NCBI GenBank assembly: GCA_900290305.1
Contig: OMOG01000101.1
Span: 1-47,307 of the forward strand
DNA length: 47,307 bases
Reading direction: 5' to 3'
DNA from: Candidatus Sulfopaludibacter sp. SbA4
Lineage (GTDB): Bacteria > Acidobacteriota > Terriglobia > Bryobacterales > Bryobacteraceae
In this document: positions 1 through 47,307 of the stretch, in pieces
Numbering within the stretch: the first letter of the stretch is position 1
Layout of the letters: each line of letters starts with the position of its first letter
The notes under the pieces: model-generated
Told to the model about the DNA's origin: nothing
What the model saw: the letters and a program-made list of their open reading frames with translations, nothing else
The model's database searches: none
Translations under genes and position numbers: made by a program

Positions 1-1
1 C

Positions 2-2229
2 CCCCCCGCCCCCGATCAGCTCCCTGCCCCCCTGGATTGCCACAATCTTCCCATCCACCACAGCTCCGACCCCTATGACTGGAGCCTCACGGACGCTGCT
101 TTCTGCGCGGTCGCGTCGTCCAATCCCCCTAAAACTGTTGCCCTGGTCGTGAGGCCAGGCTTTCGCTCGCCACAATGGGTCCTGGAGCAGATCAATATCA
201 ACTCCTGCGCCGGGCAATTCGTTTTTTTTGCCCCAGCCCTATTACTATCCTTCTTCCCCATTGCCCCCCGAGCCGCCTAATCCGACGTCAACGTGCCACC
301 TGGCCTACTTCTACTTCGATGAAGGGCTATATATACCGACGATCAACGGCGTCACGCAGGTGCTGTTCAGGCTTTTTCCGGTGCCTTGGGACTCCACCTA
401 CAAGAGCGCCTGGCAAACGTTCCTGCTCGCGCTCAACGCCAGATACGGGCAAAACCCGGCCTTGGTTTCCGTCACCGTCGCCGGACCCACGGCTGAGTCA
501 GACGAGACACTCCTGCCAGGAGGATCATCCGGTGTCAAGTCGTGGAGCACCATCCTGCAGAACCAGTTTGCCGACAGCCGCTATTGGAATTCCGACCAGG
601 CCTTCATCGACGAGTGGCAGAACGCCATCGACATGTATGGGCGGATCTTCAGCGACGTCACCCTCACCCTCACTTTGTGCTGCGAGGGCTTTGGAGGGAT
701 GATCGATTTTCCCGTTCCTTACACTCTTCCGCCTGCGGCCAGCGCGTATTGCGCCGGATCTCTGAAGATGGGTTGTGGGGCTGTTTACTCGATCCTGTCC
801 TATTTCGAGCAGCCAGGGGCCGGTGGCCGTAACGCTAAGGCCGTCGAAGACGACGGGCTGGCGTCAGTTTTCACCAACGTCGGCCTCTCGTTTCCATCGG
901 CGGGGGTGGCGGAGAGCACAGCCCAATCGACTCGAATCCTCGGCGGATTGGAGTTCGGCGGGGGCCTCGGTCCAGCATCGTGTCCGGACGCCACGGCTGC
1001 CAATCCCGCCTGCTCTCCCCAACAAGCGTTCTACAACACGATCGCGAATTTCTTCAACGGCACAGCCGCCGCCGATCTGGTTCCCCGCCTCTACGACGCC
1101 GCTACTATCTCTCGTTTCCCCACTCTAGCCGGGGGAACAAAAACTGGCGCCGTGCCGCTCAATTACCTGCAAGTCTATTACGGCGATATTACCGCCGCCG
1201 CAGCCGCTGCCGTAGTCAATACCGGAGAGGGCGCCAGCCCCACTTACTCGGGGCAGGATTTGCTGAATCTGGTAAGTCAGGGGCTCGCCATGATTGCCGA
1301 ACAGCCGCTGCCCTTGCCGCCGCTTTTGGCGGGATCGGGCGGGCCGGCGGCGGGCAGCGGAGCCAGTCAGTCCTTTACGTTTACGTTCTCCGACAGCAGC
1401 GGGTATCAGAATCTGAGTGTTGTGGATGTGTTGATCAACAACGTGCTGGATGGGAGCCACGCCTGCTACATCGCGTTCGCTCCATCGGGCGCGAATTCCG
1501 GCTCCCTGTACCTGGTCGATAACGCGGGCGATGCCGGTGGGCCGTACTCCGGCATGGTGCTGCCGGGAAACGGGACAGTCAGCAACAGTCAGTGCTCGAT
1601 CAACGGCGCCGCAAGCTCGGTGAGCGGGTCGGGGAACAATCTGACCCTCACGCTGGCTATCCTGTTCAACGCGAGCTTTACGGGCAACGAGGTGTTTTAC
1701 CTGTCGGCCGAGGACAAGTCGACGGGGAGTTCGGGATGGCAGGAGGTGGCGACGTGGAACTTGGGGGGCGCCCCGCCGGGTGGTCCGTGGGTCGGTGGGA
1801 TGAGTCCGGCGAGTAGTAACAGCTTGAGTCAGACCTACACGTTCACCTTCACTGACAGCAAGGGTTGGCAGGACATCGCGGTGGCCAACGTGCTGATCGC
1901 GAGCGCGATCGACGGGCGGCATGCCTGTTACGTGGCTTTTGTGCCCTCCGGACCATCCGCGGGCTCGGTGTACCTGGTGGACGATACGGGGGATGCGGGC
2001 AGGCCGTATGCGGGGCGGGGTGCTGCCAGGCTCGGGCATCGCCGGCAACAGCCAATGCGTGGTGGGCGGCGAGGGAAGTGCGGTGTCGGGCAGCGGCAAT
2101 ACACTGACCTTGACACTGCCGATCACGTTCTTCGCGGGCTTCGCCGGCGGCCAGGTATTCTACCTAGCGGCAGGGAACGGCGCGTTGAACTCGGGGTGGC
2201 AGGCGGTGGGAACGGTGACGGTGCCATGA
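2..2229 (+). pseudogene. Secreted glycosidase-like protein, copy 1 (5' cut by window, two frameshifts)
   Basis: This is the upstream member of a tandem pair; aligning it with the copy at 2226-4685 shows the reading frame moving twice. Frame 2 is open from the window edge (LDCHNLP, DPYDWSLTDAAF) to a T8 run at 222-229, where copy 2 has one base fewer; frame 3 then carries the catalytic-like region and the first C-terminal beta domain. A second extra base in the G-rich stretch near 2014-2022 moves the frame again, and frame 1 finishes the second beta domain (FAGGQVFYLAAGNG) at a TGA at 2227-2229. That stop overlaps the ATG of copy 2 (ATGA). Function as for copy 2. The frameshifts may be real slippage mutations or consensus errors in homopolymers; without them the gene would be intact. 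Confidence 0.75.
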
Positions 2230-4685
2230 AAAGATTCGGATTGCTGTTGACAATCTCGCTGGCTTTCGGCTGCTCGGTCGTGGATGCGGCCGAGACGCCT
2301 CAGGTGCCCAGGCACCCCCAGGGCGTCTACGCCATTGTGGGCATCAATGAAGCCAATGACTTGGTTCTGCTCGCCAACAACCCCGGGATTTCGGGGCTGA
2401 CGGTGTATGTGGAGTGGAGCGTCCTCAACCCGAACGCTCCGGCTTCCGGTCAGCTCCCTGCCCCGCTGGATTGCCACAATCTTCCCACCTACAAGAGTTC
2501 CGACGCTTATGATTGGAGCCTTACGGACGCTGCTTTCTGCGCGGTGGCGTCGTCCAGTCCTCCCAAAACCGTGGCGCTGGTCGTGAGGCCGGGCTTTCGT
2601 TCGCCACAATGGGTCCTGGACCAGATCAATGTCAACTCGTGCTCCGGGCAGTTTGTGTTTTTGCCCCAGCCCTATTACTATCCTTCTTCCCCATTGCCTC
2701 CCGAGCCCCCTGATCCGAATCCAATGTGCCACCTGGCTTACTTCTACTTCAATGAAGGGCTAAGTGTGCCCGCTATAAATGGGGTTCCGCCGGATCTGTT
2801 CCGGCCTCTGCCGGTGCCTTGGGACCCGACCTACAAGAGCGCATGGCAGACGTTCCTGCTCGCGCTCAACGCACGATACGGGCAAAACCCAGCCTTGGTT
2901 TCTGTGGGTGTCGCCGGACCCACGGCTGAGTCCACCGAGATACTCCTGCCTAACGTTTTTTCCGAGGTCAAGTGGTGGAGCACCATCCTGCAGAACCAGT
3001 TTTCCGATAGTCAGTATCGGAATTCGAACCAGGCCTTCATCGACGAGTGGCAGAACGCTATAGACATGTATGGGCGGATTTTCAGCGACATCACCCTCAC
3101 CCTCACGTTGTGCTGCGAGGGTGGTGGAGGGATGATCAACTTCCCCGTTCCTTACACTCTTCCGACTGAGGCTAGCGCGTATTGCACCGGTTCTCCGAAC
3201 ATGGGTTGTGGGGCTGTTTACTCGATCCTGTCCTATTTCGAGCAGGCAGGGGTTGGAGGCCGTAACGCTAAGGCCGTCGAAGACGACGGGCTGTCGGCTG
3301 GTCCAGCGACGGGCATGGGAGTGCCCGCTGTCAAGCTGGTGGCGGAGAGCACAGCCCAATCGACTCGAATCCTCGGCGGATTGGAGTTCGGCGGGGGCCT
3401 TGGTCCGTATACTTACCTCCCGGCTATACAAACATTATGTCCGGACGCCACGGCTGCCAATCCCGCCTGCTCTCCCCAACAAGCGTTCTACAACACGATC
3501 GCGAATTTCTTCAACGGCACCGCCGCCGCCTCTCTGGTTCCCCGGCTCTACGACGCCGCTACGATCTCTCATTTCCCCACTCTCGCTGGTGGAACCAAGA
3601 CTGGCGCCGTGCCGCTCAATTACGTGCAGATTTACGGCGGTAACTGCGGCATCTGTAACATCACCGCAACAGTCAATACCGGAGCAGGCGCCAGCCCCAC
3701 TTACTCGGTGCAGGATTTGTTCAATCTGACGAGCCAGGGGATCGCTCTGATTGCCGAACAGCCGCTGCCCCTGCCGCCGCTTTTGGCGGGATCGGCCGGG
3801 CCGGCGGCGGGCAGCGGAGGCAGTCAGACGTTTACCTTTACCTTCTCCGACAGCAGCGGGTATCAGAATCTCAGCGTAGTGGATGTACTGATGAACAGCG
3901 TGCTGGATGGGAGCCACGCCTGCTACATCGCGTTCGCTCCATCGGGCGCGAATTCCGGTTCCCTGTACCTGGTCGATAACGCCGGCGATGCGGGCGGGCC
4001 GTACGCGGGACTGGTGTTGCCGGGGTCGGGCGCCGTCAGCAACAGTCAGTGCTCGATCAACGGCGCCGCAAGCTCGGTGAGCGGGTCGGGGAACAGCCTG
4101 ACCCTCACGCTGGCTATCACGTTCGGCGCGAGCTTTACGGGTAACAAGGTGTTTTACCTGTCGGCCGAGGACAAGACGACGGGCAGTTCGGGCTGGCAGG
4201 AGGTGGGGACGTGGAACGCGGGGGGCGCCGCGCCGGCCGGTCCGTGGGTCGGCGGGATGAGTCCGGCGAGTAGTAACCTCTTGAGTCAGACATACACGTT
4301 CACCTTCACCGACAGCAAGGGTTGGCAGGACATCGCGGTGGCCAACGTGCTGATCGCGAGCGCGATCGACGGCCGGCATGCCTGCTACGTGGCTTTTGTG
4401 CCCTCGGGCCCGTCCGCGGGCTCGGTGTATTTGGTGGACGATGCGGGGGATGCGGGCGGGCCGTATGCGGGACTGGTGCTGCCGGGCACGGGGATCGCCG
4501 GCAACAGCCAATGCGTGGTGGGCGGCGAGGGAAGTTCCGTGTCGGGCAGCGGCAACACGCTGACCTTGACGCTGCCGATCACGTTCTTCGCGGGTTTCGC
4601 CGGCGGCCAGGTGTTCTATCTCGCGGCAGGGAACGGCACAGTGAACTCGGGGTGGCAGGCGGTGGGAACGGTCTCGATACCGTAG
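17..4685 (+). repeat. Tandem gene duplication, about 2.2 kb per unit
   Basis: Bases 17-2229 align almost throughout with 2451-4685, with the same stop-proximal sequences, short indels (copy 2 has a few extra codons near 3300 and 3400) and long stretches of identity, for example in the last 400 bp of each unit. The high similarity implies a recent duplication or continuing gene conversion. The two units also contain internally related C-terminal domains, so recombination could occur between units as well as within them. Confidence 0.9.
2226..4685 (+). CDS. Secreted glycoside-hydrolase-like protein with two C-terminal beta domains, copy 2
   Basis: The 819-residue product begins with a Sec signal (MKRFGLLLTISLAFG, likely cleaved after VDA). 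Residues about 30-520 resemble a TIM-barrel glycosidase of the GH42/GH-A kind: YVEWSVLNP, YDWSLTD, VVRPGFRSPQWVL, PVPWDPTYKSAW, LLALNARYGQNPALVSV and GPTAES follow the usual order of such folds, but I cannot place the catalytic acids. Two related domains of about 135 residues follow (about 530-665 and 685-819), each with FTFSD or FTFTD, DG(S/R)HACY, (S/G)SVYLVD, NSQC and SGSGN motifs; I recall similar repeats in acidobacterial secreted proteins. The ATG is in an ATGA overlap with the stop of copy 1, so the two are probably co-translated. Substrate unknown; likely exported polysaccharide-active or binding protein. Confidence 0.75.
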   Translation: MKRFGLLLTISLAFGCSVVDAAETPQVPRHPQGVYAIVGINEANDLVLLANNPGISGLTVYVEWSVLNPNAPASGQLPAPLDCHNLPTYKSSDAYDWSLTDAAFCAVASSSPPKTVALVVRPGFRSPQWVLDQINVNSCSGQFVFLPQPYYYPSSPLPPEPPDPNPMCHLAYFYFNEGLSVPAINGVPPDLFRPLPVPWDPTYKSAWQTFLLALNARYGQNPALVSVGVAGPTAESTEILLPNVFSEVKWWSTILQNQFSDSQYRNSNQAFIDEWQNAIDMYGRIFSDITLTLTLCCEGGGGMINFPVPYTLPTEASAYCTGSPNMGCGAVYSILSYFEQAGVGGRNAKAVEDDGLSAGPATGMGVPAVKLVAESTAQSTRILGGLEFGGGLGPYTYLPAIQTLCPDATAANPACSPQQAFYNTIANFFNGTAAASLVPRLYDAATISHFPTLAGGTKTGAVPLNYVQIYGGNCGICNITATVNTGAGASPTYSVQDLFNLTSQGIALIAEQPLPLPPLLAGSAGPAAGSGGSQTFTFTFSDSSGYQNLSVVDVLMNSVLDGSHACYIAFAPSGANSGSLYLVDNAGDAGGPYAGLVLPGSGAVSNSQCSINGAASSVSGSGNSLTLTLAITFGASFTGNKVFYLSAEDKTTGSSGWQEVGTWNAGGAAPAGPWVGGMSPASSNLLSQTYTFTFTDSKGWQDIAVANVLIASAIDGRHACYVAFVPSGPSAGSVYLVDDAGDAGGPYAGLVLPGTGIAGNSQCVVGGEGSSVSGSGNTLTLTLPITFFAGFAGGQVFYLAAGNGTVNSGWQAVGTVSIP

Positions 4686-4718
4686 TCTCCGTTGACGTCC
4701 GGCAGGGCGCGGGGTAGG

Positions 4719-5942
4719 GTGAAGGAGGTGACCAGTCGAATCGCCGCACTTCTGACGCTTGCCGCCTCGCTCGCCGCCGCGGACCTCCACGAAGCCGTGC
4801 AGTCGGGCATTCTCGACCAGGTCAAGGAGCAGATCGCGCGCGGCGCGGATGTCAACCAGCGCGATGCCCTGGGCGCCACGCCTTTGCACGACGCCGCCTG
4901 GAACGGCAGTCTCGAGATTGCCGCTTACCTGATCGCGCACGGAGCCGATGTCAACGTCCGCCATTCCGAGGGCGGCTCGGCGCCGCTGGCCTACGCCGTT
5001 ATCAAGGAGGACTACCCGATGGCGGAGTTGCTGCTGGCGCACGGCGCCGATGTCAAGGCGGCCGACAAGTCAGGCCTCACGGCCCTGCATCTGGCTGCCC
5101 TCCGCGGCTCCCTGCCGCTGGTCGAGCTGCTGATCGGGCGGGGCGCCGAGGTCAACGCACGCGACCAATCCGGCTGCGCCCCGCTCGATGAGGCGGCCCT
5201 GCACGGCTACCGCAACGTCGCGCAAACTCTCATCCGGCGTGGCGCGCACCTCGATGAGGAGAATCCCGAGAGCGGCGCCACTCCGCTCAACGAAGCCGCC
5301 ACCAAGGGCCATAGCGAGGTGGTGGAACTGCTGCTGGCGCTCGGCGCCAATCGCGCACGCCCGGACCGCAGCGGCGCGACTCCCCTGGATAATGCCGCCC
5401 GGGCGCAGGATACCGGGGCGCTCCAGGCGCTCGTCGCCAAGGAGTCTCCGGGCGCGGCCTACGGCGCGCTGCTCCACGAGGCGGCCCTAAAGGGACTGGC
5501 CGAAGCCGCCGATATTCTGGTTAAGAAGGGAGCGAACGTCAACGCCCGCGACCAGTCGGGCGCCACGCCGCTCCACCAGGCGGCCCTCAAGGGCAACCTC
5601 GGAATCGCGCGGTTATTGCTGGATCACGGCGCGGAGGTCGACGCCCGCGATGGCGACGGCGCTACTCCGCTGCTGGACGCGGTCATCAGCGGCCACGCCG
5701 AAATCGCCGCGCTGTTGCTGGACAAGGGCGCCGACCGCGAGGCGCGCGACCGGGAGTCTCAAGCTACCCCGCTTTACCATGCGGCGGCATGGGGGCGGAC
5801 GGCAGTGGTCGAACTGCTCATCGCCCGCGGCGCCAATGTGAACGCCAGGAGCAAGGCCGGCACTACTCCTCTAGGGGCCGCGACGGCTAATTCTTTCCCG
5901 GATGCCGCCCGGATTTTGAGAGAACACGGGGGAAAGCCCTGA
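4719..5942 (+). CDS. Exported ankyrin-repeat protein
   Basis: About 407 residues with eleven or twelve ankyrin units of about 33 residues (GATPLHDAAWNGSLEIA, ADVNARDQSG, GANVNARD and similar), covering almost the whole protein. The N terminus KEVTSRIAALLTLAASLAAA looks like a signal peptide, so the solenoid probably works in the periplasm or outside, as a protein-binding scaffold. The start is uncertain: GTG at 4719 or GTG at 4728, both close behind purine-rich GGGGTAGGG/AAGGAG; a TTG at 4692 is possible but would put a charged stretch before the signal. Lies 33 bp after the duplicated glycosidase pair on the same strand. No partner can be named from sequence. Confidence 0.85.
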   Translation: MKEVTSRIAALLTLAASLAAADLHEAVQSGILDQVKEQIARGADVNQRDALGATPLHDAAWNGSLEIAAYLIAHGADVNVRHSEGGSAPLAYAVIKEDYPMAELLLAHGADVKAADKSGLTALHLAALRGSLPLVELLIGRGAEVNARDQSGCAPLDEAALHGYRNVAQTLIRRGAHLDEENPESGATPLNEAATKGHSEVVELLLALGANRARPDRSGATPLDNAARAQDTGALQALVAKESPGAAYGALLHEAALKGLAEAADILVKKGANVNARDQSGATPLHQAALKGNLGIARLLLDHGAEVDARDGDGATPLLDAVISGHAEIAALLLDKGADREARDRESQATPLYHAAAWGRTAVVELLIARGANVNARSKAGTTPLGAATANSFPDAARILREHGGKP

Positions 5943-5945
5943 GGG

Positions 5946-6129
5946 CAGGAGTCAGGAGACAGGAGACAGGAGTCAGAATGGCTGCGCGTCTGAATCCGGG
6001 CTCGCGGCCGGGCCGCCGGCCCTCGGGGTACTGGTTTCTGAGAGAACCCGGCGCGAGACGGCACTCTATAACGAGAGCAGAAGCGGGGGCCGACTATTCC
6101 GACTCCTGACTCCTGACTTCTGACTCCTG
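5946..6129. repeat. Inverted pair of heptamer tandem repeats
   Basis: Four tandem heptamers close to CAGGAGT at 5946-5973 face four reverse-complement heptamers close to ACTCCTG at 6102-6129, separated by 128 bp of GC-rich sequence. The arms can pair over roughly 30 bp with few mismatches. The unit falls in the gap between the ankyrin gene and the sensor kinase and has no ORF of its own. The arrangement resembles a dispersed, possibly MITE-like element built on short tandem heptamers. Confidence 0.8.
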
Positions 6130-6146
6130 ACTTCGGGCCCTTGAAA

Positions 6147-7598
6147 ATGACCGAATCACTGTTCACGCCGGCGGCCCGCCGCCACGCGGTGCGCTTGGCC
6201 CGCGCCATCGCTCCCTTCGCCGTTCGGCTGGAGCGCCGTTTCCGCGTGGTGCTGCGCGGGCGGTCTTACGGGGCCGCGGAGATCCGCGCGCTTCTGGCCA
6301 TCACTCCCGCCGCCCTGTCGCGCCTGCTCTCGCTCGGCCGCTTCCTCGAACAGGTGGACTACAACGGTTGCCGGCTGGCCAAGCTGAATGTGCCTCCGGG
6401 CGAGGTCAAGGAGCTGCTGCGCGAGTTCGGCAAGCTGCTCGAAACGCAGCTCCCGGGCCGCTTCCACCCGGCGCGCGAGCAACTCCAACTGGCCACCCTC
6501 CTGACCCTGGAGACGGCCTTCCACCGGGTCCGCGAGGCTGAAGCCCAGGCCTTTTTCGGGCTCTATCGCGCGGAGTTGGAGGCTCGCGACCTGGACGATC
6601 TCATGCGGAGGTTCGTGCGCATCCTGACGCGCACCTTTCACGCGCGCAGCGGGCGCCTCCTGCTGCTGGACCAGTCCATCGGCGGCAAGCTGACGCGGCC
6701 TCTCTATATCGAACGCGGCAAGCCTGCGGAACGGCTGATTGCGGATCCACGCATGCGCGGCCGCTATGCCTCGTACTGGTCGCATCCGCTGGGCGCCTCG
6801 GCGCTGGTCCAATTCGGATTCGCGGTGCCTTACCCGTGGCTGCCGCGCGAGTTGGCGCTGCTCGGAGCGGCGGGGGAGCGCTGCCGGGAAGCCATCGAGA
6901 AAGCGCGCCTGGAGGGTGAAATCCGCCGTCTCGAAGCGCAGGCGCGCCACACCGAGGAAGAAGAGCGGCGGCGCATCGGGCGCGAGCTGCACGACGAGGC
7001 CGGCCAGTCGCTGCTGCTGCTCCGCCTGCAACTGGACATGATGGGCCGCGATGCTCCGGCTTCCCTGCTTCCGCGGATCCGGGAAGCTTGTGGCGTGGCA
7101 GAGCGAACGGTCGAGGAGCTGCGGCGGATCGTGGCCGCCCTCAGTCCCGCGGTGCTGGAACGACTGGGCCTGGCGCCGGCCCTGCGCCAGTTGGCCGCAC
7201 GGTTCCGCAAGATGCATCCGGCGGAGCTGTGCCTGCGCATCTCGGTCGGTTCCGAAGCCCTTCCCATGCACATCCAGCAGACGATCTACCGTGTGGCGCA
7301 GGAGTCCTTACAGAACATCGCCAAACATTCCCAGGCTACCCATGTAAACCTTTCGCTCCACGTGGCCGATAAGAGTATCAGGCTGAGCGTTACGGACAAC
7401 GGCGCCGGCTTTAATGGGAAAACGGCAGACAGCCAGCCGATGTCATTCGGCCTGGCTGGCATGCGGGAGCGCGCCGCCATCCTGGGTGGAACTTTCGTGG
7501 TGCGAAGCTCGCCTGGAAAGGGCGTGAGCGTCACTCTCCTTCTGCCTCGTGGAGCACAGGTGGCACCTAATGGCAAAGATTCGAGTACTATTAACTGA
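6147..7598 (+). CDS. NarL-family sensor histidine kinase, apparently soluble, GAF-like input
   Basis: The 483-residue kinase has no clear membrane segment. The N-terminal 150 residues are unrecognised, a GAF-like region covers about 150-260, and a coiled linker rich in E and R leads to a HisKA_3 dimerisation/phosphoacceptor domain with H282 in RELHDEAGQSL. A HATPase domain follows, with NIAKHSQA, DNGAGF and FGLAGMRERA. It should autophosphorylate on H282 and pass phosphate to the regulator encoded next, whose start lies inside its last codons. ATG at 6147 is preferred over TTG at 6141. The upstream gap holds the heptamer repeats rather than an obvious promoter. Confidence 0.9.
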   Translation: MTESLFTPAARRHAVRLARAIAPFAVRLERRFRVVLRGRSYGAAEIRALLAITPAALSRLLSLGRFLEQVDYNGCRLAKLNVPPGEVKELLREFGKLLETQLPGRFHPAREQLQLATLLTLETAFHRVREAEAQAFFGLYRAELEARDLDDLMRRFVRILTRTFHARSGRLLLLDQSIGGKLTRPLYIERGKPAERLIADPRMRGRYASYWSHPLGASALVQFGFAVPYPWLPRELALLGAAGERCREAIEKARLEGEIRRLEAQARHTEEEERRRIGRELHDEAGQSLLLLRLQLDMMGRDAPASLLPRIREACGVAERTVEELRRIVAALSPAVLERLGLAPALRQLAARFRKMHPAELCLRISVGSEALPMHIQQTIYRVAQESLQNIAKHSQATHVNLSLHVADKSIRLSVTDNGAGFNGKTADSQPMSFGLAGMRERAAILGGTFVVRSSPGKGVSVTLLLPRGAQVAPNGKDSSTIN

Positions 7599-8244
7599 CG
7601 ATCATACGCTTTTTCGACAAGGCATCCGGAACCTGTTGACGGCCGAGAACGACATGGAAGTGGCAGGCGAGGCGGGCAACGCTTCCGACGCCGTGGCGGT
7701 AGCCCGGCAGGTGCGTCCCGACGTGGTCCTGATGGACATCGGGATGGCCGGCATGAGCAGCTTCGAGGCTACCCGGGTGATCCGCAAGGAGCGCCCCGAG
7801 ACCCGCGTGGTGTTTCTCTCCATGTACGATGACGAAGACTACCTGGCGGAGTGCGTCGACATGGGAGCGAGCGGTTACGTTCTGAAGGAGAGCCCGGTCG
7901 ATCAGTTGGTGACGGCCATCCGGGAAGTGCATCGCGGCGGCAGCTTTCTGAGTCCGCGCCTCCTCACCCGGCTGGTGGACGATTTCCGCATGCAAGGCCG
8001 CGGCCCACGCCAGCCGCGCTTCGGCACGCTGACCAAGCGCGAGCTGGAGATCCTGAAAATGCTGGCCGAGGGCAAATCGGTGAAGGAGATCGCCACCGGC
8101 TTCGAGCTGAGCGTGAAAACCGTGGAAGCGCACAAGTTCAACCTGATGCGTAAGCTGGACATCCACAACAAGGCACAATTGGTGCAATACGCCATACAGA
8201 AGAAGGTGATCCGCTTGCCCGAGCCCGTTCCGGCGTGGGGGTGA
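7570..8244 (+). CDS. NarL/FixJ-type response regulator
   Basis: The 224-residue product has a receiver domain (LLTDDHTLF with the acidic pair, phosphoacceptor D56 in LMDIGM, LSMYDD, YVLKES) and a C-terminal LuxR-type helix-turn-helix (LTKRELEILKMLAEGKS, IATGFELSVKTVEAHKFN). It overlaps the kinase gene by 29 bp (ATG at 7570), so the two are translationally coupled and form a cognate pair. An upstream GTG at 7549 in the same frame would add seven residues before the conserved receiver start and is less likely. Expected to bind DNA as a dimer when phosphorylated; targets unknown. Confidence 0.95.
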   Translation: MAKIRVLLTDDHTLFRQGIRNLLTAENDMEVAGEAGNASDAVAVARQVRPDVVLMDIGMAGMSSFEATRVIRKERPETRVVFLSMYDDEDYLAECVDMGASGYVLKESPVDQLVTAIREVHRGGSFLSPRLLTRLVDDFRMQGRGPRQPRFGTLTKRELEILKMLAEGKSVKEIATGFELSVKTVEAHKFNLMRKLDIHNKAQLVQYAIQKKVIRLPEPVPAWG

Positions 8245-8348
8245 GTGGCGGCCGGCCGCCCGGCGCCCCGACATGGTTCTGCGCGGCCGCCCCTAACGCG
8301 GATTTCTCATCGGTCGCGGCCCAGACATGCCGGCAGAGTGCCGGCACG

Positions 8349-8365
8349 GCACGCTGAGAGCGTGC
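8349..8365. terminator. Hairpin between convergent genes
   Basis: GCACGCT-GAG-AGCGTGC is a perfect 7-bp stem with a 3-base loop in the gap between the response regulator and the convergent kinase. There is no T tract on either side, so intrinsic termination is only a possibility. The sequence just before it (TGCCGGCAGAGTGCCGGCA) also holds repeated TGCCGGCA words. Confidence 0.35.
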
Positions 8366-8413
8366 GCCACGGTCACGTGCGAACAGACTGTCGAGGGCGG
8401 GCAGGGCGCAGGG

Positions 8414-9613
8414 TCATGCCGGGATTCTTACCAGTAAGATCGTACCCTCATTGGGCTTGCTTTGTACCTCCAGGGTGCCATTCACGAGCCGCGCGCGCTC
8501 CTTGATACTGACCAGTCCCAGCCCGAAGGGCATGGTGGCGCGGCCCGGGTCGAATCCCGCTCCGCGATCCGATACGGAAAGGCTCAACATGCCATCCACG
8601 CGCTGCAGCTCGACCTCGGCCTCCGCGGCATTGGCATGTTTTGCGACATTCCGGAGCGCCTCTTGGGTAATCCGATAGATGCAAAGGGCGACGGGCGACG
8701 GTACGCCGTCAAACGAGCCGGATGTCCGGAGCGACACCTGAACACCGTTCAACGACCCGAACTCCGCACAATACGCCCGCAGAGCGGCCCCCAGACCGGA
8801 ATGCTGCAGCACAGCCGGGTGAAGCTCATGCGAAATCTGACGAATGCTCTCCGCCACCTGAACCAACTTTTGCTGGAGGCGGTCGGTTTGCTCGCGCGCA
8901 TCCACTTCCGGTTGAGGGATCTGCCTTTTCAGATTGCTCATCCCGATGCTCAGGGCTGCGATTTGCTGGCTGAGGTCGTCGTGCAGTTCCCGAGCGAGGT
9001 GAGTCCGCTCTTCCTCTTGTGCATTAATCAGGCGCCCGCTTAGCGCCCTGATTTCCCGCTCCGCTTCCCGCGACTGGAGCAAGCTTCGCTTGAGATTGCG
9101 GGCCAGCAGCCCCACCGCCACCACCGTAACGATGAGGATGTTGACCACGTTGGTGACCCGGTGGAACCTGGTGCCCCCGGAGCCGCTGGCGGCAAGAATG
9201 AGCCCGGCGGAGGCAACGGACACAACCACCAGGCCCGCAAAGCCGAGGTAGGAGCGCCAATCCAACAGGATTGCGGCAGCCACGAGGATCAGCGGGAACA
9301 GCAGCAGATCTTCGTCGCTGAATCCCGCACCGAAGAATGAGATCACGATCAATCCGCAGGCCAGCTCACTGAAACAGATGACCTTCGTAGCCCATTCGAC
9401 TTTCCCCTGCCGATTGAGCCAAAGGGCGGCGATCAAGCACAGATTCTCGACACCCTGCGTGCAGGCGGTGCCCCTCCAGCGGTGCACCAAGGCCTGCACC
9501 AGCGAAACAGTGGCCATCGCCATCAGGCCGAGCGAAAGGACAAAGACTGTCTGGCTGGTGCGTGCCCTGTCCCCGGCACTCTCCTCCGCGAGTGGGGCTC
9601 TCGTCTTTGGCAT
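8414..9613 (-). CDS. Membrane sensor histidine kinase, NarL family
   Basis: The 399-residue kinase has about five hydrophobic segments in its first 180 residues, an alpha-helical linker (SREAEREIRALSGRLI), a HisKA_3 domain with phosphoacceptor H211 in LARELHDDLSQQ, and a HATPase domain (NVAKHANAAE, DRGAGFD, FGLGLVSIKERA). ATG at 9613 follows GGGAGG at a proper distance; a GTG 18 bp upstream is a less likely start. It begins 17 bp after the stop of the TonB-receptor gene, so the two probably share a transcript. No cognate regulator gene is adjacent on this strand; the NarL-type regulator gene ending at 8244 is convergent and close enough to be a partner. Confidence 0.9.
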   Translation of the reverse strand: MPKTRAPLAEESAGDRARTSQTVFVLSLGLMAMATVSLVQALVHRWRGTACTQGVENLCLIAALWLNRQGKVEWATKVICFSELACGLIVISFFGAGFSDEDLLLFPLILVAAAILLDWRSYLGFAGLVVVSVASAGLILAASGSGGTRFHRVTNVVNILIVTVVAVGLLARNLKRSLLQSREAEREIRALSGRLINAQEEERTHLARELHDDLSQQIAALSIGMSNLKRQIPQPEVDAREQTDRLQQKLVQVAESIRQISHELHPAVLQHSGLGAALRAYCAEFGSLNGVQVSLRTSGSFDGVPSPVALCIYRITQEALRNVAKHANAAEAEVELQRVDGMLSLSVSDRGAGFDPGRATMPFGLGLVSIKERARLVNGTLEVQSKPNEGTILLVRIPA

Positions 9614-9630
9614 CCTCGTCACCTCCCTCA

Positions 9631-11907
9631 CTATCGCTCGAAGACAATCCCCGCGCTGGGCAGGATCGGGAACATCGTGTCGAGAGTCAGAAACGACTGA
9701 AACGTCTTGGTGTTGTAACCGTCGAAACTGTCAAAGATGTAGTTAGTGCGGTTAGTCAGATTGATCACTTCCCCGTACAACGTCAGCTTCCACTTATCGT
9801 GGGTCCACGACTTATTGACGCGGAGGTCGGTTCGTGAGTACGGGCTCAGGCGCAACTGGTTGCGCACGGTGGTCAGATAGTAAAACGAGCCGATCTGTTG
9901 CAGGTAGCCGGGGATGGGGAAGCCGCTGCCGTAGTTCCAGCGCAGGCTCAGATTGACCGTCGGCTTCAGGCGGTAACCGCCGTACAGATTGACCGTGTGG
10001 CGCTGGTCGAAGTCCGAAGGGAACCGGACGGCCGATCCGGCCGGCTCGTCGCCATCGCGCATGCCGGTGCGGCCGAAGGCATACGAGATCCAGCCGGTGA
10101 AACGGTTGGCGCTGGAGCGCTGGAGGAAGAACTCCACGCCGCGCGCGTACCCGCGGAGCGAATCGAGATAGGACGGGTTCAGCGGCGGGATGAAGATTTT
10201 GCCCTTGATCAGACGGGGATCGTACAACGGCTGGAAGGGAAGGTCGCGGTCGGCGCGATTGTAGAATTCGAGGCGGAGGCGGGTGCGCTCGCCCAGGCGC
10301 TGCTCGATGGCGGCGGTCGCCTGGTTGGAGCGGAGGGGCAGCAGGCCGCGGCTGCCCAGCGGCGAAGTCAGCAGCGAGATCTCCGGGTACTGCACATACT
10401 GTCCGAAGGCGAGCTGAAGCTGAGTGGCCGGCGTCAGCAGGAGCGCCGCGGAGGCCTGCGGCGAAGTCGCGGCGATGCCGTCGATCGAATGATAGTCCCA
10501 GCGCGCGCTAGCCGCCAGGTGCACGCGCCCGGACCACGCGGTCCACGATTGCTGCGCGAACCCGCCCACGCGCGTGGCGGCGCCATTGTAGTGGTCGAGC
10601 AGGCGCGGCACGGTGGCCACCGAGAGGTACTGGTTGGAGAATCCGGAATCGCGGAGTTGCCGCACCGAGAAGCCCATGTCGAGCGGATTGCGCGCGTTCC
10701 ACATCCATGTGGCGGTGGTGTTCGCGACCCACTCGCCGTAGTAACCGGCGCCCAGCGGGAGGTCGTTGGGGTTGTTGTTGTCGAACTTTTCGCGCATCCA
10801 GGCGGCGTGCGTGGCGACCAGCAGTTTCGGTGACGGAGTGTAGCGCCAGCCGAGGTTGCCCAGGGTGTAGTGGTAGCCCGCGGTCACCAGCGAATTGACC
10901 CCCAGCGACGCAATGTTGGTATGGCGGTCGAGACTCGAGTAGCTTTCGAGGACGTAGAGGGTGATGTTGTTCCTGGGCGTGAGGTCGTAAGTGAGCCGGC
11001 CCTGCGCATCTTCGAAGCCGAAGATGAAATTGGTGCTGGGGAAGGTGCGCGCGAAGATGTACTGCAGATAGCTCTTGCGCACGCCGGCCAGCCACGAGCC
11101 GCGCTTCTTCCTGCCCAGCGGCCCTTCGGCCATGAAGCCCGCGTTGGAAGCACTGGCGGACGCGCGAAAGGTGATGCCGTTGCGATTGCCGTCGCGGGTG
11201 TGGACGTCGAGCGCGCCGGCGGTGCGGTCCTCGAAGCGCTCGGGGTAGGCGCCCTCGTGCAGCTCCAGCTCCTCCACCATGTCGCCGTTGAAGGCGGTGG
11301 CCGATCCCGAGACGTTCTGGCCTTGGAGCATGTGAAACGGGGCGTGGAGCAGGACCCCGTCCAGGTAGAGGCCGATGCGGCTGTAGTCGGCGCCGCGCAG
11401 GGAGAAGCGCGCGTCGAAATCGTTGTTGGAAGTGACGCCGGGAAGACTCTGCACGGCGCGCAGCGGATCGTCGGCCAGGACGCTGGCGAGGTTCTTGGCG
11501 TCGTTGCCGGCCAGCACCAGCGCATTGGGGCTATCCTGGCGGGTGGTTTCGAAAGGACTGGATTGGGCCTGCACGGTGTCGGTCTGGCGGAACGTGTCGG
11601 GGCTGAGAACGACTTCGAATTCCTTGGCCTCGCCGGCACTCAGGTGGAAGGGACGCTTGAAGAGATGATAGCCGACCGTGGAGACATTGAGCGTGTAATC
11701 GCCGGGAGTCACGCCGGGGATGGCGAAGCGGCCGGCGGCGTCGGTGGTGGCACGCCAGGGGCCGCCCACGAGTTGGATCACTACGCTCGCGAGGGCCTCG
11801 CCGCCGCGGGCATCCAGGACGGAGCCGCGGACTTCTCCGGGAGCCTGCGCCCGGGCCGGTGCCAGGGCCAGGACGAGCCCGCACCACAACAGGCGGAAGT
11901 TGCTCAC
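9631..11907 (-). CDS. TonB-dependent outer-membrane receptor with carboxypeptidase-regulatory-like N domain
   Basis: The 758-residue product has a signal peptide (MSNFRLLWCGLVLALAPARA), a CarboxypepD_reg-like beta sandwich (about 25-105: GEVRGSVLDARGGEALASV, GDYTLNVSTVGY), a plug domain (about 130-250: RAVQSLPGVTSNNDFDARFS, LRGADYSRIGLYLDGVLL) and a beta barrel ending in an aromatic-poor VFER. It should import a ligand through the outer membrane with TonB/ExbBD, none of which are encoded here. Start is GTG at 11907. A TATCAT hexamer lies seven bases upstream of it on the minus strand, so the message may be leaderless. Followed at 17 bp by the membrane kinase. Substrate cannot be told from sequence. 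Confidence 0.9.
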   Translation of the reverse strand: MSNFRLLWCGLVLALAPARAQAPGEVRGSVLDARGGEALASVVIQLVGGPWRATTDAAGRFAIPGVTPGDYTLNVSTVGYHLFKRPFHLSAGEAKEFEVVLSPDTFRQTDTVQAQSSPFETTRQDSPNALVLAGNDAKNLASVLADDPLRAVQSLPGVTSNNDFDARFSLRGADYSRIGLYLDGVLLHAPFHMLQGQNVSGSATAFNGDMVEELELHEGAYPERFEDRTAGALDVHTRDGNRNGITFRASASASNAGFMAEGPLGRKKRGSWLAGVRKSYLQYIFARTFPSTNFIFGFEDAQGRLTYDLTPRNNITLYVLESYSSLDRHTNIASLGVNSLVTAGYHYTLGNLGWRYTPSPKLLVATHAAWMREKFDNNNPNDLPLGAGYYGEWVANTTATWMWNARNPLDMGFSVRQLRDSGFSNQYLSVATVPRLLDHYNGAATRVGGFAQQSWTAWSGRVHLAASARWDYHSIDGIAATSPQASAALLLTPATQLQLAFGQYVQYPEISLLTSPLGSRGLLPLRSNQATAAIEQRLGERTRLRLEFYNRADRDLPFQPLYDPRLIKGKIFIPPLNPSYLDSLRGYARGVEFFLQRSSANRFTGWISYAFGRTGMRDGDEPAGSAVRFPSDFDQRHTVNLYGGYRLKPTVNLSLRWNYGSGFPIPGYLQQIGSFYYLTTVRNQLRLSPYSRTDLRVNKSWTHDKWKLTLYGEVINLTNRTNYIFDSFDGYNTKTFQSFLTLDTMFPILPSAGIVFER

Positions 11908-11914
11908 TGCCCTG

Positions 11915-11920
11915 ATGATA
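11915..11920 (-). promoter_or_regulatory. Possible -10 element for the TonB-receptor gene
   Basis: TATCAT on the minus strand matches TATAAT at five of six positions and lies seven bases before the GTG start at 11907, which would make the first transcribed base the start codon or very near it. No good -35 is visible and there is no convincing Shine-Dalgarno, which is why it is recorded. Confidence 0.3.
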
Positions 11921-11928
11921 TCAGTAGG

Positions 11929-11946
11929 ACAGGCCTCCCGGCCTGT
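11929..11946. repeat. Palindromic element ACAGGC-CTCCCG-GCCTGT
   Basis: A perfect 6-bp inverted repeat with a 6-base loop, followed on the plus strand by ACATTTTTTCT, so it has the form of an intrinsic terminator. However, it lies between divergent genes. A related palindrome with the same CAGGCC/GGCCTG core ends the ADOP permease transcript at 14785-14825. From memory, such palindromes are dispersed in acidobacterial genomes; this was not checked. Confidence 0.5.
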
Positions 11947-12053
11947 ACATTTTTTCTCAGAAATCGCGGTCCGGGATGTCGAGAATGCGCCGCGTGTTTC
12001 GACTCACCCATGAAAGCGCACAAACCAGTGCGAAAATCGAAGGAGCAAACGAC

Positions 12054-12449
12054 ATGAAATACATTTTGATGATGAACTGCCCGAAGACGGGTTATGAGAC
12101 GTTTGGCGCCTGGCCGAAGAAAGACCTCCAGGCGAACATCGCCTTCATGATAGGCTTCGACAAGGATCTCCGGAAGGAAGGGGTGTTGGTTTCGGCCGAA
12201 GGCCTGGCCAGCCCGCAGGAGGCCAAGCGCGTGCGAGCCGGTAAGGACGGCGCCCCCATCACCGACGGCGTGTTCCCGGAGGCCAAAGAGTACCTCGCCG
12301 GCTACTGGATCGTGGACGTCGAGACCCCCGAGCAAGCCTACGCGATCGCCGCGCGGGCGTCGGCCGCGCCGGGACCCGGCGGTGCGCCGATGAACATGCC
12401 CATCGAAGTGCGGCAGGTGATGAGCGGACCGCCCGAAGACCTGCTGTGA
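12054..12449 (+). CDS. YCII-related (DGPF-type) domain protein
   Basis: The 131-residue product (MKYILMMNC, PKKDLQANIAFMIGFDKDL, EGVLVSAEGLASPQEAK, AGYWIVDVETPEQAYAIAARA, PIEVRQVMSGPPEDL) matches the YCII-like fold of small dimeric alpha-beta proteins usually encoded just before an ECF-type sigma factor. ATG at 12054 follows AAGGAG at eight bases. Its stop overlaps a GTG (GTGA) that begins the sigma-factor reading frame, so the usual two-gene unit is present, but the second gene is broken. Role of the family is unsettled; no enzymatic residues can be assigned here. Confidence 0.9.
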   Translation: MKYILMMNCPKTGYETFGAWPKKDLQANIAFMIGFDKDLRKEGVLVSAEGLASPQEAKRVRAGKDGAPITDGVFPEAKEYLAGYWIVDVETPEQAYAIAARASAAPGPGGAPMNMPIEVRQVMSGPPEDLL

Positions 12450-13399
12450 CGCCGGGGCTGCAGGACGCGTGTTCCTGGGCGTGGTGGTTCGCCGTTTCCG
12501 CGACTTTGCAGCCTCCGAGGACGCCGTCCAGGAGGCGCTGGTCGCAGCGGCCGTTCAATGGCCGCGGGATGGCGTTCCCGAGAATCCACGCGCCTGGCTG
12601 ATTCAGGTCGCCTCCCGGCGCAGGACCGATCACGTGCGCAGCGAGGTGGCCCGCCGGCGCCGGGAAACCGCTGCGGCCATGGAATCCGGCTTCGTGACGC
12701 CCGCTGGCGAGATGGAGAACGAGACGGACCAGGACGACACACCCATCCAGCTCATTATGTGCTGTCACCCGGCACTGACTTCGTCATCGGCAATCGCCCT
12801 CACCTTGCGGGCGGTGGGCAGCCACCATGGAGCAGCGGATCAGCCGGCCAAGCAGAGCATCAAGGCTTCCGGTGTGCCGTTCCGCTCGCTGCGGCGGCGC
12901 ACAACTGCAGCGTTGCGAGTTGCGCGAAGCCATCCGGCTGACGCGGGCCGTTCACGCTTCCGGAAGACCCCGAGGTCGCGGGATTGCTGGCGCTCATGTT
13001 GCTGACCGATGCGCGCCGCGCGGCGCGAACCTCGCCCGGGGGCGAGCTGATCGCCGAGGGCATCGCGATACTGACCCGCGACCTTGCCCAAGGGGTCGAT
13101 CGGCCCTTACCAGTTACAGGCCGCCATCGCCGCCGTGCACGACGAAGCGCCGCGGGCTGCGGACACCGACTGGCGTGGTGACGCTGAATCACGCGATCGC
13201 CGCGGCCATGGTGCACGGCCCATCCGCGGACTCGCGTTGCTGAATGCGCTCGACTCCGATGGACGCATGGCTATCCGGAGACTACCCGCCCGCGATTGCA
13301 CACTACGGAATCGCCGCCCGCCGGACGGCGAGCCTGCCGGAATGGAATTACCTGCTCACCCAAGCGGCCGGCTCAGGGAGAGCCAGTGAAGTGCCATGA
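12446..13399 (+). pseudogene. Decayed ECF-type sigma factor (YCII-linked family)
   Basis: Recognisable pieces of one sigma factor occur in order but in shifting frames: LGVVVRRFRDFAASEDAVQEAL (region 2 start), GVPENPRAWLIQVASRR, LIMCCHPALTSSSAIALTLRAVG, EQRISR then KQSIKASGVPF after a lost base, LQRCELREAIRLTRAVH, LALMLLTDARRAART, GSIGPYQLQAAIAAVHDEAPRA, VVTLNHAIAAAMVHGP, GLALLNALDSDGRMA, and AIAHYGIAARRTASLPEWNYLL. The stretch after LTLRAVG that should hold the DNA-binding helix-turn-helix is missing, and other gaps are present. At least five frame changes plus deletions make sequencing error an insufficient explanation. It starts in a GTGA overlap with the intact YCII gene and ends just before the convergent ankyrin gene. 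Confidence 0.85.
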
Positions 13400-13406
13400 A
13401 GGAGCA

Positions 13407-14624
13407 TCACTCCATCCCCCCGCGCTCATGGAGCAGCGTCAATGTCTTCTCGCTGGGAAGCTCGGCGCCGGGAAATCGCAACGCGTATCCAAGCGGCGTA
13501 CACTCCACCACTTCATCCGGCCGCTCGTAGTGGCCGGGAAGTTTCACCCGCACGGACAGGTCCGCTCCGCGTTCCAACAGCAGATGGGTCACTGGCAGGC
13601 CCCAATCGCGGAATTGGGTCACGGAGTGGAAGATCGCGGTCTGCCCGCCAATACCGGCCTCATCCACGAGCGCTCGCGCGTTCACTGCCGCACCGCGATC
13701 GATCAGAAGTCTGGCCGCTTCCACACTGCCGTATTCCGCGGCCACGTGCAGTAGTGTGGCTCCCCGCAGCAGGAGACGCCGCGCGCCCGTGCTGCCGCAG
13801 TCGAGCTCCGGGAACCGTTGATGCACGAGGCCCGGGTTGGCATCGAGACGCTCCGCCAGCCGATCCACGCGGTTCTGAATCGTGTCGAACACGCCGGGCA
13901 GGTTGTATCGCGAGACGCCGCCGGCATCGATCAGCAGGTCCATGCACCTTGCAAGTTCCGCGGAACGGGCATAGGTTCCGATCAGGTAATCCAAGGCCGT
14001 GGTGCGCCGCGCCGGCTTCGGACCGTTCGCGTCCGCGCCATGCTCCAATAGCCACTGGAGGGCGGCGGGATTCACCGATTCACAGGGCGCGAAGAGGATT
14101 GGAAAATCGCCATTCCATTCCGCGTTGACATCGGCGCCCGAGGCAACCAGAAGCTCCATCATCGGGATGCGCTCGCCTCGGAGCGCCGCTCGCATCAGCG
14201 GGCCGTCGCCGCCTTGATGGACGTCGGACCCGTTTTCGATCATCCACCGGGCGATGGCCAGCCTCACCGGCGCAGGCGGGCCCCAGGGTACGCGGCACTC
14301 GGCGGCCCAGGTGAGTGGGCCGTTCTTCCCATAGCCCAGCGGAGCCCGGTGCAGAGCCGGGTTGCGCTTCATGAGGGCTTTGACGCGATCGAAATCGTTG
14401 GTGTCGATCGCCTGTTTGAGCTGCCCGATCTCTTCGAGTGAGTCGACGTGGGCCTTGAGCTTCGGCCAACTCGCGAAGCCGTAGAGCCTGGCGATCTTGA
14501 ATTGCGCGTCCGCGACGGACGCGGCGCCACCGGCCTCGAGCAGATCCCTGGCTTGATCCTTTAGATGCCGGAGATTGGGACGTTCGGGAAGCGGACGCGG
14601 CGCGTCCTGAGAATGGTTCGACAT
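13407..14624 (-). CDS. Cytoplasmic ankyrin-repeat protein
   Basis: The 405-residue protein has no signal peptide. The first 70 residues (PNLRHLKDQARDLLEAG, DAQFKIARLYGFASWPKLKAHVD) are of a kind commonly placed before ankyrin repeats in acidobacterial proteins. Ankyrin units follow from about 75 to 390 (GPLTWAAE, GPLMRAALRGERIPMMELLVASGADVN, ATLLHVAAEYGSVEAARLLIDRGAAVNAR, THLLLERGADLSVRV). ATG at 14624 is preceded by AAAGGAG at six bases, a strong ribosome site. Convergent with the sigma-factor remnant, with an eight-base gap. Probably a protein-interaction module; no partner known. Confidence 0.9.
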   Translation of the reverse strand: MSNHSQDAPRPLPERPNLRHLKDQARDLLEAGGAASVADAQFKIARLYGFASWPKLKAHVDSLEEIGQLKQAIDTNDFDRVKALMKRNPALHRAPLGYGKNGPLTWAAECRVPWGPPAPVRLAIARWMIENGSDVHQGGDGPLMRAALRGERIPMMELLVASGADVNAEWNGDFPILFAPCESVNPAALQWLLEHGADANGPKPARRTTALDYLIGTYARSAELARCMDLLIDAGGVSRYNLPGVFDTIQNRVDRLAERLDANPGLVHQRFPELDCGSTGARRLLLRGATLLHVAAEYGSVEAARLLIDRGAAVNARALVDEAGIGGQTAIFHSVTQFRDWGLPVTHLLLERGADLSVRVKLPGHYERPDEVVECTPLGYALRFPGAELPSEKTLTLLHERGGME

Positions 14625-14784
14625 GGCGAACTCCTTTCATCGAAGCGCCCGCCGTCCGCACATCGGGCTGAAAGAAGTTTCGCGAAAAAGCTGCTGAAAA
14701 CGGGTGGGCTTCTACCCTTTCCGCGGACCGGATGCGTCCCCTACGCTCGAATGAGCATATCACATGCCGGGACGTGGCGGGCTA

Positions 14785-14825
14785 AAGGCAGGCCACTAAA
14801 GGCCACTAAAACGATGGCCTGCCTT
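14785..14825 (-). terminator. Hairpin downstream of the ADOP permease gene
   Basis: AAGGCAGGCCA at 14785-14795 and TGGCCTGCCTT at 14815-14825 form a perfect 11-bp stem. On the minus strand it stands 12 bases after the permease stop and is followed by TTAGCC rather than a long T run. It probably ends the PadR-permease message. The loop contains a direct repeat of GGCCACTAAA. Confidence 0.55.
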
Positions 14826-14836
14826 CGAGCCCAGTC

Positions 14837-17503
14837 CTACTCCTGCCGCAGCACCTCGACCGGCTCGATGGACGCCGCGCGGCGCGCCGGCAGAAAGGCG
14901 GCCGCAAGGCCGATCGCGAGTAGCGCCCCGGCAGTCGCCAGGTACGCGAAAGGGTCCGCGGGCTTTACGCCGAAGAGCACTTTTTCGACCGTGCCCGCGG
15001 CCACCAACGCTGCCGGCAGCCCGATTGCCAGGCCGGCCGCAACCAGCAGCAACGGGTCGCCCAGCATCATCCACAGCACCTTACCGCGCCGCGCCCCCAG
15101 CGCGATGCGGATCCCGATCTCGCGCGCCCGCTGCGCCATCCCGTAGGCCACCACACCGTACAGCCCGACGGCCGCCAGCAGCAGCGCGAGCCCTCCGAAG
15201 AACCCGGCCACGGTGGCGAGAAGCCGATCCTGGTAGATCGAGTCATCCACCCGCTGCGCGATGGTTTTAGGGTCGCCGCCCGTCACGTCCGGACCCAGGC
15301 GCTCCACTTCCGCGCGAATGGCCCGCGCGGTTTCCTCGCGCGGCAGCGCGGAGCGCACCAGGATGGCGCCCCACCACTTCGCCATTCGCGCCGCGGGCAG
15401 GTACACCGTGGGTACGGCCGGCTGCCGCACTCCGCCGTGAGCGACGTCGGGCACTACCCCCACGATGAACGTAGGGTTCAGCGGATCATCCAAAATGCGC
15501 TCCAGGGGATGCCGATCGCCAGCAAGCATTTTGCGCACGAAGGCTTCGTTCACCAGCGCGACCTTGCGCGATTGGGGCGTGTCGCCGCGGTCGAACTCCC
15601 GGCCGGCAATGGGCGCGGCGCCCAGAGCTTCGAAGTAGCGCGGTGCGACGTTCTGAATGCTCACCCATGCCGGCGCCGTGGCCGTTATTTCGGATCCCGG
15701 GATCCGGATGGTGGCCTTGGAAAAGCCGTCCCTATACGGTCCGGGTGCGCCGTAAGTGACCAGCGAAACGCCCGGCAGCGCTTCCAACCGCGCAACCAGG
15801 CGGTCGCGCGCCGCCTGGATCTGGGGCGCCTTCCACGCCTGGGGAAAGTCGAGCGAGAACTCCATGACGGCCGGATTCCGGAATCCCAGGTTCACCGACC
15901 GCAGCGTTGCCAGGCTGTGGCCGAAGAGGCCGGCCAGCGCTACCAGCGTTACCGAGAAGGCCACCTGCGACACCACCAGCATCTTGCGCAACCCGGATTG
16001 CCGCCCGCTCGACTGCGCGCCTCCCGACTTGATGCAATCCGCCGCATCCACGGAGGTGGAACGCCAGGCCGGCAGCAGCCCGAACAGCACCGCCGACAGC
16101 AGCGAGATTCCCAGCGTGAAGGCCAGCACGAGGGCGTTGGGGACCGCGGGGAACGGCTCCGCCGACTCGGCCGGCAGGAACTGGAGAACGCCGCGCTCAC
16201 CCCAGAAGGCGAACGCCACTCCCAGCAGGCATCCCGCTCCGGCCAGCAGCAGGCTCTCGGTCAATGCCTGGCGCACCAGGCGGCCGCGGCTTGCGCCGAG
16301 CGAAAGCCGGACCGCGACTTCCTTGCGCCGCGCGGCCCCGCGCGCCAGCAGCAGGTTGGCCACGTTGGCGCAGGCGGCCAGCAGCACCAGTCCCACCGCG
16401 GCCATTAACACGCTCAGCGAATGCCCGAACTCGTCGCGGAGCATGGAGAGTCCCCCGGCGCCCGCGCGCACTTCGATCCGCTGATCCATCGCGATCTTCT
16501 TGAAGCCGGCGTTGGGGTGGTTTCCGTAGACGCCGGCGAGGTACTGCTGCAGGAGCACATCCATGGCCGCCTGAACGTGGCGGCGCGAAGCTTCGGGGCG
16601 GCGCCGCGCCATGATCCACAGCCAGTGCCAGCCCGCTTCCATGATCTCGTTCTCGGTCATCATGGCCGGCACCCACAGGTCGGGATGGTGGTCCACTTCC
16701 ACGCCGCGGAATCCGGGCGCGGCGACGCCGATTACGGTCAATGGCTTTCCATCGACGACCAGGGTACGTCCCAGGACTCCCGGGTCGGCGGCGAAGCGGC
16801 GACGCCAGAAATCGTTGCTGAGGACGGCCAACGGATGGGCATGAGGCGTGCGATTATCGGCACCGGTGAACAGCCTGCCGATGGCCGGAGCCACACCCAG
16901 AACCGCGAAATAGTTGCCAGTGACAAACTCGCGCTGGGCCGTCTCCGGATGGTCTCCCGAGGCGGTCCGAAAAGGCGCCTTGTCAACGCCGCTCCGCGCG
17001 ATGACGCCGTTGAAAAGATCGGTCCGCTTAGCGATGTCCAGATAGAGCGGGTAGGAGGAAATGCCAACGCCCCAGGCGCCCGTGCGGAACATGGTCACCA
17101 GTTCCGCGGGCTTGGCCACATGCAGTGTGTCGAGCATCAGGACGTGGAACAGGGAGAAGATGGCGGTGTTGGCGCCGATTCCCAAGGCGAGCGAAAGCAC
17201 GGCGGCCGCCGTAGCGGCCGCCGTAAACCCGGGGTTGCGGCCGAGGCCGCGGAGCGCATAGCGCAGGTCCTTGGCCGTCAACTCGAACCACGGAACGCCG
17301 CGCCGTTCGCGATAGATCTCCTGGGTCTGGGCGACGCCGCCGAATTCCCGGCGCGCGGCCAGGCGGGCGGCAGTGGCATCCATCCCCTGCCGCCGGAACT
17401 CCTCCTCCTGCATGGCCAGGTGGATCTCGATTTCATCGTGCAATTCGCGGTCCAGACGGCGCCCGCGAAAGAGTGCCCAAAGACGCTGCAAGCTGGTACG
17501 CAT
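14837..17503 (-). CDS. ADOP-family (MacB/FtsX-like) ABC transporter permease
   Basis: The 888-residue membrane protein begins with the ADOP N-terminal module (LDRELHDEIEIHLAMQEEEF, GMDATAARLAARREFGG), then LRYALRGLGRNPGFTAAA, a membrane helix (SLALGIGANTAIFS), a MacB-type periplasmic domain, a first FtsX domain (LLAACANVANLLLARGAARRKEVAVRLSLGAS), a second periplasmic domain and a second FtsX domain ending in FLPARRAASIEPVEVLRQE. It is full length for the family. Such permeases are abundant in Acidobacteriota and are nearly always next to a PadR regulator, as here (three bases after the padR stop). Works presumably with a separate ATPase, not encoded here; efflux or mechanotransmission is possible, the substrate unknown. 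Confidence 0.95.
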   Translation of the reverse strand: MRTSLQRLWALFRGRRLDRELHDEIEIHLAMQEEEFRRQGMDATAARLAARREFGGVAQTQEIYRERRGVPWFELTAKDLRYALRGLGRNPGFTAAATAAAVLSLALGIGANTAIFSLFHVLMLDTLHVAKPAELVTMFRTGAWGVGISSYPLYLDIAKRTDLFNGVIARSGVDKAPFRTASGDHPETAQREFVTGNYFAVLGVAPAIGRLFTGADNRTPHAHPLAVLSNDFWRRRFAADPGVLGRTLVVDGKPLTVIGVAAPGFRGVEVDHHPDLWVPAMMTENEIMEAGWHWLWIMARRRPEASRRHVQAAMDVLLQQYLAGVYGNHPNAGFKKIAMDQRIEVRAGAGGLSMLRDEFGHSLSVLMAAVGLVLLAACANVANLLLARGAARRKEVAVRLSLGASRGRLVRQALTESLLLAGAGCLLGVAFAFWGERGVLQFLPAESAEPFPAVPNALVLAFTLGISLLSAVLFGLLPAWRSTSVDAADCIKSGGAQSSGRQSGLRKMLVVSQVAFSVTLVALAGLFGHSLATLRSVNLGFRNPAVMEFSLDFPQAWKAPQIQAARDRLVARLEALPGVSLVTYGAPGPYRDGFSKATIRIPGSEITATAPAWVSIQNVAPRYFEALGAAPIAGREFDRGDTPQSRKVALVNEAFVRKMLAGDRHPLERILDDPLNPTFIVGVVPDVAHGGVRQPAVPTVYLPAARMAKWWGAILVRSALPREETARAIRAEVERLGPDVTGGDPKTIAQRVDDSIYQDRLLATVAGFFGGLALLLAAVGLYGVVAYGMAQRAREIGIRIALGARRGKVLWMMLGDPLLLVAAGLAIGLPAALVAAGTVEKVLFGVKPADPFAYLATAGALLAIGLAAAFLPARRAASIEPVEVLRQE

Positions 17504-17506
17504 GGA

Positions 17507-17857
17507 TTAATCCTCTTCGGCGAGCCGGACAAACCGCTCCATGATGGCCACCGTGCGGGACCATTCCTCGGACTCCTTTTCTACCTGCTGCCGGCCCTTG
17601 CGTGTAATTTCGTAATACTTGGCACGCCGGTTGGCGTCGGAGGTGCCCCAGCGGGAACGAATCCATCCCCGCTGTTCCAGGCGCAGCAGCGCCGGGTAGA
17701 GGGTGCCCTGGTTCAGGTCGAGCGCGCCGCCGGAGATCTGCTGGATGCGCTTGGCCAGTCCGAAGCCGTGTTGCGGCCCCATGGTTTCGAGGGTGCGCAG
17801 GACCATCAGGTCGAGCGTGCCCTGCAGAATATCGGATTTCGACTCTCCTGTAGACAT
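17507..17857 (-). CDS. PadR-family transcriptional regulator
   Basis: The 116-residue protein has the PadR winged helix (DILQGTLDLMVLRTLE, HGFGLAKRIQQIS, LDLNQGTLYPALLRLEQRGWI, AKYYEITRKGRQQ) and a short C-terminal helix for dimerisation. It sits three bases before the ADOP permease gene, so it very likely controls that operon and itself. Its start codon lies inside one arm of an 18-bp inverted repeat that also carries a TTGACA -35 box, and the putative -10 is seven bases before ATG, leaving no room for a ribosome site. A repressor bound there would block its own transcription. Effector unknown. Confidence 0.95.
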   Translation of the reverse strand: MSTGESKSDILQGTLDLMVLRTLETMGPQHGFGLAKRIQQISGGALDLNQGTLYPALLRLEQRGWIRSRWGTSDANRRAKYYEITRKGRQQVEKESEEWSRTVAIMERFVRLAEED

Positions 17858-17898
17858 TCAAAAGAAGTGTCGCGCTTTTCCTTTTGAATGTCAACAGG
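17847..17898 (-). promoter_or_regulatory. PadR operator-promoter: 18-bp inverted repeat with embedded -35
   Basis: CCTGTAGACATTCAAAAG (17847-17864) and CTTTTGAATGTCAACAGG (17881-17898) are reverse complements at 17 of 18 positions. Read on the minus strand, TTGACA (17894-17889) lies in the first arm, the spacer is 18 bp, and ACACTT (17870-17865) is a plausible -10. The second arm covers the padR ATG. The layout suggests autorepression and a leaderless transcript. Confidence 0.7.
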
Positions 17899-17947
17899 TA
17901 GGCGGGGTGTGCGCCGGTTCGGCAATTCACGTGCTTCTTTTTCGGGC

Positions 17948-18268
17948 ATGAGGCTATGGCACTTGACCCTCCCGGTGCTGGCAGCCGGATTGCTGTACGG
18001 CCAGCCGCAGAAGCCCGTCGAAGGCGGGGAAACCATTTACCGGCAGCGTTGCGGGGGCTGCCACGGTCTTGACGGCAAAGCGCAGACCGCCATCGGGAAA
18101 AAAGAGGGGATGCGCGATCTGACGTCGGCGGACGTGCAGAAGGAGAGCGACACCCAGTTGACCCGTACCATCGCCAACGGCAGGGGCCGGATGCCGGCGT
18201 ATGAGATGATTCTGGGGGACGAGCGCATTAAGGCGGTGGTGGGGTACATCCGGGAAATGAAGCAATGA
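17948..18268 (+). CDS. Secreted monohaem cytochrome c, class I
   Basis: The 106-residue protein has a signal peptide (MRLWHLTLPVLAAGLLYG), one CGGCH haem site at about residue 37 preceded by GGETIYRQR, and a likely distal methionine in GRGRMPAYEM. IKAVVGYIREM is the C-terminal helix typical of small c-type cytochromes. It is probably a periplasmic electron carrier. ATG at 17948 gives the best signal peptide; the frame is open further upstream to 17888, but that part is charged and overlaps the PadR operator. Divergent from padR by 90 bp. No redox partner is adjacent. Confidence 0.9.
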   Translation: MRLWHLTLPVLAAGLLYGQPQKPVEGGETIYRQRCGGCHGLDGKAQTAIGKKEGMRDLTSADVQKESDTQLTRTIANGRGRMPAYEMILGDERIKAVVGYIREMKQ

Positions 18269-18315
18269 CCCGGCTTCTGAACGTGAGGGCGTATGATAAG
18301 GGATAAGGTGTCCCC

Positions 18316-18582
18316 ATGACCGTCGAGTTGAACCCTGAATTGGAAGCACTTATTCAAAAACGCCTGCAAAGCGGCGTGTTTCAAAGCGTCGAGGATGTCC
18401 TGCTGCAAGCTCTGGAGTCTCAGGATGCCGAGGAAGCGTGGCTAGAATTGCACCGTAGAGAGGTCGGAGAAAAACTGGAACGGGCGATGGAGGAGTTCGA
18501 CCAAGGAGGCGGCATCCCCGGAAGCGAAGTGCGCCAGCGCCTGCGGGAGATGAAGTCCGCCAGCCTAGCTTGGGGCAAATGA
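18316..18582 (+). CDS. parD: ParD-like antitoxin
   Basis: The 88-residue protein begins with a ribbon-helix-helix region (MTVELNPELEALIQKRLQSG, FQSVEDVLLQALE) and ends in a charged, flexible tail that would wrap the toxin (ERAMEEFDQGGGIPGSEVRQRL). Its TGA overlaps the ATG of the next gene (ATGA), the standard arrangement of type II antitoxin-toxin operons. Normally the complex binds its own promoter. Because the adjacent toxin gene is frameshifted, the antitoxin may be an orphan. Confidence 0.85.
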   Translation: MTVELNPELEALIQKRLQSGVFQSVEDVLLQALESQDAEEAWLELHRREVGEKLERAMEEFDQGGGIPGSEVRQRLREMKSASLAWGK

Positions 18583-18886
18583 AAGAGCTTTACGCTCTCT
18601 CTTCCTACGCCCTTCGCGATCTTTTCGAAATTTGGGGCTACATCCGGCAAGACAGTCTCGAGACGGCGGATCGCGTCGAGACCGAGTTGCTGGACAAATG
18701 TGAATCCCTGGCGCGAATGCCGGGCCAGGACATCGTCGGCCCGACTATACCAAGGCGCCAGTCTTATTCTTCCCGGTCTATTCCTATCTGATCGCTTACC
18801 GCCCGGGAACCCGTCCATTGCAGATACTCGCCATCGTACATGGGGCGCGCAACGTGCGGAAGGTTCTCAGGCAGCGAGACCTCTAG
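18579..18886 (+). pseudogene. parE: ParE-like toxin, single-base frameshift
   Basis: The first frame reads MKELYALSSYALRDLFEIW and continues to ARMPGQ; one base appears lost in the G run near 18724-18729, and the third frame then gives GHRRPDYTKAP, VLFFPVYSYLIAYRP, LQILAIVHGARNVRKVL and a TAG at 18884-18886. Together these make a normal ParE/RelE-superfamily protein of about 102 residues (family targets are gyrase for ParE or ribosomal mRNA for RelE). As written, the product stops at 18791 with an altered C terminus, losing the VHGAR motif that the fold needs, so it should be inactive. A consensus error of one G would restore it. Confidence 0.8.
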
Positions 18887-19104
18887 CATCGCTCATGCAA
18901 TTCGTCTCGCGTCCAGGTCACCTTGCCGGCGGTGCCCCGATCGGGTGCGTTGCGGATTCTCGCCAGAAATCGACGCCTGGCCACGGCGATCTGTTCTGTG
19001 TTCTTGTGAGGCCTCACGTATCCATTGTAAACTCGCCCTGCCGACCCCTGCCGCAACTCGCTTTCCACCACGGGGTTTGCAACATATTAAGATATCGGTT
19101 ACCC
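18887..19104. other. Gap before the giant surface-protein gene
   Basis: No gene supported. A 62-residue minus-strand frame (GRVYNGYVRPHKNTEQIAVARRRFLARI) is open here but unrecognised and lacks a ribosome site. The right end holds the promoter-like sequence at 19062-19090. Confidence 0.5.
19062..19090 (+). promoter_or_regulatory. Candidate promoter of the giant surface-protein gene
   Basis: TTTCCA at 19062-19067 and TATTAA at 19085-19090 are separated by 17 bp. The expected transcript start is about eight bases before the GTG at 19105, so the leader would be very short. The region is locally A+T-rich compared with its surroundings. Confidence 0.4.
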
Positions 19105-22100
19105 GTGCGTCTCGATCGGTCCTTTTCTATTCTTCTCCGCGTGTGGCTGCTGGGTGCAGCGGCCTGCGCCCTCCATGGGCAGGTGCTGGTTTCCCTGGGA
19201 GCCGGCACGGGATGCGGCTCGCTCCAGGGCGCCCAGACCTGTACGCTCACCGCCCGCGTCACGGGGGCAGTCAACCAGTCGGTCACCTGGGGCTTCAGTC
19301 CGACGGTGGCCGGGGCGGCGGTCGGAAACGGCAGCGCCCCCGATTCCACCGGTCTATCCACCATTACCTACAAGGCTCCCAATTTCATCACCACGCGCCA
19401 GATCGTTACTGTGACGGCCACCAGCGTGGCGGATCCCACGCAGTTCGCTACCGTCTCCATCACCCTGGTGCCGATCACCATTATTGTGCTGGTGAACCCG
19501 CCTTCGGTGACGCTCGGCAACGGGCAGACGCAGCAGTTCTCGGCCAGCGTAAGCGGCATCAGCCAGACCGGCGTCACCTGGAGTATCAACCCGCAGGTGG
19601 GCGCAATCGATCCTAACAGCGGCATGTACACGGCGCCGTCGCCGATCGCCGCCAGTCAGAAAGTCACCGTCATCGCCACCAGTGTTTTCGATCCCACCAC
19701 CAACGGCACGGCCACCGTCACGCTGCAGCCGATCTCGGTGACCTTGTCTCCGGCGGCGGTGACCTTGAGCGCCAACCAGTCGCAGCAGTTCACCCCCACC
19801 CTCTTGGGTTCCAGCGCCGGGGTTCTCTGGTCCATCAGCCCGCAGGTGGGGAACATCACGAACAGCGGGCTGTACACAGCGCCCTCCAGCATCGCGGCCA
19901 GCTCGAAGGTCACGGTGACCGCGACCAGCGTCGACGACCCGACCAAATCGGGCACGGCGGTGGTGACCCTCCAGCCAGCGCCGGCGATCACCGTGGCGGT
20001 CTCTCCGGCCAGCGTGACTTTGACCAACAGCCAGACGCAGCAGTTTACCGCCGCCTTACAGAACAACATCGCCGGAGTCACCTGGTCCATCAACCCGCAG
20101 TTGGGGGCGATCGACAACACCGGCCTCTACACCGCCCCGGCAACCATCACTTCGAGCAACTCGAAAGTCACGGTGACGGCGACCAGCATAGACGACCCCA
20201 CCAAGTCGGGCAGCGCATCCATCACATTGCAGGCCGCTCCAGCGGCTTCCGTGACGGTGACTCCGGCTACTGTCACGCTGAGTAACAACCAGACGCAACA
20301 GTTCTCCGCCACCGTGCAGAACTCCACCGCGGGAGTGACCTGGTCCATCAATCCGCAGATCGGAACTATCGACCCGACGGGTTTCTACACCGCGCCGGGA
20401 TTGATCTCCGGAACGCAAAAGGTCACCGTGACCGCCACGAGCATCTCGGATGCTTCCAAGACCGGCACGGCGACCATCACGCTGGCCACGGCGGTGGACG
20501 TGGGCGTAGGGGCGCCCCCCTCGCTGGTGCAACAGTTCGTGCAGGCCTACTACCGGAATGGGTTCAACTTCCTGGTGACTCTGCCGCCGTTGGGCAACGT
20601 GAAGAAACTGGGGACCACCGGCTATGTGCAGGAGTTCTCCGACCTCAAGACATCCGGCTTGAAAGACGCCCTGGCCACCATTAGTCCCACGGTAAACACC
20701 ACTAATCCCGATACCGGCGAAGTCACTTCCGTAGTTCAACTCTTGGGTAATCTGTACACGAACTACACGTCGGTGGGCGCATCCACTGCCGGTTATCCAC
20801 TCGGGGATACACTGATCTGCCCGGGCTTCGACCCGGCCAACAACTGCGAATACGATTTCTTCGACAAGGGATATGCGCTGTTTGCTTACGCCGTGCCCCT
20901 GGCGACGGGGCAGGACTTCGTCGTGCGGCTGGGCTTCTACACGGAGTGGACGGCCACGGGCGGCATCTCGGTGCTGGGGCGTCCGGTGGATGTGGAAACC
21001 GCCATTACCGGCGCAATTATTCCTCCAGCTACCGCAGGCACGACGGCAACCGTACAGACCTTCGCCAGCGGCGCGATCTACACCATCACTTCGGGGCCGA
21101 ACAAGAACAAAGTGTTCAGCGTGCTGGAACCGATCTGGGACCTGTACCAGACCGAGCTCGGGCCTTCCGGGACGCTGGGTCTGCCCACCAGCGAGTTGCT
21201 GGAGGTTTCGAGCGGCGTGTATCGGCAGAGTTTCGAAGGCGGAGCCCTCCAGAATACGACGGGAGGCGGCGGACCCACGGTGCAGTTGCCGGTGGCTTCG
21301 GTAAGTCTGATCGGTGGGCCATCGGGCGGCGCCGTCACGTTGAACCTGGGGCAGACCCTTCCGGTTACCGCATTGCCGATCTCTACCAGCGGCGGGAACC
21401 TCACGGACCGGCCGGTTTCGTGGAGCACCACGAACGGCAAGGTCGTCTCGATTCAGGCGACGGGGCAGAGCGCGGTGCTCACAGCGGTGGGCGGCGGGAC
21501 GGCCAACGTGACTGCGTCCAGCGGAGGCGTGACCAGTCCCAAGCTGACGGTGACGGTGATCGCGCCGTGCTGCCAGATTGGCGATGGCGCTCCATCCTCG
21601 GTGGTGCAGGCCTTCCAGGACGCCATCACCCGCAACAAGCTTTCGATTCAGGTTCCGGCTCCTTCCGTGGCGGTGCGCGTGGGGAACGGCTACGTGCAGA
21701 TGGTGCAGTCGAGCGATCCGAATTCGCCGGGCGCCTACATGCTGGCGCAGGCGGACCAGGCCGGCACGGCGTACATCGTGGGCGGCGCGGTGCTGGCTCG
21801 ATATCAGAGCCTGGGCGGTCCCGCGGGAGCCCTGGGATATCCCATCAGCGACCAGAGCGCCTTGGGAACGCAGCGGTTCGCCGCGAGCGCGGCGCTGGCC
21901 GGCAATCCGGTGCGCCTGGTGACCGGCGGAGTGCTGGCCAAGTGGGCGCTGCTGGGCTACGAGACCGGGGCTCCCGGGCCGCCCATTGCGGAGGCCACGG
22001 GCTTTTCCACCTTCGGCGCCAACTCGGGTTCCAGCCAGACTTTCGGGTTTGGCACGATTTATGCGGCCACGGCAGGCCCGCGCGCCGGACAGAGTTACTA

Positions 22101-24396
22101 CGTGGGCGGCCTCATTCAGATCCGGTACAACGCGGTCGGCGGGGCTGCGGGCAACTATGGCATGCCGGTCAGCGACGAATTCGTGACCGGGAGTCTGCAC
22201 CAGCAGAACTTCGAGGGGGGCAACATCACGTATTCCACCGGCGATACCGCCGCGGTCGACCATCCCGCCGCCAAGGTCCCGGCCGTGATTGTGGCCCCTA
22301 CTTCGATTTCGGCCGGCGGACGCGCGCGCCTGGCGATTTCCGGCTTCCCCAATAACAGCACCATCCGCGTCTCCGTGACCGGCGAGCCCGATTTCCTGGT
22401 GACCACGGCCAACGGCGCCTATGGTTGGGACATGGCCGTTCCGCTGACCGCGCAGAGCGGCACGGTGAGCATCCATGCGGCGGATACCGGCGGCTCCTCC
22501 ACCGCGGACGGTTCGCTGAGCATCAAAGGCTTCGCCAACAACCGTCTGCCCATTGCCAAGGTGCAGGGCGACAATCAGACCGGACTTCCGGGCGCGATGC
22601 TGCCGATCTCGCTGCGCATCGCCCTGTTGGATTCCACCGGCAGCCCGGTGGTAGGCGCAGCGGTGGTCTTTCAGGCTTCGCCAGGAGCGCAGCTTTCCAC
22701 CGGCGCCGCACTGACTAACAGCTCCGGGCAGGCCGAGACGTTCGTGCGTCTGCCGACCTCTGAAGGTGTCACCGCGGTGACCGCCGACGTGCCCTCGATT
22801 GCGCAAGCTCCCGTGACCTTCTACATGCGCGCGGCGGCTGCGAGCCTATCGAACTTCCCCAAGCTGATGCAGGCGGGCGACACTCGCCTGGGCAATGGAG
22901 GCGCCACCATTGCGCAGAAGGGCGCCCTGCTCACGGCGGTGACTTCGATTCTGAAATATCACCAGAACCGCGGCGAACTGTCCTCGCCGTATGGCACGGC
23001 CGATCCCGTGACGCTGAACCAGTTTCTTTTGTCGGATTGCGCCGTGAATCCCCTGCATGGCGCATTGTGCGACGGATTCCTTTCGAATCCCGATTCGGGC
23101 GAGCAGGTCGTGAATCTCTGGCGCGCCGCGGATTTCACCGGCGGAGTGGATGTAACCGTGCAGAGCCCCACTGTCACGGCGGTCGCCGACCTGCTGGCGC
23201 AAGGATATCCCGCGCTGCTTTCGCTGGGCCTCTCGATGAACGGCACCCTGGTGGGCGGCCATTACGTGGTGGCTATGGGGGTGGCAGCCGACGGCTCGAT
23301 CGTCATCCAGGATCCGAGCCCGCTGTTTGCCCGCAGCAATCTGAACGACTACCTCACGGGCTTCAGCGCCGCGGGCGGCACTTGGACCGCGACTCTTCGC
23401 GGCGTGGCGCAGTTTGCGCTGCGCAGCCCCAGCGCCACGCGCTTCATGGTGGCGGCGCTCTCCCAGCCGCCCGCCCTGATGCAGAGCCTGGCGCTGAATG
23501 TGACATCGCCGGCGGGCGCGTGCGGCGTGCCGGTCGACCTGCTCGACGCGGTCGATTCCTCGGGTAACGGCTCCGGCGGACTGACATCGCGAATCCAGGT
23601 TTGCGACGGATTGCAGGCGGCCTATCAAGTGAGTGTCGGGGCCTCCCAGCCGTACCGCGCCTTCGTCACTGACTTGGCCGCCGGCGGTACGTCGGTGGAT
23701 GTCTCGGGTAGTGCCCCCGCCACTTATAAGGCCTCGCGCCCGCAGCTTGCGCTGGATCTGGAGCCGCAGAACGTCGCCTTTACGGCGGACGCGGTGGTCA
23801 ATGCCGCCACGTTCACCAGCGGGATTGCACCGGGCGGGATCTTCTCGATCTTCGGCACCGGTCTTGCCGGCTCCGGCACGGCCACCACGGTGGATTTCGA
23901 TGGCACGGCGGCGACGGTGCTCTCGGCATCGCCATTCCAGATCAATGCGGTGGTGCCGCCGGGGACCGCCCCGGGCACGCACACGCTGGATGTGGCCTCG
24001 GCGTTCGGAAACGCCCAGCAGACGGTGACGGTTTCCCCGGTTGCGCCGGCGATTTTCCTGATCGGCAATCCGCCGGTGGGCGCGGTGGTGAATCAGAGCG
24101 GCACGCTGAACGGACCTTCCGCGCCGCTGCCGCGCGGGCAGGTCCTGATCATTTACGCGACGGGGCTGGGCGCCGTGGTCAAGCAGGGGCAACTCTCCGT
24201 GGCCACTACTCCGGTCACCGTGATGCTGAATGGACAGGAATTGCCCACTGCGTATGCCGGGCTGGCGCCTGGATCGATCGGAGAGTACCAGGTGAATGTC
24301 ACGATTCCAGCGAACACACCTCCCGGCTTGTCGGTGGCGCTGGCGCTCAAGCAGGGCGGCCTGTTGAGTAATACGGTCTCAGTGGCGTTGCAGTAA
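19105..24396 (+). CDS. Giant secreted protein: Ig-like repeats, LGFP-like modules, C39-like domain, TIGR03437 C terminus
   Basis: The 1763-residue product has a signal peptide (RLDRSFSILLRVWLLGAAACALHG). About 30-470: five bacterial Ig-like units of about 90 residues with QQF(S/T), G(V)TWSINPQ(V/I)G, GLYTAP and VTVTATS signatures. About 470-1100: two LGFP-like modules (GYPLGDTL, LGLPTSELLE, GALGYPISDQ, NYGMPVSDE) separated by a further Ig unit. About 1140-1240: more Ig-like sequence. About 1248-1440: a papain-like C39-type domain with GGHYVVAMG and IQDPSP, but KGALLTAVTSIL where an active enzyme has cysteine. About 1564-1763: the Solibacter-type TIGR03437 domain (VVNAATFTSGIAPGGIFSIFGTGL, ATVLSASPFQINAVVPP). 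Likely a surface adhesin or scaffold. GTG at 19105 is the start giving a proper signal peptide; the frame is open earlier. Confidence 0.85.
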   Translation: MRLDRSFSILLRVWLLGAAACALHGQVLVSLGAGTGCGSLQGAQTCTLTARVTGAVNQSVTWGFSPTVAGAAVGNGSAPDSTGLSTITYKAPNFITTRQIVTVTATSVADPTQFATVSITLVPITIIVLVNPPSVTLGNGQTQQFSASVSGISQTGVTWSINPQVGAIDPNSGMYTAPSPIAASQKVTVIATSVFDPTTNGTATVTLQPISVTLSPAAVTLSANQSQQFTPTLLGSSAGVLWSISPQVGNITNSGLYTAPSSIAASSKVTVTATSVDDPTKSGTAVVTLQPAPAITVAVSPASVTLTNSQTQQFTAALQNNIAGVTWSINPQLGAIDNTGLYTAPATITSSNSKVTVTATSIDDPTKSGSASITLQAAPAASVTVTPATVTLSNNQTQQFSATVQNSTAGVTWSINPQIGTIDPTGFYTAPGLISGTQKVTVTATSISDASKTGTATITLATAVDVGVGAPPSLVQQFVQAYYRNGFNFLVTLPPLGNVKKLGTTGYVQEFSDLKTSGLKDALATISPTVNTTNPDTGEVTSVVQLLGNLYTNYTSVGASTAGYPLGDTLICPGFDPANNCEYDFFDKGYALFAYAVPLATGQDFVVRLGFYTEWTATGGISVLGRPVDVETAITGAIIPPATAGTTATVQTFASGAIYTITSGPNKNKVFSVLEPIWDLYQTELGPSGTLGLPTSELLEVSSGVYRQSFEGGALQNTTGGGGPTVQLPVASVSLIGGPSGGAVTLNLGQTLPVTALPISTSGGNLTDRPVSWSTTNGKVVSIQATGQSAVLTAVGGGTANVTASSGGVTSPKLTVTVIAPCCQIGDGAPSSVVQAFQDAITRNKLSIQVPAPSVAVRVGNGYVQMVQSSDPNSPGAYMLAQADQAGTAYIVGGAVLARYQSLGGPAGALGYPISDQSALGTQRFAASAALAGNPVRLVTGGVLAKWALLGYETGAPGPPIAEATGFSTFGANSGSSQTFGFGTIYAATAGPRAGQSYYVGGLIQIRYNAVGGAAGNYGMPVSDEFVTGSLHQQNFEGGNITYSTGDTAAVDHPAAKVPAVIVAPTSISAGGRARLAISGFPNNSTIRVSVTGEPDFLVTTANGAYGWDMAVPLTAQSGTVSIHAADTGGSSTADGSLSIKGFANNRLPIAKVQGDNQTGLPGAMLPISLRIALLDSTGSPVVGAAVVFQASPGAQLSTGAALTNSSGQAETFVRLPTSEGVTAVTADVPSIAQAPVTFYMRAAAASLSNFPKLMQAGDTRLGNGGATIAQKGALLTAVTSILKYHQNRGELSSPYGTADPVTLNQFLLSDCAVNPLHGALCDGFLSNPDSGEQVVNLWRAADFTGGVDVTVQSPTVTAVADLLAQGYPALLSLGLSMNGTLVGGHYVVAMGVAADGSIVIQDPSPLFARSNLNDYLTGFSAAGGTWTATLRGVAQFALRSPSATRFMVAALSQPPALMQSLALNVTSPAGACGVPVDLLDAVDSSGNGSGGLTSRIQVCDGLQAAYQVSVGASQPYRAFVTDLAAGGTSVDVSGSAPATYKASRPQLALDLEPQNVAFTADAVVNAATFTSGIAPGGIFSIFGTGLAGSGTATTVDFDGTAATVLSASPFQINAVVPPGTAPGTHTLDVASAFGNAQQTVTVSPVAPAIFLIGNPPVGAVVNQSGTLNGPSAPLPRGQVLIIYATGLGAVVKQGQLSVATTPVTVMLNGQELPTAYAGLAPGSIGEYQVNVTIPANTPPGLSVALALKQGGLLSNTVSVALQ
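24232..24396 (+). repeat. Left copy of a 165-bp repeat flanking the TIR-STAND island
   Basis: The last 165 bp of the TIGR03437 gene, from GGACAGGAATTGCCCAC to its TAA, recur without indels at 28781-28945. I count 18 mismatches by eye, about 89 percent identity. Sequences beyond both copies are unrelated. Confidence 0.9.
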
Positions 24397-24806
24397 AGAA
24401 AGCTGAGGCTCAGTCCCGCCGAGGTGGCCCTAGCTGCCTGACCAGAGAAGCGCCGATCACCCTGCTAAGACACGGTTTCTCAGTGCCGCCGGTATCCCGC
24501 CATCATTATCGGCGATCGCCGCCGAACCAAAGCTGGGTTGCGGCGCCAGGCGAAGCACATGAAGGACGCCAGCGCCGGTAACAGCCAAGGCCCCCCACTC
24601 ACGCACTTCCTCAACGCATCTCGTCGAGCGACGACGAAAGTGGGCTCTGGCTGACGCCGCTTCGAGTGTAACGGCCGAAAGCCCTCGCCCCAACCTCGAC
24701 AACAACACCGTCAACGCGCGCGTTACTCCGCAGAGAAGGCGAGCAAGCGCCATCCCGAGAATCGGCGGATGAATTCGTACACTCAATTCGCTACAGTAGA
24801 TCATCA
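24397..24806. other. 410-bp gap at the left edge of the TIR-STAND island
   Basis: No gene is supported. A 115-residue minus-strand frame (24457-24804) begins with ATG right before the TIR gene, but its product (LARLLCGVTRALTVLLSRLG, ARAHFRRRSTRCVEEVREWG) is unrecognised and there is no ribosome site. The gap must contain the promoter of the TIR-STAND gene; the A+T-rich stretch at 24770-24806 is the likeliest place, without clear consensus boxes. Confidence 0.5.
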
Positions 24807-26747
24807 GTGAATAAGCCGATTTTCATCAGCTACCGGATCAATGATGCGGCGGGTCACGCCGGGCGGCTCTCGGATGCGCTGAAGTCACGGTTCCCGGGCC
24901 AGGTCTTTCTCGATGCCGATGTCCTGAAGGGTGGCATGCTGTGGGCACCGGAAATCGAAGAGAATGTCCGGAATTGCGATGTCTTCCTGGCGCTAATCGG
25001 CGAGATGTGGCTCAGAGCCCAAGACCCCGACTCCGGAATGCGCCGGCTTGATCAGCCCGAAGACTGGGTCCGCCGTGAGATCGAGATTGCCTTGGCCAGG
25101 AATCCGCGACCTCTCATCGTGCCCGTCCTGGTCGGCGGCGGTGCCCTTCCCAAAGCCGCACACCTTCCAGCCAGTATTGCCCAACTCCCTGACTTTCAGC
25201 ACCAAACCATCGACCCTTCCGACTACGAGCACGGGATTGAACGCCTCGCCGAACGGTTTCCAAGACACCTCCAGCCGATAACGCGCTCCGTCCTTACTCT
25301 GGAAGGCTCGCCCGCAGAAGCCCGGGGTGAAACTGATCGGGAAAGCACACGGGGTCGAGAGCTGCGACTGGGCGCAATGCTCGTAGATCATCGGAGCTTC
25401 CTTCACAATCGCCTCGACAGCTTTGTCGGCCGTGCAAGCGAATTAGCCAGCCTCACTTCCTTGATCCAAACCAATCGGTTAACCGGCGGCTACATCACAA
25501 TTACTGGCGAAGCGGGCCAAGGGAAGAGTAGCATCATCGCCAAACTCATCGATACGTTCGCCCCTGAAACACCCATTGTACACGTCATACCCTTCAACCC
25601 GGGCCCAGACCACCAGATTATCCTGCTCAGAGATATCCTGGCGCAACTGCTTCTCAAGCACGATCTTCCCGACATCTATGTCGCGAGCGAGACTCGTCCA
25701 ATTTTGCGTCACTCTTTTTCAAAGGTCCTTCAGGAGATAGTCAGCCACTCCGGCAGAGAGACGATTTTTATCGACGGCCTGGATCAAATTCAGGAGGACT
25801 TGACCGGTGAACGCGACCTGACGTTTCTTCCGCGCACCATTCCTCCCGGCATAGTATGTGTGATCGGGACCAGGCCAAATGATACGCTGAGGCCGCTCGA
25901 ACTGCTCACGCCGCATCAAGAATACAAGCTACCGGTTCTGGGCGAAGGGGACTTTACCCTCATTCTGCAGCGTCGAGGGGTCGCGCTGCCTGCGGACCTT
26001 ATGCACAAGCTCTACCTTGGATTGCAGGCTCACGCTCTATACTTGGATCTGGCGGCCAAGGAACTTGCCTTCGCTGCTAACAGCGATCCGGCGGCCCTAT
26101 TCTCTCGGTTGACGCCTAACCCTGAAAGCGTGTTTTCGCTTTCTATTGACCGTCTGAAGCTTACAAGAGACCGGTGGCAGCACATACTTAAACCGATCCT
26201 CGGAGTGCTGCTGGTAGCTCAGGAAGCGATTAGCGAACATGCGCTCCGGATCCTTCTCCGAGCAGAGGGAGACGATGTACGCGAAGGCTTGCTAAAACTA
26301 GGCGGCCTGGTAAGCCACGACTCACGTGGTTACTATCAGCTCTTTCATCTAAAGTTCTATGACTACCTTCGATCAGCCAAGCATGAATACGATGCGCGTA
26401 GCGTGTTCGACCCGGACGATGAGATCAATTGGCACCGCCGGGTTGCTGAATGGTGTGCACCATCGGCACTCCATTCCATTGACCGATCCGATGAACCCGC
26501 CGGCGACAGCAAGGAGCAGGAAAGGCGGTCCTACGCTCTGGACCACCTGGTGGCGCATCTGTATCACGCAAACGAGTGGACCCTGCTATTCGGCTGCCTT
26601 GACAGCGATGAGTACCGTCGCGCAAAGCTTCAGCACGATCCGTCAACAAGAGGTTATGCTCGCGACCTCGAGTTTGGTTGCCGCGCGCTCGTCAGCAAAT
26701 TGTATTCTATCGACGAACGTATTGCATTGACTGCTAAGCTGTGGTGA
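24807..26747 (+). CDS. TIR-STAND NTPase (NLR-like), probably the 5' part of a longer gene
   Basis: Residues 1-155 form a TIR domain (PIFISYRIND, VFLDADVLKGG, CDVFLALIGEMWL, DWVRREIEIAL), with E91 in the position of the NAD-cleaving glutamate. Residues about 200-500 form a STAND-type NTPase: FVGRASELASL, P-loop GEAGQGKSS (234-242), Walker B TIFIDGLDQI (319-328), GTRP (354-357) and a winged-helix region to FHLKFYDYL. The last 130 residues begin a helical region. TIR-STAND proteins of bacteria sense phage products and then deplete NAD; that role is inferred here. GTG start at 24807. The frame stops at a lone TGA (26745-26747), and the same frame continues to 28751 with matching helical repeats. 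G+C is lower than in neighbours. Confidence 0.9.
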   Translation: MNKPIFISYRINDAAGHAGRLSDALKSRFPGQVFLDADVLKGGMLWAPEIEENVRNCDVFLALIGEMWLRAQDPDSGMRRLDQPEDWVRREIEIALARNPRPLIVPVLVGGGALPKAAHLPASIAQLPDFQHQTIDPSDYEHGIERLAERFPRHLQPITRSVLTLEGSPAEARGETDRESTRGRELRLGAMLVDHRSFLHNRLDSFVGRASELASLTSLIQTNRLTGGYITITGEAGQGKSSIIAKLIDTFAPETPIVHVIPFNPGPDHQIILLRDILAQLLLKHDLPDIYVASETRPILRHSFSKVLQEIVSHSGRETIFIDGLDQIQEDLTGERDLTFLPRTIPPGIVCVIGTRPNDTLRPLELLTPHQEYKLPVLGEGDFTLILQRRGVALPADLMHKLYLGLQAHALYLDLAAKELAFAANSDPAALFSRLTPNPESVFSLSIDRLKLTRDRWQHILKPILGVLLVAQEAISEHALRILLRAEGDDVREGLLKLGGLVSHDSRGYYQLFHLKFYDYLRSAKHEYDARSVFDPDDEINWHRRVAEWCAPSALHSIDRSDEPAGDSKEQERRSYALDHLVAHLYHANEWTLLFGCLDSDEYRRAKLQHDPSTRGYARDLEFGCRALVSKLYSIDERIALTAKLW

Positions 26748-26780
26748 TACTCGTTAAGACGGATCACGCTGGCCAGTAAA

Positions 26781-28751
26781 GTGAAGGAATATCCCGAGCA
26801 ACTGTTTACTCTCTTAGTGCTTCGCGGGCGCCACAAGGATGCTATAGAGTTGATCGAAGGCTTGCCCGGTCCGGAAGCGCAATCACGCGCACTTCATCGA
26901 ATTGGACAGGCGCTGGCATATGGCCGTGTGCATCGCGATGAGATATTACCACTCTTGCTTCGCTCGCGAGATCTAGCTCTGCAGATCCGCGACCCTTGGC
27001 GACAGTCTGAAGCCCTCCTTTCGATCGTTGGAGCCCTAGCTGCTGACAAATGCTGGGATGATGCCGTTAAAGTATCGTATGAAATAGGATATTACAAGGA
27101 TCGGTTGGCGGGGCTAGGTAAAACCCTGGATGCTCTGGCATGCGCGGGCGAGAACAGCCGGTTCAGCGATCTCCTCGCTGGAGCCAGCCGCCTGGCTAAA
27201 CTGACGGGCCTGCCTTGGCTTGCCGAACCATCTTATAGGCGAATGGAGGATTTGCTTGCCAACCCGGCGCGCGGATTGAGTGTCCTCTCTTGTATTAATG
27301 CCGATTCCGACGACAGTGTAATCGCCAAGGCGCTAATCAGCACCGCCCCTGAACTTGTCTTGGATTTATGGTCCGGCCGGCTGAGTAGCCCGTGTCCTGG
27401 GACGTGGTTCGACGTTTACGCATGTGTTGCCAAAGTTATCCTAGAGCAGCGGAGTCCGCTCGCGAGGCGCGTCTCTCAAGACCTTTTGTTCCTGGCGAAG
27501 AACAATATGAGGGGTGACACAATTCAGCTCGCACTCCTCCTCAGCGAGGCAGGGCTGAACTCTGAGGCTGCAGCAACGCTTTCAGCCTCGCTTACGAATA
27601 CGCTCTTTGCGAGCGATTCCTTGGAGCGGGCTGAGGCCTTGGTGTTGCTTGGTGAAGATATTGCGGACTTGACGAAGGGGTCGACCGCGGCCAATCGGAA
27701 CACTGACGTCCTCGATGCGGCTCTGGAAGTCGCACGTACGGTGGAATCGCAGCCGCAGAGGACCGCCATGCTGCAAAGAATAGCCGATGGATTTGTGAGA
27801 TTGGGAAATGCAGCGAGGGGAGCGCTGGTTTATATCGAAGCTGGTGGGGGGCCGCTAGTGGTTTATGAAGAGGTTGGGCTGCACGCCCGAGTTGAGGAAC
27901 TCGTCAAAGAGGGAGATCGCCTGGCGGTGTTGGCTTTGAAATTGTCGGGTCAATACTTTAAAGAGACAGTTGAGGCGAGGGACTGGAGTGAAGCCGTCAG
28001 ATTGATTGAGGACGTGGAAACGCCGCCGAGAGAGCTCGGAGAGATTGACGGCCTCATCCAGAAGCGGATAGAGGGGCGGTTGTCGGGGTCTGAACGTGAA
28101 CGTTTACCGAAGTTAAGTAAGGTTAAAGACAGGTACAAGGAGAGCGTTGATCTACGTGCCGAGAGAACGGCATTGTTGATTCGAGGAATGTTCGCCGCAG
28201 GCGAAAGACGGCGGGCCAAAGAGTTTTTCCCGAGGGCGCTGGCGTATGCCACTGGTGTGCGGTCTGCGGCGTTGAAGGTAGGACTGCTCGAGAAGGTGTT
28301 TGAGGCTGCGGTTGAAACGGGCGATGAAGGAGTCGTTCTTAAGGCGAGTTCAGAAATGATCGTAATATCGAAAGAGGAGTCCAAGCCTTATTCGGAGCAT
28401 GCAGCAGTTGTTGAAAGACTTGTCAAGGGCTTGATCCACATTGGACAAGCACCTTTCGCAAGTAGGCTCATAGAGACGGAGTTGATTGATGGTCGAGCGC
28501 AGGAGGGTAGCGAGGCGCAGCGCGCCGCGGTTTTGAGAATGCTCGCAAGATCGCTCTGGCGTTTGGGCGATATGGGCCGGTACCTCGATCTGCTGCATCG
28601 TCATTGGCCGGCGGCGGCAAGCCAGAGAGAATTGCTCGCTTTACTGCCACTGGCCAGTACGGTTTTATGCCATGACAGCCCCCAGCGTGCTGATATTATA
28701 GCCTCTTTGGTTTTCGGAGAAGCAGTTCGGCTTGGTGACCCAATCGGCTAA
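26781..28751 (+). CDS. Alpha-helical repeat protein, probable C-terminal sensor part of the TIR-STAND protein
   Basis: The 656-residue frame is built of TPR-like helical pairs (AIELIEGLPGPEAQSRALHRIGQAL, WRQSEALLSIVGALA, LERAEALVLLGEDIADL, QRTAMLQRIADGFVRLG, AAVLRMLARSLWRLGDMGRYLDLL). No catalytic motif is visible. The frame is the same as that of the TIR-STAND gene and is open from the codon after its TGA (YSLRRITLASKVKEYPEQLF...), 11 codons before the GTG at 26781. There is no Shine-Dalgarno before that GTG. In STAND proteins a C-terminal solenoid recognises the trigger, so the two frames most likely make one protein of about 1314 residues, or act as partners. Low G+C for the window, especially after 27.5 kb. 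Confidence 0.75.
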   Translation: MKEYPEQLFTLLVLRGRHKDAIELIEGLPGPEAQSRALHRIGQALAYGRVHRDEILPLLLRSRDLALQIRDPWRQSEALLSIVGALAADKCWDDAVKVSYEIGYYKDRLAGLGKTLDALACAGENSRFSDLLAGASRLAKLTGLPWLAEPSYRRMEDLLANPARGLSVLSCINADSDDSVIAKALISTAPELVLDLWSGRLSSPCPGTWFDVYACVAKVILEQRSPLARRVSQDLLFLAKNNMRGDTIQLALLLSEAGLNSEAAATLSASLTNTLFASDSLERAEALVLLGEDIADLTKGSTAANRNTDVLDAALEVARTVESQPQRTAMLQRIADGFVRLGNAARGALVYIEAGGGPLVVYEEVGLHARVEELVKEGDRLAVLALKLSGQYFKETVEARDWSEAVRLIEDVETPPRELGEIDGLIQKRIEGRLSGSERERLPKLSKVKDRYKESVDLRAERTALLIRGMFAAGERRRAKEFFPRALAYATGVRSAALKVGLLEKVFEAAVETGDEGVVLKASSEMIVISKEESKPYSEHAAVVERLVKGLIHIGQAPFASRLIETELIDGRAQEGSEAQRAAVLRMLARSLWRLGDMGRYLDLLHRHWPAAASQRELLALLPLASTVLCHDSPQRADIIASLVFGEAVRLGDPIG

Positions 28752-28780
28752 CCGGATGACATGGGGTGTGGCCACGCAAC

Positions 28781-28945
28781 GGACAGGAATTGCCCACGGC
28801 GTATGCCGGGATCGCGCATGGATCGATCGGAGAGTACGAGGTGAATGTCACGATTCCGGCCAACACGCCGGCCGGATTGTCGGTGCCTCTGGCGCTCAAG
28901 CAAGGGGGCCAGTTGAGTAATACGGTCTCGGTGGCGCTGCAGTAA
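28781..28945 (+). pseudogene. 3' remnant of a TIGR03437-domain gene
   Basis: Encodes only the last 54 residues of the domain (GQELPTAYAG, GSIGEYEVNVTIP, LSNTVSVALQ) ending in TAA, with no start or upstream domain. It matches the end of the giant gene at 24232-24396 with 18 substitutions, so it comes from a related paralogue rather than a fresh copy. It begins 29 bases after the helical-repeat gene and marks the right border of the island. Confidence 0.9.
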
Positions 28946-29519
28946 CTACCGCCTTCGGGATACTAGCTAGCATCGAACGGGTCGATTCCTCGTCGGGATT
29001 ATCGATGAAATGGTCGTCGCGTGAGACGACCTCGAAGCCGGCATGGCGGTGGAGAAGAACCATCTCGAGAACGTGGAGGTCATCCTCGGAGTGCCCGACG
29101 GTCCCAAGCTGCCGGCCGGCACGCTGGATGGAGTCCTGATGGTGATCGCGTACCACGGGGTCGCCGACTACGAAAAGATGCTGGAACACGTCAAGGCCGC
29201 GCTCAGGGAAGACGGGCGTCTCGTGATTGTGGATATGGCTCCTCACGAAACGCTCACTCGTCCGCGCGCGGATCAAACGAAAAACCACGGCGTAGACACG
29301 GCCCGCAGCGCCGACCGTGCGCGACATCGCCATGTCATAGAAGCCATCGCCGGCTCCGATATCGGCCACCCTGGAGCCTTCCTTCAGCCCGAGGCCGCGG
29401 ATGATCTCGGGGATCTTGAGATCGTGCTCGCGCTTGGCGTCGGCCGGCTCCGGCGCTTGCGCGCGCGCGGCAGGCGCGGCCAGCAGGCACGCGCCTAACA
29501 GCAGAACGACTGACTTCAT
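28896..29519 (-). pseudogene. SAM-dependent methyltransferase with internally inverted segment and lost C terminus
   Basis: Read on the minus strand, codons 1-77 give a signal peptide (MKSVVLLLGACLLAAPAARA) and the start of a class I methyltransferase (IPEIIRGLGLKEGS, RVADIGAGDGFYDMAMSRTVG, GRVYAV). The middle of the enzyme (KNHLENVEVILGVPDGPKLP, LDGVLMVIAYHG, EHVKAALREDGRLVIVDMAP) is on the plus strand at 29049-29288. The minus frame then resumes with AGFEVVSRDDHFIDNPDEEST before unrelated sequence from about 28978, where the TIGR03437 remnant was joined. The ATG overlaps the TGA of the LytTR regulator gene (ATGA), so it was the third gene of that operon. The antisense middle leaves the 207-codon frame open, but the product cannot be an enzyme. 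Confidence 0.85.
29049..29288 (+). other. Inverted 240-bp segment inside the methyltransferase gene
   Basis: The segment reads as methyltransferase only on the plus strand, opposite to both flanks. It is bounded by GTGG (29049-29052) and CCAC (29285-29288). Flipping it between these words restores one frame at both junctions (GRVYAV-EKNHLENV and QTKNH-RHAGFEVV). About a dozen residues usually found at each junction in this family are absent, as far as I recall the family. Confidence 0.8.
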
Positions 29520-30295
29520 TTGTCGCCAGTATAGCGCTCGCCACCCAGCGCTTCGAGGAGGTCGCGAAAACGCCGCCGGCTCACCTCCAGACGCTGGCCG
29601 TTTTTCAAGAGCACCTCGCCCGAGCCTCCCGGAAACGGAAACACCTCGGCCACCGCGTTCAGGTTGATCAGGGCCGCCCGCGACACGCGAAAGAAGCGGG
29701 CGGGATCGAGCCGCTGCTCCAACTCGTTGAGCGTGGGGTCCATCCAGTACTGGGCACCATCGCCCACCAGCTTGGTCAGCCCGCCTTCGGAAGCGAAATA
29801 CAGCACGCGGGATTCGCCCACCACGATGTAGTGCGCCGCATTGCGGACCAGGAACCGCGCGGGCCCGGTCCGCTGAGTGCGCACGGTCAGGTCGAGGGCG
29901 GCAACTCCCTCGCTCGCCAAGGGCGAGTCACTGCGGCGCCCGGCGGCCAGCGATCGCACGCGGTCGAGGGCCTGCGACAGACGCACCCGGCTGATGGGCT
30001 TCAGCAGGTAGTCCACCGCGTTCAGCTCGAATGCGTCCACGGCGTGCTGGTCGTAGGCCGTGCAGAAGATCACGCGCGGACGCGGCTCCGCCAGGCAGGC
30101 CGCCACATCGATGCCGCTGCAGCCGGGCATTTGGATATCCAGCAGAATCACGTCCGGCTTGAGCTCCGCGGCCAACTGCATGGCCTCGACACCGGTCTCC
30201 GCCTCGCCCACCAGTTCCACGTCCGCGTGGGCCGACAGCATCTGCCGCAGCCGGACCCGCGCCGGCGCTTCGTCATCCACAATCAAAACGCGCAT
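29516..30295 (-). CDS. LytTR-type response regulator
   Basis: The 259-residue regulator has a receiver domain (MRVLIVDDEAPARVRLRQ, phosphoacceptor aspartate in VILLDIQMPG, YLLKPI) and a LytTR DNA-binding domain (AHYIVVGESRVLYFASEGGL, LEQRLDPARFFRVSRAALIN, VLLKNGQRLEVSRRRFRDLLEAL). ATG at 30295 lies 13 bases inside the end of the sensor-kinase gene; the frame is open further upstream but that part is a shadow of the kinase. Its stop overlaps the start of the disrupted methyltransferase gene. Should bind paired direct repeats upstream of its targets once phosphorylated by the LytS-like kinase. Confidence 0.95.
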   Translation of the reverse strand: MRVLIVDDEAPARVRLRQMLSAHADVELVGEAETGVEAMQLAAELKPDVILLDIQMPGCSGIDVAACLAEPRPRVIFCTAYDQHAVDAFELNAVDYLLKPISRVRLSQALDRVRSLAAGRRSDSPLASEGVAALDLTVRTQRTGPARFLVRNAAHYIVVGESRVLYFASEGGLTKLVGDGAQYWMDPTLNELEQRLDPARFFRVSRAALINLNAVAEVFPFPGGSGEVLLKNGQRLEVSRRRFRDLLEALGGERYTGDK

Positions 30296-32142
30296 GGGAT
30301 TCTCAAGGTTACCTTCGTGCCGCGTGGCCCGCACTCCCACTGGAGTTGGGCCGACTCGCCATAATACCCCTTCAGACGCTCGGAGATGTTCCGCAAACCG
30401 TGCCCCAGCGGCGTGTCCGGCGGGAAGCCGGGGCCGTTGTCGGTGACTTCGACGCGCAGGCACTGCCCTTCGAGCGCGGCGCGCAGGCCGACCCTGCCGC
30501 GCCCTTCCACCGCCGACACGCCATGCTTGATGGCGTTCTCAATCAACGGCTGGATGGTCATGGCGGGGATAGGCACTGCTCCGGCCGCGGAATCCACGTG
30601 GAAATCCGTCTCCAGGCGCTCGCCGAAACGCGCCTTCTCCACCCGCAGGTAGGCCGTCACGAACTCCACTTCTTCATCCAGCCGCACCCACTCCTTCTCC
30701 GACTTGCGCAGCGTGTAGCGGAACACCTCCGCCAGTTGCTCCACGGTCTCGTCGGCCAGCTCCGGTTGGCCGGGGATGAGGCCGGCGATGGCGTTCAGCG
30801 CGTTGAACAGGAAGTGCGGATTGATCTGCGCCCGCAGCGCCTTCAGCTCCGCGCGGCTGGCCAGCCAGCGGAGCTGCTGCTCGCGCTCCTCCTGCTCGCG
30901 CCGCTGCTGCCGGAAGCGGACGTTCTCGAGCACCACGCCCAGCGTGCGCGCCAGCGATTGCAGCAGCCGCCGGTCGTCGCTCATGAACGGGATGGAATTC
31001 GGCCGCTCGTCGAGGGCCACCCATCCGGACGGCGTGCCGTTCTGCGACAGCTCCGCTGCCAGGCCACCGCCATCGCCGGGCTGTCCCTCGGGCGTGAAGC
31101 GCACTTCGGCGCGTGCCTGGAAGATGTCGTTCAGGCTCTCGGAAGCGCGCCGTTGCAAGTCCACGTCCGTCGCCGCGCTCTGCACGGCGTGCACGAACTG
31201 GCGTTCCGCATCGGCGGGGGAGTAGCGCCGCCGCAGCCACCGGCGGTCGATGGCCAGCTCCAGGCGGTGGTAAACCCAAGGCGCCGCCAGCCAGAAGGGC
31301 AGCAGCAGCAGCGCGCAGATCCAGGGACGGCTCCAATCCCCGGGGAGACGTTCGAAGACGCGGGTTCCCAGGGCGAACAGGAGGGTCAGCCCCACCAGGG
31401 CCAGTAGGAAGAACGCGCCCCGCTTGATCAACAGATCGAAGAACACCAGGCGCTCCTGGTAATACAGGGTCACGCAGAAGAAGCCGAGCACGAGATAGTC
31501 CGGCAGAAGGCTCGCGAGCGTAGCCGGCCACGCCACGTTGACGGCCGCGCACACGACCATCAGGCAGAGCAGGGTGCGGAGCAATATGGGCTGGCGGCGC
31601 CGGGTGGCCTGGTGGCGTCGCGCGGGTTTCGGCAGCCTGCGTGACAGCGTCTGGACCGCGAGGCCGAGCGCGCCCGCCGCCCCCAGCATCACCGCCGGAA
31701 GACTGTCCAACTGTTCGCCCCAGCCCGTGGAAACCAGCTCCGCGCCCTCCAGCCCCCGGACCACGGCCGCGATGCCGCTCAAAGCATAGAACCCGGCGAG
31801 CACCCACCGCCACAGGCGCGGCTTCGGCAAATCTCCGCGCTCCTCCGCGTACACCAGGTGGAACAAGAGCGGCGCAACGAAACCAGTCACCACCCCCAGT
31901 GCCAGTGTGAGCGCCGTCACCCAGGCAGAATCCTCGCTCAGCGCCGCGGCAACCTGGCGCGCGATATTGATCAAGAAGGCGGCCGCGCACACCACCGTGA
32001 AGGCGGGCAATACCGATCCGCCATCGGGCTGGGGCCGCAGCCGCCGCTCCCGCCAATAGAACAACGCGAGCACGGAGAACGTCAGCGCACCAAACGTGAA
32101 GGTGATCAGCGACGCGAGGTAGAGGAGCTTGTAACCGAGCAT
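30283..32142 (-). CDS. LytS-like membrane sensor histidine kinase
   Basis: The 619-residue kinase starts with about eight membrane helices (residues 1-300; LASLITFTFGALTFSVLALFYW, GAFFLLALVGLTLLFALG), then a GAF-like region (about 310-400), a short coiled coil (RFRQQRREQEEREQQL), the His_kinase phosphoacceptor motif AQINPHFLFNALNAI and a HATPase domain (IENAIKHGVS, DNGPGFPPDT, GHGLRNISERL). It phosphorylates the LytTR regulator that overlaps its 3' end. ATG at 32142, 12 bases after the stop of the small exported protein, so all four minus-strand genes form one operon. The input signal is unknown. Confidence 0.95.
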   Translation of the reverse strand: MLGYKLLYLASLITFTFGALTFSVLALFYWRERRLRPQPDGGSVLPAFTVVCAAAFLINIARQVAAALSEDSAWVTALTLALGVVTGFVAPLLFHLVYAEERGDLPKPRLWRWVLAGFYALSGIAAVVRGLEGAELVSTGWGEQLDSLPAVMLGAAGALGLAVQTLSRRLPKPARRHQATRRRQPILLRTLLCLMVVCAAVNVAWPATLASLLPDYLVLGFFCVTLYYQERLVFFDLLIKRGAFFLLALVGLTLLFALGTRVFERLPGDWSRPWICALLLLPFWLAAPWVYHRLELAIDRRWLRRRYSPADAERQFVHAVQSAATDVDLQRRASESLNDIFQARAEVRFTPEGQPGDGGGLAAELSQNGTPSGWVALDERPNSIPFMSDDRRLLQSLARTLGVVLENVRFRQQRREQEEREQQLRWLASRAELKALRAQINPHFLFNALNAIAGLIPGQPELADETVEQLAEVFRYTLRKSEKEWVRLDEEVEFVTAYLRVEKARFGERLETDFHVDSAAGAVPIPAMTIQPLIENAIKHGVSAVEGRGRVGLRAALEGQCLRVEVTDNGPGFPPDTPLGHGLRNISERLKGYYGESAQLQWECGPRGTKVTLRIPCAF

Positions 32143-32154
32143 GGGGCTCGCGCC

Positions 32155-32637
32155 TCAAGGCGCTTTGTCGATGGGTTTGCCGGTCACCGTTTTCAGAGCC
32201 AGCAGGATCGCCGAGTAATTGGTCTTGTCGGCCTCCAGGAGAACCGCGGCGGGCTTCCCGTCGTCCGTATGATAAACGATTCCGATGAGGTGGTCTTTAC
32301 TGACGTGCAGCAGGCCGAAGAGCGCCAGCGGGCTGAAGACGATGCTGAGCGCCACCACGTCGGCCACGCGCCGATGGGCTTCCTGGCCGTAGCTGAGCGA
32401 CGTCACCAGCTCGGGCTTGATGCTGACCGTCACGCTGCGCGCGAACGCCAGCACGATGGCGTCGGGCGAGACGGTGAGGGTGGTGTTGTAGTCGTAGGGA
32501 TCGACCTTGACCTGGACGGTGCCGCCGCGGTAGCGCAGCTTGTTCCACGAATTGCCGCCCGCCGCCCACGCACACTGCGCGAAGACGACTGCCGCTGCGA
32601 CGGTGATGGCCAGGGCTCGGCGCATGGTGAAGTGCAA
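32155..32637 (-). CDS. Small exported protein of unknown function
   Basis: The product is 160 residues from the ATG at 32637, or 156 from the in-frame ATG at 32625, either giving a signal peptide (MRRALAITVAAAVVFAQCAWA). The mature part (KLRYRGGTVQVKVDPYDYNTTLTVSPDAIVLAF, YGQEAHRRVADVVALSIVFSPLALFGLL, HLIGIVYHTDDGKPAAVLLEAD) contains one hydrophobic stretch and beta-rich ends. I do not recognise a named family. It is the first gene of the LytS/LytR operon and may be an envelope component linked to the signal sensed. Confidence 0.8.
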   Translation of the reverse strand: MHFTMRRALAITVAAAVVFAQCAWAAGGNSWNKLRYRGGTVQVKVDPYDYNTTLTVSPDAIVLAFARSVTVSIKPELVTSLSYGQEAHRRVADVVALSIVFSPLALFGLLHVSKDHLIGIVYHTDDGKPAAVLLEADKTNYSAILLALKTVTGKPIDKAP

Positions 32638-32741
32638 GCGAGTTCAGTATACGGGGCGCCTCGGGGCGGAGACAATGGTTTCCGGACGAGTGGCGGATGC
32701 GTCCGATGGGCGGCAGGCGGTGGGGGTGAATGGGTGAGCCG

Positions 32742-32778
32742 CCGCTCATCGGGGAATCCGACCGCTCATGGGAATCCG
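32742..32778. repeat. Two direct repeats in a divergent promoter region
   Basis: CCGCTCATCGGGGAATCCG (32742-32760) is repeated as CCGCTCAT-GGGAATCCG (32762-32778), 20 bp apart centre to centre. They lie between the LytS/LytR operon and the outer-membrane barrel gene. Paired direct repeats at this spacing could be a regulator site, possibly for the LytTR protein, but the word does not match a consensus I know. Confidence 0.5.
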
Positions 32779-32826
32779 GTGGAAGTTGACGGTGCTGGCC
32801 GCTACCATGCTCTTGGTGACGCGATT

Positions 32827-33435
32827 ATGCTCAAGCTCCTGTTGGTCTCCGTCCTGACCTGTGGCGCCGCACTGGCGCAGCGATCCCAGAATTCGGAAGT
32901 CAGCATTCTGCTGGGGGTTTCCGGCCCTTCATCGCACACAGTGGTCGGGGCCAGCGTGGTGATCACGGGCTCCGCGGGTGCGGCGCTTCAATTGGCGTAC
33001 AGCTACCAGGTGCTGTCGTTCACCGCCGGCTACTTGTATGTCGAAATTCCCGGGACCTTCACGTTTCAGGCCCGCGGGACCGTGGTCGGGAACGGGTCGG
33101 TTTCCACCGCCGATAACAACATGACCTTGTTCACTCCCGGGGTGCGCTTCAAGCTGCCGATCCAATCGCGGCTCTCGCTCTACGGAGTGGCCGGCGGCGG
33201 AATCGGATCGTTTGGCAAGGACGAGACCGACGTCAACCGCCGAGCGGGTGTCTTCATCGGCACGAGCCGGACCGAGCACGGTGTGTTCGACGTGGGGGGC
33301 GGGATGGATTTCCGTTTGACCAAGCTGCTGAGCCTGCGCGGCGAAGCCCGCGATTTCATCACGGGCAGGAATCTGGGCGGCGAGAGCGGGCGGAACCATC
33401 CGGTGTACGAGTTTGGGCTGGCGTTTCATTTCTAG
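32827..33435 (+). CDS. Outer-membrane beta-barrel protein
   Basis: The 202-residue protein has a signal peptide (MLKLLLVSVLTCGAALA) followed by alternating strands ending in a C-terminal phenylalanine (YEFGLAFHF), the usual sorting signal for outer-membrane barrels. The loops and strands (FTPGVRFKLPIQSRLSLYGVAGGGIGSF, VFDVGGGMDFRLTKLLSLRGEARDF) resemble OmpA/OprF-like eight-stranded barrels. No periplasmic peptidoglycan-binding domain is present. ATG at 32827; the frame is open far upstream but there it only shadows the kinase gene. Divergent from the LytS/LytR operon. Confidence 0.85.
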   Translation: MLKLLLVSVLTCGAALAQRSQNSEVSILLGVSGPSSHTVVGASVVITGSAGAALQLAYSYQVLSFTAGYLYVEIPGTFTFQARGTVVGNGSVSTADNNMTLFTPGVRFKLPIQSRLSLYGVAGGGIGSFGKDETDVNRRAGVFIGTSRTEHGVFDVGGGMDFRLTKLLSLRGEARDFITGRNLGGESGRNHPVYEFGLAFHF

Positions 33436-33494
33436 TCTGGAGGCGCAGACCGTCGAGAATATCGGCAAGTCGTCGCGACCCTGCCAGGGCGGAG

Positions 33495-33511
33495 TGTTGA
33501 GTAACTCAACA
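33495..33511. promoter_or_regulatory. Perfect palindrome TGTTGAGT-A-ACTCAACA
   Basis: An 8-bp stem around one base, 60 bp after the barrel gene and 120 bp before the multihaem cytochrome gene. It is followed by a direct repeat of AAACGCTGCA. Too symmetric and short-looped for a terminator; more like an operator for the cytochrome gene. The next 100 bp are A+T-rich and include TATAAT at 33573-33578, without a good -35. Confidence 0.4.
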
Positions 33512-33631
33512 GTCTCAAGAAACGCTGCATAAACGCTGCAAATAACTATAGTAAAAGGCCCCACGTCTAAAATATAATAAGGTCTGAATAACTTATATTC
33601 CCGACTTTTTTGACAAACAGGAGTTCACACG

Positions 33632-35440
33632 ATGGGGGTCAGAACGAACCAACGACTTCCCAAGGCGCTAGCTGGTCTTCCGGCAGTGGCGCTGATGGCT
33701 GTGGCCGCCATGACCACATTGAGTGCGCAAACCGTTATGCCGCCGCGCCTGGTGGTGCGGGCGCTGACAAACGGCGACATCGCGGCTTATAAGCTACCGT
33801 CCACGACGCAGGTCTCGGGCGGACTGGAAACGGTAGCGCTGGGCGAGCCGCTGTATTTGGAAGTACAGATTGACATGAGCATTCCCGCCGGCCAGATTGC
33901 GGGAGCGATCTGGACCTTGACCACCAAGCCGCTCCTTTCGGCGGCCACGCTGGCCGCGAGTCCGCTGGGATCGAGTGTGCCCATTGCCGAGCCGTCGGAC
34001 CGCCTGGTGTACCAGGTGGCTGGACGGCAATTGCTGCGCCCCGATGTACCCGGGATTTACGTGGTAACCGCGACCGTCACCGCCGGCAGCAGCGGTTCGA
34101 CGACCATGGCACAAACCTTCATTGCCGGCACATATATGGGTGTAGCCGCATGCACCAAATGCCACAACGGAGGCCTCGCGCAGGTGATCGTGCCGACGTG
34201 GTCGCAGACGGAACACGCCAGCATGTTTACGAATGGTGTCAACGGAGTCGACGGCACGGGATACGGCGCTGGTTGCATTGCTTGCCACACGGTGGGCTAC
34301 GACGCCAATTCGACGGTGAAGGACGGCGGATTCTCCGCCATGGCCTCGCAAATGGGCTGGACATTTCCCAGCGTCCTGCAGGCGGGCAATTTCGCCGCCA
34401 TGCCGGCTGGCTTGCAGAACGTGTCCAATATTCAGTGCGAGAACTGCCACGGACCGGGCAGCGAGCACGCCGCCACCGGCGACCCGGTTGCCATTTCCTT
34501 ACCCTCCAACTCCGGGGCATGCAGCCAGTGCCACGACGAACCAAGCCACCACATCAAGAGCGCCGCGTGGGCCAACTCCATGCACGCCGTGACCACGCGC
34601 GATCCGGTCGGCAATGCGACATGCGCCGGCTGCCACTCGGGCGACGGTTTCGTCAACCGGATGAACGGCGCCACCATCACCGACACGTCATACCACGCCA
34701 TCAATTGCTATACCTGCCACGAACCGCACGGCCAGACCGCGCCCGCCAACGATGCACACCTGATCCGCAATATGGCATCGGCGACTCTGTCCGATGGCAC
34801 CAAGGTCACGACCGCCGGCGAGGGCGTCCTGTGCATGCAGTGCCACCAAAGCCGGGTGAATGCCTCCACCTACGTGGACACCACGGCGGGAAGCGCCCAT
34901 TTTGGCCCGCACGAAGGCCCGCAAGCCGACATGCTGATGGGCACCAACGGCTACACTTACGGAGAGAAGATCCCCAGCTCCGCGCACCAGTACATCGTCC
35001 AAAACACCTGCGTTGCCTGCCACATGCAGACCGTGGCCGCGACCGATCCGGCGTTCCTGAATGCCGGGGACCACACCTTCAAGACCACCTACGCTCCCGC
35101 GGGAAAACCGGCCGAGGACCTGGTGGCCGCCTGCCAAGGCTGCCATGGGCCGGAAGTCACCGCCTTCGACTTCCCGTTGTTCGACTATGATGGCGACGGT
35201 GTGATCGATGGCGTGCAGACCGAGGTGCAGCATCTGCTCGACAAGCTCTCCACCATGCTGCCGCCCGATAACACGGTGAAAACAGCGCTCACCATCGATT
35301 CCACGTGGACGAAGCCGCAATTGGAAGCGGCTTATAACTGGCTGTTCGTGACCAACGACGGCAGTCATGGGGTACACAATACGGCATACGCGGTGGGCCT
35401 GCTCAAGGGCTCCATCGCCAACCTGCAAAGCCATAAGTAA
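33632..35440 (+). CDS. Secreted nine-haem cytochrome c
   Basis: The 602-residue protein has a signal peptide (LPKALAGLPAVALMAVAAMTTLSA), a beta-rich domain of about 140 residues, then nine CxxCH haem sites: CTKCH, CIACH, CENCH, CSQCH, CAGCH, CYTCH, CMQCH, CVACH and CQGCH. Several extra histidines (SEHAATG, EPSHHIKS, SMHAV, SSAHQY) can act as distal ligands. A calcium-loop-like DYDGDGVIDG lies near residue 515. The pattern resembles periplasmic or extracellular multihaem redox proteins of the cytochrome c554/DmsE-like kind; the electron donor and acceptor are unknown. ATG at 33632 follows AGGAG at eight bases. It stands alone, with a large palindrome after its stop. Confidence 0.9.
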   Translation: MGVRTNQRLPKALAGLPAVALMAVAAMTTLSAQTVMPPRLVVRALTNGDIAAYKLPSTTQVSGGLETVALGEPLYLEVQIDMSIPAGQIAGAIWTLTTKPLLSAATLAASPLGSSVPIAEPSDRLVYQVAGRQLLRPDVPGIYVVTATVTAGSSGSTTMAQTFIAGTYMGVAACTKCHNGGLAQVIVPTWSQTEHASMFTNGVNGVDGTGYGAGCIACHTVGYDANSTVKDGGFSAMASQMGWTFPSVLQAGNFAAMPAGLQNVSNIQCENCHGPGSEHAATGDPVAISLPSNSGACSQCHDEPSHHIKSAAWANSMHAVTTRDPVGNATCAGCHSGDGFVNRMNGATITDTSYHAINCYTCHEPHGQTAPANDAHLIRNMASATLSDGTKVTTAGEGVLCMQCHQSRVNASTYVDTTAGSAHFGPHEGPQADMLMGTNGYTYGEKIPSSAHQYIVQNTCVACHMQTVAATDPAFLNAGDHTFKTTYAPAGKPAEDLVAACQGCHGPEVTAFDFPLFDYDGDGVIDGVQTEVQHLLDKLSTMLPPDNTVKTALTIDSTWTKPQLEAAYNWLFVTNDGSHGVHNTAYAVGLLKGSIANLQSHK

Positions 35441-35458
35441 CCTAGCGGTCCGATGAGT

Positions 35459-35484
35459 GTGACTCCACGCGCGCGTGGAGTCAC
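35459..35484. terminator. 26-bp perfect palindrome between convergent genes
   Basis: GTGACTCCACGCG is followed at once by its reverse complement CGCGTGGAGTCAC. It lies 18 bases after the multihaem cytochrome stop and 13 bases after the stop of the coiled-coil gene on the other strand. Likely a two-way terminator, although no T run follows. Confidence 0.55.
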
Positions 35485-35497
35485 GCTTAGTCGGGTT

Positions 35498-35821
35498 CTA
35501 CTCCGAGTCGCCGTTGTGGTGCGCGCGGGATTCGAGGAACCGCTGCAGCTTCTCTTCGGTGACGAGTTGTGCAGCAGACAGCTTGTCGATGAGTTGGTCG
35601 AGGTGCTCATCGGCAGCCTTCCGGCGCTGGCGCTCGGCAAGGGCCTCGCGCACGCTCAGGCGAATGGCACGGCGGAGGGCCGCTTCGGTCCGCGCGAGGT
35701 TCGCTTCGGTCCGGGCAAGGCCCGCTTCGGTTTGGCTTGCCGTGGCGGCGGTTTCCGCCAGGATTTCGCGGATATTGTGGAGACCGATTTCGAGGCGCTC
35801 GAAGCGTTCTTCAGGTGTCAT
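35498..35821 (-). CDS. Small coiled-coil protein
   Basis: The 107-residue protein is nearly all helical and charged: RFERLEIGLHNIREILAETAATASQTEAGL, then two copies of LARTEANLARTEAAL-like heptads, and LSVREALAERQRRKAADEHLDQLIDKL. No signal peptide or catalytic motif. ATG at 35821 without a strong ribosome site. It resembles small acidobacterial coiled-coil proteins of unknown role; a remnant of a second 3' end (35880-35922) suggests that the gene was once duplicated. Confidence 0.6.
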   Translation of the reverse strand: MTPEERFERLEIGLHNIREILAETAATASQTEAGLARTEANLARTEAALRRAIRLSVREALAERQRRKAADEHLDQLIDKLSAAQLVTEEKLQRFLESRAHHNGDSE

Positions 35822-35879
35822 GGTCCGGCCACTCCTGGCACGGGTCTAGCCCTTCAGTTTAGCGCGTCGGGGCTGCGCC

Positions 35880-35922
35880 GGCTACTCCGAGTCTCGTTTG
35901 TGGTGCGCGCGGATTCGAGGTT
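35880..35922 (-). pseudogene. Remnant of a second coiled-coil gene 3' end
   Basis: The plus-strand words CTACTCCGAGTC and TTGTGGTGCGCGCG and GATTCGAGG recur here in the same order as at 35500-35541, the end of the coiled-coil gene, with a lost base that breaks the frame. The rest of the paralogue is not visible. Confidence 0.55.
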
Positions 35923-35951
35923 GAATCGTGATGTAGTCGAGAGCCGTTGAA

Positions 35952-36015
35952 GCGCAAAGGCCGCGGCGCGGTACCATACAGCACAGGAACTGATCGCGCC
36001 GCGGCCGTTTTGCGC
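35952..36015. repeat. Long inverted repeat downstream of the alcohol dehydrogenase gene
   Basis: GCGCAAAGGCCGCGGCGCG (35952-35970) and its near-perfect reverse complement CGCGCCGCGGCCGTTTTGCG (35995-36014) flank a 24-bp loop; two bases are extra in the right arm. It follows the dehydrogenase stop by 37 bp on the minus strand and could end that transcript, or be a dispersed palindromic element. Confidence 0.55.
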
Positions 36016-36051
36016 GAGTTCCTCAAGAGGCATGAGGTTGACCCGCTAACT

Positions 36052-37079
36052 TCAGAATCCGATCACCGCCCGCCCCAGGACCTCGCCGCGCCGCATGCTC
36101 TCCAGCACCGCCGGCGTTTCCTCGATCGCATGCGTACGAACGTGCGCGCGGATGGCCCCGCTCCGCGCCAATTCGAAGACCTCCGCCAGCTCCTGGCGAG
36201 TCCCCAGGTAACTTCCGCGTACCGTGATGCCTTTCACGATGGTATCCACCAACGGCAGATCGTACTGGTTCACCGAGATCCCCACCAGCACCAGCGTGCC
36301 GGTCCGCTTGAGCGCGCGAAAGGCCTGCTGGATGGCAGCGGGCGAGGGCGTCAGCACGATGGCCGCGTCCACGCCGCCGTACTCTTTCTGCAGGGTGCGG
36401 CCGGCGGTTTCTCCCGCGACCGCCAACTCGGCGCCGTTGGCCCGCGCCATCTCGAGCTTTGGCTCCGAGAGATCCACCGCGGCCACGCGCCATCCTCGGT
36501 GGAGAGCCATCTGCAGCGCCAGGTGCCCGAGGCCGCCGTATCCGAACAGCGCGACCTTCTGGCCGCGGGCTCCGTCAGCCGATGCGCTGACGCCCAGCCC
36601 CGCCTCGCGCAGAGCGCCATAAGCCGTCCATCCGCCACAGCAGAGGGGCGCGGCTTCGGCCGCCGCAAGATCCTCGGGGAGCGTACCAACGCGGCCGCGG
36701 GCGCGATGGCGTATTGCGATAGCGCGCCGTTCAGGCTGTATCCGAAATTGGTCTGCTTGGGGCAGAAGCGCTCGCGCCCGGACGCGCACCATTCGCAGGC
36801 GGCGCACGTAGTGCCCATGAAGGTGATGCCCACGCGGCCGCCGGTCGCCCATTCGGTGACGCCCGCGCCCAGCGCCTCCACGCGCCCGATGCCCTCATGG
36901 CCCAGCGTCACCGGCGCGGCGGGCAGCTTCTCGAGGCCCGCCACGTAGAGGTCCGAGTGGCAGATGCCGCACGCCTCCATGCGGACCAGCACCTCGCCCG
37001 GGCCGGGCTCGCCCAACTCCACCGATTGCACCGCGACCGTCCCTCGCGCGTGCGGCAGCACTGCGGCCTTCACTGTCAT
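36052..37079 (-). pseudogene. Zinc-dependent alcohol dehydrogenase, one frameshift
   Basis: The N-terminal half (MTVKAAVLPHARGTVAVQSV) has the catalytic zinc ligands (ACGICHSDLYV, LGHEGIGRV) and the four-cysteine structural zinc site (TTCAACEWCASGRERFC) and runs to AIAPAAALVRSP. One base is then missing near 36679-36684. The next frame continues LPEDLAAAEAAPLCCGGWTAYGAL, the NAD-binding GYGGLGHLALQMA, VDAAIVLTPS and VRGSYLGTRQELAEVFELA to the stop. Total length, about 342 residues, is normal for MDR-type alcohol dehydrogenases such as AdhP/AdhA. Either recently inactivated or a consensus error of one C in a C run. It precedes nothing co-directional within 100 bp except the metallo-hydrolase 22 bp upstream, probably the same operon. 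Confidence 0.85.
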
Positions 37080-37101
37080 ATTGTCAGCCTCTCAAAACTG
37101 C

Positions 37102-37731
37102 TCAGCCTCGCAAAAAAGAATTGAACCGCTTCTCCCACCCGATGGTGGTATTCTCGCCGTGCCCCGGAATCACCACCGCATCGTCCGGCAGCGGCAGCAG
37201 CTTGGTGTGGATCGATTGCAGGATCTGGCGCCAGTCGCCGCCCGGCAGGTCGGTACGGCCGATGCTCTCGCGGAACAGCGTGTCGCCCGCCACCAGCTTG
37301 TTCTCCGAGGGAATCCACAAGCTGATACTGCCGGGCGTGTGCCCCGGAGTATCGAGCACGTGGAACTCGGTGGCGCCCACCACCAGGCGGTCGCCCTCTT
37401 TGGCGGGCACGTCGATGGCCACCGTAGGCGGCGCCGGCATGCCCAGCCAGCCGGCCTGCACGTCCATCATCCTCTGCAGGGCCGTATCGTTCAGATTCAT
37501 GTAGACCGGCGCGCCGGTGGCCAGCTTGAGCTTCTGCGCGCCGCCGATATGATCGATGTGCGCATGCGTGATAACGATGGCTTTGACCTGCAGCCCATGC
37601 CGCCGCACGATCTCCAGCACCTGCTCGATGTCGTCGCCGGGGTCCACGACGAGCGCCTCCCGGGACGCCTCGTCTCCGAAGACGGAGCAGTTGCAGGCCA
37701 GCATTCCCACCGGAAGGATCTCATGGATCAT
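37102..37731 (-). CDS. Metallo-beta-lactamase-fold hydrolase (glyoxalase II-like)
   Basis: The 209-residue protein has the full metal-binding set: THAHIDHIGG, the later histidine in DTPGHTPGSI, the bridging aspartate in LVAGDTLF and the last histidine in IPGHGENTT. Length and motif spacing fit the short hydroxyacylglutathione-hydrolase-like group, which cleaves thioesters or related bonds; true substrate not assignable. No signal peptide. ATG at 37731 has no ribosome site, and a TATACA -10 lies eight bases before it, pointing to a leaderless message from a promoter shared with the divergent membrane-protein gene. Followed at 22 bp by the alcohol dehydrogenase. Confidence 0.95.
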   Translation of the reverse strand: MIHEILPVGMLACNCSVFGDEASREALVVDPGDDIEQVLEIVRRHGLQVKAIVITHAHIDHIGGAQKLKLATGAPVYMNLNDTALQRMMDVQAGWLGMPAPPTVAIDVPAKEGDRLVVGATEFHVLDTPGHTPGSISLWIPSENKLVAGDTLFRESIGRTDLPGGDWRQILQSIHTKLLPLPDDAVVIPGHGENTTIGWEKRFNSFLRG

Positions 37732-37738
37732 ATGCCGA

Positions 37739-37747
37739 TTGTATACT
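37739..37747. promoter_or_regulatory. Symmetric divergent -10 element
   Basis: TGTATACT contains the palindrome GTATAC (37741-37746). It reads TATACT on plus (37742-37747) and TATACA on minus (37744-37739). The expected first transcribed base, seven bases on, is the ATG at 37754 on plus and at or next to the ATG at 37731 on minus. Neither gene has a Shine-Dalgarno. No clear -35 on either side. Confidence 0.55.
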
Positions 37748-37753
37748 CACCAT

Positions 37754-38167
37754 ATGGGCGACGTGCTCTTTGTAATCATGCGGTGGCTGCATTTCTCTTC
37801 CATGGCGGCGTTGATCGGCGGCCTGCTGTACGGGCGCCTGGTCATGATACCGGCGATCGGCTCGTTGTCTCCGGAAGCGGGCGAATCGCTGGCCGGAAAG
37901 GCTGCCGGCGCCTACCGGCCGATGGTGTTGGCGGCGGTTTGCGGGCTAATCGTCTCCGGCACGTACAACATCCTCACCAATCCGGGGCACACGGTGACGT
38001 ATCACATGCTGCTGGGCGTCAAGCTGTTGCTGGCCCTGCACGTGTTCGCGGTGGCGTTTTTGATCACCGCGCCCCACAACCCGCGCCGCGCGCGCATGAT
38101 GACCGGGGCTCTTATTTCCGGGCTGATCGTCGTGGCCATCGCGGCTTATTTGCGGCGGATCTTTTGA
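37754..38167 (+). CDS. Four-helix membrane protein (CopD-superfamily-like)
   Basis: The 137-residue protein has four hydrophobic segments: WLHFSSMAALIGGLLYGRLVMI, PMVLAAVCGLIVSGTYNILT, LLGVKLLLALHVFAVAFLIT and ALISGLIVVAIAAYL. The HF near the first helix and H in the third recall CopD/YshB-like integral proteins, but similarity is weak and the role is unknown. ATG at 37754 is only 22 bp from the divergent hydrolase start, with a shared -10 element and no ribosome site. The ygfZ gene follows after 14 bp, so the two are co-transcribed. Confidence 0.8.
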   Translation: MGDVLFVIMRWLHFSSMAALIGGLLYGRLVMIPAIGSLSPEAGESLAGKAAGAYRPMVLAAVCGLIVSGTYNILTNPGHTVTYHMLLGVKLLLALHVFAVAFLITAPHNPRRARMMTGALISGLIVVAIAAYLRRIF

Positions 38168-38181
38168 CATCGGGGAGCGTG

Positions 38182-39006
38182 ATGAGCGAAGGCTACGAGG
38201 CACTGCGGGATGGCGCCGCCTGGCTGGATCTTTCGGCGCGCGGCCGCATCGTGGCGCGCGGGCGCGACCGGGCCCGCCTGCTGCACAACATCACGAGCAA
38301 CGACGTCAAGAAGATGGCGCCGGGCTCGTCCTGCTACGCGTTCCTGCTCAGCCCGCAGGGCCGCATTCAGGCCGATCTGCACCTGGTGTGCTTCGCGGAC
38401 CATTTCTGGATCGACACGGAGCCCGAGCTGCGCGAAAAGGTGCAGCGCCACATCCTGAAATACCGGGTCGCCGACCAGGTGGAGCTGGAGGACGTCACCG
38501 GGCAGACGGCGGCGATCGGCGTGGAAGGGCCCACGGCGGAGTCCATCGTGCTTCCGGCGGGCGGGCACTGGGCAGCGCCGTTCACGGTGACCGGACAACC
38601 GGGCTATCGGGTATACTGCGCCGCCTCAGAGATGGCCGGGCTGGTGGCGCAGATCGAGGCCGCCGGCGGCCGTCCCGCGACGCTCGAGGACGCGCGCATC
38701 GTGCGCATCGAAAACGGCCGGCCGGTTTACGGGGAAGACATTCGGGAAACCTCCCTGCCGCAGGAGACCCAGCAGATGCAGGCGGTGAGCTTCACCAAGG
38801 GCTGCTACATCGGGCAGGAGATCGTGGAGCGCATACGGGCGATGGGTCAGGTGCACCGCAAACTCCAGCGCATCGAGCTGGAGGGCGCCGAGCCCGCGGC
38901 CCCGGGCGCCAAACTGACGGTAGGCGGGCACGAGGCCGAGATTACGTCGTCGGTGTATTCACCGCGATTGGGGAAGGCGATCGCGCTGGCTTACGTGCGC
39001 TCCTGA
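38182..39006 (+). CDS. ygfZ: YgfZ/GcvT-family folate-binding protein
   Basis: The 274-residue protein follows the YgfZ pattern: WLDLSARGRIVARGRDRARLLHNITSNDV, CYAFLLSPQGRIQADLHL, then the signature KGCYIGQE with the conserved cysteine, followed by VHRKLQRIEL and the C-terminal SPRLGKAIALAYV. These proteins bind tetrahydrofolate and support assembly or repair of iron-sulfur enzymes, including tRNA-modifying MiaB; cytoplasmic. ATG at 38182 follows GGGGAG. The frame is open far upstream, but only as a shadow of the hydrolase gene on the other strand. Lies in an operon with the small membrane protein. Confidence 0.95.
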   Translation: MSEGYEALRDGAAWLDLSARGRIVARGRDRARLLHNITSNDVKKMAPGSSCYAFLLSPQGRIQADLHLVCFADHFWIDTEPELREKVQRHILKYRVADQVELEDVTGQTAAIGVEGPTAESIVLPAGGHWAAPFTVTGQPGYRVYCAASEMAGLVAQIEAAGGRPATLEDARIVRIENGRPVYGEDIRETSLPQETQQMQAVSFTKGCYIGQEIVERIRAMGQVHRKLQRIELEGAEPAAPGAKLTVGGHEAEITSSVYSPRLGKAIALAYVRS

Positions 39007-39033
39007 CGGCCGGGATCGAACCCGCCCGATTAG

Positions 39034-39098
39034 TTACGGCTTCTCGCGGCCCTGATCGGAGCCCCGACCGTGAGGGAGGGTTTCCGTACAAGGCGCCG
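39034..39098. repeat. LPHGRGSD-type dispersed repeat entering the PHP gene
   Basis: The minus strand here encodes [16 protein letters not shown], a tail with no PHP similarity, from a GC-rich sequence with CCTCCCTCACGGTCGGGG. From memory the same word occurs many times in Solibacter-like genomes, both between genes and at gene ends. Only one copy is in this window, so it rests on recall. Confidence 0.35.
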
Positions 39099-39933
39099 AA
39101 CCACGCGGCCGGAGGCCCGCCCGCAGCCGTTCCAGCAGGTCGCACGGAATGCGCAGATTGCCGCAGCCCGTGCCCAGCTTCACTCCGGGCTTTACCTCGC
39201 CATGGAAATCCGACCCTCCGGTCACCAGCAGGCCGTACTGCTCCGCGAGCTCCAGGTACAGCTCCGTCTCCCGCTCGCCGTGGTCGCTGTGATAGGCCTC
39301 TATGGCGTTCAGCCCGGCGCCGCACAGCTCCGGCATCAGCCCCGGCACGTTGCCGTTCACCCGCACCGGGTGAGCCAGCGACGCGATCCCGCCGGCCTGG
39401 CGGATCTTGGCCACTCCCTCGGCGAACTGCGGCTCGCGGCGATACACGTAGCCCCTGGCCGATTCGTCCAGGTAATCGTCGAACGCCTGGCGGAGATTGG
39501 CCACGTAGCCTTTCTGCACCATGAGGCGCGCGAAGTGCGGGCGGCCGGTCATACCGCGGCCCAGCGCTTCGGCCTCTTCCAAAGCGATGTCGAATCCCAG
39601 CTCGCGCAAACGGGCCGCCAGGCGCACGTTGCGCTCGCGCCGCGATGCCTGCATCTCCAGCACCCACTCGCGAAACTCCGCCAGGCAGCCGCCGTCCAGG
39701 AAGTATCCCAGCAGGTGCACCGAATGGCCGTGCAGCTTGGTGGAAAGCTCGATGCCGCAAACCAGCTCCACGCCCGCCGCCGAGGCCACCGTCAGCGCCT
39801 GGTCGTACCCCCCGAAGGTGTCGTGATCGGTGATCCCGAGTGTTTCCACCCCGGCGCGGACGGCCTCTCGGATCAACTGTGCGGGCGAGCAGGTGCCGTC
39901 AGATTCGTTGGTGTGCGAGTGCAGATCGATCAA
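39034..39933 (-). CDS. PHP-domain metal-dependent phosphoesterase (TrpH-like)
   Basis: The 299-residue protein has the PHP metal motifs: [46 protein letters not shown], a middle helical insertion, [18 protein letters not shown] and TGGSDFHG. Such enzymes include 3',5'-nucleotide phosphatases (RNase AM/YciV, which trims 5' ends of RNA and cleaves pAp). A pAp phosphatase would fit the adjacent sulfate-assimilation genes, as pAp is a by-product of PAPS use. Start chosen as TTG at 39933, directly before the conserved IDLHSH; a GTG at 39981 in the same frame would overlap the APS-kinase gene by 83 bp. The last 20 residues ([11 protein letters not shown]) come from a repeat. Confidence 0.85.
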
Positions 39934-40474
39934 AGGAAACCAGACCCAGATGTTCCAGTGTAGCCCATATCTTGTCCACACTTTGTTGGGGAGTTTCGCG
40001 GGATGAATTCACCGTGACCTCGGGCGCGAGCGGCGGCTCGTAGGGATCGGAAACGCCCGTGAAGTGCGCGATCTCTCCGGCCAGGGCGCGCTTGTAAAGG
40101 CCTTTGACATCGCGCTCCGCCAAGGTCTCGATGGGGCATTCCACGTAGACCTCCACGAAGCCCGGGATGCGCGCGCGCACTTCGTCGCGCACCGCGCGGT
40201 AGGGGGAAATGGCCGCGGCGATGGCCACCACGCCGTTGCGCGAAAGAATCTCGCAGACGAAGCCGATGCGGCGGATGTTTTCGTCGCGGTCCTCCTTGCT
40301 GAAGCCCAGGCCCTTGGAAAGGTGCGTGCGCACCACATCGCCATCCAGCACTTCCACCTTGGCGCCGTGCGCGCGCAGGCGCTCGGCCAGCACGTGCGAG
40401 ATGGTGCTCTTGCCGGCGCCCGACAGGCCCGTGAACCACACGGTGAAGCCCGCGCCCGAGCCCGTATCAGCCAC
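39899..40474 (-). CDS. cysC: Adenylylsulfate kinase (APS kinase)
   Basis: The 191-residue enzyme phosphorylates adenosine 5'-phosphosulfate to PAPS with ATP. Evidence: P-loop GLSGAGKST at about residue 17, [67 protein letters not shown] and [16 protein letters not shown], all in family order and full length. GTG at 40474, which overlaps the APS-reductase stop by 8 bp, gives a proper N terminus; the frame is open further upstream only as a shadow. No ATP sulfurylase (cysD/N or sat) is in the window, so APS must be supplied from elsewhere. Confidence 0.95.
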
Positions 40475-41171
40475 GGCGCACCAGTCCCTCGGCCGTGAAG
40501 TGGATGCCGCATTCTTTCCGGGCGTCCTGCTCCCACCACCACCGCCCGGCGCGCTCGTCTTCGCCTGGCCCAACCGGCCGCGTGCAGGGTGCGCAGCCGA
40601 TGCTGGCGTAGCCGCGCTCGTAAAGGGGATGCACCGGCACGCCGTTATCCGCGATGTACCGGTCCACCTGGCCGCTCGTCCAGTCGGCCAGCGGGCAGAT
40701 GCGGACCCGACCGTCCAGCCGTTCCACTTTGTCGACTTCGGAGCGCGTCTCGGACTGCTCGCGCCGCAGACCCGCGGCCCAGGCGCGCAACTCGCGCAGC
40801 TTGCGCTCGAATGGGCGCACCTTGCGCACTTCGCAGCACAAGCGCCGGGATTCCAGGCTGTCGTAGAACAGGTTCGGGCCGCGCTCCGCCACCATCCGCT
40901 CCAGTTCGCCGGAGTCTGGGAATACCGCTTCGACCGCGATGCCGTACCGCTCGCGCACCGTCTCCATCATGCGGTACGTTTCTTCCGGCAGCCGTCCCGT
41001 ATCCAGCGTAAATACGCGGACCGGTGAGCCCAGCCGCGAAGCGATATCTACGATCGCCATGCCTTCCTTCTGGAAGCTGGTAGCGATGGCGAACGCATCG
41101 CCGAAGGTGGCCATGGCCCAAGCCAGAATCTCCGCGGCGGAGGACACCTCGAACTGCGCGTATTCACCCAA
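40467..41171 (-). CDS. cysH: Assimilatory APS/PAPS reductase, iron-sulfur type
   Basis: The 234-residue enzyme reduces activated sulfate to sulfite. Motifs: [22 protein letters not shown] (substrate loop), [25 protein letters not shown] and [10 protein letters not shown], the two cysteine pairs that hold the [4Fe-4S] cluster of APS reductases, [18 protein letters not shown] with the catalytic cysteine near the C terminus. The cluster cysteines favour APS over PAPS as substrate. TTG at 41171 is the start (MGEYAQF), read from a promoter with TTGACA at 41210-41205. Followed in overlap by APS kinase, so reductive and PAPS-forming branches are co-expressed. Confidence 0.95.
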
Positions 41172-41181
41172 TCTCTATATA

Positions 41182-41210
41182 GATTAAGGTGTATGCTCGG
41201 GCGATGTCAA
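41182..41210 (-). promoter_or_regulatory. Promoter of the cysH operon
   Basis: On the minus strand TTGACA (41210-41205), a 17-bp spacer and TTAATC (41187-41182) precede the TTG at 41171 by ten bases. Just downstream, AATCTcTATATAGATT (41170-41185) is a short palindrome overlapping the -10 and could bind a regulator of sulfur metabolism. Confidence 0.55.
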
Positions 41211-41224
41211 TCGGCTGGACGGCG

Positions 41225-41713
41225 TTACCGGCGGAAGTGAAGCTCCGCCCGCTCCTCGCGAAGTTTCTCCAGGTCCAGCTCCTCGGCCAGCGAAAGATCC
41301 AGCACGCGGACTCGCTGTCCCTCGCGCAGTTCCTGCAGGCGCACTTCGCGCCCGTTCGAGAAGCGAACGGCATCGCGGTAGCTGTTCACCGCCGCCGAAA
41401 TCTGGGTGAAGGTCACGGCTTCGATGGGGCCTACTCCCAGTTCCTGTTGCAGCCGCGCGGGGATGTCCTGCAACTGCATGCGCGCTCCCGGCGGAATGCA
41501 CACGGCCGGGACCGGACAGGTGTGGGGCGGGTTGAAAAACTCCTTTACCACGCACCAGAAGGTACGGCGCGCGGCAGGCGCTGAGTCAGTCGCGCGTTTC
41601 AGATCAGCCGGTGATGCCAGCCCGAGCGATCCGGTTGGGAACCGGTGCGCTACCAGTTCCTCACCCTGCCGGGCCAGGCGGTTAGGTACAGCCATAAGCG
41701 AGTAGTCACACAT
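41225..41713 (-). CDS. Conserved protein of unknown function (MCDYSL family)
   Basis: The 162-residue soluble protein starts MCDYSLMAVPNRLARQGEELV, which I recall as a conserved opening of uncharacterised bacterial proteins, and continues with HRFPTGSLGLASP, FFNPPHTCPVPAVCIPPGARMQLQDIP, AVTFTQISAAVNSYRDAVRFSNG and a charged C-terminal helix. Three cysteines (2, about 53 and about 65 to 71) might bind a metal. ATG at 41713 with AGGAGG at eight bases, a strong ribosome site. The leader is long and structured (41728-41786). The gene ends 54 bp before the cysH start on the same strand and may belong to the same transcription unit. Confidence 0.85.
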   Translation of the reverse strand: MCDYSLMAVPNRLARQGEELVAHRFPTGSLGLASPADLKRATDSAPAARRTFWCVVKEFFNPPHTCPVPAVCIPPGARMQLQDIPARLQQELGVGPIEAVTFTQISAAVNSYRDAVRFSNGREVRLQELREGQRVRVLDLSLAEELDLEKLREERAELHFRR

Positions 41714-41727
41714 TTTTCGAACCTCCT

Positions 41728-41786
41728 AGAATTGCGGGAACCTCGGTCCCTACTCCATGATTCCCTCCGTGCGCACAGGCAATTCT
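41728..41786 (-). promoter_or_regulatory. Structured 5' leader next to the ribosome site
   Basis: AGAATTGC (41728-41735) pairs perfectly with GCAATTCT (41779-41786) around a 43-base loop holding an inner stem (GGGA/TCCC). On the minus-strand RNA the 3' arm ends directly at the AGGAGG of the MCDYSL gene. A further hairpin (TTGCG/CGCAA, 41851-41869) lies upstream. The layout would allow control of translation; it matches no riboswitch class I can recognise. Confidence 0.4.
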
Positions 41787-41988
41787 CCCGCCCTTGGGCG
41801 AAACAGTCCAGGCATCCGGAAGTCTCATGAGCAGCCCCTCTATTTTGAGTTTGCGTTTTCAACCCGCAAATGACAAGACGGGCAAATACCCCGAAGTCCT
41901 CTAGCGAACCATTGGTCTGTGCTTCCGCGCACACTCCCGCCGGCCCGGCCGCGAACCGCCCCACCCCCGAGCCCGTGGTTGCTAAGAT

Positions 41989-42846
41989 GTGAGGGTGGAT
42001 TCCGAGCAAAGCCCGCCCGAAGTGGAGGCCCCTGGCAATCAGGTTGGCGCCAGCCCCGCCTGGCGGCGGGTTCAACTGGCGCGCCATCCCAAACGCCCCC
42101 ACTCGCTCGATTACATCGAACGCCTGCTGACCGACTTCCAGGAGATCCACGGCGACCGTTCGTTCGGCGACGACCCGGCCATCGTCGCCGGGCTGGGCCA
42201 GTTCGAGGGGCGTCCCGTAATGGTGGTGGCCGAGCAGAAAGGAAGGGACACCAAGCAGAAGCTGTTCCGGAATTTCGGCATGCCCAAGCCGGAAGGCTAC
42301 CGCAAGGCGCTGCGCGCGATGCAGATAGCCGGCAAGTTCGGGCGCCCGCTGATCACCCTGCTGGACACTCCCGGAGCCTATCCCGGCATCGACGCCGAAG
42401 AGCGCGGCCAGGCCGAAGCCATCGCGCGCAACCTGCGCGAGATGGCGCGCCTGCCGATTCCTGTGGTGGTGGCCTGCATCGGGGAGGGCGGCAGCGGCGG
42501 CGCGCTGGCGCTGGGCGTCGGCAACACCGTGCTCATGCTGGAGAATGCGGTCTACAGCGTGATCTCGCCGGAGAGCTGCGCCGCCATCATCTATCGCGAT
42601 TCGGCCAAGGCCGAGCAGGCGGCCGCCGCCTTGAAACTGACTGCCGAGGACCTGCGCGGGCTGGGGCTGATCGATTGCATCGTGCCCGAGCCTCCCGGGG
42701 GAGCGCAAGAGGATCCGGCCGCCGCCGCGGAGTTGCTGCGCGAGCACCTGCACCGCCACCTGGAGGAACTGGCCGATCTGACCGGCGAGGAACTGGTGGA
42801 GCACCGCTACGCCAAGTTCCGCCGCATGGGGAACTTTTTCGCGTGA
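41989..42846 (+). CDS. accA: Acetyl-CoA carboxylase carboxyltransferase subunit alpha, short N terminus
   Basis: The 285-residue subunit transfers the carboxyl group from biotin to acetyl-CoA, the first step of fatty-acid synthesis, together with AccD. Evidence: [125 protein letters not shown]. The coiled N-terminal 35 or so residues of typical AccA (about 319 in E. coli) are replaced by a short unrelated stretch. Start GTG at 41989, or GTG at 41995. A small membrane-protein gene overlaps the stop. Confidence 0.95.
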
Positions 42847-43109
42847 AAAAGACGGTGTGGCTGGCGGTGCTCTTCGCGGCCCTGGTGGTGGGCTACGTGA
42901 TGTTCTCGAGCTTCCGCGGCGAGCGCTTCACCTGCCAGGTGTGCATGGCGTTCAAAGGCGGCCGCGACTGCCGGAAGGCGTCCGCCGCCACGCGCCAGGA
43001 GGCGCTGCGAACGGCTGTCACCAATGCGTGCGCGCAGCTCTCCGGGGGAGTGATTGAGACCAACCAGTGCGAGACGACTCCGCCGGAGTCAGTCACGTGG
43101 CTGCCATAG
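42843..43109 (+). CDS. Small membrane-anchored protein with CxxC pair
   Basis: The 88-residue protein starts at GTG 42843, overlapping the accA stop (GTGA). One N-terminal helix ([20 protein letters not shown]) is followed by a periplasmic part with [42 protein letters not shown] and [14 protein letters not shown]. The five cysteines (CxxC, then three singles) suggest disulfides or metal binding. I recall similar short proteins as conserved unknowns in Acidobacteriota. Co-translated with accA, but no functional link is obvious. Confidence 0.75.
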
Positions 43110-43148
43110 CCTGGCGCCACGGCCGGGCGGCGTACAAGTGACTCACGG

Positions 43149-43179
43149 GCTTAGTGAGATCCAGCAACACTCACTGAGC
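43149..43179 (+). terminator. Hairpin after the accA operon
   Basis: GCTTAGTGAG (43149-43158) and CTCACTGAGC (43170-43179) pair with one G-T. CAAAATTAG follows without a T run. A second, weaker pair (AACACT/AGTGTT, 43166-43192) overlaps it, so alternative structures are possible. Confidence 0.4.
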
Positions 43180-43226
43180 CAAAATTAGTGTTGAATAATT
43201 ACACGTCATCCTGCGCAATTTAGTGC

Positions 43227-43256
43227 TTGACAATCGACGGGGGGGGAGAGCATATT
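43227..43256 (+). promoter_or_regulatory. Promoter with G8 tract in the spacer
   Basis: TTGACA (43227-43232) and CATATT (43251-43256) are 18 bp apart; the spacer contains eight G in a row (43239-43246). Loss of one G would bring the spacing to the optimal 17. The downstream gene encodes a collagen-like exported protein. About 120 bases of leader follow, including a CGCCC/GGGCG hairpin near 43342-43360. Confidence 0.55.
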
Positions 43257-43382
43257 TGTATTTCTTATTTGCAGGTCCTGTAGTCCTACATCTACTAAGC
43301 GGGACCGCACCGGGCTTTCGGAGTCGCCTCTCTGACTACCTTCGCCCCCGTACGGAGGGCGCCAATAACCTGGAGAAGACCT

Positions 43383-44054
43383 ATGATCAAAGCGCTCGCC
43401 GCCATCGTTCTGTTTGGGCTCTTCCTGCTTGAAGTGGAAAAGCACGCACAGCCCCTTTCCGCGGATCTACAGGTGGCCAACGGCGTGCAGGCCCCTACGG
43501 GTATTCAGGGGCCTACCGGAGTTCAAGGGCCGACAGGTATTCGGGTCCCCATTGGAGTACCCGCGCCTACAGGCGTGCCGGCGCCTACAGGCCCGGTTTC
43601 CATTGGCTCCATTTCCGGAACGCTGCAAACCGAAGACGGGAAATCGGCTACCGCTGTCATTCGTGCACTGAGAATCTCGCCGCTGCCGACTGGGGCCCCG
43701 ATCGTGGTAACCTCCGCCTCAGCTACCGTCTTTCAGATTCCAGGTCTGCCGCCGGGGAATTTTGAGATCTGCGCTACCGTTCTCGCCGGGGGCTATGTCG
43801 ACCCGTGCTTGTGGGAGAGTTCAGGGCTGCTCGTTACAGTCAAGGCCGGGCAGACAACGAGCACAATTCTTACCATCAAGAAGGCCTCGGCCTTGAAGGT
43901 CCACGTCGACGATCCAGGCAAGCTCATCAAGGACTCGCCACAAGCGGCGCTTCTACTGGGCGTGGCTACCTCCGGACGCGTCTATCCTCTCCTCAAGAAG
44001 AACGAGGACATAGAGGGAAATATCGAGCCAGGGACCAGGCTGCCGTTGGGATAG
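43383..44054 (+). CDS. Collagen-like exported protein, 3' end altered
   Basis: The 223-residue frame starts with a signal peptide (MIKALAAIVLFGLFLLEVEKHA) and then a short collagen-like or silk-like tract built of six-residue units (VQAPTG, IQGPTG, VQGPTG, IRVPIG, VPAPTG). A carboxypeptidase-regulatory-like sandwich follows (GSISGTLQTEDGKSATAVIRAL, QIPGLPPGNFEICATV). The last dozen residues (EGNIEPGTRLPLG) derive from the inverted fragment that begins at about 44022, so the native C terminus seems to be lost. ATG at 43383 with GGAG at seven bases. Likely surface-exposed; expression may vary through the G tract in its promoter. Confidence 0.75.
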   Translation: MIKALAAIVLFGLFLLEVEKHAQPLSADLQVANGVQAPTGIQGPTGVQGPTGIRVPIGVPAPTGVPAPTGPVSIGSISGTLQTEDGKSATAVIRALRISPLPTGAPIVVTSASATVFQIPGLPPGNFEICATVLAGGYVDPCLWESSGLLVTVKAGQTTSTILTIKKASALKVHVDDPGKLIKDSPQAALLLGVATSGRVYPLLKKNEDIEGNIEPGTRLPLG

Positions 44055-44182
44055 AACAGGAAGTACTGTCCATACGAAAACTGGATCGTGCAGGAAGAGC
44101 CGAACGGCACCTCGGCAGCAAGCAGGGAACTCAGCCCATTGGGATCCGAGAATGCGAAGGCAAAGATCTGCGCGGAGCCCGT
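44022..44182 (-). pseudogene. Fragment of a secreted beta-domain protein, inverted
   Basis: The minus strand reads GSAQIFAFAFSDPNGLSSLLAAEV, FGSSCTIQFSYGQYFLFYP, NGSLVPGS, which follows the same pattern as the C-terminal beta domains of the duplicated proteins at the left end (FTFSDSSGYQNL, ACYIAF, LYLVD). It has no start and ends where the collagen-like gene resumes on the plus strand. Confidence 0.6.
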
Positions 44183-44499
44183 CCGGTGTCGATCGCGTTG
44201 GTGGTTCCGGCAAAACTGGCCGCGCCATCGACCTGACCGCTGGTTGCCGTCGTGGATCCGCTGATGGCGCCATTGTTGGCGTTGAACGTGGAGTCATTGC
44301 CGGCTAGAGTCGCGCCGTTCGGCAGGTGCCAGACGCCCTTGTAGTTGCTGTCCCAGGTGCCGGTGATGGACTGCTGGTCAGCAGCCGAGGCATTGCCGTA
44401 GTTCACGTACAGAGTAGTGTCTGAGGTTGGCGATACGGCCGGCACCTGCACCCACGCGATCACCTTTCCGGCAGTCCCGTCGTTATATCCACGCTTCCA
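44182..44499 (-). pseudogene. DUF2341/LamG gene fragment, inverted relative to its paralogue
   Basis: The minus strand encodes WKRGYNDGTAGKVIAWVQVPAV, TTLYVNYGNASAADQQS, TWDSNYKGVWHLPNG, DGAASFAGTTNAIDTG, the DUF2341-to-LamG boundary. The intact relative is on the plus strand directly next to it (NVIAWVQVP, TLYVYFGN, TWDTNYKQVLHL). No start codon or signal peptide is present, and the next piece (44022-44182) is in another frame. Confidence 0.8.
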
Positions 44500-44529
44500 A
44501 GGTCAGTTGCGAAGCAATATTTAAGCTGG

Positions 44530-47307
44530 ATGCGTATCAAGCCGATCACCATCAATTCCACCGGGACCTCGTCTCCTCTGGCCTATTTCCCGGTGCTGTT
44601 TTCCTCCACGGATACAGACTTCAGGACCACCGCCAATGGCGGCAGTGTGGGCAAGAATGACGGCACCGACATCTTCTTCACGGATGCCAACGGGAACAGG
44701 CTCAACCACGAACTGGAATCCTACAGTCCCAGCAGCGGCAACGTAATTGCCTGGGTGCAGGTGCCCAGCCTTCCCTCCAGCGGCGCCACCCTCTACGTGT
44801 ACTTCGGCAACAGCACGTCGGGCAACCAGCAGAACAGCGCTGCGACCTGGGACACCAACTACAAACAGGTCTTGCACCTGAATAGTGGAAACCCCTCTCC
44901 CGATTCCACTGCCAACGGTTTTAGCCCCAGCTTGCAGAGCAATGACACCTACAGCCTCGGGAAGATCGCTAGCGGGATGAAGAACAACAACGGCGCGGGG
45001 GCCGCGGTGACCGTGGGCTCCGGCACTGCCTTGGACTTTACGTCCTCAGCCACTCCAACCTGGTCGTTCTGGCTCAACCCTTCATCCCTCTCGCACGACA
45101 CCCGGCTCCTGGAGGAGCCGCGGTACGGCGGGTGGGGCGTGGAGTACACCAGTGCGGGACTCCTGCGCCTGGTAACCTACGGAAGCAGCAGCGTCAGCTA
45201 TTCCGGCGCCATCACGGTCGACAACAATTGGCACTACTATACAGTTACCTACGATGGAACCACCGCCCGCTTCTATAAAGATGGCACTCTGCAGGTCAGC
45301 AGCGCCTATCAAGCGGGCTGGACCAGTTCCACCGCTTCCTATTACGTGGGGGGCGACAGTCAATACCCGCTTTGGGGCAGCACCGATGAAGTCCGAATCT
45401 CGAACATCGCCCGTTCCGCCGACTGGATCAAAACCGAATACGCCAACCAGAACGCGCCGGCGAGCTTCTACGGCCTGGGCCCATCGCAATCGGGGCCGGC
45501 GGGCGCCCCGGATCTCACCATCGCCAGCACGCACAGCGGCAACTTCCTCCAGGGACAGACAGGGGCCACGTACACGATTACCGCCACCAACAGCGGCACG
45601 GCCTCGACAAGCGGCACGGTGACGGTGGCCGACACGGTGCCCGCCGGCTTGACGGCGACCGGAATCGCCGGAAACGGCTGGACGTGCACGCAGCAACCCT
45701 CCGGGCCTTGCACGCGTAGCGATGTCCTGGCGGCGGGGGCCAGCTATCCCGCGATCGCGCTTACCGTGACCGTGGCGGTGAACGCCCCTTCCAGCGTGAC
45801 CAACACTGCCACGGTATCGGGAGGCGGCGAAACCAACACCTCGAATGACACGGCCAACGACCTGACCACCATCATCGCCATCGGCAGCAGCGCGGACCCG
45901 AGGCGAATCGGGGTGCGCTCGACGGGCTCGTATTGGGGCGCCGCCGGGGAGCAGATCGACCTCCTGTCCGGGAACCTGAACTTCTCGCTGCCCCTGATCC
46001 AGGCGAAATCCCGCGGCGGTTGGGGCGCCACCTTCGCGCTCAGCTACAACTCCCAAACCTGGCTGCAGAACTCCGGCGTGACCTCGAACCTGGGCCGCGA
46101 CATCGGGTACGGCATGGGGTGGACATTCCAGGCGGGCGCTCTCGTGCAGGAGACCAACTACTATCTGTTCCGGGATTCCACAGGCGCGGAATATCGGCTT
46201 GACCAGTACGCCAACGGCGTTTGGACATCCATTCAAGGAATCTACCTGACCTTCGACCCCATCGCGTCCAAGCTGTACTTTCCGGACGGCAGCTTCTGGA
46301 TCATGAACGTGCAATCGGCGAGCGGCGAGCAGGATGCAGGCACATTGTACCCCTCCCAAATGGAGGATTCCAACGGCAACTACATCCAGATCCAATACTG
46401 CCAGGGCCTCGGCGCTTCGGGCGGCAGCACCAGCGGACGGATCATGACGATCACCGATACCCGCGTCAGCCAGGGCTTCGCCACCTACATGTTCAACTAC
46501 ACGGGCTCCCAGAACGTCGCGAGCTGCCCGGCGCCGGGCACCCTGCCGACGGACATTTATGTTTCCAACAGCATCTACTCGACCGAGGCGTACCACCTCC
46601 ACAGCATCACCGAAGCGCTGCAATCGCCCTTCACTCCTTCCAGCCCGTTCGGTTCGGCGAACCTCCTGCAATCGGTCACGATCACCGGGCTTGGCATCGC
46701 TGACCAGTTCACATATGCCAGCAACAACGCCACCAATGAACTCACGCAGGTGATCACACCTCTCGGAGGGACGCTGGGGTGGAGTTATGGTTCGTTTACC
46801 AATTCCGCCGGCCTGACCGTGCGCGAGGTGCAGGGTCGAACCAGCAGCGCTCCCGCAAATTCCTGGATCTTCATATCGGACGGCCAGACACCCCACGCGT
46901 CCACAACCGTCGCCGATCTCGGCGCCGAGGGCGGAAGCGGGAGCTCCAAGTTCTGGACCTTCCGAACCGATCCGGGATCGTTCCAAGGGTTGGCCAGCAC
47001 CTACGAGGAGCGCGACGGGTCCGGAACGCTCTTGCATAAGGATTACACCTGGCTCCCGGATTCCAATGGAAACGTGTACATGAGCTCGGTAGCCACCACG
47101 CTGAGCCCCGGGACTGCCAATGCCGCCAAGACCATGACCCAGCAGACGCTGGACGTCTATGGCAACCTGGTCGCCTCGCAGGTCTACGACTACTACAGTC
47201 CGGCCTCTTACCCGACCACCCCACCAAGTCCGGCGACTCGGACGTACAACTACGCCTACGTTACCGACCCGAACTACACGAGCCTGTACATCCGCAACCG
47301 GCTGGCC
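44530..47307 (+). CDS. DUF2341-LamG-DUF11-RHS surface protein, 5' altered, 3' beyond the window
   Basis: The frame is open for 926 codons from ATG 44530 to the last base. Residues 1-100: DUF2341 (KPITINSTG, FPVLFSS, DIFFTDANGNRL, VIAWVQVP). About 110-315: LamG/concanavalin-like sandwich (ATPTWSFWLNPSS, WHYYTVTYDGTTARFYKDG, STDEVRISNIARS). About 323-450: DUF11 (TYTITATNSGTASTSGTVTV, VADTVPAGLTATGI). From about 455: the N-terminal sheath of RHS/YD proteins (LLSGNLNFSLPLIQAKSRGGWG, MGWTFQAGALV, MEDSNGNYIQIQY, VYDYYSP). The usual toxin or polymorphic tip would lie beyond the window. No signal peptide is found; the frame is open a little upstream (LSWMRIKPITIN), then passes into the inverted fragment, so the true 5' end seems to have been lost. 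Confidence 0.85.
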   Translation, partial: MRIKPITINSTGTSSPLAYFPVLFSSTDTDFRTTANGGSVGKNDGTDIFFTDANGNRLNHELESYSPSSGNVIAWVQVPSLPSSGATLYVYFGNSTSGNQQNSAATWDTNYKQVLHLNSGNPSPDSTANGFSPSLQSNDTYSLGKIASGMKNNNGAGAAVTVGSGTALDFTSSATPTWSFWLNPSSLSHDTRLLEEPRYGGWGVEYTSAGLLRLVTYGSSSVSYSGAITVDNNWHYYTVTYDGTTARFYKDGTLQVSSAYQAGWTSSTASYYVGGDSQYPLWGSTDEVRISNIARSADWIKTEYANQNAPASFYGLGPSQSGPAGAPDLTIASTHSGNFLQGQTGATYTITATNSGTASTSGTVTVADTVPAGLTATGIAGNGWTCTQQPSGPCTRSDVLAAGASYPAIALTVTVAVNAPSSVTNTATVSGGGETNTSNDTANDLTTIIAIGSSADPRRIGVRSTGSYWGAAGEQIDLLSGNLNFSLPLIQAKSRGGWGATFALSYNSQTWLQNSGVTSNLGRDIGYGMGWTFQAGALVQETNYYLFRDSTGAEYRLDQYANGVWTSIQGIYLTFDPIASKLYFPDGSFWIMNVQSASGEQDAGTLYPSQMEDSNGNYIQIQYCQGLGASGGSTSGRIMTITDTRVSQGFATYMFNYTGSQNVASCPAPGTLPTDIYVSNSIYSTEAYHLHSITEALQSPFTPSSPFGSANLLQSVTITGLGIADQFTYASNNATNELTQVITPLGGTLGWSYGSFTNSAGLTVREVQGRTSSAPANSWIFISDGQTPHASTTVADLGAEGGSGSSKFWTFRTDPGSFQGLASTYEERDGSGTLLHKDYTWLPDSNGNVYMSSVATTLSPGTANAAKTMTQQTLDVYGNLVASQVYDYYSPASYPTTPPSPATRTYNYAYVTDPNYTSLYIRNRLA

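What the first reader, a model, noticed from the sequence alone, without database searches (positions are those of the whole stretch)
24807..28751. TIR-STAND-solenoid immune-type gene split by one in-frame TGA
The TIR-STAND frame ends at TGA 26745-26747 (context LW-TGA-YSLRR). The same frame is then open for another 667 codons of helical repeats, with no ribosome site before the first GTG at 26781. A CGA-to-TGA change would explain this, since LWRYSL-like sequence is what I recall at that place in related proteins. Options are a recent nonsense mutation, regulated readthrough, a consensus error, or a real two-protein system in which a TIR-STAND effector is separated from its sensor. The last would be an unusual split NLR.
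Basis: partly seen in the sequence, partly recalled or inferred. Interest (0 to 1): 0.72.

Follow-up and report, generated by a model that had tools for sequence, protein, structure and literature searches.

The report
TIR-STAND-TPR immune gene with nonsense codon
A bacterial immune-receptor gene, belonging to a family known mostly from Chloroflexota and probably acquired by horizontal transfer, is interrupted by a single stop codon that none of its 47 recovered relatives has, so it is most likely an ordinary recently broken gene and not a new two-protein immune system.

Summary
ORF 24807-26747 (646 aa; TIR + STAND NTPase) ends at TGA 26745-26747, and the same frame stays open for 667 codons to TAA 28749-28751 (chance about 2e-13). 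Relatives settle the main question. 47 distinct homologous segments, nearly all from Chloroflexota, align straight through the TGA. None has a stop there: R 21, K 13, G 5, Q 3, S 2, A 2, C 1. The closest are single ORFs (1087-2095 codons) with a swappable N-terminal effector (TIR, caspase, CHAT or none), a STAND core, a helical-repeat array and a conserved C-terminal cap; the window's downstream frame ends in that cap too. In an AlphaFold model the TGA falls inside a helix of the Apaf-1/MalT-like arm, not at a domain border. No bSECIS-like structure, suppressor tRNA or start site supports recoding or re-initiation. Among 153 MacB-type matches in the same assembly, 6 contain in-frame stops, spread over TGA, TAG and TAA. 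Best reading: one horizontally acquired TIR-STAND-TPR receptor gene with one recent nonsense lesion, or less likely a consensus error; the split-NLR reading is not supported. Reads at 26745-26747 would decide between lesion and error. Ordinary; low interest.

The parts
24807..26747 (+). Upstream ORF, 646 aa: TIR + STAND NTPase + winged-helix/helical-arm region, ending in the TGA
   Evidence: homology to single-ORF relatives
24819..25244 (+). TIR_2 domain (residues 5-146); retains the WVRREIEIAL segment where the NADase glutamate is expected (own knowledge)
   Evidence: Pfam E 1.9e-11
25422..25931 (+). STAND/NACHT NTPase (residues 206-375) with intact Walker A (25506-25529, GEAGQGKS) and Walker B (25764-25787, IFIDGLDQ)
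26709..26774 (+). Predicted 22-residue helix (model residues 441-462) that the TGA (model residue 453) cuts near its middle
   Evidence: AlphaFold model m5e3e23f09886; position
26745..26747 (+). In-frame TGA; relatives have R, K, G, Q, S, A or C here, never a stop
26748..28751 (+). Downstream open frame (667 codons + TAA): rest of the helical arm and alpha-solenoid sensor array
28509..28667 (+). Conserved C-terminal cap of the family (residues 1235-1287), aligned to the C-terminus of the 2095-codon Ktedonobacter relative L048
   Evidence: blastp E 8e-4, 38% identity; ends compared
24229..24396 (+). 3' end of the upstream Big_2/TIG surface-type gene (18700-24396), first copy of the flanking repeat
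   Evidence: 88.7% over 168 bp
28778..28945 (+). Orphan second copy of that gene end just after the TIR-STAND gene; the two copies bracket the lower-GC cassette 24397-28777
   Evidence: GC drop

Best explanation
One gene, 24807-28751, encodes a single TIR-STAND-helical-repeat immune receptor of about 1314 residues (an NLR-like protein). It carries one recent point nonsense codon at position 647. Shown: the relatives are one protein across this site, the downstream half is intact to the family's natural C-terminus, and the motifs before the stop are intact. Inferred: in normal members the C-terminal solenoid senses an invader, the STAND NTPase oligomerises and the N-terminal effector (here TIR, probably NAD+ consuming) kills or arrests the cell. 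Also inferred: the present allele makes at most a 646-aa sensor-less TIR-STAND fragment that lacks the end of the helical arm and all repeats and no longer works as a regulated receptor. The gene reads as an import from a Chloroflexota-type family, set beside a Big/TIG gene.
For: 47 distinct homologous segments cross the site, none with a stop. The relatives are single ORFs of 1087-2095 codons, e.g. L024 1664, L025 1087, L048 2095, Haur_5268 1958 aa. A scan of 400 genomes of the Ktedonobacter relative's phylum gave 46 listed matches, stops_inside 'none' for all. Homology runs through the TGA (LW*YSLRRITL / LWRYSLLRSTL) and resumes at the C-terminal cap. The TGA splits a predicted helix. Recency: a neutral 2001-bp stretch would stay free of new stops and frameshifts with probability only about 0.05 by 2% and 0.01 by 3% divergence (assuming 5% indels). 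The window misses 7 of 62 columns invariant in the other rows, within the range of the relatives (0-9), so there is no sign of long decay. Base rate: 6 of 153 MacB-type matches in the same assembly carry in-frame stops, TGA 3, TAG 3, TAA 2. Two relatives elsewhere are broken by frameshifts (L034, L043). In Avs5, deletion of C-terminal helices abolished immunity (PMC12931631).
Against: No reads were available, so a mixed-strain or consensus error is not excluded. No other allele of this gene was found, so the event is not shown by intraspecific comparison. The middle of the repeat array (about residues 760-1235) has no detectable sequence homologue, so its integrity rests on the open frame and the matching cap. 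The window row has a long branch (0.85).
Confidence: 0.73

Rival explanations
1. Consensus or strain-mixture error in the metagenome assembly: the real gene has a sense codon and is intact.
For: The source looks like a MAG: 790 contigs, 84% complete, 4% contaminated; stops and apparently split genes also turn up among its MacB-type paralogues.
Against: A single clean substitution with no ambiguous base in the window; substitution errors are rare in well-covered short-read consensus (own knowledge).
Confidence: 0.17
2. A functional two-protein system: a TIR-STAND effector and a separately translated solenoid sensor (split NLR).
For: Both halves are open and uninterrupted; other bacterial STAND systems do split effector and core through adaptor domains (PMC7159879, PMC8195603).
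Against: All 47 rows are continuous; the break lies inside a helix, not between domains; no ribosome-binding site before GTG 26781; relatives that vary their architecture swap the N-terminal effector, none is split here.
Confidence: 0.04
3. Programmed readthrough or recoding of the TGA (selenocysteine or suppression).
For: The assembly encodes tRNA-Sec; one relative has Cys at this column (L083); the column is tolerant, so any inserted residue might be accepted.
Against: No stable stem-loop after the TGA (z +0.66 and +0.64); only 1 Cys against 34 R/K in a variable column; the only UCA-anticodon tRNA found is tRNA-Sec; UGA followed by U is a strong stop context in E. coli (own knowledge); no conserved stop in any relative.
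Confidence: 0.04
4. The truncation itself is selected: a sensor-less TIR-STAND acting as an autoactive or dominant form.
For: The 646-aa product keeps TIR, NTPase and most of the Apaf-1-like arm (Z 24.3 over model 1-464); Apaf-1 without its WD40 sensor is known to be constitutively active (own knowledge).
Against: An autoactive NAD+-consuming protein should be toxic; sensor deletions in Avs5 abolish function; no parallel truncation in relatives.
Confidence: 0.02

Closest known systems
CHAT-STAND-TPR proteins Haur_5268 and Haur_5145 of Herpetosiphon aurantiacus plasmids pHAU02/pHAU01
   Same: Homologous STAND core and helical arm, 35-38% identity through the TGA site; C-terminal repeat array
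   Different: CHAT effector in place of TIR (Haur_5268); lysine at the TGA column; uninterrupted
Caspase-STAND-repeat proteins of Chloroheliaceae, Ktedonobacteria and Oscillochloridaceae (L024, L026, L048)
   Same: Closest or near-closest cores (42-45% identity); same C-terminal cap in L048 and L024
   Different: Caspase (Peptidase_C14) effector; arginine at the column; uninterrupted
TIR-STAND relatives L025 (Ktedonobacteria brp13) and L038 (Thermogemmatispora)
   Same: TIR_2 effector on the same STAND core
   Different: Uninterrupted ORFs of 1087 and 1318 codons; R and A at the column
PADLOC STAND_TPR (PDLC01173)
   Same: STAND NTPase match, residues 171-366, E 2.3e-7; L024 matches at 7e-29
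   Different: That model has an Xre-HTH N-terminus; only part of the profile is matched
Avs/AVAST STAND defence proteins (Avs3, Avs5)
   Same: Effector-STAND-helical sensor plan; Avs3 is the top Foldseek row by E-value
   Different: No significant Avs profile match (Avs1b E 0.048 only); low TM-scores (0.18/0.11)
Apaf-1, MalT and PH0952 (6mfv)
   Same: Fold of NTPase plus winged-helix and helical arm, Z 23-24.5
   Different: Eukaryotic apoptosis, bacterial transcription and archaeal proteins with other outputs; 15-16% identity

Membership tests
STAND / NLR-like receptor (gene as a whole) | P-loop NTPase with Walker A and B | tested here: met
   AAA_16/NACHT over cut-off; GEAGQGKS and IFIDGLDQ conserved with relatives
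STAND / NLR-like receptor (gene as a whole) | N-terminal effector domain | tested here: met
   TIR_2 5-146, E 1.9e-11
STAND / NLR-like receptor (gene as a whole) | Winged-helix/helical arm after the NTPase | tested here: met
   Apaf-1 and MalT matches over model 1-464, Z 23-24
STAND / NLR-like receptor (gene as a whole) | C-terminal repeat sensor on the same polypeptide | tested here: not met
   Present in frame and helical but separated from the rest by TGA 26745-26747; met in relatives. So the gene is a broken member, and its present product is not an intact receptor
Chloroflexota-type STAND-repeat family (relatives found here) | Homology across the STAND core, the arm junction and the C-terminal cap | tested here: met
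TIR NADase | NAD+ cleavage activity | not testable with these tools
   Only the domain match and the expected glutamate segment were seen
Avs/AVAST | Match to Avs profiles / recognition of a phage protein | tested here: inconclusive
   Avs1b E 0.048; Foldseek Avs3 E 1.7e-10 with low TM-score
Split effector/sensor two-gene system | Relatives encoded as two genes with a break at this site | tested here: not met
   0 of 47 rows
Selenoprotein | bSECIS-like stem-loop just after the UGA | tested here: not met
   Fold no better than shuffles, z +0.66 and +0.64
Selenoprotein | Cys in most relatives at the UGA position | tested here: not met
   C in 1 of 47
Selenoprotein | tRNA-Sec in the genome | tested here: met
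   C674, 74.6 bits, anticodon UCA

The most novel reading that the evidence does not exclude
The TGA is a regulated switch: the default product is a sensor-less TIR-STAND fragment, and readthrough or re-initiation yields the full receptor or a separate sensor protein, giving a bacterial NLR controlled at translation.
Probability: 0.04. Interest if true: 0.65.

Novelty: new member of a known kind. Interest (0 to 1): 0.15.

Why it matters
It settles a tempting false lead: an apparent split NLR is an interrupted single receptor. As a by-product it outlines a mainly Chloroflexota family in which the same STAND core and C-terminal cap carry interchangeable TIR, caspase or CHAT effectors, and shows one member in another phylum, sitting between two copies of a neighbour's gene end. 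Breakage by nonsense or frameshift in three members fits the general picture that defence genes are gained and lost often.

Tried and rejected
Close relatives of the downstream half alone: none in 100 relatives' genomes, viral contigs or plasmids; the repeat array diverges too fast, so the STAND core had to be used. Viral contigs with the core or the alignment: no relatives. PDB by sequence with the single proteins: nothing useful. Selenocysteine: tRNA-Sec present but no stem-loop and the wrong residues in relatives. Suppressor tRNA: none seen among the tRNAs scanned; three Rfam matches gave no ARAGORN gene. Alternative code: in-frame stops among MacB-type paralogues fall on all three stop codons. 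Phase variation by repeats: no tandem repeat in 24500-29500.

Full report
Observation. The feature is real and the coordinates are exact. GTG 24807 opens a 646-codon ORF that ends at TGA 26745-26747; the same frame then runs 667 codons to TAA 28749-28751. By base composition such a run has probability about 2e-13, while the other + frames hold 35 and 41 stops. Pfam gives TIR_2 (5-146), AAA_16 (206-331) and NACHT (230-375) in the first part and nothing significant in the second. There is no ribosome-binding site before GTG 26781.

Relatives. The downstream half alone finds nothing, but the STAND region finds two Herpetosiphon plasmid proteins, 1958 and 1689 aa, that align across the stop: LW*YSLRRITL against LWKYSLLRTSL. 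An alignment-based scan of one genome for each of 84,980 species gave 32 loci, all from Chloroflexota except one weak Saprospiraceae hit that did not recur in the follow-up tblastn. A 400-genome scan of the Ktedonobacter relative's phylum gave 24 genomes and 46 listed matches, all with stops_inside 'none'. After removing duplicates, 47 rows span the stop column: R 21, K 13, G 5, Q 3, S 2, A 2, C 1, and no stop. In 396 genomes of the window's own phylum (not named by the tool) only the window's genome has a match at 1e-30.

One protein. Homology continues past the TGA for roughly 100-140 residues in several relatives and reappears at the C-terminal cap (residues 1235-1287 against 2019-2071 of the 2095-codon Ktedonobacter ORF, E 8e-4). 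So the downstream frame is intact to the family's natural end. In the AlphaFold model (TGA read through as Trp for folding only; mean pLDDT 72.5, with a poorly predicted stretch in the middle of the solenoid) the TGA residue, 453 in the model, lies inside helix 441-462. Structure comparison places it in the last part of the helical arm: Apaf-1 aligns over model 1-464 (Z 24.3), MalT over 1-460 (Z 23.3), and the STAND-TPR protein PH0952 heads the list (Z 24.5, but 19.6 A rmsd). The break is therefore not at a domain border.

Family plan. In the relatives the N-terminal effector is swapped: caspase (L024, L026, L027, L030, L035, L048), CHAT (L022), TIR (L025, L038), or no Pfam match (L032), on the same STAND core. 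The general design of STAND NTPases with swappable effectors and repeat sensors in multicellular bacteria, Chloroflexi included, is described in PMC7159879 and PMC8195603, and caspase-NACHT proteins of Chloroflexi in PMC3501461. The gene is therefore a new member of a known kind.

Why broken and why recent. If the downstream half had been untranslated for long, stops and frameshifts would have accumulated: the calculated probability of none is 0.22 at 1% neutral divergence, 0.05 at 2% and 0.01 at 3% (assumes indels are 5% of events). The part before the stop misses 7 of 62 columns invariant in the other rows, against 0-9 for the relatives. Breakage is not unusual in this setting: 6 of 153 MacB-type matches in the same assembly have in-frame stops (TGA 3, TAG 3, TAA 2), and two relatives elsewhere are frameshifted (L034, L043). 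The spread over all three stop codons also argues against TGA being read as sense in this genome.

Recoding tests. The assembly does encode tRNA-Sec, so selenocysteine was tested: the RNA after the TGA folds no better than shuffles (z +0.66 and +0.64), and the column is R/K-rich and variable, with Cys in one row. No other UCA-anticodon tRNA was found among those scanned.

Origin. The gene has 53-57% GC over most of its length in surroundings of mostly 63-69%. It lies between the end of a Big_2/TIG gene (24229-24396) and an orphan copy of that end (28778-28945; 168 bp, 88.7%), the only two copies in the assembly. Horizontal acquisition is the natural reading; the tree places the window near Chloroheliaceae and Ktedonobacteria members but without starred support.

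Mechanism and verdict. Intact members most likely sense an invader protein with the C-terminal solenoid, oligomerise through the STAND NTPase and fire the N-terminal effector (inferred from the family plan; Avs5 needs its C-terminal helices for immunity, PMC12931631). The allele here can make only a sensor-less fragment and is most likely a non-functional, recently broken copy (0.73), or an assembly artefact (0.17). Split-NLR and readthrough readings keep about 0.04 each. Raw reads are the decisive missing datum.

Noticed in passing
window 24229-24396 and 28778-28945 (+): 168-bp direct repeat (88.7%) of the 3' end of a Big_2/TIG gene on both sides of the TIR-STAND gene; the second copy is an orphan gene tail. 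Only these two copies exist in the assembly.
   Followed up: partly
G000:C674:9262-9352 (L106): tRNA-Sec gene (74.6 bits, anticodon UCA), so this genome probably makes selenoproteins.
   Followed up: partly
G000, 153 matches to window 14840-17503 (-): Very large MacB/FtsX-type permease paralogue set; 6 matches carry in-frame stops and several look split by frameshifts.
   Followed up: no
L034 7060-10050; L043 7476-10438: Relatives in Thermogemmatispora tikiterensis and Herpetosiphon aurantiacus are broken by frameshifts.
   Followed up: partly
window 27600-28600: Strong strand asymmetry (GC skew 0.26-0.37) in the last third of the gene, unlike the rest; the repeat array there has no detectable sequence homologue.
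   Followed up: no
Herpetosiphon aurantiacus genome G496 (CP000875.1, CP000876.1, CP000877.1): 15 matches to this STAND family in one genome, on chromosome and plasmids, with different effectors: a lineage expansion.
   Followed up: no
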